From: Coriobacterium glomerans PW2
Lineage (GTDB): Bacteria > Actinomycetota > Coriobacteriia > Coriobacteriales > Coriobacteriaceae
DNA: 64,000 nucleotides
Direction: 5' to 3'
NCBI RefSeq assembly: GCF_000195315.1
Contig: NC_015389.1
Coordinates: 1,674,001 to 1,738,000, forward strand
The notes under the pieces: model-generated
Database searches by the model: none
What the model saw: only the letters and a program-made list of their open reading frames with translations
Told to the model about the DNA's origin: nothing
In this document: in pieces, positions 1-64,000 of the stretch
Layout of the letters: each line of letters opens with the position of its first letter
How positions within the stretch are numbered: position 1 is the first letter of the stretch
Program-made: the position numbers and the translations under genes

Positions 1-1199
1 TGCCGAAACGCCTCTTCATAATCGCGCGTGATAAGCGTGCGGGCCTTCTGCGCGGCGATGTAGTACCTCTCATAGGCCTCCGTGGACAGAAGATAGGCAC
101 CGAGCAGCTGGCGGCGCTTCGCCTCCGCACCGAAACCTCGCGCCCGGGAGCGAGAGATCTGCTGGCCAAGCGTCTTGCATCCCGGTTGCTGGTATCCATA
201 GCGGATGCCGTCGAAGCGAGCGAGATTGGAGAAGGCCTCGGCGGAACCGATGACGTGGTATGCCGCGATGGCGGCATTCAGGTGAGGCAACTCGATTTCT
301 ACCGGGGTCGCCCCCTGTTCCTCGAGCGCGCGCGAGGCCCTTTCCTGAGCCGACGCGACCTCCGGGCTCAGCCCCTCGACTTCCATGAGGGTCGGTGCGA
401 TGCCAAAGCGCAACCCATCCAGGGGCATGTCGAGAAATGAAAGGAAATCCGCCGGCACGTCTCGACTCATGGCGTCGAGAGGATCGCGACCGCCCGACGT
501 GAGCGCATCCATGGCGCAAGCCACGTCCTCGACGGTACGGCCGATGGGCCCAACTTGATCGAGCGAGGACCCGAAGGCCACCACACCGTAGCGCGACACC
601 GCCCCATAGGTCGGCTTCATGCCCACCACTCCGCACAGCGAGGCGGGCTGGCGAGTCGATCCGCCGGTGTCGGAGCCGAGCGACAAGACGACCTCGCCGG
701 CTGCGACCGCTGCCGCCGATCCCCCTGAGGAGCCTCCCGGAACGCGCGCCGTGTCCCATGGGTTGTTCGTGCGGTGGAATGCCGAGCTCTCCGTCGAGGA
801 GCCGAACGCGAACTCGTCCATGTTCGCCTTTCCCATCGGCAGGCAGCCCGCATCGAGCATGCGCGCGACACATGTCGCCGTGAAGGGCGACTCGTAGGAC
901 TCGAGCATGCGCGAGGCGCATGTGGTCCGCGTGCCCAGGAGGTTCATGTTGTCTTTGATCGCCAACGGCACACCGGCGAGAGCCGGAAGCTTGTCGCCGG
1001 AGGCGCGCGCCCTATCCAGCCGATCAGCGGCTTCGATTGCAAGTTCGGGCGTAACCTGCAGAAAAGCTCCGATTTCGCTATCGCGCCTCTCGATGGCATC
1101 GAGTGAGGCGCAGGCGATCTCGCGAGCGCTGAACTCACCGGCTGAGATCCCGGCTGCGATCTCGCGCGCTTGCAGCTCGTCGAACCCTCGCACCCTCAC
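1..1199 (-). CDS. gatA: Glu-tRNA(Gln)/Asp-tRNA(Asn) amidotransferase subunit A (partial, C-terminus cut by window edge)
   Basis: Amidase subunit of the GatCAB complex, which supplies ammonia from glutamine to convert Glu-tRNA(Gln) to Gln-tRNA(Gln) in the cytoplasm. I translated the minus strand by hand: the amidase signature is clear, with the catalytic lysine in LAIKDN, the cis-serine/serine pair in PGGSSGGSAAAVAAG, and GSDTGGSTRQPAS following. About 399 residues are visible; the family is usually near 480-490, so roughly 85 residues lie beyond position 1. The start is GTG at 1199, overlapping the gatC stop as GTGA, which implies translational coupling; a second GTG at 1193 is possible. gatB is not in the window. 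Confidence 0.93.
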   Translation of the reverse strand, partial: MRVRGFDELQAREIAAGISAGEFSAREIACASLDAIERRDSEIGAFLQVTPELAIEAADRLDRARASGDKLPALAGVPLAIKDNMNLLGTRTTCASRMLESYESPFTATCVARMLDAGCLPMGKANMDEFAFGSSTESSAFHRTNNPWDTARVPGGSSGGSAAAVAAGEVVLSLGSDTGGSTRQPASLCGVVGMKPTYGAVSRYGVVAFGSSLDQVGPIGRTVEDVACAMDALTSGGRDPLDAMSRDVPADFLSFLDMPLDGLRFGIAPTLMEVEGLSPEVASAQERASRALEEQGATPVEIELPHLNAAIAAYHVIGSAEAFSNLARFDGIRYGYQQPGCKTLGQQISRSRARGFGAEAKRRQLLGAYLLSTEAYERYYIAAQKARTLITRDYEEAFR

Positions 1200-1507
1200 C
1201 TGTCCTGTTCCCCTCCCAATATCTGCGGGATCAAAAAGCTTCTCCCGCGCGTGCTCGCCGCGTTGGCGAGCGCCTCCTCGATCGAAAGGGACCGCGCCGA
1301 TGCGATGGCGTCTTCGCGCACGACATTGGAGAGGTCCCCGATCGGATAGAACGTCGGCTCGACGTCAGACGTATCGTATTCGAGGATGGGCTCGAGCAGA
1401 TCGATCGCCTCGTTCAGATAATCGCGCATCTCGACGAGTTCGTCTCGATCGAGATCGATGCACACATAGCCTGAGATGTCCTGAACATCCTTCACGCTGA
1501 ATGCCAT
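1196..1507 (-). CDS. gatC: Glu-tRNA(Gln)/Asp-tRNA(Asn) amidotransferase subunit C
   Basis: Small structural subunit (103 residues) that wraps around and stabilises GatA in the GatCAB complex. The sequence shows the family pattern: an N-terminal helix pair (MRDYLNEAIDLLEPI) followed by the loop with EPTFYPIGDLSNVVRED, which matches the usual V-x-P-T/M-x-H-P-like linker and R-x-D motif. Length is normal for GatC. ATG at 1507 is preceded by a good AGAGGGGG ribosome-binding site. Its TGA overlaps the gatA start, so the two are translated as a unit. Recognition rests mainly on context plus the motif, since GatC is poorly conserved. Confidence 0.9.
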   Translation of the reverse strand: MAFSVKDVQDISGYVCIDLDRDELVEMRDYLNEAIDLLEPILEYDTSDVEPTFYPIGDLSNVVREDAIASARSLSIEEALANAASTRGRSFLIPQILGGEQDR

Positions 1508-1560
1508 CGCTCGCCCCCTCTATCGCGTTGTGCCTCTTGGATGCGCATCCGCGTGCACCA

Positions 1561-2127
1561 TCAGTCGTTCGGATTGTCGATCGCTTTCGCGCTGAGATCG
1601 CCTCCATCGAAGCCGAGCGTGATCACGCAGCAATTGCCCATATGCTCGCCGGTCCTCAGAGTCTCATGACCGCAGGCGCGCAAGACCTGGGCGCATGCGG
1701 CGCCATGAGTCGCGCACAGTACGCTCAGATGTCCCGGGCGCTCCATGATCTGCGTCAGCGTGCACATCAGGCGCTCGCGAAACTCCATCTCCCCCTCACC
1801 GCCGAACGGCTTGTAGAAATCGCCGTAGGGAAGCGGGGGATTCGTATCCTCGGTGAGTCCCTCGAAGGTGCCGAAGTTCCATTCACGCAACCCTTTCACC
1901 CGCTCGTAATCCATGCCGGGCACGATCAGCTCAAGCGTGTCGCACGCCCGCTCAGAGGTGCTCGAGTAAGCATGGTCGAATGCGATGCCGCGTGCGCGGA
2001 GCCAATCACGCGTCGTCTTCGCCTGCTCGATGCCCAGCTCGGTCAGGGGGGAATCGCACCAGCCCTGTTTGCGGTGCAGTCGGTTGAACAGCGTCTGGCC
2101 GTGCCGAACGAGATACAGCGTTGCCAT
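1561..2127 (-). CDS. Histidine phosphatase family protein (phosphoglycerate mutase-like)
   Basis: A 188-residue member of the histidine phosphatase superfamily. The catalytic phosphohistidine motif LVRHGQT lies at residues 6-12, followed by the conserved N-R-x-x-R-x-Q-G-W-x-D-x-P-L-T segment, the acidic catalytic region near SSTSERACDTLEL, and the second histidine in ATHGAA. These enzymes dephosphorylate sugar phosphates, nucleotides or other small metabolites; the substrate cannot be read from sequence. The start is ATG at 2127, with GGAGGA upstream; a longer in-frame reading to 2208 has no support. It sits 22 bp after HPr, so it may share the phosphocarrier transcript and act on sugar phosphates; that link is inference. 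Confidence 0.88.
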   Translation of the reverse strand: MATLYLVRHGQTLFNRLHRKQGWCDSPLTELGIEQAKTTRDWLRARGIAFDHAYSSTSERACDTLELIVPGMDYERVKGLREWNFGTFEGLTEDTNPPLPYGDFYKPFGGEGEMEFRERLMCTLTQIMERPGHLSVLCATHGAACAQVLRACGHETLRTGEHMGNCCVITLGFDGGDLSAKAIDNPND

Positions 2128-2149
2128 GTTTCCTCCAAGCCCTGCGCGT

Positions 2150-2401
2150 CTACAATGAGAGCGCCCGACGGATTCCCTCGGCCGCGGCGCGCTCATCTTC
2201 GCCCTCAACGATCACATCAAGCGTATCACCTTGATGCGCACCGAGCGCCATGAGCGCCATGAGGTCGCGCGCCGACACCGAGCGACCCGCGCATCCGATG
2301 ATGATATCGCTGGACCATTTGCGGGCCTCGGCGGCGATTTGGGCGACGGGCCGCGCGTGCAACCCTTCCGGATCGCCTATCCTGTGCGAGAATTCAAGCA
2401 T
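2150..2401 (-). CDS. ptsH: PTS phosphocarrier protein HPr
   Basis: HPr (83 residues) relays phosphate from enzyme I to the EIIA domains of sugar permeases in the cytoplasm. The active-site histidine is exactly His15 in GLHARPVA. At position 46, where Firmicutes HPr has the regulatory serine phosphorylated by HPr kinase, this protein has Asp (SVSARDLMALMALG), so a kinase-controlled carbon-catabolite switch of the Firmicutes type is not expected. The ribosome-binding region upstream of ATG 2401 contains an uninterrupted run of nine G (complement of 2409-2417). The gene is downstream of EIIA-Glc and upstream of a histidine phosphatase. Enzyme I is not in the window. Confidence 0.94.
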   Translation of the reverse strand: MLEFSHRIGDPEGLHARPVAQIAAEARKWSSDIIIGCAGRSVSARDLMALMALGAHQGDTLDVIVEGEDERAAAEGIRRALSL

Positions 2402-2408
2402 ATCGATG

Positions 2409-2466
2409 CCCCCCCCCTGCGAGCGGCGCGGCGCGATCCTGGGTCATCCCGTTTCACGCGGTGAAA
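2409..2466 (-). promoter_or_regulatory. G9 tract in the HPr ribosome-binding region and small TTTCAC/GTGAAA palindrome
   Basis: Positions 2409-2417 are nine consecutive C on the plus strand, that is G9 in the HPr mRNA, 7 nt upstream of the start codon where the ribosome-binding site must be. Further upstream, 2452-2466 is a perfect 6-bp inverted repeat (TTTCAC, 3-nt loop, GTGAAA) just after the EIIA stop codon. It has no T-tract, so it is a hairpin or protein site rather than a clear terminator. Confidence 0.5.
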
Positions 2467-2476
2467 TTGCCGCTCG

Positions 2477-3010
2477 CTACTTGCGTGTGATCTTCACCAC
2501 GGCATCTCCCGCCGAGACCGTCGAGCCCGCTTGGGCGATCATTGCGACATCGGCGAACTCCGCGGTGTTGGAGACGGCGAGCACCACGCAGTCCTCGTAG
2601 CCGGCCTCCTTGATGACATCGCTATCGAACCTGATGAGCGCCTGACCCGCGCTCACCGCGTCTCCTTGCTTGACGAAGCCGGTGAAGCCCTTTCCCTGAA
2701 GGTTCACGGTGTCGACCCCGATGTGCACGAGCAGCTCGATTCCGTCGTCGGTGATGAGGCCGACTGCATGACCCATCGTGACGCTCACCTTGCCCGACGC
2801 CGGTGCGTAGATCACATCGCCATCCGGCCACACGGCGCAGCCAGCGCCCAGCACCTCTCCACTGAAAACAGGATCGGGCACCTCGGCCATCGTGGCGACG
2901 CGTCCGGATACCGGAGCGTACAGCGTATCGGCCTCCGGGTGCACGTCGACACCGGTGGGTGGGGGCACCGCGGCCGGCTCGTGTTTCAGCAGCCTGTCGA
3001 AAAGACCCAT
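2477..3010 (-). CDS. crr: PTS glucose-type EIIA component
   Basis: Soluble EIIA of the glucose/sucrose family (177 residues), which accepts phosphate from HPr and hands it to EIIB domains. Both active-site histidines are visible in the expected order: the supporting one in MGHAVGLI and the phosphorylated one in LLVHIGVDTVNLQGKGF. The N-terminus has YAPVSG and IYAPASGKV, the classic double APxxG pattern of the family. ATG at 3010 is preceded by GAGGAG; a start at 3049 lacks a binding site. It is next to an EIIBC permease that has no EIIA of its own, so it probably serves that permease and possibly others. A role as a catabolite signalling protein is possible but not shown. Confidence 0.92.
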   Translation of the reverse strand: MGLFDRLLKHEPAAVPPPTGVDVHPEADTLYAPVSGRVATMAEVPDPVFSGEVLGAGCAVWPDGDVIYAPASGKVSVTMGHAVGLITDDGIELLVHIGVDTVNLQGKGFTGFVKQGDAVSAGQALIRFDSDVIKEAGYEDCVVLAVSNTAEFADVAMIAQAGSTVSAGDAVVKITRK

Positions 3011-3163
3011 ATGATCACTCCTCGTTTCAAAAGGGCTGATACATGTCATTGAGCATTATATGCCCGCATTCAAGCTGTGCGCGTCGTTAAGCCGGTCGAC
3101 TTGGGTGCGGTCGCGCCTGGACGGCGCGCGGTCCATCATGGGCCGCGGCTCGTGGGTCTGAGC

Positions 3164-4654
<1,491 letters not shown>

Positions 4655-4691
4655 CTATGGACACTTCGCAGAGCTTCGATTGAACCTCAAA

Positions 4692-4720
4692 GCAGAGATC
4701 TGCGCGCGCAGATGAGCTGC
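4692..4720 (-). promoter_or_regulatory. Leader hairpin upstream of the EIIBC gene
   Basis: A 16-bp perfect palindrome, ATCTGCGCGCGCAGAT (4698-4713), is extended by GCAG/CTGC arms (4692-4695 and 4717-4720). On the mRNA strand it is followed by CTGCTTT and lies about 50 nt before the EIIBC start. It could be an attenuator or a repressor site. I looked for a BglG/LicT-type antiterminator target overlapping it and did not find a convincing one. Confidence 0.4.
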
Positions 4721-4806
4721 TCCTCATATCGAGTTGAAGTGTTCCCTTTTTGAAGGATCGCATTCATGATGCGAGCACGGACGTCACCTCCGCTGGGCAT
4801 GGCAGG

Positions 4807-4837
4807 AAAGAGCACCTCGGTCGTGGCCGGGGTGCTC
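4807..4837 (-). terminator. Rho-independent terminator of the PRD regulator-PTS-bglA operon
   Basis: An 11-bp stem (4810-4820 with 4827-4837, one G-U pair) with a 6-nt loop is followed on the minus strand by TTT. It lies about 65 bp after the 6-phospho-beta-glucosidase stop and before the EIIBC gene, separating the two transcription units. The short T-run makes it moderately strong. Confidence 0.65.
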
Positions 4838-4902
4838 GGTAATCAAAGTCGATCGTCGCAGATGCGGATCGCTTCGAAATTCTGGCGGTGAAGCTCCTCA
4901 GA

Positions 4903-7751
<2,849 letters not shown>

Positions 7752-7756
7752 GGTGA

Positions 7757-8287
7757 TTACCTCACTTTCGAATCATCGGCGCGCTCAAGCAGGTACGCGC
7801 AGTACGCGTAGCGGCGGTCACGGTGCCGTTTGATGAGCATGATCTGTCTGAGTACGCCCGCCTTGAGAATCACCGCGACGGCGAGCGCTATGAGCGCGAC
7901 GACGCGGTCGGCGGGAATCGCAAGAACAAGCTCGGGGCCGAGCACGATGGCAACGAGCAGCAGCGCGACGGAGATCATCGCGGATGCCCCGACGATGCCA
8001 AACGAGAGACGCATGAACTCGCGATCCGTCGTGACGATCCACACCGCCTCCCCGGTCACGACAGAAAAGATCACGAGATTGGCGAGCGGAATCACGATCA
8101 CCGGGGTCAAGGCGGGTATGAGCGCCAGAGACCACCACAGGTTGGCGAAGAACAGCACCGCCGCAGCGTAACGGACGGACATATAGCGGCTCGCCTTGGC
8201 GTTCCGCTCGATCATGCGTCGACGCAAGCTCCTGTCTCTATCTTGCTTGCATCCCGCCCCCACTGCGAGCCCTCCTCTATGAGTCAT
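7757..8287 (-). CDS. Unknown membrane protein inside the cellobiose-type PTS operon
   Basis: I do not recognise this 176-residue protein. After a charged N-terminus (about 45 residues, including ERNAKASRYMSVRY) it has about four hydrophobic segments: AAAVLFFANLWWSLALIPAL, then IPLANLVIFSVVTGEAVWIV, a third around ASAMISVALLLVAIVLG, and a fourth around VVALIALAVAVILKAG. It ends in a basic tail with tyrosines (RHRDRRYAYCAY). ATG 8287 has GGAGGGG 4 nt upstream; an ATG at 8215 would remove the variable N-terminus and is possible. It lies 13 bp after EIIB and 5 bp before EIIC, so it is co-translated with the permease. A role in permease assembly or in modulating transport is a guess from position only. 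Confidence 0.8.
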   Translation of the reverse strand: MTHRGGLAVGAGCKQDRDRSLRRRMIERNAKASRYMSVRYAAAVLFFANLWWSLALIPALTPVIVIPLANLVIFSVVTGEAVWIVTTDREFMRLSFGIVGASAMISVALLLVAIVLGPELVLAIPADRVVALIALAVAVILKAGVLRQIMLIKRHRDRRYAYCAYLLERADDSKVR

Positions 8288-8300
8288 CGCCCCTCCAGCG

Positions 8301-8594
8301 CTATCCGACCAAATCATCGATCTGAGCGAAGATGTTCTCGCACCTCGCCATGCCGTAGTCCCGCATGGGAATGACGCCGATCGGAACCTCCCCGATCCTC
8401 TTTTTTATAGCCTCCTGCTGATAGGCGATCTGAGGTCCGAGCAGAACGACATCGAAGTCATTCGCGTTCTTGAGACCGCTCGATCCCGTCGCGTCGACGG
8501 AGAACTCGATTCCATGCTCGTCGGCGTAGGCCACGAGTTTTTTCATGAGCATGCTTGTGGACATGCCCCCTGCGCATACAAGCAGCAGCTTCAT
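8301..8594 (-). CDS. PTS lactose/cellobiose-family EIIB
   Basis: A 97-residue soluble EIIB that takes phosphate from EIIA and transfers it to the sugar bound in EIIC. The phosphorylated cysteine is in the N-terminal P-loop-like LLLVCAGGMSTSMLMKK, and DVVLLGPQIAYQ further on is typical of the fold. ATG 8594 has a GAAGGGAG binding site; the longer reading to 8711 is not supported. It is between EIIA and the unknown membrane protein in the operon. Confidence 0.94.
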   Translation of the reverse strand: MKLLLVCAGGMSTSMLMKKLVAYADEHGIEFSVDATGSSGLKNANDFDVVLLGPQIAYQQEAIKKRIGEVPIGVIPMRDYGMARCENIFAQIDDLVG

Positions 8595-8634
8595 GTCTTT
8601 CTCCCTTCTTGGATCGCATGAGCGCGAGGTGCGC

Positions 8635-8985
8635 TCACACGTCTTGCGACTCGTTGCGATCATGTTTGCATTCGTAGAGATGCACCAGCTCCTCGGCCAT
8701 CTCTTGAGCAAGCAGCGACGTCATCAGATGGTCCTGAGCGTGCACGAGCATCACGTCCACCGGAACGTGGTCCCCGCTTGCTTCGCGTGTGAGCAGCGCG
8801 GTCTGCGCGAGGTGAGCCTCCAGACCCGCCTGCTTGGCTTCATCGAGCATGCGACGAGCGCTCTCGAAATCTCCCTTGCGAGCCGCACTCACCGCTTGCA
8901 TCGCGACGCTCCGGGCGTGTCCGGCCGACGCGATGATCCCGAAGGAGATCATCTCGCCGCTCTGATTCTGCTCTGTCAAATCCAT
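8635..8985 (-). CDS. PTS lactose/cellobiose-family EIIA
   Basis: A 116-residue helical EIIA of the lactose/cellobiose family; these form trimers and are phosphorylated by HPr. The phosphorylated histidine is in VMLVHAQDHLMT, and the N-terminal ISFGIIASAGHARSVAMQA matches the family. The start ATG at 8985 overlaps the stop of the PRD regulator as TGATG, giving translational coupling. A TTG at 8979 has better spacing from the AGGAGG at 8990-8995, so the exact start is uncertain by two codons. It is a partner of the EIIB and EIIC that follow, and probably also of the PRD regulator it is coupled to. Confidence 0.93.
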   Translation of the reverse strand: MDLTEQNQSGEMISFGIIASAGHARSVAMQAVSAARKGDFESARRMLDEAKQAGLEAHLAQTALLTREASGDHVPVDVMLVHAQDHLMTSLLAQEMAEELVHLYECKHDRNESQDV

Positions 8986-10913
8986 CACCTCCTCTCGGTT
9001 GGCGCTGGAGCCCTCGCAGATGCAAATGCGCTCGCGACGATATCCGCGAACGTCTTCCAGCTCTGGTGCTGCACCAGCAAGTCGATATCACGCGCGCTCG
9101 ATAGAATATCGGTGAAGACAGAGAGAAACGATTTCAGCGAGTCGTCCACGTCTGGGGCGAACGCCACGAGAAAAATCGCTCTGACATCGCAGCCGCTGTC
9201 ATCCCACGCCACGGGCTCATCAAGCAATCCGATGCAGACGATCGTGGTTTCGGCTGCAGGCTCCAGCGGATGCGGCATCGCGACGCCGTTGCCGAACGAC
9301 GTGGCGACAAGCCGCTCGCGCCTCCAGACGAGGTTGCGAAAGTCCTCATGGACCGGCTCCCGCTCTGCTACGCGATCGATCAGATAATCGAGGGCCTCCT
9401 CTTTTGTCCCTGTGCTCATATGCGGAAAGAACAGGCTTTTTTTGAAAAACGGGTGCAGCGCTTCATTCACGGCGTCGCCTCGCAGCAGATCCCTGAGATC
9501 GACGATATCCTGGCCATCGAGAAAATAGCTCACTTCGCGAACGGGCACCGGGAGCGGGCGCTCGATTGGCACCGTGGTGAAGACGTAGTCGATCCCTGAG
9601 AAATCGACGGCGTCGAGATTTAGAACATCGCAGGTTGCGATGGTATCGATATAGTCGGCGAACTCACGCCGGCAGCGAAACTCGAGCAGACGGGCGCTGC
9701 CGGCACCGGATGCGCAGACCATCAGGATGCTCTTCTTGGAAACCTCGGTTTTCTGCCGCTCGAGCGCGAGCGCGAAGGCGAGCGCGATGTAGCCGATCTC
9801 ATCGTCGGACGGTTCGCTTCCATAGGCTGCGCCGAGAACATGGGATGCCTCCTGCGCCATTGCGAAGGCGAGAGCATAGCGAATCCTGATGTCGGGAAGC
9901 ATCGGGTTTCTGAGTCTCATGCTGTAGCGCAGTCTCACGGCAAGCGGGACGATATGTCGCGCGAGATTCATCCGCAACTCGAGATCATAGCGGAAGTCAA
10001 ATCGAAACGCGGCCCAGATGCATTCGAGCATACGAGAAACGACTCCCCACACATCATCTGAGATGACAATCCCCTGAGCGTCCCCCTGGGAGTCGAGCAG
10101 CGTCTGCTTTCCGGCGAGATGAATCGCCATATATCCGATTTCCTCCTGAGGCAGCTCGATACCGATCTCACGTTCTATGCCCTCAGCGATCATCTGCGCC
10201 ACCGCGTACTCGCGCGCCGGTCGCAGACGCTCGAGATGCTCGGAGGCCATGGGTACATAGCATCCCTCCTTGATGCGCAGCAAAGCGATGGCGATATGGA
10301 CGAGCAGACTTTGATAGCCGGTCGTCACGATCTGGAAGCGCTGTGCATGGGCGACGTTCTCGACGCAGCGGGAAACGACGGCGAGCAGATGACCATGAAC
10401 CAGATCTCCCCCGCTCATCGACTCGACGGCGATGTTCGCCAGACATACGCGTCTCGCCATCTCCTCGCCCTCGACTCGAATACCGCGATGAGGGCGCTTC
10501 AGAAGCGACAAATCGAACCTATTCAGCTCGCGCTCCACGCCTTTGAGATCTCCGGTAAGCGTCGAGCGCGATATGTAGAGCATGTCGCATAGGGAATCCA
10601 TCGTGATCCAGTCTGTGCGCATGAGCAGATCGTTCAAGAGGTATGCGATACGCTCCTGCGGTGTCTGGGGAGAGGTCTCGACGCTTCTCAGCGCATCGGA
10701 GAGCCAAGCCTCGATGCGCTGCGAATCCTGCTCGACGATGGCGTATCCGGATTCTCGACTGAGCGTGATGCGCGCGAAGCCCTCCATCGCGCGGTTGGCC
10801 CTGTGCACATAGGTGCGGATCGTCCGAGCGCTCACGTGGAGCCGGGCTGCGGCATCAGCCGGATTGATCGGCTTTGTCTGGCGTATGAAGCGCACGAACT
10901 CTGCGTCCCGCAT
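8985..10913 (-). CDS. PRD-containing transcriptional activator with EIIB-like and EIIA domains (LicR/MtlR type)
   Basis: A 642-residue sugar-responsive regulator. In order: N-terminal helix-turn-helix (ARLHVSARTIRTYVHRANR), a second HTH near DSLCDMLYISRSTLTGDL, PRD1 with histidines in LLVHIAIALLR (about 203) and YMAIHLAG (about 262), PRD2 with LARHIVPLAVRLR (about 319), an EIIB-like domain with cysteine in LMVCASGAG (about 400), and an EIIA domain with histidine in AMPHPLEP (about 545). In PRD2 the second histidine is replaced by Ala (IGYIALAFA, about 378). Phosphorylation by HPr and EII proteins should set its activity. The start is ATG 10913 (AGAGGGG upstream); ATG 10931 lies at the expected transcription start. 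It heads the operon, probably activating it. Confidence 0.92.
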   Translation of the reverse strand: MRDAEFVRFIRQTKPINPADAAARLHVSARTIRTYVHRANRAMEGFARITLSRESGYAIVEQDSQRIEAWLSDALRSVETSPQTPQERIAYLLNDLLMRTDWITMDSLCDMLYISRSTLTGDLKGVERELNRFDLSLLKRPHRGIRVEGEEMARRVCLANIAVESMSGGDLVHGHLLAVVSRCVENVAHAQRFQIVTTGYQSLLVHIAIALLRIKEGCYVPMASEHLERLRPAREYAVAQMIAEGIEREIGIELPQEEIGYMAIHLAGKQTLLDSQGDAQGIVISDDVWGVVSRMLECIWAAFRFDFRYDLELRMNLARHIVPLAVRLRYSMRLRNPMLPDIRIRYALAFAMAQEASHVLGAAYGSEPSDDEIGYIALAFALALERQKTEVSKKSILMVCASGAGSARLLEFRCRREFADYIDTIATCDVLNLDAVDFSGIDYVFTTVPIERPLPVPVREVSYFLDGQDIVDLRDLLRGDAVNEALHPFFKKSLFFPHMSTGTKEEALDYLIDRVAEREPVHEDFRNLVWRRERLVATSFGNGVAMPHPLEPAAETTIVCIGLLDEPVAWDDSGCDVRAIFLVAFAPDVDDSLKSFLSVFTDILSSARDIDLLVQHQSWKTFADIVASAFASARAPAPTERR

Positions 10914-10935
10914 GGGCCCCTCTTTCCTCATAGTT

Positions 10936-10992
10936 ACTATATGTGTGTGTTTAATGAATTTCCAACGGTTGTGCTTCCGATTAAACGGAAGC
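10936..10992 (-). promoter_or_regulatory. Promoter and upstream inverted-repeat operator of the PRD regulator-PTS operon
   Basis: A sigma-70-like promoter reads TTGGAA (10960-10965), 18-bp spacer, TATAGT (10936-10941) on the minus strand, placing transcription start near 10929. Immediately upstream of the -35 is a perfect inverted repeat GCTTCCG-N6-CGGAAGC (10973-10992), centred about 53 bp before the start. That is a typical activator position, so it is the best candidate site for the PRD regulator. Confidence 0.6.
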
Positions 10993-11056
10993 GAAGTACC
11001 TCATTTGCAGCGCACGGACACGGCATCGTTTCATATCAACCGGACCGAAACGCAAA

Positions 11057-11090
11057 GAGGGCCGTCGCCCTTTCGCGGGCGACGGCCCTC
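11057..11090 (-). terminator. Rho-independent terminator after the second 6-phospho-beta-glucosidase
   Basis: A perfect 14-bp GC-rich stem (11057-11070 with 11077-11090), 6-nt loop, followed on the minus strand by TTTGCGTTTC. It ends the single-gene unit 11198-12643 and insulates it from the PRD-operon promoter. Confidence 0.75.
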
Positions 11091-11197
11091 TCATATCATG
11101 TTGTCATGCCCGAAACCGGCTTGATCTCGCTGAACTCGGTCCACATGGACCGCGTGGACGGAGGCTCCCTCGAAGCTCGTGCCTCCGATGTCCTCTT

Positions 11198-12718
<1,521 letters not shown>

Positions 12719-12756
12719 TCACCGATGCGCTCAAGATGCTTCCCCTTGTTGGATAC

Positions 12757-12809
12757 ATCTTTTCGAAGATGGGCTATCCGATCGAGCTGAACATGATACA
12801 TTTTGATAC
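12757..12809. promoter_or_regulatory. Candidate RpiR operator region between divergent genes
   Basis: The 191-bp divergent intergenic region contains a direct repeat TGATAC (12794-12799 and 12804-12809), spaced 10 bp so both copies face the same side of the helix, and a hairpin-like palindrome CATCTT-TTCG-AAGATG (12757-12772). On the minus strand, TTACGC-18-TATCAT overlaps the direct repeat and could be the promoter of the 6-phospho-beta-glucosidase gene. Confidence 0.4.
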
Positions 12810-12834
12810 CAAGCACGCGTAAAGGGGGCACCTT

Positions 12835-13698
12835 GTGGATATCGAGCGCAGGATACAGAGCGCTGAGGGACTGACGCCGACCGAGCAGCAGCTTGCAGAC
12901 GCCGTGCGCTCGATGGGAGAGAAGATCCAGACCTGTTCCATCAACCAGTTCGCGCACCTCACGGCGACCTCCATCGCAAGCGTGCACCGGTTCTGCAAGA
13001 AGCTTGGACTGGAGGGCTTCAAGCAGCTGAAGATCGAGGTGGCCCGTTCCTGCGCCGGGCGAGATCGCCGAACGGAAGCCATCGATTTCGATTTTCCCTT
13101 CGACGCCGCATCGCGCGCAGTCGATATCGCGGAGCGCATCGAGACGCTCTATGCGGCCACACTCGAGGACACGCGCAGTCTACTCGATCTCGATGCGATG
13201 GACCGCGCCGCGAAGCTCATCAAGAAGCTCCCTGCTCTGGATATCTACACGCAATCCCACAATCTGCATCCCGCGCAGATGTTCTGCGATCGGCTTCTTT
13301 CCGCAGGGAAATCGGCATCCTGCCATGCGAGCTTCGAGCGTCAGATGCGCACGGCGCTGGCATCTGACGCAAGGCGCACGGCGGTCGCCATATCCTATTC
13401 GGGGCTGGCGCCCAACCTCAACGCGCTGCTTCCGGTGCTCGCCCGGCGAAACACGCCGGTCATCATGATCGGCACCTCTCGTGCGCAGCGTCTGCATCCG
13501 GGCCTGGCCGCCTATCTCGAGATCAGTGATCGAGAGAGCCTGTGCCACCGGATAACGCAGTTTGCGAGCCATATAGCTGTGCAATACGCGCTCGACACGC
13601 TCTTCGCGTGCTTCTTCGCAATGGATTACAAGCGCAGCTTCGCCTTCTTGGAGGAATCGCTGCCCTATACGAGTCTGCCCGGCGCAGACGAAAGATGA
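12835..13698 (+). CDS. RpiR/MurR-family transcriptional regulator
   Basis: A 287-residue sugar-phosphate-sensing regulator. The N-terminal HTH_6 domain covers about residues 5-75 (TPTEQQLADAV, then AHLTATSIASVHRFCKKLGL and FKQLKIEVA), and a SIS sugar-isomerase domain follows from about residue 110, with VAISYSGLAPNLNALLPVLA and VIMIGTSRAQRL typical of phosphosugar binding. The start is GTG 12835, with AGGGGG upstream. Its position divergent from a 6-phospho-beta-glucosidase gene suggests that it senses a sugar phosphate from that pathway and controls the gene. Whether it represses or activates cannot be read. Confidence 0.9.
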   Translation: MDIERRIQSAEGLTPTEQQLADAVRSMGEKIQTCSINQFAHLTATSIASVHRFCKKLGLEGFKQLKIEVARSCAGRDRRTEAIDFDFPFDAASRAVDIAERIETLYAATLEDTRSLLDLDAMDRAAKLIKKLPALDIYTQSHNLHPAQMFCDRLLSAGKSASCHASFERQMRTALASDARRTAVAISYSGLAPNLNALLPVLARRNTPVIMIGTSRAQRLHPGLAAYLEISDRESLCHRITQFASHIAVQYALDTLFACFFAMDYKRSFAFLEESLPYTSLPGADER

Positions 13699-13720
13699 GA
13701 CCTGCGCGGGGCAGCCAGAT

Positions 13721-13754
13721 CACCCGAGGCGGCCCCGTAAACCCGCTTCGGGTG
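13721..13754. terminator. Hairpin between convergent genes
   Basis: A 12-bp stem with one G-U pair, CACCCGAGGCGG (13721-13732) against CCGCTTCGGGTG (13743-13754), lies between the convergent RpiR gene and the ABC exporter gene. Neither side has a T-tract, so it is a weak or factor-assisted bidirectional terminator candidate. Confidence 0.45.
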
Positions 13755-13785
13755 AATCCCCTGTGCGCATCACCTGCCCACCGCG

Positions 13786-15669
13786 CTAATCCAGCTCTTT
13801 GAGCCCGTGGCTCAGCTGCCAGTACTCACCGTGTTGGGCGAGCAGCTCCTTGTTTGTACCGCGCTCGACGATTCTGCCGCGCTCGAGCACCATGATCGCA
13901 TTGGAGTCCCGCACGGTCGAGAGACGATGCGCGATCATGAACGTCGTGCGTCCCTCCATGATGCGGTCCATACCGCGCTCGATGAGCTTCTCGGTGCGGG
14001 TATCGATCGAGGAGGTCGCCTCGTCCAAGATGAGGACGGGCGGATCCGCCACCGCGACGCGTGCGATCGCGAGCAGCTGCCGCTGGCCCTGGCTCAGGTT
14101 CGCGCCATCTGATGCGACCTGCGTCTCGTAGCCTTTCGGGAGGCGACGGATGAACGAATCGGCGTGCGCGGCCTCGGCAGCTGAGCGCACCTCCTCGTCG
14201 GTCGCATCGAGCTTGCCGAATCGAATGTTGTCGGCGATGGTACCGGTGAACAGATGCGTATCTTGCAACACGATACCGATCGAGCGGCGCAGACTCGCCT
14301 TCTCTATATTCTTGAGATCGATGCCGTCATAGGTGATCTCACCGGATTGAATGTCGTAGAATCGGGTTATGAGGTTCGTGATCGTGGTCTTTCCCGCTCC
14401 TGTCGAGCCTACGAATGCGATCTTCTGACCGGGCTTGGCAAACAGGTTGAGCTTGTGCAAAACAGTGTGCTCCGGAACATACCAGAAATCAACGTCATGG
14501 AAGCGCACATCACCATGGAGCGGAACCGGCCCGCGTTCAAGGACCGTTCCATCGGGTCCCCTGCCCTGAGCGTCCATGGGCAGCAGCGCGCCAAAGGCTC
14601 CCAGGCCCTTACCCTGCGGCAGCTGCCATACCCATGCGCCCTGCCCGGTCTTGACAAGCTTGACCGATCCCTCATCGACCTCGGGCTCGAGCTCCATGGC
14701 GAGGAAAAGCCGCTCCGCGCCCGCCAATGCATTCAGAAGGAAGTTCCCGAGCTGCGTGAACTGGTTGATCGGCATGGCGGCCTGTCGCACGAATACGAGA
14801 TAGCTCGCCAGTGCACCGACATCGGCCATGCCCCTGATCGCGAGAAAGCCACCGACCACCGCGACGATCGCGTAGTTCGTGAGCGCGATGCACACGGTCA
14901 CCGGCACCATGCTCGCGGCGTAGGCCTGCGCCGAGGTGCCGGCGCGGCGCAGGATCTGGTTGCGTCTGGTGAACTCGTCGACGTTCGCCTGCTCGTGATT
15001 GAACACCTTGACGATCTTCTGGCCGGTGACCATCTCCTCGATGTAGCCGTCGAGCCCCGCCAGGGCATCCTGCTGCCGACTGAAGAACGCCTTGCTGCGT
15101 GAACCGGAGAATCTGACATACGAGGCGATGATGGCATCGCAGACGATCGTGATCAGCGTCAGCCGCCAATTGAGCACGAACAACAGGACCACGATGCCGA
15201 CGAGCTGGATCCATGCCTGGATGACGTTGGCGAAGCTGTTGTTGAGCGCCTCGGATACGGTATCGACGTCGTTGGTGAAAAAGCTCATGATATCGCCGGT
15301 GCGATTGCGATCGAAGTAGGCGAGTGGCAGGGTCTGGATGTGCGCGAACAGATCGCGGCGAATATCGAAGACGACCCGCTGGGCCGCGCGAACCATCGTC
15401 TGGGTGTAACCCAGCGCGGACAGCACGCCCAAAGCGTACACGGTCGCCGTGAACATGATCTGCCCGCCCAGCAGCGAGGTATCGCCTTCCGCCAGACCAT
15501 CGACGATCGGACGGACCATGTAGGTGCCGATGAGGCTCGCCATCGCCGAGATGGAAACGAGCACCGCAACGATGAGCAGAGAGATCTTCGCATGACCCAT
15601 ATAACGGAGCAGCAGCCTCACGGTATGACCGAGATTCTTCGGACGAGTCCCAGCGGTCGTTCTAGCCAC
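13786..15669 (-). CDS. ABC exporter, fused permease-ATPase, half of a heterodimer
   Basis: About 627 residues: an N-terminal six-helix exporter domain (from RLLLRYMGHAKISLLIVAV) and a C-terminal ATPase with Walker A VGSTGAGKTT, signature NLSQGQRQLLA and Walker B VLILDEATSSID, followed by MIAHRLSTV. The Walker B glutamate is intact, while the signature is LSQGQ instead of LSGGQ. The start is most likely GTG 15669, which has AAGGGGG upstream and overlaps the stop of the partner by 8 bp; an ATG at 15708 has no good site. It forms a pair with the next gene. Lipid, peptide or drug export are all possible; the substrate is unknown. Confidence 0.88.
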   Translation of the reverse strand: MARTTAGTRPKNLGHTVRLLLRYMGHAKISLLIVAVLVSISAMASLIGTYMVRPIVDGLAEGDTSLLGGQIMFTATVYALGVLSALGYTQTMVRAAQRVVFDIRRDLFAHIQTLPLAYFDRNRTGDIMSFFTNDVDTVSEALNNSFANVIQAWIQLVGIVVLLFVLNWRLTLITIVCDAIIASYVRFSGSRSKAFFSRQQDALAGLDGYIEEMVTGQKIVKVFNHEQANVDEFTRRNQILRRAGTSAQAYAASMVPVTVCIALTNYAIVAVVGGFLAIRGMADVGALASYLVFVRQAAMPINQFTQLGNFLLNALAGAERLFLAMELEPEVDEGSVKLVKTGQGAWVWQLPQGKGLGAFGALLPMDAQGRGPDGTVLERGPVPLHGDVRFHDVDFWYVPEHTVLHKLNLFAKPGQKIAFVGSTGAGKTTITNLITRFYDIQSGEITYDGIDLKNIEKASLRRSIGIVLQDTHLFTGTIADNIRFGKLDATDEEVRSAAEAAHADSFIRRLPKGYETQVASDGANLSQGQRQLLAIARVAVADPPVLILDEATSSIDTRTEKLIERGMDRIMEGRTTFMIAHRLSTVRDSNAIMVLERGRIVERGTNKELLAQHGEYWQLSHGLKELD

Positions 15670-17554
15670 GCGGCTCAACCCCCTTCGCATCGCTCGTACC
15701 GGTTTCATCGCCTGGTTCCCTCTCGGGTGCGCAGGCGTGCCAAGAGCTCTCGCGCGGACCGCGAGAATCCTCGTCGATCAACCCGGCGGTCGTCTCGTCG
15801 CCTTCGGAGCTCACGACGCGAGCCGCTTGCACGAATTCAGTCTGGGAGGCGTAGATCTCCTGGTAGATCGTATCTGTCTCGAGCAGTTCATCATGGGTGC
15901 CGCATGCATGGACGCGACCGTTGTCGAGCACGATGATCTGCTCGGCATCCATGACAGAGGTGATGCGCTGGGCGATGACGATCGTCGTGACATCGGGAAT
16001 CGCAGCGAGATTCGATCTGATCTTGGCCTCCGTTGCCATGTCGACGGCACTGGTCGAATCGTCGAATATAAGCACACGTGGCCGTTTGAGCAGCGTTCGC
16101 GCGATGCAGAGTCGCTGCTTCTGACCACCTGACACGTTGTCGCCACCCTGCCCGAGATCGCCATCGAGCCCGCCGATGCGCTCGAGAAACTCATCGACGC
16201 AGGCGAGGCGACATGCCTCCAAGAGCTCATCATCGTCGGCCCCTTCATTGCCCCACAGCAGATTCTCGCGCACCGTGCCGGTGAACAGCACGTTTTTCTG
16301 GAGCACGATGCCGACAGCATCCCGCAGAACCGTGAGATCATAGTCGCGAACATCGTGACCATCGAGGAGCACCTGGCCCTGATCGACATCGTAGAGCCTG
16401 GCGATGAGCTGCACCAGGGAGGTCTTCCCCGATCCCGTTCCGCCCAGAATCCCCACGCGGGTTCCCGAGGGAATATCCAGGTTGATATCCTCCAGCACGT
16501 CTTGGTCGGCATCGGCCCCGTACTTGAACGATACGTCACGAAACTCGACCCGACCGCTCGAGACGGTTGATATCGCCTGCCCCTGCGGTGCCGAGAACAG
16601 CTCCGGTGCCTCGTCGAGCACCTCCGAGCATCGCTCGACGCTGGTGAGAGCTCGCGTGAGCAGCAAAAAGACATTGGAGATCATCATCAGGGAATTGATG
16701 ATCTGCAAAACGTAGCTCATGAAGCCGGTGAGCTGGCCGACCTTGAGCTCGCCGGCGATGATCATATGGCCGCCGATCCACAGCACGAGCGTCGCGGCGA
16801 CATACATCGACAGCTGGAAGATCGGCAGGTTGCACACGGCTGTTCCAAAGGTGCGCGTCGCCCAGGAAGCGACCTCGCGGTTCACCCCGCCGAACTTCTC
16901 GCGCTCGTAGTCCGCGCGCACATAGGCCTTGATAGCCCGGACGGCGGTGACGTCCTCCTGCACCACGCCGTTGAGATGATCCATCGCCGTCTGAAAGCGA
17001 CGATAGAACGGCGACACGCGACGCACGATGATGCCCAGGGCGATCGCCAGCAGCGGAAGGATGATGAAGAAGACGGTCGCAAGGTGCATATTCATGAAGC
17101 TCGCGTACAGAAGTCCCATGACGAGCATGACCGGTCCGCGCACAAGCGGCCTAAAGCCGCTCGCGACCGCGTTCTGGATGACCGTGATATCGGTGGTCAT
17201 ACGCGTCACGAGCGAGGAGGTCTGATAGCGATCGAGATTGCCGAAAGCGAAGGTCTGAATCTTCTCATACTCCGCCTGACGAAGGTTCGTGCCCAGCCCG
17301 ACCGCCGTGCGCGCCGAGAAACGCGCGTAGAGCAAACCGCACGCCAGCGAAATGAACGCGCACAGCAGCATGAGAGCACCCTGTCGCAAGATGAGCTGCG
17401 TGTCTCGGGCCATGATGCCCTGATCGATGATGCCGGCCATGAGAAGTGGGATGAACAACTCGAGCGAGGTCTCTATGGCCACGACCACAGCACCTGCGAT
17501 CGCATCTTTGCGATACGGTCCGAGATATCCGAGCAGCCGACGAAAATCTTTCAT
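15662..17554 (-). CDS. ABC exporter, fused permease-ATPase, partner half with degenerate Walker B
   Basis: About 630 residues with an exporter membrane domain at the N-terminus (LLGYLGPYRKDAIAGAVVVA) and an ATPase domain with Walker A LGGTGSGKTS and signature NVSGGQKQRLC. Walker B reads VLIFDDSTSAVD: the catalytic glutamate is aspartate. One canonical and one degenerate site is the known pattern of heterodimeric ABC exporters, so this and the following gene form one transporter. The acidic C-terminal tail is poorly conserved in appearance. AAGGGG sits at good spacing for ATG 17554; ATG 17560 is an alternative. Confidence 0.88.
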   Translation of the reverse strand: MKDFRRLLGYLGPYRKDAIAGAVVVAIETSLELFIPLLMAGIIDQGIMARDTQLILRQGALMLLCAFISLACGLLYARFSARTAVGLGTNLRQAEYEKIQTFAFGNLDRYQTSSLVTRMTTDITVIQNAVASGFRPLVRGPVMLVMGLLYASFMNMHLATVFFIILPLLAIALGIIVRRVSPFYRRFQTAMDHLNGVVQEDVTAVRAIKAYVRADYEREKFGGVNREVASWATRTFGTAVCNLPIFQLSMYVAATLVLWIGGHMIIAGELKVGQLTGFMSYVLQIINSLMMISNVFLLLTRALTSVERCSEVLDEAPELFSAPQGQAISTVSSGRVEFRDVSFKYGADADQDVLEDINLDIPSGTRVGILGGTGSGKTSLVQLIARLYDVDQGQVLLDGHDVRDYDLTVLRDAVGIVLQKNVLFTGTVRENLLWGNEGADDDELLEACRLACVDEFLERIGGLDGDLGQGGDNVSGGQKQRLCIARTLLKRPRVLIFDDSTSAVDMATEAKIRSNLAAIPDVTTIVIAQRITSVMDAEQIIVLDNGRVHACGTHDELLETDTIYQEIYASQTEFVQAARVVSSEGDETTAGLIDEDSRGPRESSWHACAPEREPGDETGTSDAKGVEPRG

Positions 17555-17871
17555 GTACATGCCCCTTCTGCGTACCACAGATCCCTATGGACGGCGGCGA
17601 GCGGGCCCGAGCGCCCTGTATCAATCCGCCACAGAATGATGTACCCACGAGAGCCATGGGCTCTTTGGATGCACCCGTCGCATCTGACGGGCAGGGGCCG
17701 AATCCCTGCAAGGTGCGCGCCGTCTGGCCATATCCCGCTCTCCCGCGCGAAGACGACCCCTTCTATTTGTAGTACAGATCGGCAACCGACTCGAGGGGGT
17801 TCTGTCGAAAACCTGACAAATGCGGATTTGCTCCTCATATCCGATGTTTCATCTGGCGATCAGTCCATGCG
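17555..17871. other. Intergenic region upstream of the heterodimeric ABC exporter
   Basis: This 317-bp region holds the exporter's promoter by position, but I find no convincing -35/-10 pair. It has short self-complementary stretches (for example GAGCC-CAT-GGCTC around 17654-17666) and no good reading frame. I searched for known riboswitch cores (T-box, RFN, THI, cobalamin, guanidine) by eye and saw none. Confidence 0.4.
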
Positions 17872-20193
<2,322 letters not shown>

Positions 20194-20257
20194 TCACGCG
20201 CAATCGTCAGCGGTGCCCTGAGGTGGCGACTCAGCTTGCCATCTGCGGTGAAACGAC

Positions 20258-20291
20258 CGGGCGACGCGATCCTTGCGGATCGCGCCGCCCG
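20258..20291 (-). terminator. Hairpin terminator after the HtrA-type protease gene
   Basis: A 15-bp stem with one mismatch (20258-20272 with 20277-20291) and a 4-nt loop lies 57 bp after the protease stop. On the minus strand it is followed by GTCGTTTC, so the T-run is short. It separates the protease from ligA. Confidence 0.55.
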
Positions 20292-20348
20292 CGGCCAGCA
20301 TCCTCACCCGACCCGAGCACTCTGGCTGGGCTTGCTCTGAGCGTTTGC

Positions 20349-21797
20349 TCAGTTTCGCTTCGCGCCGTTTTGTCCGCCGTTGTTGCCCAGCAGGTTCTGC
20401 AGATACTGCAGGAACTGATCTTGCGACATCGAGTTGCCCGATCCGTTCCCCTTCGTCGCGTCCTCCTTCGAGCTTTCCTGCTGATTCGATACGGATTCAT
20501 CGGACCCGAGCTTGACATCGACCTTCTTCTCGTCGCCGCCCCGTTTGAGCGTGAGCGTCACGGTGTCCCCGACGCTGTGCTCGCGCAACGAGATGATCAG
20601 GTTGTCGGCTGAGGTGACGGGCTTGTCGTTCATGCGCGTGATGATATCGTTCTCCTTGATGCCGGCCTCGGCCGCCGGGCTGCCCTCGGATACGCTGTTC
20701 ACGAGTGCTCCCTCGCTGGCACTCAAGTTGAACTGACGCGCGGACAGCGCGTTGACAGAGCTCACGGTGAGACCGATGTAGGGATGCGCCGGTGTCTTGC
20801 CCGCAATGATCTGCTTGGCGATATCGATCGCATACTTGGATGGAATCGCGAAACCGACACCCGAGCTCGATCCCGAGGTGGATTCGATGATCGAGTTGAT
20901 CCCGATCAGCTCGCCCTTGCTGTTCACGAGCGCGCCGCCGGAGTTTCCGGGATTGATCGCCGCATCCGTCTGAATCATATTCGCATAGATCGAGGTACCC
21001 GATGCGGACGGAAGAGCGGTGGAGCGATACAGCGAACTCACGATACCCGTTGAGACCGACTGCTCGTTGCCAAACGGGCTGCCGATCGCCATAACCCACT
21101 GGCCGACCGCGAGCGAGGTCGAATCGCCGATGTCGATAGGAGTGAGCTTCGAGGAATCGACCTTCTTCATCTTGATCACAGCCAGATCACTCGACTTGTC
21201 GGTGCCGATGATCTCGGCCTCATAGCTCTCGCCCGAGAGCTGCACGACGATAGCGGAGGCGTTCTCGATGACATGGTAGTTCGTAACGATGTCCCCGTCC
21301 TTGTCGATCACCACGCCGGAGCCCATTCCCGCTTTTGACATGTTCTGCTGGACCGAGACGGACACGACCGAGGGCAGCGCCTTGGCGGCAACGGCCTCCG
21401 CGAGCGAGTTGTCCTCGGGATTGATCTTGATCGTCTGCGAACCGGATGACCCTGAGGAACTTGAGCTGCCGGAGGAGCCGACATCGCTGCCGTCCAGTTG
21501 CAGGGCACCGGACATGGCGAGTGCGAACAGCAGAAGAGCGCCCACCGCGATTCCGATGAGCCCGCTCAAGAACACGGGGAACTTCTTTGCCTTGGTCTTC
21601 ACAACCGTCTGCCTCACGGTCTCCGTCTGCGGAGCAAAGGGGGGTTGGTTCGAAGTCGAGTCCCATGCATCGGCCACATGACCATCCGTACCGGGCATCA
21701 GGCTCGTGGGATCCTCTTCGTGCCCGGCGCGGGATGGCGAAGCATCGGGTCCCTCCATAAAGCCCTCCGGCGGTTTGGGCGTCTTATCCTCTTTCAT
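20349..21797 (-). CDS. HtrA/DegP-type membrane-anchored serine protease with PDZ domain
   Basis: A 482-residue cell-surface protease for protein quality control. It has a cytoplasmic N-terminal stretch rich in Pro, Asp and Glu, one membrane anchor (about 72-96, SGLIGIAVGALLLFALAMSG), a serine-glycine linker, and a trypsin-like domain with the triad His in TNYHVIENA (about 174), Asp in KSSDLAVIKM (about 202) and Ser in NPGNSGGALV (about 284). A PDZ domain follows (EGSPAAEAGIKENDIITRMN), and the tail is rich in Gln, Asn and Ser. ATG 21797 has an AAAGGA site; the upstream TTG at 21845 is unlikely. The gene is monocistronic with its own terminator. Confidence 0.93.
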   Translation of the reverse strand: MKEDKTPKPPEGFMEGPDASPSRAGHEEDPTSLMPGTDGHVADAWDSTSNQPPFAPQTETVRQTVVKTKAKKFPVFLSGLIGIAVGALLLFALAMSGALQLDGSDVGSSGSSSSSGSSGSQTIKINPEDNSLAEAVAAKALPSVVSVSVQQNMSKAGMGSGVVIDKDGDIVTNYHVIENASAIVVQLSGESYEAEIIGTDKSSDLAVIKMKKVDSSKLTPIDIGDSTSLAVGQWVMAIGSPFGNEQSVSTGIVSSLYRSTALPSASGTSIYANMIQTDAAINPGNSGGALVNSKGELIGINSIIESTSGSSSGVGFAIPSKYAIDIAKQIIAGKTPAHPYIGLTVSSVNALSARQFNLSASEGALVNSVSEGSPAAEAGIKENDIITRMNDKPVTSADNLIISLREHSVGDTVTLTLKRGGDEKKVDVKLGSDESVSNQQESSKEDATKGNGSGNSMSQDQFLQYLQNLLGNNGGQNGAKRN

Positions 21798-21984
21798 GAA
21801 ATTTTTCCTTTCCTCGCTGACGAGCTTGATTCCGTTGTACCCCAAGATGCGCGCGGCGACTTCCGGGACTTGTGATGTTCACTCATATTTAAGCTATTCC
21901 GCCCCGCCGCCCGACAAGATTCAACAAGGGGCGCGATAGAGGTCGAGCAGCTGCGCCGACCGAGCGAAACCGCTTTCCACGCGT

Positions 21985-22647
21985 TCAGGTCCTGAACAGA
22001 TAGCCGACGCCGCGCACCGTCATGATATGCGCGGCGATCTGCGGACCGACTTTGGAGCGAATGCGCCGTATATGAACGTCAACCGTGCGCGTCCCGCCGC
22101 AGTACTCGAAACCCCAAACCCGGTGAAGCAGCACCTCGCGCGAATAGGCGCGATTCGGATGCGTCGTGAGAAACGAGAGCAGCGAATACTCCATGAGCGT
22201 GAGATCGACGGGTTCACCCTCCAGATAGACCTGATACGTTGCCAGATTTATAAGAAGTTCATCGATCCTCAAGACCTCATCTGACGAGGGCCCAGCTGCC
22301 TCGAAGATGAGCCGGCTCACACGGGCCTCAAGCTCTGCGGGAAGCGCTGTGGGACAGATGAAGTCCGATCGGATGCGCGAGGGCAGGCGCAGAGCCGGCA
22401 GGGCCGCCTCGTCGGCCACCACAAGCATCGGAATGCCGCCGCGATCATCGAGCCATGCGGCGATCTGCTCGATGCGATCGTTGCGCACTCCGTCGGCGTC
22501 GAGCACGAGCAGATCGAATTCAATGGCGGCACTCGGTGAGTCCGGGGTCGCGAGACTGATCGCGACATCCATGGTCTGCGCGCATGAGCTGACAAACTCA
22601 TGCAAACGCGTCGTGCGAGCCATGAACAACAGGCATTTCTCTGACAT
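21985..22647 (-). CDS. glnR: OmpR-family winged-helix regulator with atypical receiver, GlnR-like
   Basis: A 220-residue orphan response regulator. The C-terminal winged helix is strong: LTLMEYSLLSFLTTHP, VWGFEYCGGTRTVDVHIRRI and TVRGVGYLF. The GGTRTVDVH stretch is characteristic of actinobacterial GlnR. The N-terminal half looks like a receiver with Asp50 in DLLVLDADG, but the acidic pair and conserved lysine needed for normal phosphorylation are not evident, as in GlnR, which is not phosphorylated by a kinase. No sensor kinase is adjacent. It lies 181 bp downstream of glnA on the same strand, which supports a nitrogen-control role; the specific name is an inference. Confidence 0.72.
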   Translation of the reverse strand: MSEKCLLFMARTTRLHEFVSSCAQTMDVAISLATPDSPSAAIEFDLLVLDADGVRNDRIEQIAAWLDDRGGIPMLVVADEAALPALRLPSRIRSDFICPTALPAELEARVSRLIFEAAGPSSDEVLRIDELLINLATYQVYLEGEPVDLTLMEYSLLSFLTTHPNRAYSREVLLHRVWGFEYCGGTRTVDVHIRRIRSKVGPQIAAHIMTVRGVGYLFRT

Positions 22648-22828
22648 ATCCCACCTTCCAAACAGCTATATCATAGCCCACGGGGGAATCGGAACGCGAT
22701 ATTTCCGCCCGAGCACATATGACTGACCGCGCTCTCGACTGCAGTGGCGCGCAGCGGACCCGCCTTGCGCGATCTCGCGTCGACGAGCGCCCTCGCTGCT
22801 CATCGCGCCGCCGACGCGCAGCGGCGGA

Positions 22829-24166
22829 TCAGGAGTTTGCCAGATAGTAGTCGATCTCCCATTCCGTCACGACCGAGGAATAGCGTTCCCATTCATCGCG
22901 CTTCTTCTTGAGGAAGAACGAGTGGATGTGCTCGCCGAGAGCGTCGCGCATGAACTCGGAGCTGGCAAAGACATCGAGTGCCTCATCGAGGCTGCGAGGC
23001 AGCGGGGCGAAGCCCGAGTGCGCCAGTTCGCCCTCGCTCAGGTTCTGCGCCTCGGCCATCGATTCGGCCGGAAGCGCGAGCCCGCGTCGGATGCCGTCCA
23101 GTCCCGCGGCGAGCGTAACCGCGGCGGCGAGATAGGGATTCGCCATCGGGTCGGGCGAGCGAAGCTCTATGCGCGTCGATAGCTGCTTACCGGGTTTGTA
23201 GATGGGCACGCGAATCATGGCGGCGCGGTTGCGCAGGCCCCATGTTGCGTACTCCGGCGTGTTCCCCTCGCCGGTGGTGAGACGCTTGTACGAGTTGACG
23301 GTCGGATTCGTGATCGCCGAGAGTTCGGCGGCGTGACTCAAGATGCCGGCCATGTAGCTTCTCGCCGTGCTTGAGAGGTGGTAGAGCTGCTCCTCCTCGC
23401 CCCAGAAGACATTGTTCCCCTCGCGGTCGAACAGCGACTGCTGGAGGAACATGGCGCACGAGGCTTGCGTTGAGATGGGTTTCGGCATGAACGATGCGTG
23501 AATGCCCGCCTCGAACGCCTCGAGACGTATGACGTGCTTGGCGGTCATGATATTGTCGGCTGTCGTCAGCGCCTCCGCATGCCTGATAGAGATGGCGTGC
23601 TGGGAGTGGCCGGATGAATGAAAGGTGTACTCGACCGGAATCGACATCTTCTCAAGCGTGAGCACCGTCGCCCGTCGCAGATCACGGGCCGAATCGGACG
23701 GAGTCAGATCGAAGTACCCGACGTGATCGAGCGGCTCAGGCGTGTGGTCGTCGGGAAAGTAGTAGAACTCGAGCTCGCTGGCCATGTTCGGTATGAAGCC
23801 GGCCGCCTCTGCGCGGCAGAACATCCGGCGCAGACATTCGCGCGGATCCCCCTCGAACGGCACGCGATCAGGCGTGCAGATATCGCAGAACATGCGCGCC
23901 GCCCCATCGTGCGGGGGCCGCCAAGGCAGCACCTGGAAAGTCGAGGGATCCGGAAAGGCGAGCATATCCGCCTCCTCGGGCGGGGTGAAGCCCTCGATCG
24001 ATGAGCCATCGAAACCGATGCCCTCCTCGAAAGCGACCTCCAGATCCTCTGGACTTATCGCGAAGCTCTTGAGTCGGCCCAGCACATCGGTGAACCACAG
24101 CCTCACGAATCGAATGCCCCGCTTCTCTATTGTTCGGAGGACGAAATCGATATTCTGCCGGTCCAT
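22829..24166 (-). CDS. glnA: Glutamine synthetase, type I (GSI-alpha-like)
   Basis: Makes glutamine from glutamate, ammonia and ATP; forms a dodecamer in the cytoplasm. The 445-residue length and motifs fit GSI: IGFDGSSIEGFTPPEEADM, the metal-binding EFYYF region, SGHSQHAISIRH, KPISTQASCAMF, and NPTVNSYKRLTTGE. The C-terminal segment (NLSEGELAHSGFAPLPRSLDEAL) resembles GSI-alpha and lacks the adenylylated tyrosine motif NLY of GSI-beta, so regulation by adenylylation is not expected. ATG 24166 has AAGGG upstream; a longer open frame to 24472 is not supported. The upstream 150 bp should carry its promoter (TACGAT near 24204) and a nitrogen-regulator site, but I cannot define the latter. Confidence 0.95.
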   Translation of the reverse strand: MDRQNIDFVLRTIEKRGIRFVRLWFTDVLGRLKSFAISPEDLEVAFEEGIGFDGSSIEGFTPPEEADMLAFPDPSTFQVLPWRPPHDGAARMFCDICTPDRVPFEGDPRECLRRMFCRAEAAGFIPNMASELEFYYFPDDHTPEPLDHVGYFDLTPSDSARDLRRATVLTLEKMSIPVEYTFHSSGHSQHAISIRHAEALTTADNIMTAKHVIRLEAFEAGIHASFMPKPISTQASCAMFLQQSLFDREGNNVFWGEEEQLYHLSSTARSYMAGILSHAAELSAITNPTVNSYKRLTTGEGNTPEYATWGLRNRAAMIRVPIYKPGKQLSTRIELRSPDPMANPYLAAAVTLAAGLDGIRRGLALPAESMAEAQNLSEGELAHSGFAPLPRSLDEALDVFASSEFMRDALGEHIHSFFLKKKRDEWERYSSVVTEWEIDYYLANS

Positions 24167-24321
24167 GCCAAGCACCCTTCTGTCTGCATCCCGCAAAGTC
24201 GCATACCCCATCGTATTTTGCCACACATTTGTTTCGAGGCGATTTCCGATCACCGGGAGCATACGTGCGGGACCGGCGGGGGGCTGTGAGCGCGCAGAGG
24301 GCAAAGCGAGAGGGCGAGAAG

Positions 24322-24528
24322 CTATCTCACATGGCGAGAGAGCTCGTCCGCGATGTCGGCCGCACCTCTGAGGGCAGGACAGCTCCTTCGCTTCGCAGGC
24401 CGGTGACCTTTGGCGCATGCGCATGCGTGCGCGCAATCCGCGCACGCGCCCTTTCTGCGCACGCGCACGCACACGGCGATGAAGGCAGCGGCGACAAGCG
24501 ACAAGATGACGATGTCTAGCGGGGCCAT
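24322..24528 (-). CDS. FeoB-associated Cys-rich membrane protein
   Basis: A 68-residue single-pass protein: a hydrophobic segment at residues 5-23 (IVILSLVAAAFIAVCVRV) followed by a cysteine cluster, GACADCAHACACAKG, and another cysteine at RRSCPAL. This is the layout of the small FeoB-associated Cys-rich family, proposed to help ferrous iron transport or sense iron. ATG 24528 has GGAGAGG directly upstream. It lies 118 bp after feoB on the same strand. Confidence 0.82.
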   Translation of the reverse strand: MAPLDIVILSLVAAAFIAVCVRVRRKGACADCAHACACAKGHRPAKRRSCPALRGAADIADELSRHVR

Positions 24529-24646
24529 ACCTCTCCTTTCAACCTTGCTGATAGTACATGCCCGGCTGCGCGCCCACCTCACAGGCTCGATGTCGCCGAA
24601 GCGGCAACATGCCGAAGCAGCCGAGTCCGCCGATGCCGAGGCGTCC

Positions 24647-27190
24647 CTATGCCGAGGCGACAGCCTCCACCAGGACGGGCTCATCAAGAAATGCATCCTT
24701 GGGCATCGGTTTGAGCAGCTGATATGCGATCGCGGCGATCGCGATGAAGGCGATGACGGTCCATGCGCCAATCTCTCCGCCGGTCGCGAGCAGATACATC
24801 TGGTTCACGATCAGCCCGATCACCCAAGCGAGACCGCACTCGTATCCCAGCGCGATCGCCGTCCACCTGCCGGATTTCATCTGGTTTCTGATCGTCCCCA
24901 TGGCGGCGAAACATGGAGCGCACAGCAGATTGAACGCCCCGAATGCGAGCACGCCGCCGGCTGTTCCGAACATCGCGGAGAACGCGCTCCACATGCTCGG
25001 ATCGCTCTCGGTCGCACCGGAGATATGAAGCAGCGAACCTGCCGTGGCGACGACGTTCTCCTTGGCGATAAGACCGGTCACCGACATCGCGGCCGCCTGC
25101 CAGGATCCGAACCCGAGTGGTGCGAAGATCACGCCGAGCGCGCCACCGAGCCCGGCGAGCACCGAGTAATCGGTGAACTCCTCGGGGATCCCGGTCATGT
25201 CCGGCAGGTATCCGAATGCTCCGTGATAGACACCGAAGTTGGACAGGAACCACACCGCCACCGTCGAGGCGAAGATGATCGTCCCCGCCTTCTTGATGAA
25301 CGACCAGCAGCGCTCCCACACATGCAGAGCCCACGAACGGACAGCCGGCATATGATAGGTCGGAAGCTCCATGACGAAGGGCGTGGGACGGCCGCGGAAG
25401 AGCCTCGTCTTCTTGAGCATGATACCTGAGCCAATGACCGCGAACGCACCGAGGAAGTAGAACAGCGGACTGATCCACCAGGCCGATGTGCCGCTCACGA
25501 GCGCGCCCATGAGCAGCGCGATGATGGGCAGCTTCGCCCCGCAGGGTATGAACGTCGTCGTCATGACCGTCATTCGCCGGTCCTTCTCGTTCTCGATGGT
25601 CTTGGTGGCCATGATGCCGGGGACCCCGCAACCCGAACTGATGAGCATCGGAATAAATGATTTACCCGACAAGCCGAAGCGGCGGAACACGCGATCCATG
25701 ATGAATGCGACACGTGCCATGTAACCGCAATCCTCAAGAAACGAGAGCATGATGAACAAGACGACCATCTGCGGCAGAAAGCCGAGTATCGCTCCGAGCC
25801 CCCCGATGACACCATCGATCAGGAGCGCGTAGACGAGTCCCCCCTCCTGCGTTCCGCCCGCGGTCAGCCATCCGCCGACGATAGCGGGCACGCTCGGCAC
25901 CCAGGGGCCGAATGAGGCCGGATCGGGTTCGCCGACAGCGAGCGCGCCTTCGAGCGTCGCGCTATCCACGGACACTCTGCTCACCTGGTCGTCGTCTCCC
26001 GGGATCTCCGCTGTCGTCTTGATCTGGGAGACGGCCGGGTCGCGCGCGATATCCGCGGCTGCAGCCGCCGCGGCCGCCGGATCGCTCGCATCCATCGCAT
26101 CGTTGTATGCGGACACATCCACTCCGTGCTCGTCAGCAGCTGACATGAAAGCCGCGATCTCGGCTTGCGCCTCGGTATAGCGATCGGCGGCCTCATCGTA
26201 GGCCGCCCGACCCTGTCCCAAGACGAACCAGCCCTGATCGAAGATCTGGTCGTTTGTGAAATCGGTCGCCGACTTGCCGACGGTAAAGACCGCTATGAAG
26301 TAGACGAGAAACATCACGACGGCGAAGATCGGCAGGCCCAAGGCGCGGTTGGTCACCACGCGGTCGATCTTCTCCGAGACGCTCATCTTCTCGGGCGCTC
26401 GCTTGAGACAGTCGTCGATGATATGGGCGATCGTGGCGTAGCGCTCGCTTGTGATGATGGACTCCGCGTCATCTGAGCAGTCTCGCTCGCAATCCGAGAC
26501 GAGCTGCTCGATGCACGCCGCGCTGTCGCGGCTGAGGTGGACGCGCGTCAAGGCGTCAGCGTCGCGCTCGAACAGCTTCACAGCCCAGTAGCGGCGCTCC
26601 CGCGCGGCGACAGATGCAGGCAGCAGCTGCTCGATGCGCGAGACGACGCACTCGATGCTCGTATCGAACGCAGGCGAACTCGGCCTTGCCTTTTGAGTCG
26701 CCGCCTGCCTGGCCTCGGCGATCAGCTCGTCGACTCCCTTGTTTTTGAGCGCCGATATCATGATCACAGGGCATCCGAGACGTCTGGAGAGCGCTTTCGT
26801 ATCGATGCGATCGCCTGCGCGCTCGACGAGATCCCCCATGTTGAGCGCGATCACAGTCGGCAAGCCGGTCTCGATGATCTGCAGCGACAGATAGAGGTTG
26901 CGCTCGAGATTGGTGGCATCCACGATGTTCACGACCGCATCGGGAACGCCGCTCATGAGATAATCGCGCGAGACCCGCTCCTCGGGGCTGTAAGGAGACA
27001 GCGAATAGATACCGGGAAGATCCGTCACCGTTATCTGGTGATCGGCTCGGACCCTCGCCTCCTTCTTCTCCACCGTGACACCGGGCCAGTTTCCGACGTA
27101 GCCGTTCTGTCCGGTCACCAGATTGAAAAGCGTCGTCTTGCCGCAGTTCGGGTTTCCAGCAAGTGCCACATTGAGCGATGAGGCTGACAT
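24647..27190 (-). CDS. feoB: Ferrous iron transport protein B
   Basis: An 847-residue inner membrane iron(II) transporter with an N-terminal G domain. G1 is GNPNCGKTT (12-20), the switch segment has VGNWPGVTVEKKE, G3 is TDLPGIYSLSPYSPEE, and G4 reads ALNMGD. A GDI-like helical region follows, then the membrane part with SSGCGVPGIMATKTIENEKD and FIPCGAKLPI, the conserved gate motifs with cysteines. Between the first and second membrane helices there is an insertion of about 115 residues (about 322-440) rich in Ala, Asp and Glu, predicted outside the membrane. ATG 27190 has AGAAGG upstream. FeoA genes precede it and a Cys-rich small protein follows. Confidence 0.96.
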   Translation of the reverse strand: MSASSLNVALAGNPNCGKTTLFNLVTGQNGYVGNWPGVTVEKKEARVRADHQITVTDLPGIYSLSPYSPEERVSRDYLMSGVPDAVVNIVDATNLERNLYLSLQIIETGLPTVIALNMGDLVERAGDRIDTKALSRRLGCPVIMISALKNKGVDELIAEARQAATQKARPSSPAFDTSIECVVSRIEQLLPASVAARERRYWAVKLFERDADALTRVHLSRDSAACIEQLVSDCERDCSDDAESIITSERYATIAHIIDDCLKRAPEKMSVSEKIDRVVTNRALGLPIFAVVMFLVYFIAVFTVGKSATDFTNDQIFDQGWFVLGQGRAAYDEAADRYTEAQAEIAAFMSAADEHGVDVSAYNDAMDASDPAAAAAAAADIARDPAVSQIKTTAEIPGDDDQVSRVSVDSATLEGALAVGEPDPASFGPWVPSVPAIVGGWLTAGGTQEGGLVYALLIDGVIGGLGAILGFLPQMVVLFIMLSFLEDCGYMARVAFIMDRVFRRFGLSGKSFIPMLISSGCGVPGIMATKTIENEKDRRMTVMTTTFIPCGAKLPIIALLMGALVSGTSAWWISPLFYFLGAFAVIGSGIMLKKTRLFRGRPTPFVMELPTYHMPAVRSWALHVWERCWSFIKKAGTIIFASTVAVWFLSNFGVYHGAFGYLPDMTGIPEEFTDYSVLAGLGGALGVIFAPLGFGSWQAAAMSVTGLIAKENVVATAGSLLHISGATESDPSMWSAFSAMFGTAGGVLAFGAFNLLCAPCFAAMGTIRNQMKSGRWTAIALGYECGLAWVIGLIVNQMYLLATGGEIGAWTVIAFIAIAAIAYQLLKPMPKDAFLDEPVLVEAVASA

Positions 27191-27246
27191 CCATACCTTC
27201 TTCCACTCGATTCGTCCGAGCCGCCATGAGAAGCTCGCCGTTACCT

Positions 27247-27275
27247 CATTAGTTAGAAATGTCTAACTTTTTCAA
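27247..27275 (-). promoter_or_regulatory. feoB promoter with embedded DtxR-like palindrome
   Basis: On the minus strand TTGAAA (27270-27275), 17-bp spacer, CTAATG (27247-27252) is a plausible promoter 57 bp before feoB. Nearly all of the spacer is occupied by an inverted repeat AGTTAGA-AATG-TCTAACT (27251-27268). The TTAG/CTAA-rich dyad resembles sites of DtxR/IdeR-type iron repressors, but it is not the full consensus. Confidence 0.55.
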
Positions 27276-27290
27276 TACAAAAATGCGCCG

Positions 27291-27512
27291 TCATCCGACC
27301 TCGATGATCGCTGCCTCCTCTTTGCGGATCGAGAGTTCATAGCCGCGCACGCGGATCTCGATGGGGTCTCCCAAAGGCGCGACTTTCACCACGGTGAAAG
27401 CTGTTCCCCTGGTGAGTCCGAGATCCATGAGATGACGGCGCAGCGCACCCTCTCCATGCAGTTTGACGATAGCGGAGAAATCTCCCACCATCACATCTGC
27501 CAGTGTCTTCAT
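27291..27512 (-). CDS. feoA: Ferrous iron transport protein A (FeoA)
   Basis: A 73-residue SH3-like protein that supports FeoB. The family features are clear: LRRHLMDLGLTRGTAFTVVK, then DPIEIRVRGYELSIRKEEA near the end. ATG 27512 has a GGAGG site; the open frame upstream to 27551 is not needed. It is the second of two tandem FeoA genes before feoB. The separate promoter-like element between it and feoB suggests that feoB can also be transcribed alone. Confidence 0.92.
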   Translation of the reverse strand: MKTLADVMVGDFSAIVKLHGEGALRRHLMDLGLTRGTAFTVVKVAPLGDPIEIRVRGYELSIRKEEAAIIEVG

Positions 27513-27634
27513 TGCATCCTCCTCTCCATATGCCAGAATTGTCGTGTTCAACGTCTGAGGCAGCTTCCTCGAGAACCGCAGGAGCCCGAACTCAGCCGGA
27601 CCAGAGCAGCTGCTCGCCGGGAGCGGCCAGAAAA

Positions 27635-27889
27635 CTACGTGGTCATCACATGCTGCGCGACCCTGCTGTCGAGACCCAGCCGGGTTCCCTTGACGTTCAC
27701 GATGATGTTGCTCCCGCCCGCAGTGACAACATGCACCTGCGAGCCCGAAACGAATCCGAGGCTTTTGAGATGACGCCTGATACCCTCATCCCCGCGTACG
27801 CTCGAAACCGCTACCGTCTCACCGGATCTCACCAGTGACAGCGGCATCGAAGGTCTGCGTGTTTCGGTATGTGCCTGATAACCGAGCAT
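27635..27889 (-). CDS. Ferrous iron transport protein A, second copy
   Basis: An 84-residue FeoA-domain protein: GIRRHLKSLGFVSGSQVHVV and NIIVNVKGTRLGLDSRVAQHV match the SH3-like fold and its C-terminal strand. It has about 15 more N-terminal residues than the other FeoA. ATG 27889 is chosen because GGGGG lies 6 nt upstream; a GTG at 27934 and an ATG at 27847 are alternatives. The upstream region (27930-28020) contains loose TTAGTTAG and TTTAGA elements that resemble half-sites of the palindrome before feoB, so iron control of this gene is also plausible. Confidence 0.88.
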   Translation of the reverse strand: MLGYQAHTETRRPSMPLSLVRSGETVAVSSVRGDEGIRRHLKSLGFVSGSQVHVVTAGGSNIIVNVKGTRLGLDSRVAQHVMTT

Positions 27890-28055
27890 CCGAATCCCCC
27901 ATCCATCAAAAAGGAGCCGATCGCCAATGTTCACCTAAGTAAACTAGCACGGCGACACCCGCTCGGGAAGAGAGTCCGAGGGAAAAGGAGAAATTAGTTA
28001 GCTTCATCATACAATTTAGACAAATCAAACAAAACCGCGTCTGTGCGCGGAACAC

Positions 28056-28988
28056 TCACTGATATGAGCAGATCATCTCGATCTCACCGAGGATGTCTAT
28101 GCGCTCGCATCCCGACAGAGCCAGCAGATGGCTGCCCTTGCGAACATCCTCGCCGTTGAGCGTCCCCTCGCCGGCGATCACGCTCACGCAGGTGAAGGGA
28201 TGGCGCGTCTCATAGGTGAGCGAGCTGACACACCGCACGCGTTCGACCGTGTAGCACTCATTCGTCTCGAGCACGGTGACGCCTTCAGCCTCATCATCGT
28301 TGACGGTGCCCGAACACGGGGGAACCTGGTCGAAATCGATCACGTCGAGCGCTTGCGCCATATGCAGCTCTCGGTGGGTCCCATCGTCCTGTAGACGATC
28401 GTAGTCGTACACGCGGTAGGTCACATCGGAGGACTGCTGGGTCTCCAAAATCAGAGTGCCGCCCTTGATGGCATGTACCGTTCCCGGATCGATCTGAAAG
28501 AAATCGCCGGGTCGAACCGGCACCTCATTGAGCAACTCGTTCCAGCGGCCCTCGCGAGCCATGCGAGCGAACTCGTCGCGCGCGCGAGCCCGCTGACCGA
28601 TCACGATCGTCTGACCCGGATCCGCTGCGAGCACGTACCAGCACTCCTTCTTCCCCAGCGAGCCGCCTTCGTGCTCGGCAGCGTAGGCGTCATCGGGGTG
28701 CACCTGGATCGAGAGATCATCCTTCGCGTCGATGATCTTCACAAGCAGGGGAAAACGATCTCCTACGGCATCGCCGAAGAGCTCGCGGTGATGCTCCCAG
28801 AGCCATGACAGACTTTGTCCTGAAAACCGCCCCGTGGCGATCACATCGTCGCCAGAGGGGTGAGCCGAGATCGCCCAGCACTCTCCGACCGGGCCGGCGG
28901 GGATATCGTAACCGAAATCGGTCGCAAGGCGCCGGCCTCCCCAGATCTTTTCCTTGAACTGCGGGATGAGTTTGATCATGGACTCCAT
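28056..28988 (-). CDS. manA: Mannose-6-phosphate isomerase, class I
   Basis: Zinc enzyme (310 residues) that interconverts mannose-6-phosphate and fructose-6-phosphate. The metal ligands are in the expected order: QVHPDD (Gln and His), the glutamate in KKECWYVL, and the histidine in DPGTVHAIKGG. The N-terminal KEKIWGGRRLATDFGY and PVGECWAISAHPSG match the short bacterial type. ATG 28988 has AAAGGGG upstream. It is monocistronic by spacing: 296 bp separate it from aspS upstream. Confidence 0.93.
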   Translation of the reverse strand: MESMIKLIPQFKEKIWGGRRLATDFGYDIPAGPVGECWAISAHPSGDDVIATGRFSGQSLSWLWEHHRELFGDAVGDRFPLLVKIIDAKDDLSIQVHPDDAYAAEHEGGSLGKKECWYVLAADPGQTIVIGQRARARDEFARMAREGRWNELLNEVPVRPGDFFQIDPGTVHAIKGGTLILETQQSSDVTYRVYDYDRLQDDGTHRELHMAQALDVIDFDQVPPCSGTVNDDEAEGVTVLETNECYTVERVRCVSSLTYETRHPFTCVSVIAGEGTLNGEDVRKGSHLLALSGCERIDILGEIEMICSYQ

Positions 28989-29284
28989 GGGGTCCCCTTT
29001 CCGGTTGCGGCCTCAAGATGCGACGCTTCTGCGCCTCAAGCATACCCCCATCACGCGGCGGCCCCGAAGCAACTTCTGTGATCCTGCTGGATATTTCATC
29101 AGAAGATGAGGGCTGATCGATTCATGCGAGCCGAACGCGCGTCCGAAGACAGACGGCGTCCGGGCGAATCGATTCATGCCCGTCGAGACGTCTTCTCCGA
29201 GCGAGCCGGCACCGCGAAAGCGGACGCCGTCTGGGATCGACCTCGCGATTTCGATGGATCCGCTCTCGCGCCGTGGCGACCGCT
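28989..29284. repeat. Intergenic region with 12-bp inverted repeat and a duplicated 10-mer
   Basis: This region between manA and aspS contains a perfect 12-bp inverted repeat, AGACGGCGTCCG (29151-29162) and its complement (29221-29232), and two copies of ATCGATTCATGC (near 29117 and 29168). There is no T-tract, so it is not an obvious terminator for aspS. No coding frame is convincing. The manA promoter should lie in the left part. Confidence 0.35.
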
Positions 29285-31075
29285 TTAATCCAGTCGGATC
29301 GAAACATCCTCGAGCTGCCGAGATGAAACCGGACTCGGTGCGCGCAGCATGAGATCGGAGCCGGAACTCGTCTTGGGGAACGCGATGACGTCGCGAATCG
29401 ACGCTGAATCCGTGAGCAGCATGCAGATACGGTCCAGACCGAATGCGCACCCTCCCATCGGCGGAGCACCGTAATCGAGCGCGTCCAGCAAAAACCCGAA
29501 CTGTTCACGGGCGGACGCCTCGTCAAACCCCAGACGTTCGAGAACCTTCAGCTGAACATCGGATTCATGGATGCGGATGCCGCCTCCACCCGCCTCGAAG
29601 CCGTCCATGACGAGATCGTAGGTGCACGAGCCCACGGCGAGCGGGTCGGTCGCGATCTTCTCCCGGTCCTCGTCGCGCGGCTGCGTGAACGGATGATGCT
29701 CGGATGCGAAGCGCTGCTCAGCAGCGTCATACTTGAACAGTGGAAAGTCGACGACCCAGAGAAAGTCGTGACCCTGACGCGGGACGCCCAGCGCATCGGC
29801 CATGTGCGTGCGCATCCCGCCCAAGACCTCATCTGCGCAGAGTCGCTCGCCGGCGACGAGCATCACGAGATCTCCGGATTCGACATCGCAGCGACTTCGC
29901 AGATCGGCCATCTCGCTCTCGGAAAAGAACTTCGCGATCGGCGAGCTCACCGAGCCATCGGGGCGAAACGCTATCCAAGCGAGGCCCTTGGCTCCCAGCC
30001 TCGTAGCGACATCTGAGAGCTTGTCGATCTGCGCGCGCGGCCAAGCTCCGGCCCCACGCGCGTTAAGCGCCTTCACCACCTGTCCCTCGGCTTTGGCCGC
30101 ATGGGCGAACACCTTGAAGTCCGAATGCTCGAACGTATCGCTCAGATCGATCAGATGCATGCCGTAGCGCGTGTCCGGCTTGTCGCTGCCGAAGGTATCC
30201 ATGGCCTCCCAGTACGGGATGCGGCGCAGAGGCGCGGGAAAGCCCACGCCTACCTGGGTGAACGCCTCAAGGAGCACATCCTCCATCTCGCAGATCACGT
30301 CATCTTCGGTGACGAAGCTCATCTCGACATCGACCTGAGTGAACTCGGGCTGACGATCCGCGCGCAGATCCTCATCGCGATAGCACTTCGCGACCTGATA
30401 GTAGCGCTCCACGCCCCCGATCATGAGCAGCTGCTTCAGGAGCTGCGGGGACTGCGGCAGCGCATAGAAGCTTCCCGGCTGGGTGCGCGAGGGCACGATG
30501 AAATCACGGGCGCCCTCAGGCGTGGACTTGCCGAGAACCGGTGTCTCGATCTCTGTGAACGCGCGGTCGTGAAGCGCCTTGCGCACAGCGAACGCGAACT
30601 CGTCGCGGAGCCGGAGCTTGGCGGCGACCTCTGGGCGGCGCATGTCGAGATATCGGTAGCGCAGCCGGGTGTCCTCTGCGGTATCGATGCCATCTTCGAT
30701 CGGGAAAGGCGGGGTCTTGGCCCGGTTGAACACGGTGATATGGTCGACGAGCACCTCGATCTCGCCGGTCGCGAGCTTCGGGTTCACCATGTCCTCGCCT
30801 CGGCTCTTGACGATGCCGCGGACCAGGATCGGCCATTCTGGGCGCATGGTCTCAGCCGTCCTGAACGCCTCGCCGCCGGAATGCTCGGGATCGAACGTGC
30901 ACTGCGTCAAACCGGTTCGGTCGCGAAGATCGCAGAAGATCAGGCCTCCGTGGTCGCGGCGGCGCCACACCCACCCGGTGAGCGTGACCTCTTGACCGAT
31001 ATCCGCAGCGCGAAGCTCACCGCTCGTGCGACTGTGCATGGAATGCATGCGTTGCATATCGTGGCTGTCTTCCAC
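29285..31075 (-). CDS. aspS: Aspartate-tRNA ligase
   Basis: Class II synthetase (596 residues) of the bacterial type: anticodon-binding OB fold ([23 protein letters not shown]), catalytic core with [10 protein letters not shown] (motif 2 loop nearby: [23 protein letters not shown] spans it), the bacteria-specific GAD insertion, and motif 3 [13 protein letters not shown]. The start is most likely GTG 31075, as AGGAGG lies 5 nt upstream; the open frame further upstream to 31294 is non-coding in character. Whether it is discriminating (Asp only) or also charges tRNA(Asn) is unclear; the presence of gatCA in the window is compatible with either. Confidence 0.95.
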
Positions 31076-31429
31076 AGGATCCTCCTTCATCTGCGCCGCC
31101 CCGTGTCGGTGCGGGCGGCAACCGACAGACTGCCGAGTCTGCGTAGACCGCGCAACCCGACACCGTAGCAAGAGATGGTACCATCTTATCGGCTGCTTGA
31201 TGCGGCGGCACGCTGATTTCGACACTTGTTCATGGGACCGCTGCAACCCGCGCTCCAAGGTGTCCGGACTGTACTTTTTTCTCGCGCTATTCACGATGGT
31301 TCTCTGCTAATGCGATCCGCTGAGGCGACTGCGTCGATGCAAAAAACGCTCCGAATACGGTCAAAATATACGATATATAGAATATTTAACCGTTATATTT
31401 CATAACGAAGAATATCCTAGGTATGAATA
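31076..31429. other. Divergent intergenic region between aspS and the amino-acid ABC importer
   Basis: The left part is the aspS leader. It contains a 7-bp hairpin (TGTCGGT/ACCGACA, 31098-31120) and a GATGGTACCATC palindrome (31174-31185). The right part (31360-31430) is strikingly AT-rich and holds overlapping dyads such as ATATACGATATATAG and repeated GAATAT elements, a likely regulator site for the plus-strand importer. No gene is seen. Confidence 0.4.
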
Positions 31430-31458
31430 TTGCCGAGACGCGCGGATAAAGCGATACT
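31430..31458 (+). promoter_or_regulatory. Promoter of the amino-acid ABC importer
   Basis: TTGCCG (31430-31435), 17-bp spacer, GATACT (31453-31458) forms a plausible sigma-70 promoter about 66 bp before the substrate-binding protein start, immediately downstream of the AT-rich block. Confidence 0.45.
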
Positions 31459-31523
31459 GGCTCGGGTATGTGATGCAGTACCCGACTCTGCGCACACCGC
31501 ACGACAAGGATTGGGGAACAGCT

Positions 31524-32363
31524 ATGAAGAAGATGGGAAGCGTACGATACGTCGTACCGTTCATGCTCGCACTTGCAACCGTGATAGGGCTTGCTGCGTG
31601 CAGCCAGGCCTCGAAGGGCGGTGACGCCTCCAAGGGTTCCGGCGCGTCAGGCGAATCGAACTCGAGCGATTACACCCTTACCTCCCCCGGCAAGCTCACA
31701 TTCGCGACATCTCCTGATTTCCCTCCCTTCGAGAACCTCAAGGACGGGGCATACGTCGGGTTCGATATCGAGATCGCCAAAGCGGTCGCCAAGCAGATGG
31801 GTCTGGAAGCGGAATTCAAGAATCTTCAGTTCGATGGCATCACCACGGCCATAGCCGCCGGCGGCCAAGCGGATGCGGGTATCTCGGGCATCACGATCGA
31901 ACCCGAGCGAGAGAAGGTGGTCGATTTCTCCAGCGGCTACTATACCGACGACCAGGCCATCGCGGTCATGAAGGGCAGTCCCATCACCTCGGACAACGCC
32001 GAGTCCGAGCTGAACAAGCAAGGCGTCGTCATCGCGGTTCAGAGCGGCACCACCGGCGAGGCGTTCGTGAAGGAGAACTACCCGCATGCGACGACTCAGA
32101 GCTATGGCAACTCCACAGACTGCTTCGCCGCTGTACAGGCCGGCCAAGCCGCTGCCGTCTGCACGAATAGATCCGTCGTGCAGAACATGCTCGCCGACGC
32201 CTATCCCGATGCTCAGATCGTAGCCCAGTCTGCGACGGGCGAGCAGTACGCGATCGCGGTATCCAAGGACAATCCGGGCCTGAAGCAGGGCATCGATCGC
32301 GCCCTCAAGGCACTGAGGGATGACGGCACCATCGACCGGCTCACCTCCGAGTATCTGAAATAA
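31524..32363 (+). CDS. Polar amino-acid ABC transporter substrate-binding lipoprotein
   Basis: A 279-residue lipoprotein of solute-binding family 3. The signal peptide (KKMGSVRYVVPFMLALATVI) ends in the lipobox LAAC with Cys26, so it is anchored outside the membrane. The mature part has FATSPDFPPFE, YVGFDIEIAKAVAKQMGL and FDGITTAIAAGGQADAGIS, the typical amino-acid-binding pattern. ATG 31524 has GGGGAA upstream. It is the first gene of a three-gene importer, 1 bp before the permease. The exact amino acid (glutamine, cystine, arginine or other) is not determined. Confidence 0.93.
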   Translation: MKKMGSVRYVVPFMLALATVIGLAACSQASKGGDASKGSGASGESNSSDYTLTSPGKLTFATSPDFPPFENLKDGAYVGFDIEIAKAVAKQMGLEAEFKNLQFDGITTAIAAGGQADAGISGITIEPEREKVVDFSSGYYTDDQAIAVMKGSPITSDNAESELNKQGVVIAVQSGTTGEAFVKENYPHATTQSYGNSTDCFAAVQAGQAAAVCTNRSVVQNMLADAYPDAQIVAQSATGEQYAIAVSKDNPGLKQGIDRALKALRDDGTIDRLTSEYLK

Positions 32364-32364
32364 C

Positions 32365-33678
32365 ATGAGCAGATCAGCCGAACGCAGATCGTGGAAGCTC
32401 CGATCTATCATCATGTTCTTCGCACTCGCCGTCCTGCTGTGCGGCGGCCCCAGAACCGCTTGCGCCCTGACGGTCGAGCGCTGCACGGCGCGCTCGAACG
32501 CAGACGACGAGACGAGCGATGTCATGGGCGGCTCGGAGACGCGTGTGACGTGGGAGGCGACCCTCGGTGTCGACGAGGGTCTCAGGTCGCTTTCGCTCAC
32601 GCTTCCGGAGAACACGGCATATCGCTCCGCCGATACGCGGGTGGTCTTGCTCACCGGACGGGATTTCATGACGCGCACCGAGATCGGAGTCGAAGTCGGC
32701 TCAAAGGATCAGACCTTGACGCTGTCCTTTCCCGAACCGATCAACCGAGCCGGAAAGCTCAACATCCAGATCTACGGGGTGATCTTCCCCGCAGCGGGCG
32801 GCCAGATGCAACTCACCGGCTCAGAGACTAATTCCGCAGGCAGCAAGGCCTTATCGGACATTCCCGCGATCACAGTCGTCGGCGTGTCGCCGTTCGAGCA
32901 GGCGGCGCAGTTTCTCTCCGCCCAGCCTTGGGTGAGATCATGGAACTCCAACAAGTTTCTGCGGCTGTTCGCCAATCCCATGATACTCGTGACGAGCTTT
33001 CCCGTGGTGCTCCAAGGCTTTCTCATGTCTCTGGCCATCGCAGCCATCTCGTTCCCCCTGGCCATCCCATGTGGTCTTCTCCTCGCGATCATGCGACGCG
33101 CCCGCAGCGCCGTGTTGCGCGGGATCGCGACGACCTACGTGAACATCGTGCGCGGCACACCGATGTTTCTGCAGATCTACATCGCCTTTTTCGGTCTGCC
33201 CCTCGCCGGAGTCCAAGTTGCGCCGTTCGCGCTCGGCATAATCGTCATGTTCATGAACTCGGGCGCGTATCTGTGCGAGATCTTCCGTGCCGGCATCGCG
33301 AGCATCGATATCGGCCAAGGCGAGGCGGCCCGCTCGCTGGGCATGACGCGTTCCCAGACCATGGTCGACGTCATTGTGCCCCAGATGTTTAGAGCCGTGA
33401 TCCCCAACCTCACCAATGAGTTCATCCTGCTGTACAAGGATACGTCGCTGCTCGCGGCCGTGGGCACCATGGAGCTGGTCATGTACGCCAAGACCATCGT
33501 CGCCAACACCGGTTCGATCACCCCCTATATCGTAGCGGCGGCATTCTATCTCGTCATCACGCTGCCGCTCTCCAAGATCACGCGGCATCTCGAGCGGCGC
33601 GTGAGTAGCGGTCGCACGCGCCGACATCGATCGAACACGACAGCGTCTGGCGACTCCGCGCGCGTCGCCGCGTCATGA
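32365..33678 (+). CDS. Amino-acid ABC permease with N-terminal ectodomain
   Basis: A 437-residue protein, about twice the usual 215-230 for this family. Residues 13-36 form a signal-anchor ([16 protein letters not shown], followed by PRTACAL). About residues 37-195 are hydrophilic and beta-rich ([40 protein letters not shown]), looking like an extracellular beta-sandwich. The permease domain begins near 203 and has the EAA loop [38 protein letters not shown] and [17 protein letters not shown]. The C-terminal tail is basic. The start is 1 bp after the binding-protein gene. The ectodomain is unrecognised; it could dock the binding lipoprotein or hold substrate. Confidence 0.9.
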
Positions 33679-33689
33679 GGAGGCACGCG

Positions 33690-34508
33690 ATGCCCGAATC
33701 AGATGAACAAGATCTTTTGCTGGAACAGCAGCTGGAAGACGCGAACGGAGACGATGGTGGCCCACGTGACGATCGCACCTCTATCATTCGTGTCACCGAT
33801 CTGCGTAAGAGCTTCGGGGAAACCGACGTGCTGAAGGGGATATCGATGGACATCGCCCGCGGCGAGGTCGTCGTCATCCTGGGGCCATCGGGATCGGGCA
33901 AGTCAACCCTGCTCAGATGCCTGAACCGGCTCGAGCGACCAGACTCGGGCCAGATTCTGTTCGAGAGCCAAGACATCACCGCGCACAAGGTTGAGCTCAA
34001 TCGCGTGCGAGAGCGCATGGGCATGGTATTTCAGAGCTTCAACCTGTTCCCCCACCTGGATTCTCTGCACAACGTCATGCTCGCGCAGATGAAGGTTTGC
34101 AAGCGCACGAAGCGAGAAGCCGAGCGAGTCGCATTGTGCCAGCTGGCTCGCGTGGGTCTCAAGGATCGCGCGGATTACTTTCCAGACGAACTCTCCGGCG
34201 GTCAGCAGCAGCGCGTCGCGATCGCCCGTGCGCTCGCCATGGATCCGCACGTCATGCTCTTCGATGAGGCGACCAGCGCGTTGGACCCCGAGCTCGTCCG
34301 CGACGTGCTCGATGTCATGCGCGAACTCGCCCAGGCTGGCATGACCATGGTCGTGGTCACCCACGAGATGAGCTTCGCGCGCGATGTCGCGGATCGCGTC
34401 ATCTTCATGGAAGACGGTGTCGTCGTCGAGCAGGGCACGCCCGAACAGATATTCGAGCACCCCTCATCGGATCGCACGCGCGCCTTCATCGGTGCCGTAT
34501 CCGGGTGA
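33690..34508 (+). CDS. Amino-acid ABC transporter ATP-binding protein (GlnQ-like)
   Basis: A 272-residue cytoplasmic ATPase powering the importer. It has Walker [11 protein letters not shown]-loop [11 protein letters not shown], signature ELSGGQQQR, Walker [15 protein letters not shown] and the switch histidine in VVTHEMSF, all intact. About 30 extra acidic residues precede the usual N-terminus. ATG 33690 is chosen because GAGGAGG lies 6 nt upstream; the ATG at 33675 overlaps the permease end. [10 protein letters not shown] is typical of polar-amino-acid ATPases. Confidence 0.95.
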
Positions 34509-34562
34509 GCAGAGCCTACTGCGCGCTTCTGAAGCAGCATGCTCGTTGCTGCGGTGACACGC

Positions 34563-35801
34563 TCAGCGCTGCACGGAAATCTGAGTTCGCTCTTTTCGCT
34601 CTCGCTCCCGCGTCGCTCGCGCATTCACGACATGCTTGACCGCATAGATGAACATCGCAGCGAAGGCGACCACCGAGATCAGCATCTCCGCCCGAGGGCC
34701 CCTGATTCCGATGAAGGATGAGATAGCGCTGATCAGCATCGGCGAAACAAAACAACCCAGATTGACGAGAACCAATATGACGGTCGTCGCGAAGTTGATG
34801 GACTCCTGCGGCGCAACCTGATCGAGCCACGTGTAGACATAGGGCACCGCCAGACCGAACCCCACGCCGACGACAAGCACCGCCACGATAAGAAAAGCCA
34901 AGTCCGGTGCCGTCGCGACAGCGAGAAAACCGAGAGTCGTCAGCCCAAAACCCAGAGGAAACAGCACTTCGCGAAGATGCTTGAACAAAAAGCCGTAGGC
35001 CATGCCGACAGGAATGCCAACAAGCGTAGTTCCAGCACCCACGAGCGCGATCTGACTCGCTGTGCCGATCCCTTCGCTGACCACGAGATTCGGCAATCTG
35101 AAACTCATAGGCATAAAAAAGACGAATATCAAAAACATGAGAACCGCAATCTCGATTACCGAAGCGTTGATTCTGCGCGGATGCTTTTCAAAATCCCCCG
35201 GGCGAGATGCATCTTCATCAGGATGTCGAGCATGGGATTTCAAGGGAACGAACATGGTGAACGCAACCAGAGAGGGGATGAAGAGCAGGTAGATGCCGAA
35301 TGCGGCATGCCAGCTGATCACTACGAGATGACTGACGAGAAGTGATGCGAGCGCGGCCCCGACACCACCCATGACGTTTTGGTAGCCTATCATCGTTGCC
35401 AACTCGTTCTTATCCTCGAGATAGAACTGAGGGATGAGGCTGACTGCCAAGGAGTTGAACAGCCCGATCCCGGCTCCGAGCAGAAAGCGGGTGATCAAGA
35501 TCAGTATATATGAGTCGGTAGCCATCGGGACCGTTCCCGCTATCAGGCCGATGACGAGTCCGAGCACGATCGTCAGCTTCTTGCCGATCAAACGTGCGAG
35601 CTGTGGGCTTATCAGCAGGCCGGCCATGATGCCAAAGTTCGGAATCGTCGCAAGCGTCTCTACTCCCGCCTGATCGATACCTGGGAATGCACCATACATA
35701 AGAGGGAGCGCCGAAGATATCTGCGGTGCCATAGACAAGAACAAAGAGATGGAGAGCAGGGAAACTTTGAAGATGAACGTCTGCTGCAGTCGCCGTTCCA
35801 T
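34563..35801 (-). CDS. MFS transporter
   Basis: A 412-residue, 12-helix major facilitator transporter. It has the motif between helices 2 and 3, LISPQLARLIGKKLTIVLG, and RFLLGAGIGLFNSLAVSL in helix 4. Helix-rich halves are separated by a charged loop (KSHARHPDEDASRPGDFEKH). ATG 35801 has GAGAGGAT upstream. It is the last gene of a tight three-gene operon with an AraC regulator (12 bp upstream) and an alpha/beta hydrolase. Import of an ester or related compound cleaved by the hydrolase fits the context, but efflux cannot be ruled out. Confidence 0.88.
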   Translation of the reverse strand: MERRLQQTFIFKVSLLSISLFLSMAPQISSALPLMYGAFPGIDQAGVETLATIPNFGIMAGLLISPQLARLIGKKLTIVLGLVIGLIAGTVPMATDSYILILITRFLLGAGIGLFNSLAVSLIPQFYLEDKNELATMIGYQNVMGGVGAALASLLVSHLVVISWHAAFGIYLLFIPSLVAFTMFVPLKSHARHPDEDASRPGDFEKHPRRINASVIEIAVLMFLIFVFFMPMSFRLPNLVVSEGIGTASQIALVGAGTTLVGIPVGMAYGFLFKHLREVLFPLGFGLTTLGFLAVATAPDLAFLIVAVLVVGVGFGLAVPYVYTWLDQVAPQESINFATTVILVLVNLGCFVSPMLISAISSFIGIRGPRAEMLISVVAFAAMFIYAVKHVVNARATRERERKERTQISVQR

Positions 35802-35813
35802 GATCGATCCTCT

Positions 35814-36719
35814 CTACGATTTCAACGCATGCTCGAAATTTGTCAGATGAGAGCGATGATCCTCTTGGATCTGCCGCGCGCTCATGCCATAGCTCGACAT
35901 GAGGGCGCGATTCATCGTCTTCGCACCGCTGAAGCCGACGCTGAGCGCGATCTCCTCGAAGGTGCCATGCTGGCGCAGAATCTCAATACGAGCATGGCGA
36001 GCGCGAACGGCGCTCAGATACTGCCCGACGGTCACTCCCATGTTTTTCTTGAAAAAGCGCGCAAGATAGGCTTTCGATAAGGGAATGTGCCTCGCGATCT
36101 CACTTAGGCTGCCCGCAGTCAGATAGTTGTTGTCAATATAGTCAACGACCTGCTGCAATCGTTCACCCACAAAACAAGATCCCTTTGTTGGTCCGTCTCG
36201 GGGGGCGGTGAAATCTCTCAGCAGAACCTGCAAGATCTGAAGACTGAGCAGGCTCAGCCGCACATCTTTCATGCGATCTCCTCGGGCGAGCTTTTCCGCA
36301 ATGACCTGTTCGCAGAGTTGTACGATATGCCGATAGCGGTCGTGCTGAATGAAGCTGAACCCCGTTTCGTCATTGATCGCGATCACCTGGTCTGTGATCT
36401 GCGGATACAAGCCTGATACCAGATCATAGGGAAAGAGCATCGACAGCGCGATCCCACCGGAGGCGTGACTTCGGGGAAGCACCCGCACGCTGTGCACGTG
36501 CCGTGAATTGACCACGAGGAGCTTTCCGGGCGCTGTCCGATAATGTGCATCGGCGATCGTAAAGTCATCGATCGAACCCGAACGAGTGTAGCTCAGCTCG
36601 ATGCTTTGATGCCAATGAGGCGATATGTACTCACCTGCACCAGAGCGACTCCGATGGATCAGCAGGACAGCCGGCAACGCATCCCTCGGCTGCACGAGCT
36701 CATGCGACCACGCGCTCAT
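35814..36719 (-). CDS. AraC-family transcriptional regulator with cupin-like sensor domain
   Basis: A 301-residue regulator. The N-terminal half looks like an AraC-type beta-barrel (ISPHWHQSIELSYTRSG and YRTAPGKLLVVNSRHVHSV). The C-terminal part has the two HTH motifs: SLSEIARHIPLSKAYLARFF and FEEIALSVGFSGAKTMNRAL. It overlaps the hydrolase stop by 4 bp (ATGA), so the genes are co-translated. A regulator in the middle of an operon suggests autoregulation together with the hydrolase and MFS transporter; the inducer is unknown. Confidence 0.9.
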   Translation of the reverse strand: MSAWSHELVQPRDALPAVLLIHRSRSGAGEYISPHWHQSIELSYTRSGSIDDFTIADAHYRTAPGKLLVVNSRHVHSVRVLPRSHASGGIALSMLFPYDLVSGLYPQITDQVIAINDETGFSFIQHDRYRHIVQLCEQVIAEKLARGDRMKDVRLSLLSLQILQVLLRDFTAPRDGPTKGSCFVGERLQQVVDYIDNNYLTAGSLSEIARHIPLSKAYLARFFKKNMGVTVGQYLSAVRARHARIEILRQHGTFEEIALSVGFSGAKTMNRALMSSYGMSARQIQEDHRSHLTNFEHALKS

Positions 36720-37624
36720 GCCAGATGGGACCTGAAGAAATCGAGCTCCATCTCGTTGGCCTCGGTTGCAAGAGGATCCCGCTGATTGATATGGAAAACA
36801 TGGCTGCGCGGGTTATCCTTGTCACCGAAGCATTCGATTCGATGATCGATGCCCTTGGCGATGAGAAAGCCATCCAATTTGTACATGTGATCACGCAGAA
36901 AATCATCATTCGCCGTGAGCAGGAACAGGGGCACGATATCAGAGGTCATGTATGTCTCGGTGTCGAGTTGCCGTTGGTGCGCCTCGACGGCTTCCGGCGT
37001 GAAATACGCGGTGATCGCGCCGGCGATCTTCTTTTTGCTCGTGTAAGCCAGCTCTTCTTTCATGAAGCATGCGCTGCAGTTGAGGGCGGCGGCGCGCACG
37101 GACAGCTTCGGGACATCGTAGGTGAATAGCGCTCGAAACGACGGGTTGGCGAGAATCGTCACGTACTGCTCGACCATCTGACCGCCCGCGCTGTCGCCGA
37201 CCAGAAAGACGTTGTTCAAATCTAGATGATACTCGCTCGAGTGGTCGCAGACCCAATGCATGACACGATGCAGATCATCGAGCTCCCCGGGGAACTGCAC
37301 CTTCGGCGGCAGGCGATAGTTGAAGCTGACGACGTTGAAGCCGGCCTTCGCCAACGCGAGGCAGTAGAACTGATAGACCTCGGTCGTGCCATAGACCCAT
37401 CCGCCGCCGTGCACGTTGATGATGGTCGGCAGATCGCCATCCATGCCGGTCGGACGCGAGATGTCAAGCGTCTGCTCCTCATCGGGTCCATAGCTGATCT
37501 TGTTGATTCGCTTCACCTCGGGTATATCGGTGGGCAGTCCGGCATCTCGAGCGTCGTCGGCAGATTTGCACTGCTCGCGCACCCGCTCAACTTCCGACCA
37601 GAGCTGTTTGTCGATCGTGGCCAT
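36716..37624 (-). CDS. Alpha/beta hydrolase (hormone-sensitive lipase-like esterase)
   Basis: A 302-residue cytoplasmic hydrolase. It has the oxyanion motif NVHGGGWVYG, the nucleophile in LVGDSAGGQM, the acid in LTANDDFLRD and the base histidine in SHVFHINQRD, the HSL-type arrangement. It likely cleaves small carboxylic esters; the substrate is unknown. There is no signal peptide. ATG 37624 has AAAGGAG upstream. It is the first gene of the operon with AraC and MFS genes, so it probably processes what the transporter brings in. Confidence 0.88.
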   Translation of the reverse strand: MATIDKQLWSEVERVREQCKSADDARDAGLPTDIPEVKRINKISYGPDEEQTLDISRPTGMDGDLPTIINVHGGGWVYGTTEVYQFYCLALAKAGFNVVSFNYRLPPKVQFPGELDDLHRVMHWVCDHSSEYHLDLNNVFLVGDSAGGQMVEQYVTILANPSFRALFTYDVPKLSVRAAALNCSACFMKEELAYTSKKKIAGAITAYFTPEAVEAHQRQLDTETYMTSDIVPLFLLTANDDFLRDHMYKLDGFLIAKGIDHRIECFGDKDNPRSHVFHINQRDPLATEANEMELDFFRSHLA

Positions 37625-37746
37625 CTGGATGCTCCTTTCGCTTGAACCTTGCGCCTCTCGGAATCATGGTACAAGCTCTGGTGCGCTGTTGCGAGACCAC
37701 GGGTTGCCCTACTTTCGGCACCAAGTGACCTCTTTGGCCTGTGACG

Positions 37747-37775
37747 ATATATGGGATGCGACCGATACGGGCAAC
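37747..37775 (-). promoter_or_regulatory. Promoter of the hydrolase-AraC-MFS operon
   Basis: On the minus strand TTGCCC (37770-37775), 17-bp spacer, TATATC (37747-37752). It lies between the ppc stop and the hydrolase start, leaving a leader of about 115 nt. Confidence 0.55.
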
Positions 37776-37787
37776 TGCGTGCTTCCT

Positions 37788-40664
37788 CTACCCGGTGTTC
37801 TGCAAGCCGGCGCTCACGCCTGCCACCGTGGACAGGATCAGATCCAGATACTCTTTCTTGTCCTGTTCGGAAATATCGCCGATCGGCGCTCTGACGTTGC
37901 GAAGCGCGCGCGCCTGAGCGAGCGAAAGCGCGTTCACATACGGGTTTCGTACGCGCACGGCGTACCCGAGCACGCGGCGATGCTGCAGCGGCCACGAGTT
38001 GCCTGTTATAGCCAGCGTCCAGGCACGGGTGAGACGCATCTCCTCGAGCACCTGGCGAGCCAGATCCTCGCGCTTCCCCAAAGCGAGATACATCTTCGCG
38101 ATTCTCTCGTCTGTTTTCGCGATCGACATCTCGATGTTGTCGATAAATGTGGCGAACAGGGGCCATTCACGATAGGCTCGCCTGAGCAGATCAAGATCTC
38201 CGAGCCGCTCGCAAGCGGTTCCGAGACCGTACCAGGCTGCAAGATTGATACGCGCCTGAGACCATGAGAAAACCCAAGGGATGGTTCTGAGATCGTCCAG
38301 CGACTGCGCACCGAGTCCTCGCTTGGCGGGACGGCTACCGATAGGAAGAAGCCCCACCTCGGCGAGAGGTGTCACCGTCGAGAACCAAGACGCGAAATCA
38401 TCCGATTCGAGCAGTGCGCGGTAGCGCTCATGCGAAAAATCGCTCAACCTGACTGCAACTTGCGAGAAGCTCGCGGTCATCTCGGTGTTCTCGCGCTCGA
38501 CCGATGGAGCGGAGTTCAGCAGGGTCGCTGCGGCAACGCTCTCGATGTGACGGCGCGCCAGAGACGGATTGCCGTAACGGGCAAAGATGACCTCCCCCTG
38601 CTCGGTGACCTTGAAACGGCAATTGACAGATCCTCTCGGTTGCGCGAGCACCGCCCTGTTCGCCGGACCCCCACCGCGACCGACTGCTCCGCCGCGCCCA
38701 TGGAAGAGCGTGAGATCGATGTCATTGCGCTGCGCCCAGAGAGCGATCCTGCGCTGCGCGTCATGTAACGCGAGCGTCGCCGTGGTCGGTCCGGCGTCCT
38801 TCGACGAATCGGAGTAGCCGAGCATGATCTCCATCCTGCGGCTCGATTCGGAAAGCCGACGCGAGACATCTGGATCCTCAAGCATCTGATCGAGGATATC
38901 GATGCATCCCTCAAGGTCCTCAAGCTGTTCGAAGAGCGGAATCACGTCGATCGTCGGCACATCTTTCGGATCGGCGAATGAAAGACGCGCGAGCTCGAAG
39001 ACATCGGCGATGTGCTGAGCCGATTTCGTGAACGAGACGACGTAGCGCCTCGCGGCGCGCGCGCCCAGACGACGCTGGATAAATCCAAGAGCTCTGAAGG
39101 TGTCCAGCACCTCGCGCGTCATGGGCTCGAGATCACCGGTCAGACCATGAGCTCGGATATCCTCCAGAGCACGGGTGTGCACGACGGAGTGCTGGCGAAA
39201 CTCCATCTCGACCATGTGGAAGCCGAACGTCTCCGTCTGCCAGATAAGCGTCTGGAGAGGTCCGAAGGCCGCGCGCGGGGCTCCCGCCGCGGCAAGTGAG
39301 CGCTGCACGATGCGCAGGTCATCCAAGAACTCGGCGCAGTCGCGATACATGTTGTCCGCGTTGCGAGCGACGGTGGCCTCCAAACGTGCGCACATCACGA
39401 GCATCACTGCACGGTGAGGCTCGGATTGCGAGATGGCCTGAGCGCGATCCGTCAAGGTGGAGCTCATCTCAACCTGTCGTCTCCACAGTCCGCGCAGCTC
39501 CTCGGATGGTTCGGCGCACGCCGAATCGAGCGTGAGATTGCGGCCCACGCTGCGGCACTTGCGCGCGAGAGACGACACCATGTGAGCCGACAGCTTCATC
39601 GCCGCCAGACGGCTCACTCTGGCGTTCACGTTCGGGTTGCCATCGCGGTCCGCTGCGATCCAGCTTCCGGGATGAAAGAACGCGGGGCACACCGGTGGCA
39701 CGCGGCCTGCGCGCTCGCCGAGCACCCAGTCGTCGAACCGGCGATACACCTGGGGGATCGTATCGAACAGCGTCCCATCGAAGATGTCGATGATCGTATC
39801 GACCTCCTCGACCGGCGTCGGCTTCTTGATCGCTGTGGGAGAGGTGCGCAGAAGCGCATCGATCTCTTGAAGCATATGGCGCTCGTTCTCCACGAGATCG
39901 GATCCTCCGAGACGCGGCCTCTGGTCAAGCAGAGCAGCGATCCTGCGGATCTTTCCCTCGACAGCCTTGCGCCGCGCATCGGTGGGATGCGCGGTGAAGA
40001 CAGGGTGAAACTCGAGTCGATCGAGCAGCTGTGTCGCGCGCTGCACCCCGGTCTCTTCGATGAGCCGGCGATAGGCGACGGTCAGCTCGTTGGACGGATC
40101 GACCGCAGAGTCGATCGAAACTTCGCTCTCCCGCTTCTTGAGCGAGCGAACCCGGAAGTTCTCCTCGGTGAGATTCGCCAAATGGAAGAAGGATGTGAAC
40201 GCGCGGACGAGGATCTGCTGGCGCTCCGCGGGCACCGAGTCGAGCAGCGCCACGGCGTCGCGAAACACCTCGGAACCGTCGTTGTCCGAGACGCGGGCCG
40301 TCCCCCGGGTCGCGGGCTCATCGCCGGATCCGGCTTCGGAACACCCGCTTGGAACCTGCGAAGGCACCGAAGATGTTTCGGGCGCGGTCACGTTGATCAC
40401 ATCATCGAGCAGCTCATCGAAGAGCCTGCGAACCGCGGGATCGTACTCTTGAAGGATCTTGCGCTCCAAGCGCAAGAACAGCTCGAGATTGTCGCGCAGC
40501 AGTGTCGGAACATCGATGTCCGCCAGCGTGTCTGCGGCTGCCTTCGTTTCGACGGCATCGATGCGTCCGGCGAAGATCGCCTCGTTCGCCAGCCTGTAGA
40601 CCGTCTCCGTCTGCTTCGAGTCGATTGCCGCTGCGGGCTTGGCTTCACAACGTGGTCGGATCAC
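37788..40664 (-). CDS. ppc: Phosphoenolpyruvate carboxylase
   Basis: Makes oxaloacetate from PEP and bicarbonate, an anaplerotic step (958 residues). The catalytic histidine is in FTAHPTDARRKA (about 222), and LGYSDSSKDAG, the glycine-rich LTLFHGRGGAVGRGGGP, FVFSW-like VFSWSQARINLAAW and the invariant C-terminal QNTG are present. Between about residues 105 and 140 there is a Ser/Pro-rich stretch that looks like an insertion in the N-terminal domain. The start is GTG 40664, with AAGGGGG upstream and a TATAAT at 40719-40724; the longer frame to 40760 would begin upstream of that promoter element. Confidence 0.95.
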   Translation of the reverse strand: MIRPRCEAKPAAAIDSKQTETVYRLANEAIFAGRIDAVETKAAADTLADIDVPTLLRDNLELFLRLERKILQEYDPAVRRLFDELLDDVINVTAPETSSVPSQVPSGCSEAGSGDEPATRGTARVSDNDGSEVFRDAVALLDSVPAERQQILVRAFTSFFHLANLTEENFRVRSLKKRESEVSIDSAVDPSNELTVAYRRLIEETGVQRATQLLDRLEFHPVFTAHPTDARRKAVEGKIRRIAALLDQRPRLGGSDLVENERHMLQEIDALLRTSPTAIKKPTPVEEVDTIIDIFDGTLFDTIPQVYRRFDDWVLGERAGRVPPVCPAFFHPGSWIAADRDGNPNVNARVSRLAAMKLSAHMVSSLARKCRSVGRNLTLDSACAEPSEELRGLWRRQVEMSSTLTDRAQAISQSEPHRAVMLVMCARLEATVARNADNMYRDCAEFLDDLRIVQRSLAAAGAPRAAFGPLQTLIWQTETFGFHMVEMEFRQHSVVHTRALEDIRAHGLTGDLEPMTREVLDTFRALGFIQRRLGARAARRYVVSFTKSAQHIADVFELARLSFADPKDVPTIDVIPLFEQLEDLEGCIDILDQMLEDPDVSRRLSESSRRMEIMLGYSDSSKDAGPTTATLALHDAQRRIALWAQRNDIDLTLFHGRGGAVGRGGGPANRAVLAQPRGSVNCRFKVTEQGEVIFARYGNPSLARRHIESVAAATLLNSAPSVERENTEMTASFSQVAVRLSDFSHERYRALLESDDFASWFSTVTPLAEVGLLPIGSRPAKRGLGAQSLDDLRTIPWVFSWSQARINLAAWYGLGTACERLGDLDLLRRAYREWPLFATFIDNIEMSIAKTDERIAKMYLALGKREDLARQVLEEMRLTRAWTLAITGNSWPLQHRRVLGYAVRVRNPYVNALSLAQARALRNVRAPIGDISEQDKKEYLDLILSTVAGVSAGLQNTG

Positions 40665-40718
40665 AGAGTCCCCCTTGGTCTTTCGGCGCGGCGGCCGGCA
40701 GCTGAGCGCAACGCCATC

Positions 40719-40724
40719 ATTATA
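40719..40724 (-). promoter_or_regulatory. ppc -10 element
   Basis: A perfect TATAAT on the minus strand, 55 bp before the GTG start of ppc. The matching -35 region is GC-rich with no recognisable TTGACA-like hexamer, so the promoter may need an activator. Confidence 0.45.
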
Positions 40725-40860
40725 GGGGCCGCAGGCGCCGCGGCCCGCACGGCAGCGCATCTATGCGCAGATGTTTACAGAACCCGGCCCCGCCCATGCT
40801 CCGACCTCACGCGCTCGCACGCGCGCTCTGCAGCCAGCGAGCCGCGCCTCTCTGCCCGCC

Positions 40861-42177
40861 TCAGCTGAGACGGGACCGAACGTCCTCGAGAATCTCGTCC
40901 AGGGCTACCAGTCGCTCCTCATGACTCACCATATCGCGCACGCGCACGGCACCAGCGGCGAGTTCCTCCGCGCCGATCACGATGATAAGCGCCGCCTTGA
41001 GCCTGTCGGCCTGCTTGAACTGCCCCTTGAGCGAGCGTCCCTGATAGTCGGCCTCGGTGCGCACCCCCGCCGCGCGCAGTTGGAGCGCGATGTCGAACAC
41101 GCGCTCGCGCAGATCGGCACCTGCATTGGCAACGTATACGCACGGAGGCGCGTCCTTACCCAACCGCGTGCCCTGAGCTTCGAGCGCGAGCATGATGCGC
41201 TCGAAGCCGACGGCGAATCCGACCCCCGGTGTCGGCTTTCCCCCTTCAAGCTCAACCAGCCCATCATAGCGACCCCCGCCGCCGATGGAGCCGACGGCGG
41301 CGTCGAGGGCCTCCACCTCGAACACCGTACGGGTGTAGTAATCCAGACCTCGCACGAGCGTCGGGTCCTCGAGATAGCTCACGCCCGCGGCATCGAGATA
41401 TCTCTTGACCTGATCGTGGTGAGCCCGGCACTCCTCGCACAGGTTATCGATCATGAGCGGTGCGGATCGCATGATCTTCGAACACCGATCATTTTTGCAG
41501 TCGAAGGCGCGTAGCGGATTGAGCTGTGCGCGCTCGCGGCACTCATCGCACATCTCATCAGCGTGTCGCGCGATGAAGTCCCGTACCTTTTCGCGATAGG
41601 CGGGACGGCACCGCGCATCGCCCATCGAGTTGATGCTGAGGCGCAGACGATTCATATCGAAGCCGATCCGCCGGTAGAACTCCATGAGCATGACGATGCT
41701 CTCGGCATCGGCGGCAGCATCGGGCGCGCCGAGCCACTCGATGCCGATCTGATGGAATTGACGCAACCGACCCCTCTGCGGGCGCTCGCCGCGAAACATC
41801 GCCTCGGCATAGTAGAGCTTGACCGGTGCCCCTCCGGGGGGGACGAGATTTCCCTCCACCACGGCGCGAACCAAGCCTGCGGTTCCCTCAGGTCTCAGAG
41901 CGAGACGCTGCTTGGCCTTGAGGTTGGCTTCCGTCCCCTGAGTGAGCGCGCGCTCCAGGTTCGCCCCGGAGAAGACGCGAAACATCTCCTTGCGCACGAC
42001 ATCTGTCGACTGGCCGATACCATGCACGAAAACATCGACCTGTTCGATAGCAGGGGTCTCAGCCAATTCGAACCCAAAGGGTTCGAACACCTCAGCCGCA
42101 GCATCTCGCATCGCGATCCAAGCGCGCATATCGCGCCCGATCAGATCCCTCGTGCCCTCGGCCCTCTGTGCCCGCAT
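40861..42177 (-). CDS. hisS: Histidine-tRNA ligase
   Basis: Class II synthetase (438 residues). The N-terminal GTRDLI, motif 2 region with PQRGRLRQFHQIGIEWLG, the histidine-A loop LVRGLDYYTRTVFE, and motif 3 with IGGGGRYDGL and VGFAVGFERIML are all present, followed by the anticodon-binding domain. ATG 42177 has GGAGG at 8 nt; ATG 42183 is too close to it. It is the last gene of a unit with tatA/B and tatC, 33 bp after tatC; hisS and aspS are not adjacent here, in contrast to many bacteria. Confidence 0.95.
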   Translation of the reverse strand: MRAQRAEGTRDLIGRDMRAWIAMRDAAAEVFEPFGFELAETPAIEQVDVFVHGIGQSTDVVRKEMFRVFSGANLERALTQGTEANLKAKQRLALRPEGTAGLVRAVVEGNLVPPGGAPVKLYYAEAMFRGERPQRGRLRQFHQIGIEWLGAPDAAADAESIVMLMEFYRRIGFDMNRLRLSINSMGDARCRPAYREKVRDFIARHADEMCDECRERAQLNPLRAFDCKNDRCSKIMRSAPLMIDNLCEECRAHHDQVKRYLDAAGVSYLEDPTLVRGLDYYTRTVFEVEALDAAVGSIGGGGRYDGLVELEGGKPTPGVGFAVGFERIMLALEAQGTRLGKDAPPCVYVANAGADLRERVFDIALQLRAAGVRTEADYQGRSLKGQFKQADRLKAALIIVIGAEELAAGAVRVRDMVSHEERLVALDEILEDVRSRLS

Positions 42178-42210
42178 GCGCATGTCCTCCCACTGACCCC
42201 GTTGACGGAA

Positions 42211-42993
42211 TCACTCGTCCTCGTCATCTGTGAAAAATCCCAGCCGGCTCCGCGACAGACCGGCCTTGCCCTCCCGTGCGACGATAACGAGACGCGCGAC
42301 GGCCAGCGATGATTCGTAGAGTACGATCAGGGCGGCATACATCATGATGCATGTGACCGGTGAGGCGTCGGGCGACACGCATGCCGACACGAAGACCATC
42401 ACGACGTAGATGTAGCGCCACTGCGCCCTGAACGCCGTATAGGGAACGATATGGAAGATAGACAGATAGAAGATGACCAGGGGAAGCTCGAACGCGATAC
42501 CGAAGCCGATGAGCAGCAAAAGCTCGATATTGAGGTAGTCCGTGAGTTCAGCCAGCGGATCGGCGATCGCCTTCGTCTCGCCGATCAGCCACTGAAAGCA
42601 CGGCGGGATGACGAACAGGTAGCAGAACAGGGCACCGATGAAGAACAGCGCCGTCGCAGCCAAGACCGTCGGGACGACCCAGCGACGCTCGTTGGGCTTG
42701 AGGGCGGGCAAGAAGAATCCCAAGATCTGCCACAGGATCATCGGTGTGCACATGATCAGGGCGACTTTGAACGAAATTGAGAAGCGCAGCGTGAAGCCGC
42801 CGAGCGCGGAGGTGATGTAGAACTTGCCGGCAACCGATGGAGCGATCGGCATCTTCAGGATATCGACGACGACAGGCGTCGCGAAGTACATGATGAGCGC
42901 GGTCACGAAGACCGAGAACAAGATGATGGTGAAACGACGGCGCAGCTCCCCCAGATGGTCGAGAAGCGGCATACGGGCTGGTCCGATCGGCAT
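42211..42993 (-). CDS. tatC: Twin-arginine translocase subunit TatC
   Basis: The six-helix core receptor of the Tat pathway, which exports folded proteins with RR signals (260 residues). It starts with the conserved MPLLDHLGELRRRF and contains FKVALIMCTPMILWQ, the periplasmic FFLPALKPNERR loop and the glutamate in FGIAFELPLVIFYL. The ATG at 42993 overlaps the upstream gene as TGATG. The C-terminus is acidic. Co-translated with the TatA/B-type subunit and followed by hisS. Confidence 0.94.
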   Translation of the reverse strand: MPIGPARMPLLDHLGELRRRFTIILFSVFVTALIMYFATPVVVDILKMPIAPSVAGKFYITSALGGFTLRFSISFKVALIMCTPMILWQILGFFLPALKPNERRWVVPTVLAATALFFIGALFCYLFVIPPCFQWLIGETKAIADPLAELTDYLNIELLLLIGFGIAFELPLVIFYLSIFHIVPYTAFRAQWRYIYVVMVFVSACVSPDASPVTCIMMYAALIVLYESSLAVARLVIVAREGKAGLSRSRLGFFTDDEDE

Positions 42994-43646
42994 CACCGAT
43001 CACCCCCCTGCTCTGATCCATCTTCAGGGGCGGCGCAGCTCGCCTGCGCGCTCGGTGTCTCCTCGTCCGCACGGGCGCGCACGCGGGGCCTGCGGGCATA
43101 GAGCCTCTCGGTCTCGGCCTCCTCATCGAGTCGCGCCTCCGGTGCGGCCTCAGGTGATGCGGCGACGTCGGCCTGGGCGATCACGCCGCCGGACTTCTCA
43201 TCCGCTGCGCTCGGCTCGGATGCGCCCGGCTCGACGGGCCGGGTGCTCTGTTCGTCCTCGAGATCCCCCTCGGGATGCGCCACGGGCTCGCCGGCGGTCT
43301 TCGCCTGCTCGCTCAGCAGGCGGGCGCGCCGCTCGGCGAATGTCTCGCTCTTGGCCTCGGCTGCCTTCCTGGAGGCGATGTCGTCGGTATCGGCGTCGGC
43401 GTCCTCCTCATCCGGAACATCGCCCTTCGTGGCGGCGTCCACCAAGATCGAAGGATCCTGAACGGCTGTCGCGAGCGGATCCACGATCTCGGATTGAACC
43501 ATCGCCGTCATTCTGGCCTGCGTCTCGCGGAACTGACGGATCGCGCGACCGATGGTGCGTCCGGCCTGCGGCAGCTTATCCGGCCCGAAGAGCAACAGGA
43601 TGACAACACAGATCATCAGCATCTCATTGCCGCCGATATCCAACAC
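42993..43646 (-). CDS. Sec-independent translocase TatA/TatB-type subunit
   Basis: A 217-residue single-pass Tat component. The first residues, LDIGGNEMLMICVVILLLFG, form the short membrane helix, followed by the FGPDKLPQAGR hinge and an amphipathic helix. The remaining 150 residues are acidic and rich in Ala and Glu, a long tail more like TatB than TatA. The start is GTG 43646 with TTGGAGG upstream, giving the expected N-terminus; the frame to 43673 is not needed. No second TatA-like gene lies nearby, so this subunit may do both jobs, or a TatA may be elsewhere. Confidence 0.88.
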   Translation of the reverse strand: MLDIGGNEMLMICVVILLLFGPDKLPQAGRTIGRAIRQFRETQARMTAMVQSEIVDPLATAVQDPSILVDAATKGDVPDEEDADADTDDIASRKAAEAKSETFAERRARLLSEQAKTAGEPVAHPEGDLEDEQSTRPVEPGASEPSAADEKSGGVIAQADVAASPEAAPEARLDEEAETERLYARRPRVRARADEETPSAQASCAAPEDGSEQGGDR

Positions 43647-43763
43647 GGGCAACCTCCAAGGGTCATCTGACACGGTCGACGCGTTGCGACCGGTCGTGAA
43701 GCGCTCTCATAACCCTACGAGAATACCACCATCGGCAAGCTGAGATGTGACGAGATGTCGTAG

Positions 43764-44078
43764 TCACCGACCAGAAATAGAAACCTCTGTATCAACACCG
43801 AGCAGGTGCGCGACGCGCATGACGCCCGGCTGGCAGTTGACGATCGAGAACCGCTTGCGCCTCCTCTGGGCGTTTTGAGCCATGCCGACGAGCACCCCGA
43901 TACCCGTCGAATCGATATAGCTCACATCTCCGAAGTCGAGCTTCACCTCATCGGCCGGCTGCTCGAACGCCATGTCGATCGCAGTCCTGAGTTTCGACGC
44001 GCACGAAATGTCGATCTCGCCCCCCACTGCGATGGAATAGCACTCGGGCTTTGGGTCGGTTGTGATGTTCAATTCCAT
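43764..44078 (-). CDS. STAS-domain protein (anti-sigma factor antagonist-like)
   Basis: A 104-residue single STAS domain. SIAVGGEIDISCASKLRTAI and LDFGDVSYIDSTGIGVLVGM match the SpoIIAA/RsbV family, and the serine in YIDSTGIG is the residue phosphorylated by anti-sigma kinases. Such proteins release an alternative sigma factor by binding its anti-sigma factor. No anti-sigma kinase or sigma factor gene is adjacent, so the partner is elsewhere. ATG 44078 has AAGGAG upstream. A TACAAT at 44163-44168 (minus) may be its -10. Confidence 0.87.
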   Translation of the reverse strand: MELNITTDPKPECYSIAVGGEIDISCASKLRTAIDMAFEQPADEVKLDFGDVSYIDSTGIGVLVGMAQNAQRRRKRFSIVNCQPGVMRVAHLLGVDTEVSISGR

Positions 44079-44206
44079 GCCTGCTCCTTCAGAGTGGGGT
44101 CCATTGACCGGAACCGGTGGAAGCGCCTGCAAAAAGCGCGCCTGTCAGCTTCTTCTTGCTGTATTGTATCCTTCTGAGCGCGACGATAACACATGCAAGC
44201 GGATTC

Positions 44207-45562
44207 TCAATTCTTCCGCAGGGACGGCCTTTCGGCCTCCGATGGCGATTCCCGGGATTCGGCGCGCGCGGCCGCCTCCTGCTCGGCAGCCACGAGCTTC
44301 ACCGCGAGAACGAACACGTCGAGTGCATCTGAGAGCTCTTCAAGGGACGGATAGCTCGGTGCGATGCGAATGTTGGCGTCGCGGGGATCCCGCCCGCCCG
44401 GCCAGGTCGCCCCCGCCGGCGTGAGGCGCACGCCCAGATCACGGCAGAGCGCGACGACGCGGCGAGCCGTCCGATCCGGACCGTCGAACGAGACGAAATA
44501 GCCGCCTCGAGGATGCGTCCAGGTCGCGCAACCCGAGGCGCCCAGTCCAGCTGCGAGCTTGGACTCAACCAGCTCGAAGCGCGGCCGCAGGTACGCGGCA
44601 TGGCGGGCCATATGCGCGCGAATGTCGGCAAGCGTGGGCAGAAACCGAACATGACGCAGCTGGTTCATCTTGTCGGCGCTGATGAGCGCGACCTTGAGAG
44701 CGCGGGAAATGTCATCGAGCACGCGCCGAGAAGCCGCCACGAAAGCGATGCCCGATCCGGGGAACGTGATCTTGGAGGTGGATCCGAACGCGACGACGCG
44801 GTCTTGGGTACCGGCAGCGCCCGCGATATCAAAGATGTTCGCAAGCGGCTCGCAATCGGGATACAGGTCGTGCACGGCATAGGCGTTGTCCCAGAGAATG
44901 CGAAAATCCGCAGCAGCCGTCCGCATGGTCGCCAGACGTTGCACGCTGCGTTTCGAGAACGTGACGCCTGAGGGGTTCGAATGCTTTGGAACGCACCAGA
45001 TGCCCTTGACGGAATCATCTGTGGCGGCAAGCCGCTCCACCTCATCCATATCCGGTCCATCATCGGTCATCGCAATCGGAACGTTTTCGATGCCGAGCTC
45101 CTCGGTGATCGCGAAATGACGATCGTAGCCGGGCACCGGACACAGAATACGAGGTGGCCGGCCGCTATGCGAGGCCGCATATGCCTCCCAGGGAGCGTGA
45201 GCGCATGTGCCGCGCAGCCAGAACATGTTGATGGTCTCGTACTCGATGAGCAGACTCGAGGATCCCAAGACGAGCGTCTGATCGGACGGCACACCGAGCA
45301 GCTCTCCGGCCAGGCGGCGAGCGGACGGGATGCCTTCGAAGCAGCCGTAGTTTCCGCAGTCGATCCCCTCATCATGCAGATCGGTCGTCGCATCCACCGT
45401 ATCGAGCAGCGGAAGCGAGATCGCCACCTGTTCGGGCGAGGGCTTGCCGCGGGTCATGTCGAGCGTCAGGCCCCGCGACCGAACCTGGTCGGCCTGATCT
45501 CTCAGCTGCTCGATCACTCGGTCGAGCTGTTCATCACTCATCTGCCCGTACACGGTCTGCAT
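44207..45562 (-). CDS. Aspartate aminotransferase, subgroup Ic
   Basis: A 451-residue PLP-dependent fold type I enzyme. The schiff-base lysine is in FGSTSKITFPGSG (about 262); LTLDMTRGKPSPEQ, YGCFEGIPSARRL, and DNAYAVHDL with PSYPSLEEL are characteristic of the Ic-type aspartate aminotransferases found in actinobacteria. It should interconvert aspartate and oxaloacetate with glutamate/2-oxoglutarate, linking to the oxaloacetate made by Ppc. ATG 45562 has AGAGGGG upstream. The C-terminal 25 residues are Ala/Glu/Ser-rich. Monocistronic. Confidence 0.9.
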   Translation of the reverse strand: MQTVYGQMSDEQLDRVIEQLRDQADQVRSRGLTLDMTRGKPSPEQVAISLPLLDTVDATTDLHDEGIDCGNYGCFEGIPSARRLAGELLGVPSDQTLVLGSSSLLIEYETINMFWLRGTCAHAPWEAYAASHSGRPPRILCPVPGYDRHFAITEELGIENVPIAMTDDGPDMDEVERLAATDDSVKGIWCVPKHSNPSGVTFSKRSVQRLATMRTAAADFRILWDNAYAVHDLYPDCEPLANIFDIAGAAGTQDRVVAFGSTSKITFPGSGIAFVAASRRVLDDISRALKVALISADKMNQLRHVRFLPTLADIRAHMARHAAYLRPRFELVESKLAAGLGASGCATWTHPRGGYFVSFDGPDRTARRVVALCRDLGVRLTPAGATWPGGRDPRDANIRIAPSYPSLEELSDALDVFVLAVKLVAAEQEAAARAESRESPSEAERPSLRKN

Positions 45563-45902
45563 AATCGGTCCCCTCTGGGATTGAACGCGTCACGCGAAGA
45601 CGAGACCTGGCCAAGGCCTCGGATGCGCTTCTATATCGGTGGATATCAGTATACGTGCAGCAGCGGAGACGACAGGGGAGTTTTCGGCAGCGCGTGAGAA
45701 TCTCGATGATCGGTCTTGCGAGATCGGCGCACGCTGGCAAGGAGCGCGGCCGGAGAGACCGAAACAAGACCCCGACGCAGCAGGCGACGCCAGATGCCAG
45801 ACAATGGAGACCAAGCGAAGCTCAGCTATGAACGCGTTGATGAGGGCCCCATGTTGAAACCATGCTAGATTGAGAGCACGTCGCTATGATGGGAGCGAGA
45901 AC
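45563..45902. other. Intergenic region between divergent genes, with a promoter-like element
   Basis: This 340-bp region has a TATACT on the minus strand (45648-45653) within TGGATATCAGTATA (45640-45653). The same 14 bp occur at 53695-53708 before the ABC-2 exporter genes. Its -35 side is poor. Near the right end GGGAG (45890-45894) is the ribosome-binding site of the 84-residue gene. No RNA gene or coding frame is convincing in the middle. Confidence 0.4.
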
Positions 45903-46157
45903 ATGGGCATCATGCCGATTCAATCCGAGGGCTCCGAGGAGCTGCAGCGCTTCGTGGACGCGCTGTTCCGCGGACGCACGACGGTCGAGCTGCTCGATAT
46001 CGCACTGGAGGCGGAAGTGCTCGATCTCACGGTCGATGCGCGCGAGATCGTGAGCCTGCTGCCACCTGGCACCTATGAGCGCCAGCGGCTGTGCGACCAG
46101 CTGAACTCGGCCACAGCCGCACACGGGTGGAGCGCTCTGTTCGGCACCGTCGAATAG
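45903..46157 (+). CDS. Small hypothetical protein (84 residues)
   Basis: I do not recognise this protein. It is acidic and helical (EELQRFVDALFRGRTTVELL, DIALEAEVLDLTVDAREIV), with no signal peptide, membrane helix or cysteine, and ends in HGWSALFGTVE. ATG 45903 has GGGAG at 8 nt, and codon use is like its neighbours. A frame on the opposite strand (45822-46169) is a shadow without a binding site. It is a lone plus-strand gene between the aminotransferase and the ROK kinase. It may be a genus-specific protein; function unknown. Confidence 0.6.
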   Translation: MGIMPIQSEGSEELQRFVDALFRGRTTVELLDIALEAEVLDLTVDAREIVSLLPPGTYERQRLCDQLNSATAAHGWSALFGTVE

Positions 46158-46246
46158 ACCGGGCGCCATGGCGGCGGAGCCGCACGCGAGCAGGAGACGA
46201 GACGCCCGCCGGCGCCACCGGCTCGCGCGCGACGACCCGGCGGCAC

Positions 46247-47203
46247 CTAGCGACGCGACGCCTGGAGAGCCACGTAGGCGGCACCGAAGATACCGGCATC
46301 GTTACCCAGCGATGCTATCTCGATCGGTGTATCGGCTGAGCAGATCAGAGCATAGCTTCGATAGCACTCGACGAGTCGCTCCAAGAAGAGATCCGAGGAG
46401 TTGGACGTCCCCCCGCCCAAAACGAACGCCTCCGGGTCGATGACGCAGGCGACGAGCGCGAGAGCACGCCCCAGATAGTCGCACATGGTCTCGATCGCGC
46501 TCGCGGCGGCGGCGTCGTCATCGCGAGCCGCCTCGAAGACGGCGCGGGAATCGCTCGGCCCCGCCAGCGGGACGGGCTCGACGCCCGCTGATCGGCACGC
46601 CGCGAGATAGCTGCGGACGATACCGGTGGCAGAGGCGTATTGCTCCAGGCACCCATGGCCCCCGCAGCCGCACGGACGCGTCTCTTCGGGATTCAGACAC
46701 ATATGGCCGATCTCACCAGCTGCTCCGGCGACCCCGGACACAACACGGCCGGCGTGGACGACTCCGCCTCCGACACCGGTTCCGATCGTAACGAACACGA
46801 AGCTGTCGGTGCCCCGCGCGCTGCCGACCCAAAGCTCGCCCATCGCGGCTGCGTTGGCGTCATTTTCGAATGTCACGGCCGCAGCTGGGCAGCTCTCGCG
46901 AAGCGCATCTCTCAGACCGTCGAGATCGAGTTTGATGTTCGCGGCGACCTTGATGCGACCATCCGAGGGAACCGGGGCGGGGACCGCCAGACCGATACCT
47001 CGCACGTCTTCAGGAGCCGCAGCGGCTTGAGCAAGCAGACGATCGATGCCCCCGGTGACGGCGGCGTATCCGACCGCATCGGTCAGCGGCGGCGTGGGCA
47101 CGACCTCGCGCGCGATCAGCTCCCCCTGCGCGGTGAGCAGACCCTCCTTGACCGTCGTGCCGCCCACGTCCAAGCCGATATAGAACCCTGCGGTCCTCGC
47201 CAT
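46247..47203 (-). CDS. ROK-family sugar kinase (glucokinase-like)
   Basis: A 318-residue kinase. N-terminal ATP-binding GLDVGGTTVKEGLL, catalytic aspartate in FENDANAAAMGE, and the zinc-binding ROK signature GEIGHM plus CGCGGHGCLEQYAS are all present. It probably phosphorylates free glucose released by the 6-phospho-beta-glycosidase in the same operon. ATG 47203 has AGGGGAG upstream; the longer frame to 47329 is not supported. It lies 58 bp after EIIA as the last gene of the operon. Confidence 0.91.
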   Translation of the reverse strand: MARTAGFYIGLDVGGTTVKEGLLTAQGELIAREVVPTPPLTDAVGYAAVTGGIDRLLAQAAAAPEDVRGIGLAVPAPVPSDGRIKVAANIKLDLDGLRDALRESCPAAAVTFENDANAAAMGELWVGSARGTDSFVFVTIGTGVGGGVVHAGRVVSGVAGAAGEIGHMCLNPEETRPCGCGGHGCLEQYASATGIVRSYLAACRSAGVEPVPLAGPSDSRAVFEAARDDDAAAASAIETMCDYLGRALALVACVIDPEAFVLGGGTSNSSDLFLERLVECYRSYALICSADTPIEIASLGNDAGIFGAAYVALQASRR

Positions 47204-47261
47204 GTTCGCTCTCCCCTCACGGCGACGCTCGTCGGTCGCCCCGTCACGATATGATACCCGT

Positions 47262-47627
47262 CTAACGCGCGCTTTCATTCCCCGAAAGCCCGCTCTTCGC
47301 GCGCAAGGCCATGAGTTCGCGATAGACATCGATGAAATTCACGGTCAGAATCTTGACGATCTCGGTTCCCGCCATCTGGTCCTCGGCGTGCAAAAGAATC
47401 AGAGGCGCCTCTCCATGTCGAGCGCCGGCGGCATCGGCCTGCAGAAGCTTCATATGAACTTCATGACCGCTGTTGTAGTTCTCATCTCCCTGTTTGACGA
47501 GGGCCTCCGCGCGATCGAGATCTCCCGCCTTGGCGGCGGCGATCGCCTCGACAAAGGAGGATTTCGCAGAACCGACGTAGGAGATGATCTCGAAGCAGGT
47601 GAGCTCGAGCTCGTTCACGTCCTCCAT
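47262..47627 (-). CDS. PTS lactose/cellobiose-family EIIA (second system)
   Basis: A 121-residue helical EIIA. The phosphorylated histidine is in LILLHAEDQMAGTEI, preceded by the EIISYVGSAKSSFVEAIAAA helix typical of the family. ATG 47627 follows an AGGTGAG site that overlaps the end of EIIB. It serves the EIIB and EIIC of this operon and differs clearly from the EIIA at 8635-8985. Confidence 0.93.
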   Translation of the reverse strand: MEDVNELELTCFEIISYVGSAKSSFVEAIAAAKAGDLDRAEALVKQGDENYNSGHEVHMKLLQADAAGARHGEAPLILLHAEDQMAGTEIVKILTVNFIDVYRELMALRAKSGLSGNESAR

Positions 47628-47636
47628 GGAGCTCAC

Positions 47637-47942
47637 CTATCCGATCTTCGCTTGGACATCGTCCAGAATCTTCGCCGCATTCATGCGTCCGTATTCGATC
47701 ATCGGGATGACCTCGACGGGGATGTCGCGACCCTCGACGGCGCGCTCGAAGTCGGCTTTGGTGTAGCCGATCTGGGGCCCCAGAAGAATGATGGCCGCTT
47801 CATCCACATGGTCCATCGCCTCGTTGAGCGGGCGCGCCTCGATATCGACATCGAGATCGCGCGAGGCGGCCTCCTTCTGCATCTTCTGAACGAGCAGACT
47901 CGTTGACATGCCCGCATTGCAGCACAGTAGAATCTTCTTCAT
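47637..47942 (-). CDS. PTS lactose/cellobiose-family EIIB (second system)
   Basis: A 101-residue EIIB. The phosphorylated cysteine is one of the two in ILLCCNAGMSTSLLV, the second by alignment with the family; AIILLGPQIGYTKADFE follows. ATG 47942 has TTGGAG upstream. It is encoded between EIIC and EIIA. Confidence 0.94.
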   Translation of the reverse strand: MKKILLCCNAGMSTSLLVQKMQKEAASRDLDVDIEARPLNEAMDHVDEAAIILLGPQIGYTKADFERAVEGRDIPVEVIPMIEYGRMNAAKILDDVQAKIG

Positions 47943-47965
47943 GATCCGCTCCAATCAGTCGGGAA

Positions 47966-48010
47966 AACCCACGCGGCCGGCGCGCCGCAACGTCGCGCGC
48001 ACGCGGCCGC
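47966..48010 (-). terminator. Large GC hairpin between EIIC and EIIB genes
   Basis: GCGGCCG (47973-47979) pairs with CGGCCGC (48004-48010), extended inside by GCGCGC and a small bulge, for about 13 bp. On the minus strand it is followed by GGGTTTTCCC. It may be a partial terminator or RNA-stability element that lowers expression of the downstream EIIB, EIIA and ROK genes relative to EIIC. Confidence 0.45.
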
Positions 48011-48027
48011 AGATGTTATCTGTCATG

Positions 48028-49401
48028 CTAGCCTTGCTCAGCTTGCTCCGCAAGCTCGGCCTGCTTCTGGAGACTCTTTTCGCTTGCCTTCATGAACGGC
48101 AGGTAGATAACCGTATAGAGGGCCAAAAGCAGCACCTGCAGCACCGAAGCGCGCAGATCGCCTCCGGTGGCGAGCGCGCCGGAGAACACGATCGGACACG
48201 TCCAGGGGACCTGGATCACGCAAGGACTGATGAGACCGATGACCGTGGCGAAATAGGAGATGACGATGCCGAGCGCGGTGTTCAGCACGAACGGGATCAT
48301 GAGCGGGATGTTGAACACGATCGGATAGCCGTAGATGACGGGCTCGTTGATGTTGAACAGTCCGGGCAGGACCGCCATCTTGGCGACCTCTTTGCTGGGC
48401 CGATACCGACCCATGATGAACGTCGCGATAAGGAGCGCGAGCGTGCAACCCGACCCTCCCATGAGCGCGAACACGTTGATGATATCCATGTTCATGAAGT
48501 TCGCCATCGGGATGGCCTTGCCGGCGTTGTACAGCGCGGTGTTGTTCAGAAGCACGATCGTCAGGATCGGCTCGACGAGCACGCCGTTGATCGTTGTCTG
48601 ATGGATTCCGAGCGTGAACAGAAACGTGCCGATCGAGTAGATGATCACCAGACCCCAGACGTTGGTCGTGAGCGCACGCAGCGGTGTCTGGATGAACTCG
48701 TTGATGATAGCCGTCAGATCGGTATGGGCCGGTATGGCGAACAGGATCATGGCCACCAGACCGAAGGCACCCAAGGACAGAATCATCGGAATGAGCACGT
48801 CGAAGGACTTGCCGACCGCCGGCGGCACGCCCTCGGGCATCTTGATGCGCAGCCTGTCGACACCGGATATCTTGATGAACACCGTCGTTGCGAGCAGACC
48901 GACGATGATGGCGGAGAAGAGCCCCGCTGTGCCGGTATAGCCGGTGGTGAAGGCGCCCGACACGGGCGTTGTTATGCTCTTGCCCTCCTCGAACAGCTGC
49001 GAAGCCGGAGCGACCGCTGCGGCAACGGTCTGCGGCATGAGCACGGCGAGCGCCGACACGGCGATGACGACACAGGCGATGGGGTTGTCGAAGCGCTTGT
49101 TCTGCGCCAAACAGTAGCCGATCATGCCGCACAACAGGATCGCCGAGATGTTGAGCGTGCCGTTCGAGAGGGCACCGCCCCAGTACTGAGCCCAACCGAG
49201 CACATCGGCGCTCGGCATCAGACCGCTCGGGCCCCAGATCCATGTGAATACGACGTTGTTGAACAGCGCCGCGACACCTGCGAGGATGAACAGCGGCATG
49301 ATGGTGGCGAAGCCGTCACGCAGCGATCGCAGATGAACCTGATTTCCGATCCGCGCGGACACGTCCGCGAATCTGTCGAGATAGCCAGTGGCGTCTGCCA
49401 T
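48028..49401 (-). CDS. PTS lactose/cellobiose-family EIIC (second system)
   Basis: A 457-residue permease. It has the signature FNINEPVIYGYPIVFNIPL near residue 345, LGIHQTTINGVLVEPI in the middle, and the N-terminal VHLRSLRDGFATIMPLFILA. ATG 49401 is chosen (GGAG at 8 nt); a GTG at 49410 is possible. It lies 37 bp after the GH1 gene. The phosphorylated glycoside is split by that enzyme; substrate probably a beta-glucoside or beta-galactoside. Confidence 0.93.
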   Translation of the reverse strand: MADATGYLDRFADVSARIGNQVHLRSLRDGFATIMPLFILAGVAALFNNVVFTWIWGPSGLMPSADVLGWAQYWGGALSNGTLNISAILLCGMIGYCLAQNKRFDNPIACVVIAVSALAVLMPQTVAAAVAPASQLFEEGKSITTPVSGAFTTGYTGTAGLFSAIIVGLLATTVFIKISGVDRLRIKMPEGVPPAVGKSFDVLIPMILSLGAFGLVAMILFAIPAHTDLTAIINEFIQTPLRALTTNVWGLVIIYSIGTFLFTLGIHQTTINGVLVEPILTIVLLNNTALYNAGKAIPMANFMNMDIINVFALMGGSGCTLALLIATFIMGRYRPSKEVAKMAVLPGLFNINEPVIYGYPIVFNIPLMIPFVLNTALGIVISYFATVIGLISPCVIQVPWTCPIVFSGALATGGDLRASVLQVLLLALYTVIYLPFMKASEKSLQKQAELAEQAEQG

Positions 49402-49438
49402 TGCCCTCACTCCAATCGACTCGAGTTGACAACGATTC

Positions 49439-50839
49439 CTAGCGGACGATATGCGTGGCGACCACCTCTTTCAGCCAATCTGCCGAGCGCTTGGCCCGGC
49501 GTGCGTAGCCCTGCGTGAGATCCACCTCGATAAATCCATAGCGGTTCTTGAAGGCGTTCGCCCAAGACCAGTTGTCGATCAGCGCCCAGTAGTGGTAACC
49601 GCGGCAGGCCGCGCCCTCATCGATGGCACGGGCGATCCATGCGAGATGGTCGCGCACGAACTCCACGCGATAGGAATCCTCGATGCGACCGTCCCCACCG
49701 CGCTCGCGACCCTCCCCCTCGATGCCGATGCCGTTCTCGGAGATGAAGAACTCGAGACCGGGATAGTCCCGCTTGCATTTCATGCCGAAGTCATAGATGC
49801 CCTTCGGATAGATCTCCCAGCCGCGCGAGGTGTTCATGCGCGCCTCAGGCCAGACATAGGCATCCGCGAACCGGGGGTTTCCATATGAGTCCGTCGGCGC
49901 GTCGGGTGCCTGCACGCGCGAGGGCTGGTAGTAGTTGCAGCCGAGCCAATCGACTGGTCCCAACTGAAGAATCTGCGCATCGCCGGGACGGTGCGGGAGC
50001 CGTTGCCCGCGTTGCTCGAGCGTCTCGATGACATCTGCGGGCAGCGTGCCATCGCGCACGATGTCGAGCCACCACCTGTTGTTCAACCCGTCGTTCATCC
50101 GAACGGCCTCGAGATCTGCCTCAGATGGATCATCCTTCGTGTAGGACGGGCTGAAGCAGTTGATGAGGCCGATGCGGGCGTCGTCGCGCATCTCGCCTTT
50201 CGCCTGAGCCTGACGAAAGCGCTCGGTCGCCAGGCAGTGCGCGATCGAGATGTTGTAGCGCACCGTCAGCGACCGGCTGAAATCATGGAGCTGAGGATAC
50301 CAGACGCCGGTCATATAGCGCTGCTCGGGCTCGACGATGGGCTCGTTGAACGTGAACCATGTGCGAATCTCATCACCGAACTCGCGAAATGCGATCTGCG
50401 CATATCTCGCATAGGCTTCGACGACCTCGCGACTCTCCCAACCGCCGCGACGGAACAGATATGTCGGCATATCGAAATGGTAGAGGTTCACGAAGACCTC
50501 GAGTCCGCGATCGGCGGCCGCGGCGAAGAGTCGGTGGTACCATGCCGCGCCCTGCGGATTCAGCTCGCCGTTGGCATCCAGCAGGCGGCTCCATTGAATG
50601 GATGTGCGAAACGAGGTGAGGCCGAGATCGGCCATGATGTCAAGATCTCCCCGGTAGCGCGCCATGAAATCATTTCCCACATATGAGCCCACGCGATTGT
50701 GAAACGCGTCTATGGACTCATTTGACCAGGTGTCCCACATGTTCTCGAGCTTGCCGCCGATACGCCAGGCCCCTTCCGTCTGCGGACCCGACATCGCCGC
50801 GCCGAAGAAGAAGTCCTCTGGTAGCGTATAGTGCCTCAT
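49439..50839 (-). CDS. 6-phospho-beta-glycosidase, GH1 family (third copy)
   Basis: A 466-residue GH1 enzyme. It has FFFGAAMSGPQTEGAW, acid/base glutamate in WFTFNEPIVEPE (about 163) and nucleophile in FISENGIGIEGEG (about 365). The phosphate-binding loop reads DNWSWANAFKNRYGFIEVD: the serine that marks phospho-specific enzymes is present, but the usual lysine two residues before the tyrosine is asparagine, with a lysine one position earlier. It is diverged from the other two GH1 proteins. ATG 50839 has AAAGGGG upstream. First gene of the operon, divergent from a GntR regulator. Confidence 0.9.
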   Translation of the reverse strand: MRHYTLPEDFFFGAAMSGPQTEGAWRIGGKLENMWDTWSNESIDAFHNRVGSYVGNDFMARYRGDLDIMADLGLTSFRTSIQWSRLLDANGELNPQGAAWYHRLFAAAADRGLEVFVNLYHFDMPTYLFRRGGWESREVVEAYARYAQIAFREFGDEIRTWFTFNEPIVEPEQRYMTGVWYPQLHDFSRSLTVRYNISIAHCLATERFRQAQAKGEMRDDARIGLINCFSPSYTKDDPSEADLEAVRMNDGLNNRWWLDIVRDGTLPADVIETLEQRGQRLPHRPGDAQILQLGPVDWLGCNYYQPSRVQAPDAPTDSYGNPRFADAYVWPEARMNTSRGWEIYPKGIYDFGMKCKRDYPGLEFFISENGIGIEGEGRERGGDGRIEDSYRVEFVRDHLAWIARAIDEGAACRGYHYWALIDNWSWANAFKNRYGFIEVDLTQGYARRAKRSADWLKEVVATHIVR

Positions 50840-50924
50840 GCATGCCCCTTTCCGGTGCCACTCTGATCGAGCGACGATCGAGTTGGCTTGGTTCGAATCG
50901 ATCCGCATTTCGCATCGTTGTTAA

Positions 50925-50956
50925 ATTATAGCGCTATACTTTTTTATTCATAGCAC
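50925..50956. promoter_or_regulatory. GntR operator overlapping divergent -10 elements
   Basis: TATAGCGCTATA (50927-50938) is a perfect 12-bp palindrome in an AT-rich region. On the minus strand it overlaps a perfect TATAAT (50925-50930), the -10 of the GH1-PTS operon. CATAGCAC at 50949-50956 repeats a half-site. Binding of the GntR regulator here would block the minus-strand operon. Confidence 0.6.
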
Positions 50957-51079
50957 TTTTATTCTATATCATCACTGTTTTTGAATAGACTATTCCATCT
51001 GCGAAGATATTGATGATCGACAAGATTATACTTGTCTCTGGCACCGATAAGATGCGATCGAGGATCGGGGAGGACGGCC

Positions 51080-51802
51080 ATGCTCAAATACGAGGCGATC
51101 GCGCGCGACATCCAAAGCAGTATCGAGGACGGCTCCCTCAGACCCAATGAGCGGCTCCCGACCGTGGTGGAGCTGTGCGAGATCTACGCGGTGAGCAAGA
51201 TCACGGTGAAGCGCGCCATGGATTGGCTGACCGAAGCCGGACTGGTCACGACGCGACGCGGTTCGGGCAGCTACGTGAAGAACAGCACGGGCTTGGTTGA
51301 CGATCCGCTCTCGGTCGGCGTCAACGACCGCGCTCAGGGCTTCACGGCTGAGCACGCCGACCCCGCCGAGAAGGTGTCCTCGATGGTATACGCATTCGAT
51401 ATCGTGATCCCTTCACCCGAGATCGCTCGCCACCTGGCTATCGCGAATGACGACTTCACCTACTACCACTGCCGTACGCGACTGGTGAACAACGTTCCGA
51501 TCACTATCGAGTACACGCATATGCCGCTGGACCTCATCCCCGGCCTGAAACGCAGGCATGTCTGCGCATCGGTCTATCGCTATCTCCAACAGGGCCTGGG
51601 ACTCAAGATCGCGAGCTTCCACCGAGCGATCCGTGCCGTGCCGGCAGACCAGATCGAGGCCGAGCGGCTCGGGATCGCATGCAATGAGCCGCTGCTCGAG
51701 TTCGAGCAGGTGGGATATCTGGACAGCGGAGTCCCCTTCGAGTACTCGATATCGCGCAACGTCGGCAAGCGATACACGCTGCACAACATCACGCTGGCCT
51801 GA
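51080..51802 (+). CDS. GntR-family regulator (HutC subfamily, UTRA domain)
   Basis: A 240-residue regulator. The N-terminal winged helix is clear: YEAIARDIQSSIEDG, LPTVVELCEIYAVSKITVKR and TTRRGSGSYVK. The C-terminal part is a UTRA ligand-binding domain (YYHCRTRLVNNVPITIEYTH, IPADQIEAERL-like VPADQIEAERLGI, and PFEYSISRNVG). ATG 51080 has GGGGAGG upstream. Divergent from the GH1-PTS operon, so it likely represses that operon until a phosphorylated glycoside binds. Confidence 0.92.
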   Translation: MLKYEAIARDIQSSIEDGSLRPNERLPTVVELCEIYAVSKITVKRAMDWLTEAGLVTTRRGSGSYVKNSTGLVDDPLSVGVNDRAQGFTAEHADPAEKVSSMVYAFDIVIPSPEIARHLAIANDDFTYYHCRTRLVNNVPITIEYTHMPLDLIPGLKRRHVCASVYRYLQQGLGLKIASFHRAIRAVPADQIEAERLGIACNEPLLEFEQVGYLDSGVPFEYSISRNVGKRYTLHNITLA

Positions 51803-51840
51803 GATCCGCTCAGATGTGCCCGGATATGGCACGACGTGCG

Positions 51841-52935
51841 TCATCTGTGATGTTGCGACCTCGATGGGCGCCGCTGCTCCACTGTCGCCCCGGCGATCGA
51901 GATCGCGCAGGCCGCCACGCCGAGCAGCAGGCACACGAGTCCCGACAACGCGAGCGCTCTATACGAGATAACGCCATAGAGCGCATCGCGCATGACCGCG
52001 GTTATGTCGAGCAGCGGGACCGGCCAGAAACGGACGGCGGCACCCACCTTGGCGGTGGACAAAAAGATCGAAGGGACCATCGCCAGCGTCGTGATGATAC
52101 CGGTATAGCTCTGCGCCTCGCGAACGGTGCGCGAGATCATGCCTGCCGCGACGAACACGAATGAGAACAGCGCGGAAGCGATCACACTCGTCTGCGCGAC
52201 CACGACGAGCGTCTCGCCGGTGATGATATGGGAGTCTGGCATGCGAATCGCGATGTAGGCAAGGGTGCCGCCCAAGCCGAGCGCCATCGACGCGCATGCT
52301 CCGAGCAGAACGGCGACCATTTTGCCGGCAACCATCTCAAAACGCGAGATACCCGTCGAGACCAGCGGCTCGAAGGTGCCCGCCTCCCGTTCGCGGACCG
52401 TGGCGGCGATCGCGAGCGAGCCAGCCGACATGCTGCACACGACCATGAGGCCAGCCGGGATGAGGGTGCAGGCCAAAAGATCGCCGACACCATCCTTTGA
52501 CACATCGGTGAGCGAGACCCTGCCTTTCCGGGCGCCGAGCGACTCCTCGAGCATCTGCCTGAATGCGGAGGCGGCATCCAGGGATGAGGATGTGGAACTC
52601 GAGTAGGAGATCGCGTAGCCACCTGCCTCCGGCTGCTCCACATAGGCATCGATCTCGCCTTTCCTGAGCATCTCCTCAGCGGAGTCCCGCCCGGTGACAA
52701 GGACGGCGCTCACCTGATCGACGTGACCGAGCGACTCGACGAGCTGCTCGGTCGCCGCGCCGACGGTCTTCGGCCCTCCGGCCGCGTGCCGGCTCGTCAT
52801 CGCCCATGAACTGAACATGAGAAGCCCGGGAACCAAAACAAGCGAGACCACAAGGGTGTTTATGACTGTCCGCCTGCTCGCGCAGAAGCATCGCAGTTCC
52901 TTGCGCGCGATAGCGACGATAACCCGCAGCCTCAT
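51841..52935 (-). CDS. ABC-2 type permease (NatB-like)
   Basis: A 364-residue permease. N-terminal helix (INTLVVSLVLVPGLLMFSSW), a long extracytoplasmic loop (about 50-165), then five C-terminal helices; EREAGTFEPLVSTGISR just inside the membrane is the ABC-2 hallmark. It pairs with the ATPase encoded upstream, overlapping it by 4 bp. NatAB-type systems export sodium or small molecules, but the substrate here is unknown. There is an unusual SSSTSSSLDAASA stretch in the loop. Confidence 0.87.
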   Translation of the reverse strand: MRLRVIVAIARKELRCFCASRRTVINTLVVSLVLVPGLLMFSSWAMTSRHAAGGPKTVGAATEQLVESLGHVDQVSAVLVTGRDSAEEMLRKGEIDAYVEQPEAGGYAISYSSSTSSSLDAASAFRQMLEESLGARKGRVSLTDVSKDGVGDLLACTLIPAGLMVVCSMSAGSLAIAATVREREAGTFEPLVSTGISRFEMVAGKMVAVLLGACASMALGLGGTLAYIAIRMPDSHIITGETLVVVAQTSVIASALFSFVFVAAGMISRTVREAQSYTGIITTLAMVPSIFLSTAKVGAAVRFWPVPLLDITAVMRDALYGVISYRALALSGLVCLLLGVAACAISIAGATVEQRRPSRSQHHR

Positions 52936-53648
52936 CGCCTCGTCACCAGACTCCTCACCGTCGCGAACGCCTCAGACAGCGACTTGCCCCGCGTGAGCGT
53001 CCGCAGATCCTCGCACGTGACGACCCGGCCCTGCTTGAGAACGACCACCTGATCGCAAAGATCCAGGATCTCACCGGCGGAGTGGCTCGAGATGATCACG
53101 ATCCTGCCCCATTTCACGCTTTCGCGAAGAAATTCATTCATCGTGCTCGACGCGACGAAATCGAGACCGGACTCCGGCTCGTCGAGCATGATGATGTCCG
53201 GATCGTGAATGAGCGCCCGCACGATAGCGGTCTTCTGACGCATGCCGCAGGAAAGCTCCGAGACCCGACGGTCCAGAAAACCGTCCATATCGAAGCGCTC
53301 GGAGAGCATGCGAATCCTCTGTCTGGCGACGCGCAGGTCGAGCGCGCGCAACCTGGCAAAATACAGAATGTTCTCGAATGCCGTGAGCTCTTCGTAGAGT
53401 CCGGCTTCACCTGCGAGCAAAAGGGTCGTCTGGATTCGGCGTTGCCGCTCAGCCGTCGTTGCCTCGTTGATTCGGACCGTGCCGGAATCGGATCTGAGCG
53501 TTCCGGCGAGAACTCTCAGCATCGTGGACTTGCCAGCTCCGTTCTCACCGAGCAGGCCGGTGATGTGGCCGCGTCCGATGTTGAATGTCACATCATCGAG
53601 CGCTGTACATTTCCGATAGTGCTTTGACACCCCCTTGACCTCGATCAC
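52932..53648 (-). CDS. ABC transporter ATP-binding protein (NatA-like)
   Basis: A 238-residue ATPase with Walker A LLGENGAGKST, signature ELSCGMRQKTA (LSCGM rather than LSGGQ), Walker B IIMLDEPESGLD and the switch histidine in IISSHSAGEI. The start GTG 53648 has AAGGCGG upstream. Partner of the ABC-2 permease by a 4-bp overlap. Confidence 0.92.
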   Translation of the reverse strand: MIEVKGVSKHYRKCTALDDVTFNIGRGHITGLLGENGAGKSTMLRVLAGTLRSDSGTVRINEATTAERQRRIQTTLLLAGEAGLYEELTAFENILYFARLRALDLRVARQRIRMLSERFDMDGFLDRRVSELSCGMRQKTAIVRALIHDPDIIMLDEPESGLDFVASSTMNEFLRESVKWGRIVIISSHSAGEILDLCDQVVVLKQGRVVTCEDLRTLTRGKSLSEAFATVRSLVTRR

Positions 53649-53694
53649 TCGATCCGCCTTCCCGAGACGCGCCCCTACTCGAACTGCAGTGCAT

Positions 53695-53732
53695 TGGATA
53701 TCAGTATAGCTAGTTCAGTCTGCCTCCATAAA
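53695..53732 (-). promoter_or_regulatory. Promoter of the NatAB-like genes
   Basis: TTTATG (53727-53732), 18-bp spacer, TATACT (53703-53708) on the minus strand, about 55 bp before the ATPase start. The -10 lies in a 14-bp sequence also present at 45640-45653. Confidence 0.45.
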
Positions 53733-54115
53733 GGCGCGCACCTGCTCATGCGACCCCACCTCCGATTTCAAAGGGTCCGTCCGCATCGAGACGTCTGCCC
53801 GCGCGCAAGCGCGCGATCGCCGAGAGCTGACGGATGAGGAGGGTCTGCAGAGCCTTCATCTCAAGCGACACGCGAGCGCAAAAGCGCCTTCAGCCGGTCT
53901 GCTCCAGCCGGCTGGCGAGGATCCGATCGGTCTCATCGAGGACCATCTCGAGGGTCTCTTCGAAGAAGTCGTCATTGAGCAGCAGATAAGGTGGGTGCTC
54001 GGCGACGCCGCCGTTCGCGCGCACGACCTCGGCCATGACCGCGATCGTCGCCTCCACGCTCGCATGATCGATCGGATACTGCGGAAACGCCGCCGCCGCG
54101 TAAAGAGCCGGCGTC
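53727..54115. repeat. Direct repeat, left copy (389 bp)
   Basis: Near-identical to 57199-57590, same orientation. The half inside the gene (53890-54115) differs by about 3 substitutions and one 3-nt deletion; the half beyond the stop codon (53727-53889) is less similar, about 90-93 percent by eye. Homology stops sharply at GAGCCGGCGTC (54115). The pair flanks the ArsR-ABC block. Confidence 0.9.
53890..54115 (-). pseudogene. Truncated 3' copy of the phospholipase C-like gene
   Basis: The last about 75 codons of the gene at 57362-58117 are repeated here with the same stop codon (TPALYAAAA, then AVMAEVVRANGGVAEHPPYL). One alanine codon is missing and Lys near the end is Met. The first two thirds of the gene are absent; an open frame runs to 54129, but its first residues are unrelated and there is no ribosome-binding site. 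It is a remnant, not a working gene. Confidence 0.85.
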
Positions 54116-54123
54116 ATGCTTGC

Positions 54124-54156
54124 AGGCACCGGGCGACATGCCCGGTGCCTTTTTTT
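54124..54156 (+). terminator. Strong rho-independent terminator on the plus strand, without an upstream gene
   Basis: A perfect 11-bp stem AGGCACCGGGC / GCCCGGTGCCT with a 5-nt loop is followed by six more T. The T-run is on the plus strand only, but no plus-strand gene is seen for 2.3 kb upstream. It sits just inside the breakpoint of the left repeat copy, so it may have come with the inserted block or belong to an unrecognised transcript. Confidence 0.8.
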
Positions 54157-54195
54157 GCTGCGAAGCGCCCAGGACGCGACGCGCGCCGAGCGAGC

Positions 54196-55188
54196 TCACC
54201 TCCGCGACAGCAACGTTTCGAGCCATGCGCGATACCGCTCGATGCCGTTGGCGCTCAGCCGGTAGAACATCCTCGCGTCCTGCCTCGCGACCTCGACCAA
54301 GCCGGCGGAGACCAACATGTTCATATGGTAGGACGTGGTGGCTGGCGTGAGGCCGATTTTGCGGGCGAGTTCGACGCCGTAGAGTCGATTACCCTTCAAT
54401 ATATGCAGGATGGCGACCCTGTTCGCATCACTCAGGGCCTTGGAGACACGGACGGCTTCGATATCAGCGAGGCCATCCGTCCGACCGGTAAAGACGCGAT
54501 TGAGCAGAAGTCCGAGAACGCAGGTATCTCCGATGGCCATGACCAGCAGAGGGGCAGCGAGCGACGGTGTGATCCGTGCATGGGGGTAAAGCGACACCGC
54601 CTGGTCGACCATCGGAGAGAGCTTATCGTCCCGCAGCTGGTCCCCAAGCTGGCTGAGGACGGAGGCCATCTCGGGCTCGATCTTTCGACGCGCCTGGTTA
54701 AAGGCGGGGATATTGGCTGCGATCGCCCGTATGACCAGAGCGATTCTCGGTTTGGGCTGCTGCCACAGAACGGAGAGCTGCCAGCGCGCGCGATCGGAAA
54801 GACCGCTCGTCTCAAGCGCGGCGATGAAATCGGCACCGGTCCCCATGATCGCCGAGATCCCGCTGCGGACCTCGTTGATCACCTCTTCCTCGGGCAGAGC
54901 TTCGAAATCGCGCAGCCAAGCCGGATGGGAGACGAGCAGCGATACGAACAGCAATGCCGCCTGATCGCTCAGGTCCGCAATATAGGAGCTCCCGGCGTCT
55001 TTGACCATGCAGGCGGCAAAAGCTGAGAAATAGCGCTCGATCAGATGAAACTGCGCGGCATAGCAGGCGGCCCCGTCGATGCCGAGGGCATCGAGCTGCT
55101 CGATCGCTCTCTTTTTCTGCCTCTTCCCCCAGTCCGCATCAGCGAGCAGAAAGAACGTCTCGACAGCTGGGTCCAATTGTAGCTTCAT
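54196..55188 (-). CDS. ArsR-type HTH regulator with a large N-terminal domain
   Basis: A 330-residue protein. The C-terminal about 85 residues are an ArsR-like winged helix (VSKALSDANRVAILHILKG, then ELARKIGLTPATTSYHMNML and SAGLVEVARQDARMFYRL). The N-terminal about 245 residues are helical and unrecognised (AFNQARRKIEPEMASVLSQL, and PLLVMAIGDTCVLGLLLNRV), perhaps a ligand-sensing domain. ATG 55188 has AAGGTAGG upstream and follows the ABC exporter stop by 7 bp. It is likely co-transcribed with the exporter and controls it through the dyad at 56941-56990. Confidence 0.82.
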   Translation of the reverse strand: MKLQLDPAVETFFLLADADWGKRQKKRAIEQLDALGIDGAACYAAQFHLIERYFSAFAACMVKDAGSSYIADLSDQAALLFVSLLVSHPAWLRDFEALPEEEVINEVRSGISAIMGTGADFIAALETSGLSDRARWQLSVLWQQPKPRIALVIRAIAANIPAFNQARRKIEPEMASVLSQLGDQLRDDKLSPMVDQAVSLYPHARITPSLAAPLLVMAIGDTCVLGLLLNRVFTGRTDGLADIEAVRVSKALSDANRVAILHILKGNRLYGVELARKIGLTPATTSYHMNMLVSAGLVEVARQDARMFYRLSANGIERYRAWLETLLSRR

Positions 55189-55195
55189 GGCGGGC

Positions 55196-56914
55196 CTACC
55201 TTGCGTTGTCTCGCGTCGGGTTATCGTTGGATGCGCGCAGACTCTGAAATGAGGCGAAGCCGCCTTGTTTCGCGATGAGCGCATCGTAGGAGCCGATCTC
55301 CTCGATCCGACCGTGCTTCATAAAGAGTACCGTATCGTATCGGCGCAGCAGCTCGGGTCTGAGATCGTGGGTGATGGTTATCAGGGTCAGATCGTCGATC
55401 TTCAGCAGGGCGGACTCGATGTCGCAGGCGGTGCGGGCGTCCACCGCGTTCGTGCCCTCGTCGAGGATGAGCAGCGGCTTTTCGTCGATGATCGCCCGGG
55501 CGACCGCGATGCGCTGACGCTGACCCCCTGACAGGCGCGCACCGAGCTCACCGACCTGTGTGGAAAGCCCCTGCCCGATTCGGGCGATAAACCTGTCGAC
55601 ACCGCTGATGGTCAAGGCGCGCGCCCACCGCTCCCGTGAGTAGGATCGTCCGAGGGAGATGTTGTACTCGAGGGTTTCGTCGAACAGGTACGCATCCTGC
55701 TGTACGGTCGAAACCATCTCCAGCACTCGATCGACGTCGAGCTTGTGCAGCTCGCAGCCATCGATTCGAATCGCACCCGCGTAATCGCTGCGCTCGGCGG
55801 CGAGCAGCCGAACCAGCGTGGTCTTCCCGCACCCGCTCTCGCCGACGAGCACGTAGCTTTCCCCCTTTTTCAGCGTCGCGCTCAAACCCGATAGCACCGG
55901 CCGTTCTGCCGCGTAGCCAAAGCTGACGCTATCGAAGATGATCTCCTGCTCGAACCGCGGGACGCGGTTCCCGCTGAAGCCAGATGGCGCCGGACGTCCC
56001 AGGACTCTCAACCGGGAGAGGACCGGCGCGCCGGCGCATATCATCGGCAGACTTTGCATGATGATGGCAACGGGCTGCACGAATGCACCGGATAGCTGCA
56101 AGATGGCCAGCAACGTGCCGGCGAGCATCTCTCCGCGCAGCACGAGAACACCTGTCACCAGCATCGTAGCGATTTGGAGAACCGCGCCCATGACGCCGGC
56201 GAGACCCTCGCTGAGCGCCAGCAGCCGATCAGCGGCGAACTTTTTGCTCGCCACCGCATCGCTTCGGGTCGCGAGCTCGCAGCTCGCCCGTTCGATGAGA
56301 CGGCATGCGCGCAGAACGCCATAACCTGACAGACGATCCTTCACAATTGATGTGTAGCGTGCGCATTCCGTCGAATACGCCTCCTGCCGCTTTCCTATCA
56401 AGCCGCCCACACAGGAGGGCAGCAGGTACATCAAGACCAGGCCGCCCAGCATGATCGCGCCGATGAGCGCGCTGTAGAAGAACAGGGCCACGGCCGCCAT
56501 CAGGAAGATGAGCGCATATTGAATCGACTTCAGCAGCGGCACGACGATGTTCTCTTCGACGATTTTCATATCGTTGGTGAGCGCGGACAGGTAGTCCGCC
56601 GTCCCAAGGCAACCGAAATGCTCGTTGTCACGGGACAGTATGCCCTGTTGAACAGTTGTTCTAAGATTTCTTATCGCTGTGATGACGACCTGCTTCTCGA
56701 CGATCGCCGCGCAGATCGACACCGCAGCCATGATGACCAGATAACCCAACGCGACCCGCAGCATGACACCGAATCGCTCCGAATCCGCATCGATGACGGC
56801 GTTGAGGACGAGCTCCAGAATGGTTGCCGCAGCGACCGTGAGCGCCGCCACCGCGACCCCCATGAAGATATTGAGTGTGAAAAGCAGCTTGCACCGGCGG
56901 AAAAGCCCCAGCAT
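55196..56914 (-). CDS. ABC exporter, fused permease-ATPase
   Basis: A 572-residue half-transporter. Six-helix domain at the N-terminus (LLFTLNIFMGVAVAALTVAA) and ATPase with Walker A VGESGCGKTT, signature RLSGGQRQRI and Walker B LLILDEGTNAVD; histidine in TITHDLRPE. All catalytic residues are canonical, so it can work as a homodimer. ATG 56914 has GAGGAG upstream; GTG 56920 overlaps that site. Co-transcribed with the ArsR-type regulator. A drug- or peptide-export role is plausible but unproven. Confidence 0.9.
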   Translation of the reverse strand: MLGLFRRCKLLFTLNIFMGVAVAALTVAAATILELVLNAVIDADSERFGVMLRVALGYLVIMAAVSICAAIVEKQVVITAIRNLRTTVQQGILSRDNEHFGCLGTADYLSALTNDMKIVEENIVVPLLKSIQYALIFLMAAVALFFYSALIGAIMLGGLVLMYLLPSCVGGLIGKRQEAYSTECARYTSIVKDRLSGYGVLRACRLIERASCELATRSDAVASKKFAADRLLALSEGLAGVMGAVLQIATMLVTGVLVLRGEMLAGTLLAILQLSGAFVQPVAIIMQSLPMICAGAPVLSRLRVLGRPAPSGFSGNRVPRFEQEIIFDSVSFGYAAERPVLSGLSATLKKGESYVLVGESGCGKTTLVRLLAAERSDYAGAIRIDGCELHKLDVDRVLEMVSTVQQDAYLFDETLEYNISLGRSYSRERWARALTISGVDRFIARIGQGLSTQVGELGARLSGGQRQRIAVARAIIDEKPLLILDEGTNAVDARTACDIESALLKIDDLTLITITHDLRPELLRRYDTVLFMKHGRIEEIGSYDALIAKQGGFASFQSLRASNDNPTRDNAR

Positions 56915-56940
56915 GGTCACTCCTCGGTTTCGCAGGATCA

Positions 56941-56990
56941 GATATTAGATATTATTCTAATATAGATGTGTATTATATTCATCTAATATC
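56941..56990. promoter_or_regulatory. AT-rich operator with three TATTAGA half-sites before the ABC-ArsR operon
   Basis: GATATTAGAT (56941-56950) and ATCTAATATC (56981-56990) form a perfect 10-bp inverted repeat 30 bp apart. A third element, TCTAATA (56956-56962), makes a second dyad with TATTAGA (56943-56949). The block is the only AT-rich patch nearby, 27 bp before the exporter start. It is the best candidate for autoregulation by the ArsR-type protein. Confidence 0.6.
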
Positions 56991-57198
56991 TTCGAGTATC
57001 CCGTGAACGGCAAGCGCCGATGTCGCCCGATCGTCGACACGGCTGCCCTCGTCCGAAGACCGGTGTCACGCGCCGGGTGGATCACCGCAGAAGTCGCGCC
57101 TTGCGACGCCTGCGCGTGTGAAGCGCATGCTGGCACCTTGCGAATTTCGGCAACGTCCAGTTTAAGTTTCGATCCGCTGTCCTGTTGTAACTCGCTCC

Positions 57199-57590
57199 CA
57201 TAAGGGCGCGCACCTGCTCATGCGACCCCACCTCCGATTTCAACGTCTCCGTTTGCATCGAGACGTCTGTCCGCGCGCAAGCGCGCGATCGCCGAGAGCT
57301 GACCTGTGAGGAGGGTCTGCGGAGCCTTCATCTCGAGCGACACGCGAGCGCAAGAGCGCTTTCAGCCGGTCCGCTCCAGCCGGCTGGCGAGGATCCGATC
57401 GGTCTCATCGAGGACCTTCTCGAGGGTCTCTTCGAAGAAGTCGTCATTGAGCAGCAGATAAGGTGGGTGCTCGGCGACGCCGCCGTTCGCGCGCACGACC
57501 TCGGCCATGACCGCGATCGTCGCCTCCACGCTCGCATGATCGATCGGATACTGCGGAAACGCCGCAGCCGCCGCGTACAGAGCCGGCGTC
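57199..57590. repeat. Direct repeat, right copy (392 bp)
   Basis: Right copy of the repeat at 53727-54115, covering the last about 76 codons of the intact phospholipase C-like gene and 163 bp beyond its stop. Between the operator (56990) and this copy, 57000-57198 is GC-rich with no gene that I can support. A 37-codon frame inside both copies is discussed as rejected. Confidence 0.9.
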
Positions 57591-58117
57591 GCACGCGGCA
57601 CCGCGCTGATCTGGAGCGTCTTGCCGAACCAGTCGAAATCGCCCTGCTTCTTGATGCGAAACTGCTCGCCGGGCACACCGCCATGGGAGAACAGAAAAGA
57701 GCGCACCTCGGTGTTCCACAGGTTGTCGGCGAGCAGATGGGTCCAGGCGCCGAGGCACAGATCGAGCTCGACGCGGGCTTCAGGCGGCGTTTCGCAGCGA
57801 ACCGCTGCAGAGGTCTCAGGACAGACCTCGTCGAGTGCTCCAGCCCCTTCCTCCGCGCGGGCGCGGACGAGCTGTGACACAACGTATTCGTCCCAGAACT
57901 CCCGTTCGCGCGGGCGCGGGATCGGTTCGGAATCGGTCAGATGCGTCTCGTGGTAGGCGATCGGATGGGCGATGTCGGGCACCATATAGCCGACGAAGAT
58001 GTCGGGCACCACGTTGCCGAAGAGGAACGCGTCGACGGCGCGCACGGCGCGGGCCACCGCTCCGCCGCGCGCGAGCAGCCGCTCCGTCTGGGCGATATGT
58101 ATGTTCCAGCTCGGCAA
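57362..58117 (-). CDS. Zinc-dependent phospholipase C-like protein
   Basis: A 251-residue protein resembling the bacterial zinc-dependent phospholipase C fold: PSWNIHIAQTERLL at the N-terminus, FGNVVPDIFVGYMVPD, YHETHLTDSE, and LGAWTHLLADNLWN provide the Trp, His and Asp pattern expected for metal binding. There is no signal peptide, so it may be a cytoplasmic hydrolase rather than a secreted lipase. The start is probably TTG 58117, which has AGAGGAGG 5 nt upstream; the frame to 58147 is not needed. Its last 76 codons are duplicated at 53890-54115. The family assignment is by pattern only. Confidence 0.68.
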   Translation of the reverse strand: MPSWNIHIAQTERLLARGGAVARAVRAVDAFLFGNVVPDIFVGYMVPDIAHPIAYHETHLTDSEPIPRPREREFWDEYVVSQLVRARAEEGAGALDEVCPETSAAVRCETPPEARVELDLCLGAWTHLLADNLWNTEVRSFLFSHGGVPGEQFRIKKQGDFDWFGKTLQISAVPRATPALYAAAAAFPQYPIDHASVEATIAVMAEVVRANGGVAEHPPYLLLNDDFFEETLEKVLDETDRILASRLERTG

Positions 58118-58158
58118 GACAGCCTCCTCTGCTTTCAGCGGGCCCACTCAAGGTCGCG

Positions 58159-60654
58159 TTACGAGCGGACCTCGCCGCCGGTCGACGCCGTGACCTTCTT
58201 GACGAGGCGCTGATGCGCCTTGTCGACCTCCTGCGAGGTGAGCGTGTGGTCATCGGCCTGATAGGTCAGCGAGAACGCCATGGACTTTCGCCCGGCGCCG
58301 ACGCGCGCCTCGTCGCGGTACACGTCGAACAGCCGGATGCCGCGCAGCAGCCTGCCGCCCGCCGACATGAGCCTCCGCTCAAGATCCTCGCAGCTCACGT
58401 TCTCATCGACCACGATGGCAAGGTCAACTTCGACCGCCGGATAGCTCGAATGGGCGCGAAAGGAGCCTGCGTCGCGCGCGCCGTCGACGAGCGCGTCGAG
58501 ATTGAGCTCGAAGGCCACGACCGGCTGATCGATGTCGAGCGCCTCGAGCGCGACCGGGCTGATCTCGCCGACCCAGCCGAGCACCGCGCCGCCCGAGAGC
58601 ACCTCTGCGGCCCGTCCCGACTGCAGATGAGCGGCGGTGTCGCCCTCCGGAACGCGGAAGCGAACCTTCTCGATCCGAAGCTGGGCGAGCAGCTCCTCGA
58701 CGACGCCCTTGCCATCGAAGAAGCGCGCCGGCTTCGGATGGTCGAGCCAGCTGTCGTAACCTGACGCGCCGGTGAGGACGCCCGCGACCGAGGCGCGCTC
58801 GCGCGGCAGGCTCGCCGACTCCCGACCGAAGAACAGCGTACCCGTCTCATAGAGCGCGACATCGGCCGTGCCGTGGGCGAGGTTGTAGGCGACCTGGTGC
58901 AGCAGGCTCGGCAGAAGCGATCGGCGCATCTCGGTCTGGTCGTGAACGAGCGGATTCATGAGCACGACCGGAAGCCCGCGTCCCGCCGTGCTCATGCCGA
59001 TCCGCGCGAGATCATCCGGAGCCGCGAAGGACAGCGAGCGGGTCTCGCTCAGGCCGCAGGCGCGCAGGATCGAGCCGACGCGTCGGCGCGTGCGCTGCTC
59101 GCGCGTGAGGCCGCCGATGTGATTTTCAGCGGCGGGGATCCTCGACGGCACGCGCTCGGTGCCCCACAGCCGCAAAACCTCCTCGATGAGATCGATCTCG
59201 CGGGTCAGATCCGGCCGAAACGTGGGGATCTTGAAGCGAAGCGGCCGGTCGGCTCCCTCGGCTGCGGGGCCGGCGGCCTCCGCGGCGATGCGGCCGACGT
59301 GCTCCGCGGCGTCTGCGCTCCCGATCAGCTCGCAGCCCAGCCGGATGAGAGCGTGCTCGGCGAAGGCCGCCTCGATCGGCGCGCCCACGATCTTTCGCAG
59401 CCGCGCGATCCGCAGCTCCACCTCGGACTGCACCTTGGGAGCCGGGTAGTGCTCGACAAAGCCGGGGGCGACGGTGCCGCCGGCGATCTGCTCGATGAGC
59501 GCGCAGGCGATGTTCGCCACGTCCAGGCAGCCCGCCTCGTCGACCTGGCGCTCGAAGCGAATCGACGCATCGGAGATGAGCGAGAGATCGCGGCTCGTGT
59601 GCGAGGTGCGCGCGGCGTCGAAGCAGGCGCTCTCCACGAGCACCGAGGTCGTGTCGCTCTCGATCTCCGAATCCATGCCGCCCATGACACCGGCCAGCGC
59701 CACCGGTCGCTCGCCGTCGGTGATCAGCACCATGCCCTCCGACAGCGTCCGGTCCTGGCCGTCGAGCGTGCGGAACACCTCGCGGGGGCGCGCGGCGCGC
59801 ACGCTGATCTGCCGGTGACCGTCATGGGCGGCAAAGGCTTCGAGGTCGAAGGCGTGCAGCGGCTGGCCGGTGAGCATCATCACGTAGTTCGTGATGTCGA
59901 CGACGTTGTTGATCGAGCGCACGCCGGCGGCGGCCAGCCGCTGGACCATCCACTCCGGTGAGGGCCCGACGCTGACGCCCCGGATGACGCGCGCCACATA
60001 GCGCGAGCACAACCCTTCCCCCTCGATATCGAGCGCGATCTCCTCGGCGGTCGGTCGGCCGGCCTCCCGGGAGATCGAGGGCGCATCGATGCGCAGCTCG
60101 CGGTCGAGCACCGCGCCGACCTCGCGGGCCATGCCGATCATGGACAGGCAGTCCGGTCGGTTCGGCGTGATCTCGCAGTCGAGCACCGTGTCGGAGGTGC
60201 CCCGATAGCGCGAGAAGGGCACGCCGACCGGAGCGTCGGGCGGAAGGATCATGATGCCGTCGTGATCCGCTCCGAGACCCAGCTCCGCCGCCGAGCAGTT
60301 CATGCCGCGCGACTCGACGCCGCGCAGCTTGCTCTTCTTGATCCGGATGCCGCCGGGCAGCTCGGCGCCGATGAGCGCCGTCACGATGTGATCGCCCTCG
60401 TTGAAGTTCTGGGCGCCGCAGACGATCTGGATCGGCTCGTCCGCGCCCACATCGATCATGGTGACCCACATGTGGTCGGAGTCCGGATGGGGCACCTTCG
60501 TGACCACTCTGGCGGTGACCACGTTTTCGAGGTTCTCTCCCACCGTCTCGACCGTCTCGACCTCCGTACCGGTTCGGTTGAGACGCTCAGCCAGCTCATA
60601 GGGGTCGGTCGGAAGATCGACCATCGTCTTCAGCCATGCATAGGATACGCGCAT
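58159..60654 (-). CDS. pheT: Phenylalanine-tRNA ligase beta subunit
   Basis: An 831-residue subunit of the (alpha-beta)2 synthetase. It has the N-terminal MRVSYAWLKTMVDLP and B1/tRNA-binding-like EMAP domain (VVTKVPHPDSDHMWVTMIDV), the B3/B4 editing domain, B5 (EVLRLWGTERVPSRIP nearby) and the C-terminal anticodon-binding domain (FRAHSSYPAVEVDLAIVVDE). ATG 60654 has GAGGAG upstream. 36 bp after pheS, same transcript. Confidence 0.96.
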   Translation of the reverse strand: MRVSYAWLKTMVDLPTDPYELAERLNRTGTEVETVETVGENLENVVTARVVTKVPHPDSDHMWVTMIDVGADEPIQIVCGAQNFNEGDHIVTALIGAELPGGIRIKKSKLRGVESRGMNCSAAELGLGADHDGIMILPPDAPVGVPFSRYRGTSDTVLDCEITPNRPDCLSMIGMAREVGAVLDRELRIDAPSISREAGRPTAEEIALDIEGEGLCSRYVARVIRGVSVGPSPEWMVQRLAAAGVRSINNVVDITNYVMMLTGQPLHAFDLEAFAAHDGHRQISVRAARPREVFRTLDGQDRTLSEGMVLITDGERPVALAGVMGGMDSEIESDTTSVLVESACFDAARTSHTSRDLSLISDASIRFERQVDEAGCLDVANIACALIEQIAGGTVAPGFVEHYPAPKVQSEVELRIARLRKIVGAPIEAAFAEHALIRLGCELIGSADAAEHVGRIAAEAAGPAAEGADRPLRFKIPTFRPDLTREIDLIEEVLRLWGTERVPSRIPAAENHIGGLTREQRTRRRVGSILRACGLSETRSLSFAAPDDLARIGMSTAGRGLPVVLMNPLVHDQTEMRRSLLPSLLHQVAYNLAHGTADVALYETGTLFFGRESASLPRERASVAGVLTGASGYDSWLDHPKPARFFDGKGVVEELLAQLRIEKVRFRVPEGDTAAHLQSGRAAEVLSGGAVLGWVGEISPVALEALDIDQPVVAFELNLDALVDGARDAGSFRAHSSYPAVEVDLAIVVDENVSCEDLERRLMSAGGRLLRGIRLFDVYRDEARVGAGRKSMAFSLTYQADDHTLTSQEVDKAHQRLVKKVTASTGGEVRS

Positions 60655-60690
60655 GTGCGATATCTCCTCTCGTGTCGCGAACGAACCGGA

Positions 60691-61767
60691 TCAGAACTGC
60701 TCGAGAAAGCGCATGTCGCCCGTCACGAACGGACGCAGGCCCGGCACATCGAAGCGAAGCGCCGCCACGCGCTCCGCACCGATGCCGAAGGCGAAACCGG
60801 AGTACTCCTCCGGGTCAACGCCGCAGTTGATCAGCACGTTGGGGTCGACCATGCCGCAGCCGAATATCTCGATCCAGCCCGTGTGCTTGCAGAACGCGCA
60901 GCCCTCGCCCGCGCAGACGTTGCACGAGACATCCATCTCGGTGCTCGGCTCGGTGAACGGGAAGAAATGCGGCCGGTAGCGCACGCGTCGATCGGAGCCG
61001 AACATGGTGCGCGCGAAGTGGTCAAGCGTGCCCTTGAGGTCGGCGAACGAGATGCCGCGGTCAACGACCAGGCCCTCGATCTGAGTGAACTGGGGCAGGT
61101 GGCAGGCGTCGATCGTATCGGGACGAAAGACGGTGCCCGAAGATATCATGTAGATCGGCGGCCGCTGCGTCTCCATGGTGTGGATCTGCACGCCGGAGGT
61201 CTGCGTGCGCAGCAGGATGTCCGACTCTCCGTGCGCGTGGCGCTCGGCATGCTCGACCGTGCCCGGCGCTTGGTCTTGGATGTAGAACGTGTCGCGCGCC
61301 GATCGGCTGGGATGGTCCATCGGGGCGTTCAGCGCGGTGAAGTTGTAGTAGCTGGTCTCTACCTCGGTGCCGTGCTCGACCGTGTAGCCCAGAGCGCAGA
61401 ACAGATCCTCGATCTCCTCGACGATCTGCGTGATGAGGTGCCGATGTCCGATGCGCGGACGGGCCCCGGGCAGCGTGATGTCGACCGCCTCGCGCTCCAC
61501 GGTCGCAGCGAGCGCCTCGCGCTTCATCTGCGCGGCGCGTCGCTCGATCATGGCCTCGACCGCGGAGCGCACCTCGTTGGCGCGCTTGCCAACGGCCGGG
61601 CGCTCCGAGGCGTCTATGGTTCCCATCAGATGCATGATAGCGGTGATCTCGCCCTTGCGGCCGAGCAGCGCGACGCGCGCGGCGCTGAGCGCTTCGGCGT
61701 CGGAGGCATCCTCCACCATCTGCCTCGCTCGCTGCTCGAGCCCTTCCAGATCCTCGATCAAACCCAT
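60691..61767 (-). CDS. pheS: Phenylalanine-tRNA ligase alpha subunit
   Basis: A 358-residue catalytic subunit. Class II motifs are evident: HPSRSARDTFYIQ, VFRPDTIDACHLPQFTQIEG (motif 2) and FGIGAERVAALRFDVPGLR (motif 3). The cysteines in CNVCAGEGCAFC are present. ATG 61767 has AAAGGGG upstream. It is transcribed from a leader with a T-box. Confidence 0.96.
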   Translation of the reverse strand: MGLIEDLEGLEQRARQMVEDASDAEALSAARVALLGRKGEITAIMHLMGTIDASERPAVGKRANEVRSAVEAMIERRAAQMKREALAATVEREAVDITLPGARPRIGHRHLITQIVEEIEDLFCALGYTVEHGTEVETSYYNFTALNAPMDHPSRSARDTFYIQDQAPGTVEHAERHAHGESDILLRTQTSGVQIHTMETQRPPIYMISSGTVFRPDTIDACHLPQFTQIEGLVVDRGISFADLKGTLDHFARTMFGSDRRVRYRPHFFPFTEPSTEMDVSCNVCAGEGCAFCKHTGWIEIFGCGMVDPNVLINCGVDPEEYSGFAFGIGAERVAALRFDVPGLRPFVTGDMRFLEQF

Positions 61768-61835
61768 GCCCGTCCCCTTTCCGGTCCGCCCGCCGTATCG
61801 TCGGACCCTGTTCGCTCTCGCGCACCCGTTTCATG

Positions 61836-62125
61836 AAAAACCGCCCTCGGGCGCTCTCGCATACCCAAGGACGGCTGATATCCGCGGTACCACCTTGATT
61901 GACCGGCAGGCTGTCTGTCCTGCGGTCCCCTTTTGCCCTGTGTCGCCGGGATCCGCGGCTCCCCTACTGGAAACCCGGCTTTGAGGCACCGGGGGGTTCA
62001 GGTCGCTGCTCGGGAGTGAACGCGAGCATCTCCGTCGGTGGATGGGCTTCCAGCCTGGGACCCGTCCTCTCTTGACCGGACGCATATGAGACGCAGACCC
62101 TCTCCGTCATCGCGTTGTGCGCTAT
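61836..62125 (-). ncRNA. T-box leader riboswitch of pheST, specific for tRNA(Phe)
   Basis: The leader senses uncharged tRNA(Phe). The T-box core AAGGTGGTACCGCGGA lies at 61882-61896; its variable base is U, matching the A discriminator of tRNA(Phe). A stem GCTCG/CGAGC (62008-62012 with 62023-62027) holds the specifier UUC (complement of 62018-62020). A terminator, stem 61841-61851 with 61864-61874 plus T5, lies before pheS. The 5' end near 62125 is approximate. Without charged tRNA the antiterminator forms and pheST is expressed. Confidence 0.88.
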
Positions 62126-62169
62126 CGTAGCACAACCGGGACGAGGGCGCGACGCGCGCAGTTGATGTT

Positions 62170-62325
62170 TCAGGCTGTCTCGGTGGACGATATTCTTTTG
62201 ATATGGGCATGCTCGACCATCAGAATCCGCGGCTCGCGCTTTGTCGCTTCTTCGGTGAGAAAGCCGAGCACTCGGGTGAACTCAAGCGGGCTTTCAATGA
62301 TTGCACTTTGTTCTTGTTCTGCCAT
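62170..62325 (-). CDS. Possible 51-residue small protein
   Basis: An open frame starting MAEQEQSAIIESPLEFTRVL and ending in HAHIKRISSTETA, acidic and helical, without a hydrophobic segment. It begins 33 bp after the symporter stop on the same strand. The ribosome-binding site is weak (TTGGA at 13 nt), so this may not be translated. It resembles no family I know. Another possibility is a remnant of a longer gene. Confidence 0.35.
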   Translation of the reverse strand: MAEQEQSAIIESPLEFTRVLGFLTEEATKREPRILMVEHAHIKRISSTETA

Positions 62326-62357
62326 CGGAACAAAACGTCCAACGAATATGCACTATA

Positions 62358-63704
62358 TCAACGGGACCGGCTGTTATAGGTCTCCTCATCCAGCTCGCCA
62401 TCCTTGCTGCAGACGATGATGTCAACTGCGGCATCGCCGACGACATTCATGGGCATCACTGCCATGCTTGCCGGAAAATTGATAGCCAATACAAGCGAAT
62501 AGGCCATGTAGCACAGATCGGTCGTGAACCCGAGCGCGTTCATGAGCACGAACACGAGTGTGACACCGGCCATTGGCACGGGTGGCGTGGCGATCGCCAT
62601 GATTATGGACAATCCAGCCGCGAGCGCGATCTGATAGGGCTGAATATCGATACCCGCAGCCGTTGCTATGAACGTGACGGCGACGATCTGCATGACCGTG
62701 GTCCCATTCATGTGAATCGCCATACCACACGGCAGAATGAAACTAGAATACTCGCTGCTGCATCCCAACTCTTTTACGCAAGACGCCATGTTTTCAGGAA
62801 GAACTGCCGCTGAGGACTGAGTCGCCGCAGCGAGCAGGGCTGTCTTCACGGTCTTTCGAATGAAGGGAAGCGGGTTCAGATGAGTCGTCATGAAAATAGC
62901 GATCGGATAGACGCTCAGCAGCAGCACAGGACCGGAGAGAACCACGGTGATGACGAACGCACCTGCAGGTAACAGGTACTCGACGCCGTAGGTGGCGAAG
63001 GCCCGGGATATCATGAAGCATATCGCCCATGGCGATACCCGATCGATCAGAAAATCCAGATACGTGAGGACGATCCGATCGATGCTGCGGAGAAGATCCC
63101 TGAACGGTTTGGTCTGATCGGGCATGCGGTGCATGCACAGCCCCGTGACGACTGCGACGAAAATCACCGACAGAACCGCTCCGTTGTCAGAGAACACTGA
63201 AAATAGGTTGCTTGGAACGATTCCCATAAAGATGGCAAGTGGATTGTACTCGTCAACCTTCTGCAAGTCGCCAAGATCGTTCATCGGCAGCGAGATGTTG
63301 AAAAACCCGGCAGACTTCACAACATAGGCAATCAGCGAGGCGAGGACAACGCAGATCACATAGAAGATGAGAAAACTCAGTATCGCCTTGCCCGCAATTC
63401 TTCCGAGTCGTGCTCTATCCTCGATACCTTCCATCGCAAGAGTGAGGGATATGAAGACAAGGGGCATGATACCAAGCTGGAGCGCATGCATGAACAGCTG
63501 CCCGACGATATAGAAGATGCCGATTCCGTCCGCATCAGAGGCAGCCTCGATATTTGCGAACAGGATCCGGTATACCTCCCTCCAGATGGGTGATTCAGCA
63601 CCGATGCGCATCTTGAGACCTAGAAATCCGATTCCCACGGCGAAACCAACTGCAAGCGCTATGACCATTCTCCCCATCAAAGATAGGCGATTCTTAGCTC
63701 GCAT
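62358..63704 (-). CDS. Dicarboxylate/amino acid:cation symporter (DAACS family)
   Basis: A 448-residue sodium- or proton-coupled symporter of the glutamate/aspartate transporter family. It has eight helices and two hairpin loops: the serine-rich AAATQSSAAVLPENM hairpin, FILPCGMAIHMNGTTVMQIV, and the second hairpin SIIMAIATPPVPMAG. The GMAIHMNGT stretch corresponds to the NMDGT-type substrate/cation site, with some residues different. ATG 63704 has GAGGAG upstream; the frame to 63872 is unsupported. A DeoR-type regulator precedes it. Confidence 0.92.
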   Translation of the reverse strand: MRAKNRLSLMGRMVIALAVGFAVGIGFLGLKMRIGAESPIWREVYRILFANIEAASDADGIGIFYIVGQLFMHALQLGIMPLVFISLTLAMEGIEDRARLGRIAGKAILSFLIFYVICVVLASLIAYVVKSAGFFNISLPMNDLGDLQKVDEYNPLAIFMGIVPSNLFSVFSDNGAVLSVIFVAVVTGLCMHRMPDQTKPFRDLLRSIDRIVLTYLDFLIDRVSPWAICFMISRAFATYGVEYLLPAGAFVITVVLSGPVLLLSVYPIAIFMTTHLNPLPFIRKTVKTALLAAATQSSAAVLPENMASCVKELGCSSEYSSFILPCGMAIHMNGTTVMQIVAVTFIATAAGIDIQPYQIALAAGLSIIMAIATPPVPMAGVTLVFVLMNALGFTTDLCYMAYSLVLAINFPASMAVMPMNVVGDAAVDIIVCSKDGELDEETYNSRSR

Positions 63705-63806
63705 GGCATCTCCTCTCGCGTTGAATCCAAAGACGATTCGTGTGGGAACGCAAACCCAACAGTCCGTCGGACTCCGCTTCAGAGAGAAACGCGGATCGAT
63801 GGACCG

Positions 63807-64000
63807 GGTCAATACAGCAATTTGACTCCACGGGCGCAACAAGCCTGTTTCCAGTCGTCTGACGGTTCGCAATCCGTGACCAGATAATCGATGCGATCCA
63901 GATCAGCCAAGGGAACAAAAGCGTTCTGATCGAACTTCGAGTGATCGGCAAGCAGTGCGATCTCTTTCGCCCGCTCAATCAGGACGCGCTTGGTTTCGGC
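63807..64000 (-). CDS. DeoR-family regulator (partial, N-terminus beyond window edge)
   Basis: The last 64 residues of a DeoR-type repressor. AETKRVLIERAKEIALLADH and SKFDQNAFVPLADLDRIDYL, then VTDCEPSDDW, match the C-terminal sugar-phosphate-binding domain of the family. The stop is 102 bp before the symporter, so they may form one unit, and the regulator may control the symporter or genes outside the window. Confidence 0.85.

Follow-up and report, generated by a model that had tools for sequence, protein, structure and literature searches.

How the end of one gene came to lie on both sides of an exporter operon is the question raised by this locus of Coriobacterium glomerans PW2. The window that we analyzed (a single stretch of 64,000 nucleotides, bases 1,674,001-1,738,000 of the contig) contains a phospholipase C-like (PLC-like) gene whose 3' end recurs beyond an adjoining ABC exporter and ArsR-family regulator, next to a second transporter gene pair related to NatAB. 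The positions of these features are collected in Table 1.

Table 1. Coordinates of the repeat, the flanking genes and the joint, in positions of the window.
Feature	Position	Strand	Description
Intact PLC-like gene, 261 aa	57362-58147	(-)	Third gene after pheS-pheT; the 3' end repeated in copy 2 comes from it
Repeat copy 1	57198-57590	(-)	End of the intact PLC-like gene (75 codons and stop) with ~164 bp of downstream sequence
ABC exporter half-transporter (predicted)	55196-56920	(-)	Membrane domain fused to ATPase; first cassette gene
ArsR-family regulator, 330 aa	54196-55188	(-)	Second cassette gene; long N-terminal part and C-terminal winged helix
Intrinsic-terminator-like hairpin, strong	54124-54150	(+)	12 pairs and T run; directed towards ArsR from just inside the joint
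Novel joint, PLC fragment / ArsR side of block	54115-54116		From the repeat alignment
Repeat copy 2	53726-54115	(-)	Stranded tail of the PLC-like gene, with the downstream flank found in copy 1
NatA-like ATPase	52932-53648	(-)	Far side of the PLC fragment from ABC-ArsR
NatB-like ABC-2 permease	51841-52935	(-)	Partner of the NatA-like ATPase
Variable zone, ~11 kb	46158-57197		Missing between PLC and the DUF-aminotransferase block in Collinsella vaginalis

The repeated gene end

Exact alignment of the two repeat copies placed them within 1 base of where a preliminary description of this DNA had put them, and confirmed its observation that homology is suddenly lost at GAGCCGGCGTC. The copies share one orientation at a spacing of 3472 bases, or 3475 past the gap, and their alignment spans 393 columns, 17 of them with substitutions, plus a single in-frame gap of 3 bp. 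The identity of 98–99% reported earlier holds for the coding part, in which the last 75 codons and the stop differ by 3 substitutions in 226 aligned bases (98.7%); over the full repeat identity is lower, at ~95%. The non-coding part carries 14 substitutions in 164 bases (91.5%). This difference between coding and non-coding divergence is unlikely to be accidental (Fisher p 0.0007), and the repeat includes a run of 147 bases free of differences (p 0.003), while the non-coding substitutions are clustered. The gap removes one Ala codon from the PLC fragment, and since relatives match the intact copy in length at this position, the 3-bp deletion arose in the fragment. The repeat is far beyond chance because it was found at these two places only in a search of the whole genome (2,115,681 bp, one contig) and scored E = 4e-177 when the window was compared with itself.

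The gene that supplied the repeat has a conserved setting: the order pheS-pheT-PLC recurs in almost all of 53 relatives, among them Collinsella and Enorma, with a gap of a few kilobases between pheT and the PLC-like gene in some of them. Its name is a weak, putative assignment that leans on a match to Zn_dep_PLPC (PF00882) at E 0.008 and 16.6 bits, below the curated cut-off of 26.8 bits; a PF00882 match at E up to 1 was obtained for 7 of 9 PLC-like members. The fragment begins at about codon 186, lacking the conserved N-terminal two thirds, and its frame is still open. An ATG created at the 54115 joint, by chance or otherwise, precedes the fragment and yields a frame of ~75 aa, for which there is no evident ribosome site. 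No 3' duplicate of the PLC-like gene was seen in the relatives' loci compared.

The repeat was also inspected for content of its own. An Rfam search returned no family at a meaningful score, and a structured RNA was rejected on this basis. In the non-coding flank (57198-57361 and 53726-53889, (-) strand), a protein-like frame, M[QR]T[ED][TP]LKSEVGSHEQVRA[LF]M, is cut short in both copies where homology ends. As the start of a further gene, this frame found no such protein start in 66 other genomes of the family, using a query that carried a guessed extension modelled on a family resemblance.

The exporter-regulator pair and its joint

The presence of an ArsR-type regulator and an ABC exporter between the repeat copies, already noted in the preliminary description, was borne out by domain matches. 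HTH_5 and HTH_20 match the C-terminus of the ArsR-family protein, whose start is supported by a relative beginning MKLQL... at the same point. The half-exporter is followed immediately by the long ArsR gene, 7 bases beyond its end, and the two form a two-gene cassette. This cassette is foreign to the surrounding family: the ArsR gene is missing from the other 66 genomes of the family and present in 7 of 396 further genomes from the order (8 of 397 counting the present one), and in all seven it adjoins the same ABC exporter gene (55–64% identity). To the extent that the block is an acquired cassette, this agrees with the earlier suggestion. Among five of these loci that were read more widely, the neighbors of the pair differ and the sites are unrelated to PLC; none of the loci read has a flanking PLC end. 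The pair (loci L098-L102) is conserved yet sporadic in other families of the order.

Several sources for the block were considered and rejected. A source within the genome was set aside as no second copy of the block was found elsewhere in it. A phage origin of the region was rejected for want of a near match in phages, and a plasmid origin because plasmid matches were at the level of the ABC-ATPase only. Insertion as an IS or transposon was also rejected: the block contains no transposase, and its ends, whose best inverted match is 10 bases, carry no terminal inverted repeats. In GC content and GC3 the block is not set apart.

Beyond the PLC fragment lies the NatAB-like pair, of which NatB was detected in 3 of 397 genomes of the order, the present genome included. 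Since both are rare in the order, the two cassettes flanking the PLC fragment both appear to be sporadic acquisitions.

The joint at 54115 is the only one without long homology, and it is the only illegitimate joint that the arrangement needs. Against the 393-column homology on one side, the sharing at this end amounts to 7 bases: GGCACCG is common to both sides within 25 bases of the joint, not at the joint itself (p about 0.04, composition shuffles). The terminator-like hairpin just inside the joint may once have terminated a donor + strand gene, the rest of which was lost there.

A probable one-sided exchange and its alternatives

We consider it probable, with some reservation, that a one-sided homologous exchange left this repeat as its scar; the site concerned is variable and follows a conserved gene. 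As to the donor, the sequence of events and the linear or circular state of the DNA, we infer the following course. Two strains or close species would have had pheS-pheT-PLC and ~160 bp beyond it in common, one followed by ABC-ArsR and the other by NatAB. Incoming DNA would have found its homologous partner in the resident PLC gene and flank, while at the other end an illegitimate join at 54115 would have connected the end of the ABC-ArsR cassette to PLC at about codon 186. By an alternative route, the DNA would first have been circularized at the 54115 joint and then integrated by a single crossover. The product would be an intact, possibly hybrid PLC gene followed by the ABC-ArsR operon, the stranded PLC tail and the previous neighbor, NatAB. 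The anatomy thus fits a single-crossover or one-sided integration that duplicates a homologous gene end, one of two possibilities raised in the preliminary description.

The pairing of a single illegitimate joint with a long homologous tract, and the rarity in the order of the cassettes on both sides, count for this reading. Several further observations bear on it. First, the open frame of the fragment and a gap divisible by three count for it. Second, the PLC gene and its upstream neighbors are conserved and intact in relatives that have neither cassette, which also counts for an exchange. Third, the uneven differences (3/226 in coding against 14/164 in non-coding sequence, with the 147-base clean run) favor two alleles that diverged under coding selection, or partial gene conversion, over free decay; this argument is indirect, as few changes are involved and those in the non-coding part are clustered. 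Fourth, the fragment carries the derived state at the 3-bp gap, as decay would give, and this counts against an exchange. Lastly, the genome contains ComEC and has no Ku gene, a combination compatible with uptake of linear DNA, with the proviso that ComEC was present in 10 of 14 control genomes and on its own is widespread. Circularization in the host by Ku-dependent end joining is unlikely given the absence of Ku.

An old duplication inside one lineage could also have left copies 5% apart, and we regard this as unlikely while taking it seriously. A tandem duplication would have extended from about PLC codon 186 to beyond ArsR, after which the second ABC-ArsR copy was deleted and the tail diverged. 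No donor is required, a deletion ending at 53726 would account for the sharp stop of homology at 53726/57198, and the 3-bp deletion derived in the fragment is what such a history predicts. However, two independent events are needed and nothing else in the genome points to a second cassette copy. Moreover, a tail decaying freely to 8.5% non-coding divergence should have gathered ~9.6 coding changes, compared with the 3 seen (P of three or fewer, 0.014), an expectation that gives the coding part of the fragment at least half of the non-coding divergence.

The same one-sided recombination can be run in the opposite direction, with NatAB and the PLC fragment as the newcomer and ABC-ArsR as the resident. 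This version is formally symmetrical with the course set out above and draws on NatB being rarer in the order than ArsR, but with PLC as the homologous anchor one would expect the new DNA to lie beside the intact chimera, and this favors, weakly, ABC-ArsR as the newcomer; we judge the reversed direction decidedly improbable.

The preliminary description had also allowed for site-directed integration. On this reading a small island would have used an att site within the PLC 3' end and restored the gene end, and its integrase would have been lost later or have acted in trans. Prophage e14 integrates in the 3' end of icd and restores the gene end, and the present anatomy of intact hybrid gene, island and 3' remnant matches islands of this type, with homology that spans the gene end and beyond. 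The likeness does not extend to the machinery: there is no integrase in the block, the only two tyrosine recombinases detected genome-wide score best as XerC/XerD, and the genome yielded no large serine recombinase. The relatives of the cassette lack a flanking PLC end, and the window has no tRNA, by which tRNA-linked integration was rejected as well. Site-directed integration was therefore not borne out, and we hold it to be very doubtful. An assembly artefact, whether by collapse or duplication, is barely credible, as the genome is a single contig of 2,115,681 bases, 20 of the 393 columns distinguish the copies and the ABC-ArsR genes between them are a natural pair.

The one-sided exchange that we favor has published precedents, and the arrangement is an ordinary scar of horizontal transfer of a known kind, not a new kind of mobile element. 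Illegitimate joining at one end combined with homology at the other has been described (PMC3240628), and this homology-facilitated illegitimate recombination (HFIR) is known from Streptococcus, Acinetobacter, Pseudomonas and E. coli (PMC3240628 and references there). As in HFIR, there is one homologous end and one illegitimate joint, and foreign genes are trapped beside the anchor; HFIR in the laboratory is expected to delete host DNA, whereas here, as read from sequence alone, a gene end is duplicated. In E. coli lacZ, a single crossover of circularized DNA duplicates 109–950 bp of the target gene (PMC3240628), giving a direct partial gene duplication around an insert on a scale that includes the 393 columns found here. 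Those repeats were made in an experiment, in contrast to copies that are 5% diverged in a genome without Ku. Stranded 3' ends are also reported from Vibrio cholerae T6SS effector-immunity arrays and rhs loci (PMC5361080), where a new module arriving at a conserved upstream anchor likewise displaces the old 3' end and the downstream gene; in our case a conserved PLC-like gene acts as the anchor, and exporters take the place of the effector-immunity pairs.

The effect of this finding on general knowledge is small. The locus preserves, in readable form, the gain of an exporter operon by a gut actinobacterium that has no phage-type integrases, with a conserved gene serving as anchor for the incoming genes and the tail of that gene staying behind. 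A truncated gene copy beside a cassette need not imply a mobile element.

Gene turnover downstream of PLC

Gene content after PLC varies among relatives. Judged from their sequences, pyruvate kinase and a P-type ATPase often follow; in the present genome pyruvate kinase sits elsewhere, at 370 kb. Collinsella vaginalis (locus L086) has an intact PLC with neither NatAB nor ABC-ArsR. There, PLC is followed by a short stretch of genes and then by a DUF-aminotransferase block homologous to 42.2–46.2 kb here, and because these homologues follow PLC in that genome, the segment from 46.2 to 57.2 kb is extra in ours. Within it lie the PLC fragment and both cassettes, NatAB and ABC-ArsR, as well as a PTS/GH1/GntR set, and the ~11 kb downstream of PLC are a zone of gene turnover. 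A bolder proposal, which we consider distinctly unlikely, is that the site after PLC serves in Coriobacterium for recombination-driven exchange of exporter cassettes, which would be stacked there with one PLC tail left per event; such stacking would be comparable to that of the immunity-gene arrays of Vibrio.

GH1-like genes are also found in other parts of the window. In addition to the one at 49439-50908, two paralogues at 4903-6402 and 11198-12643 on the (-) strand lie 6.3 kb apart and share stretches of DNA that are ~68–72% identical.
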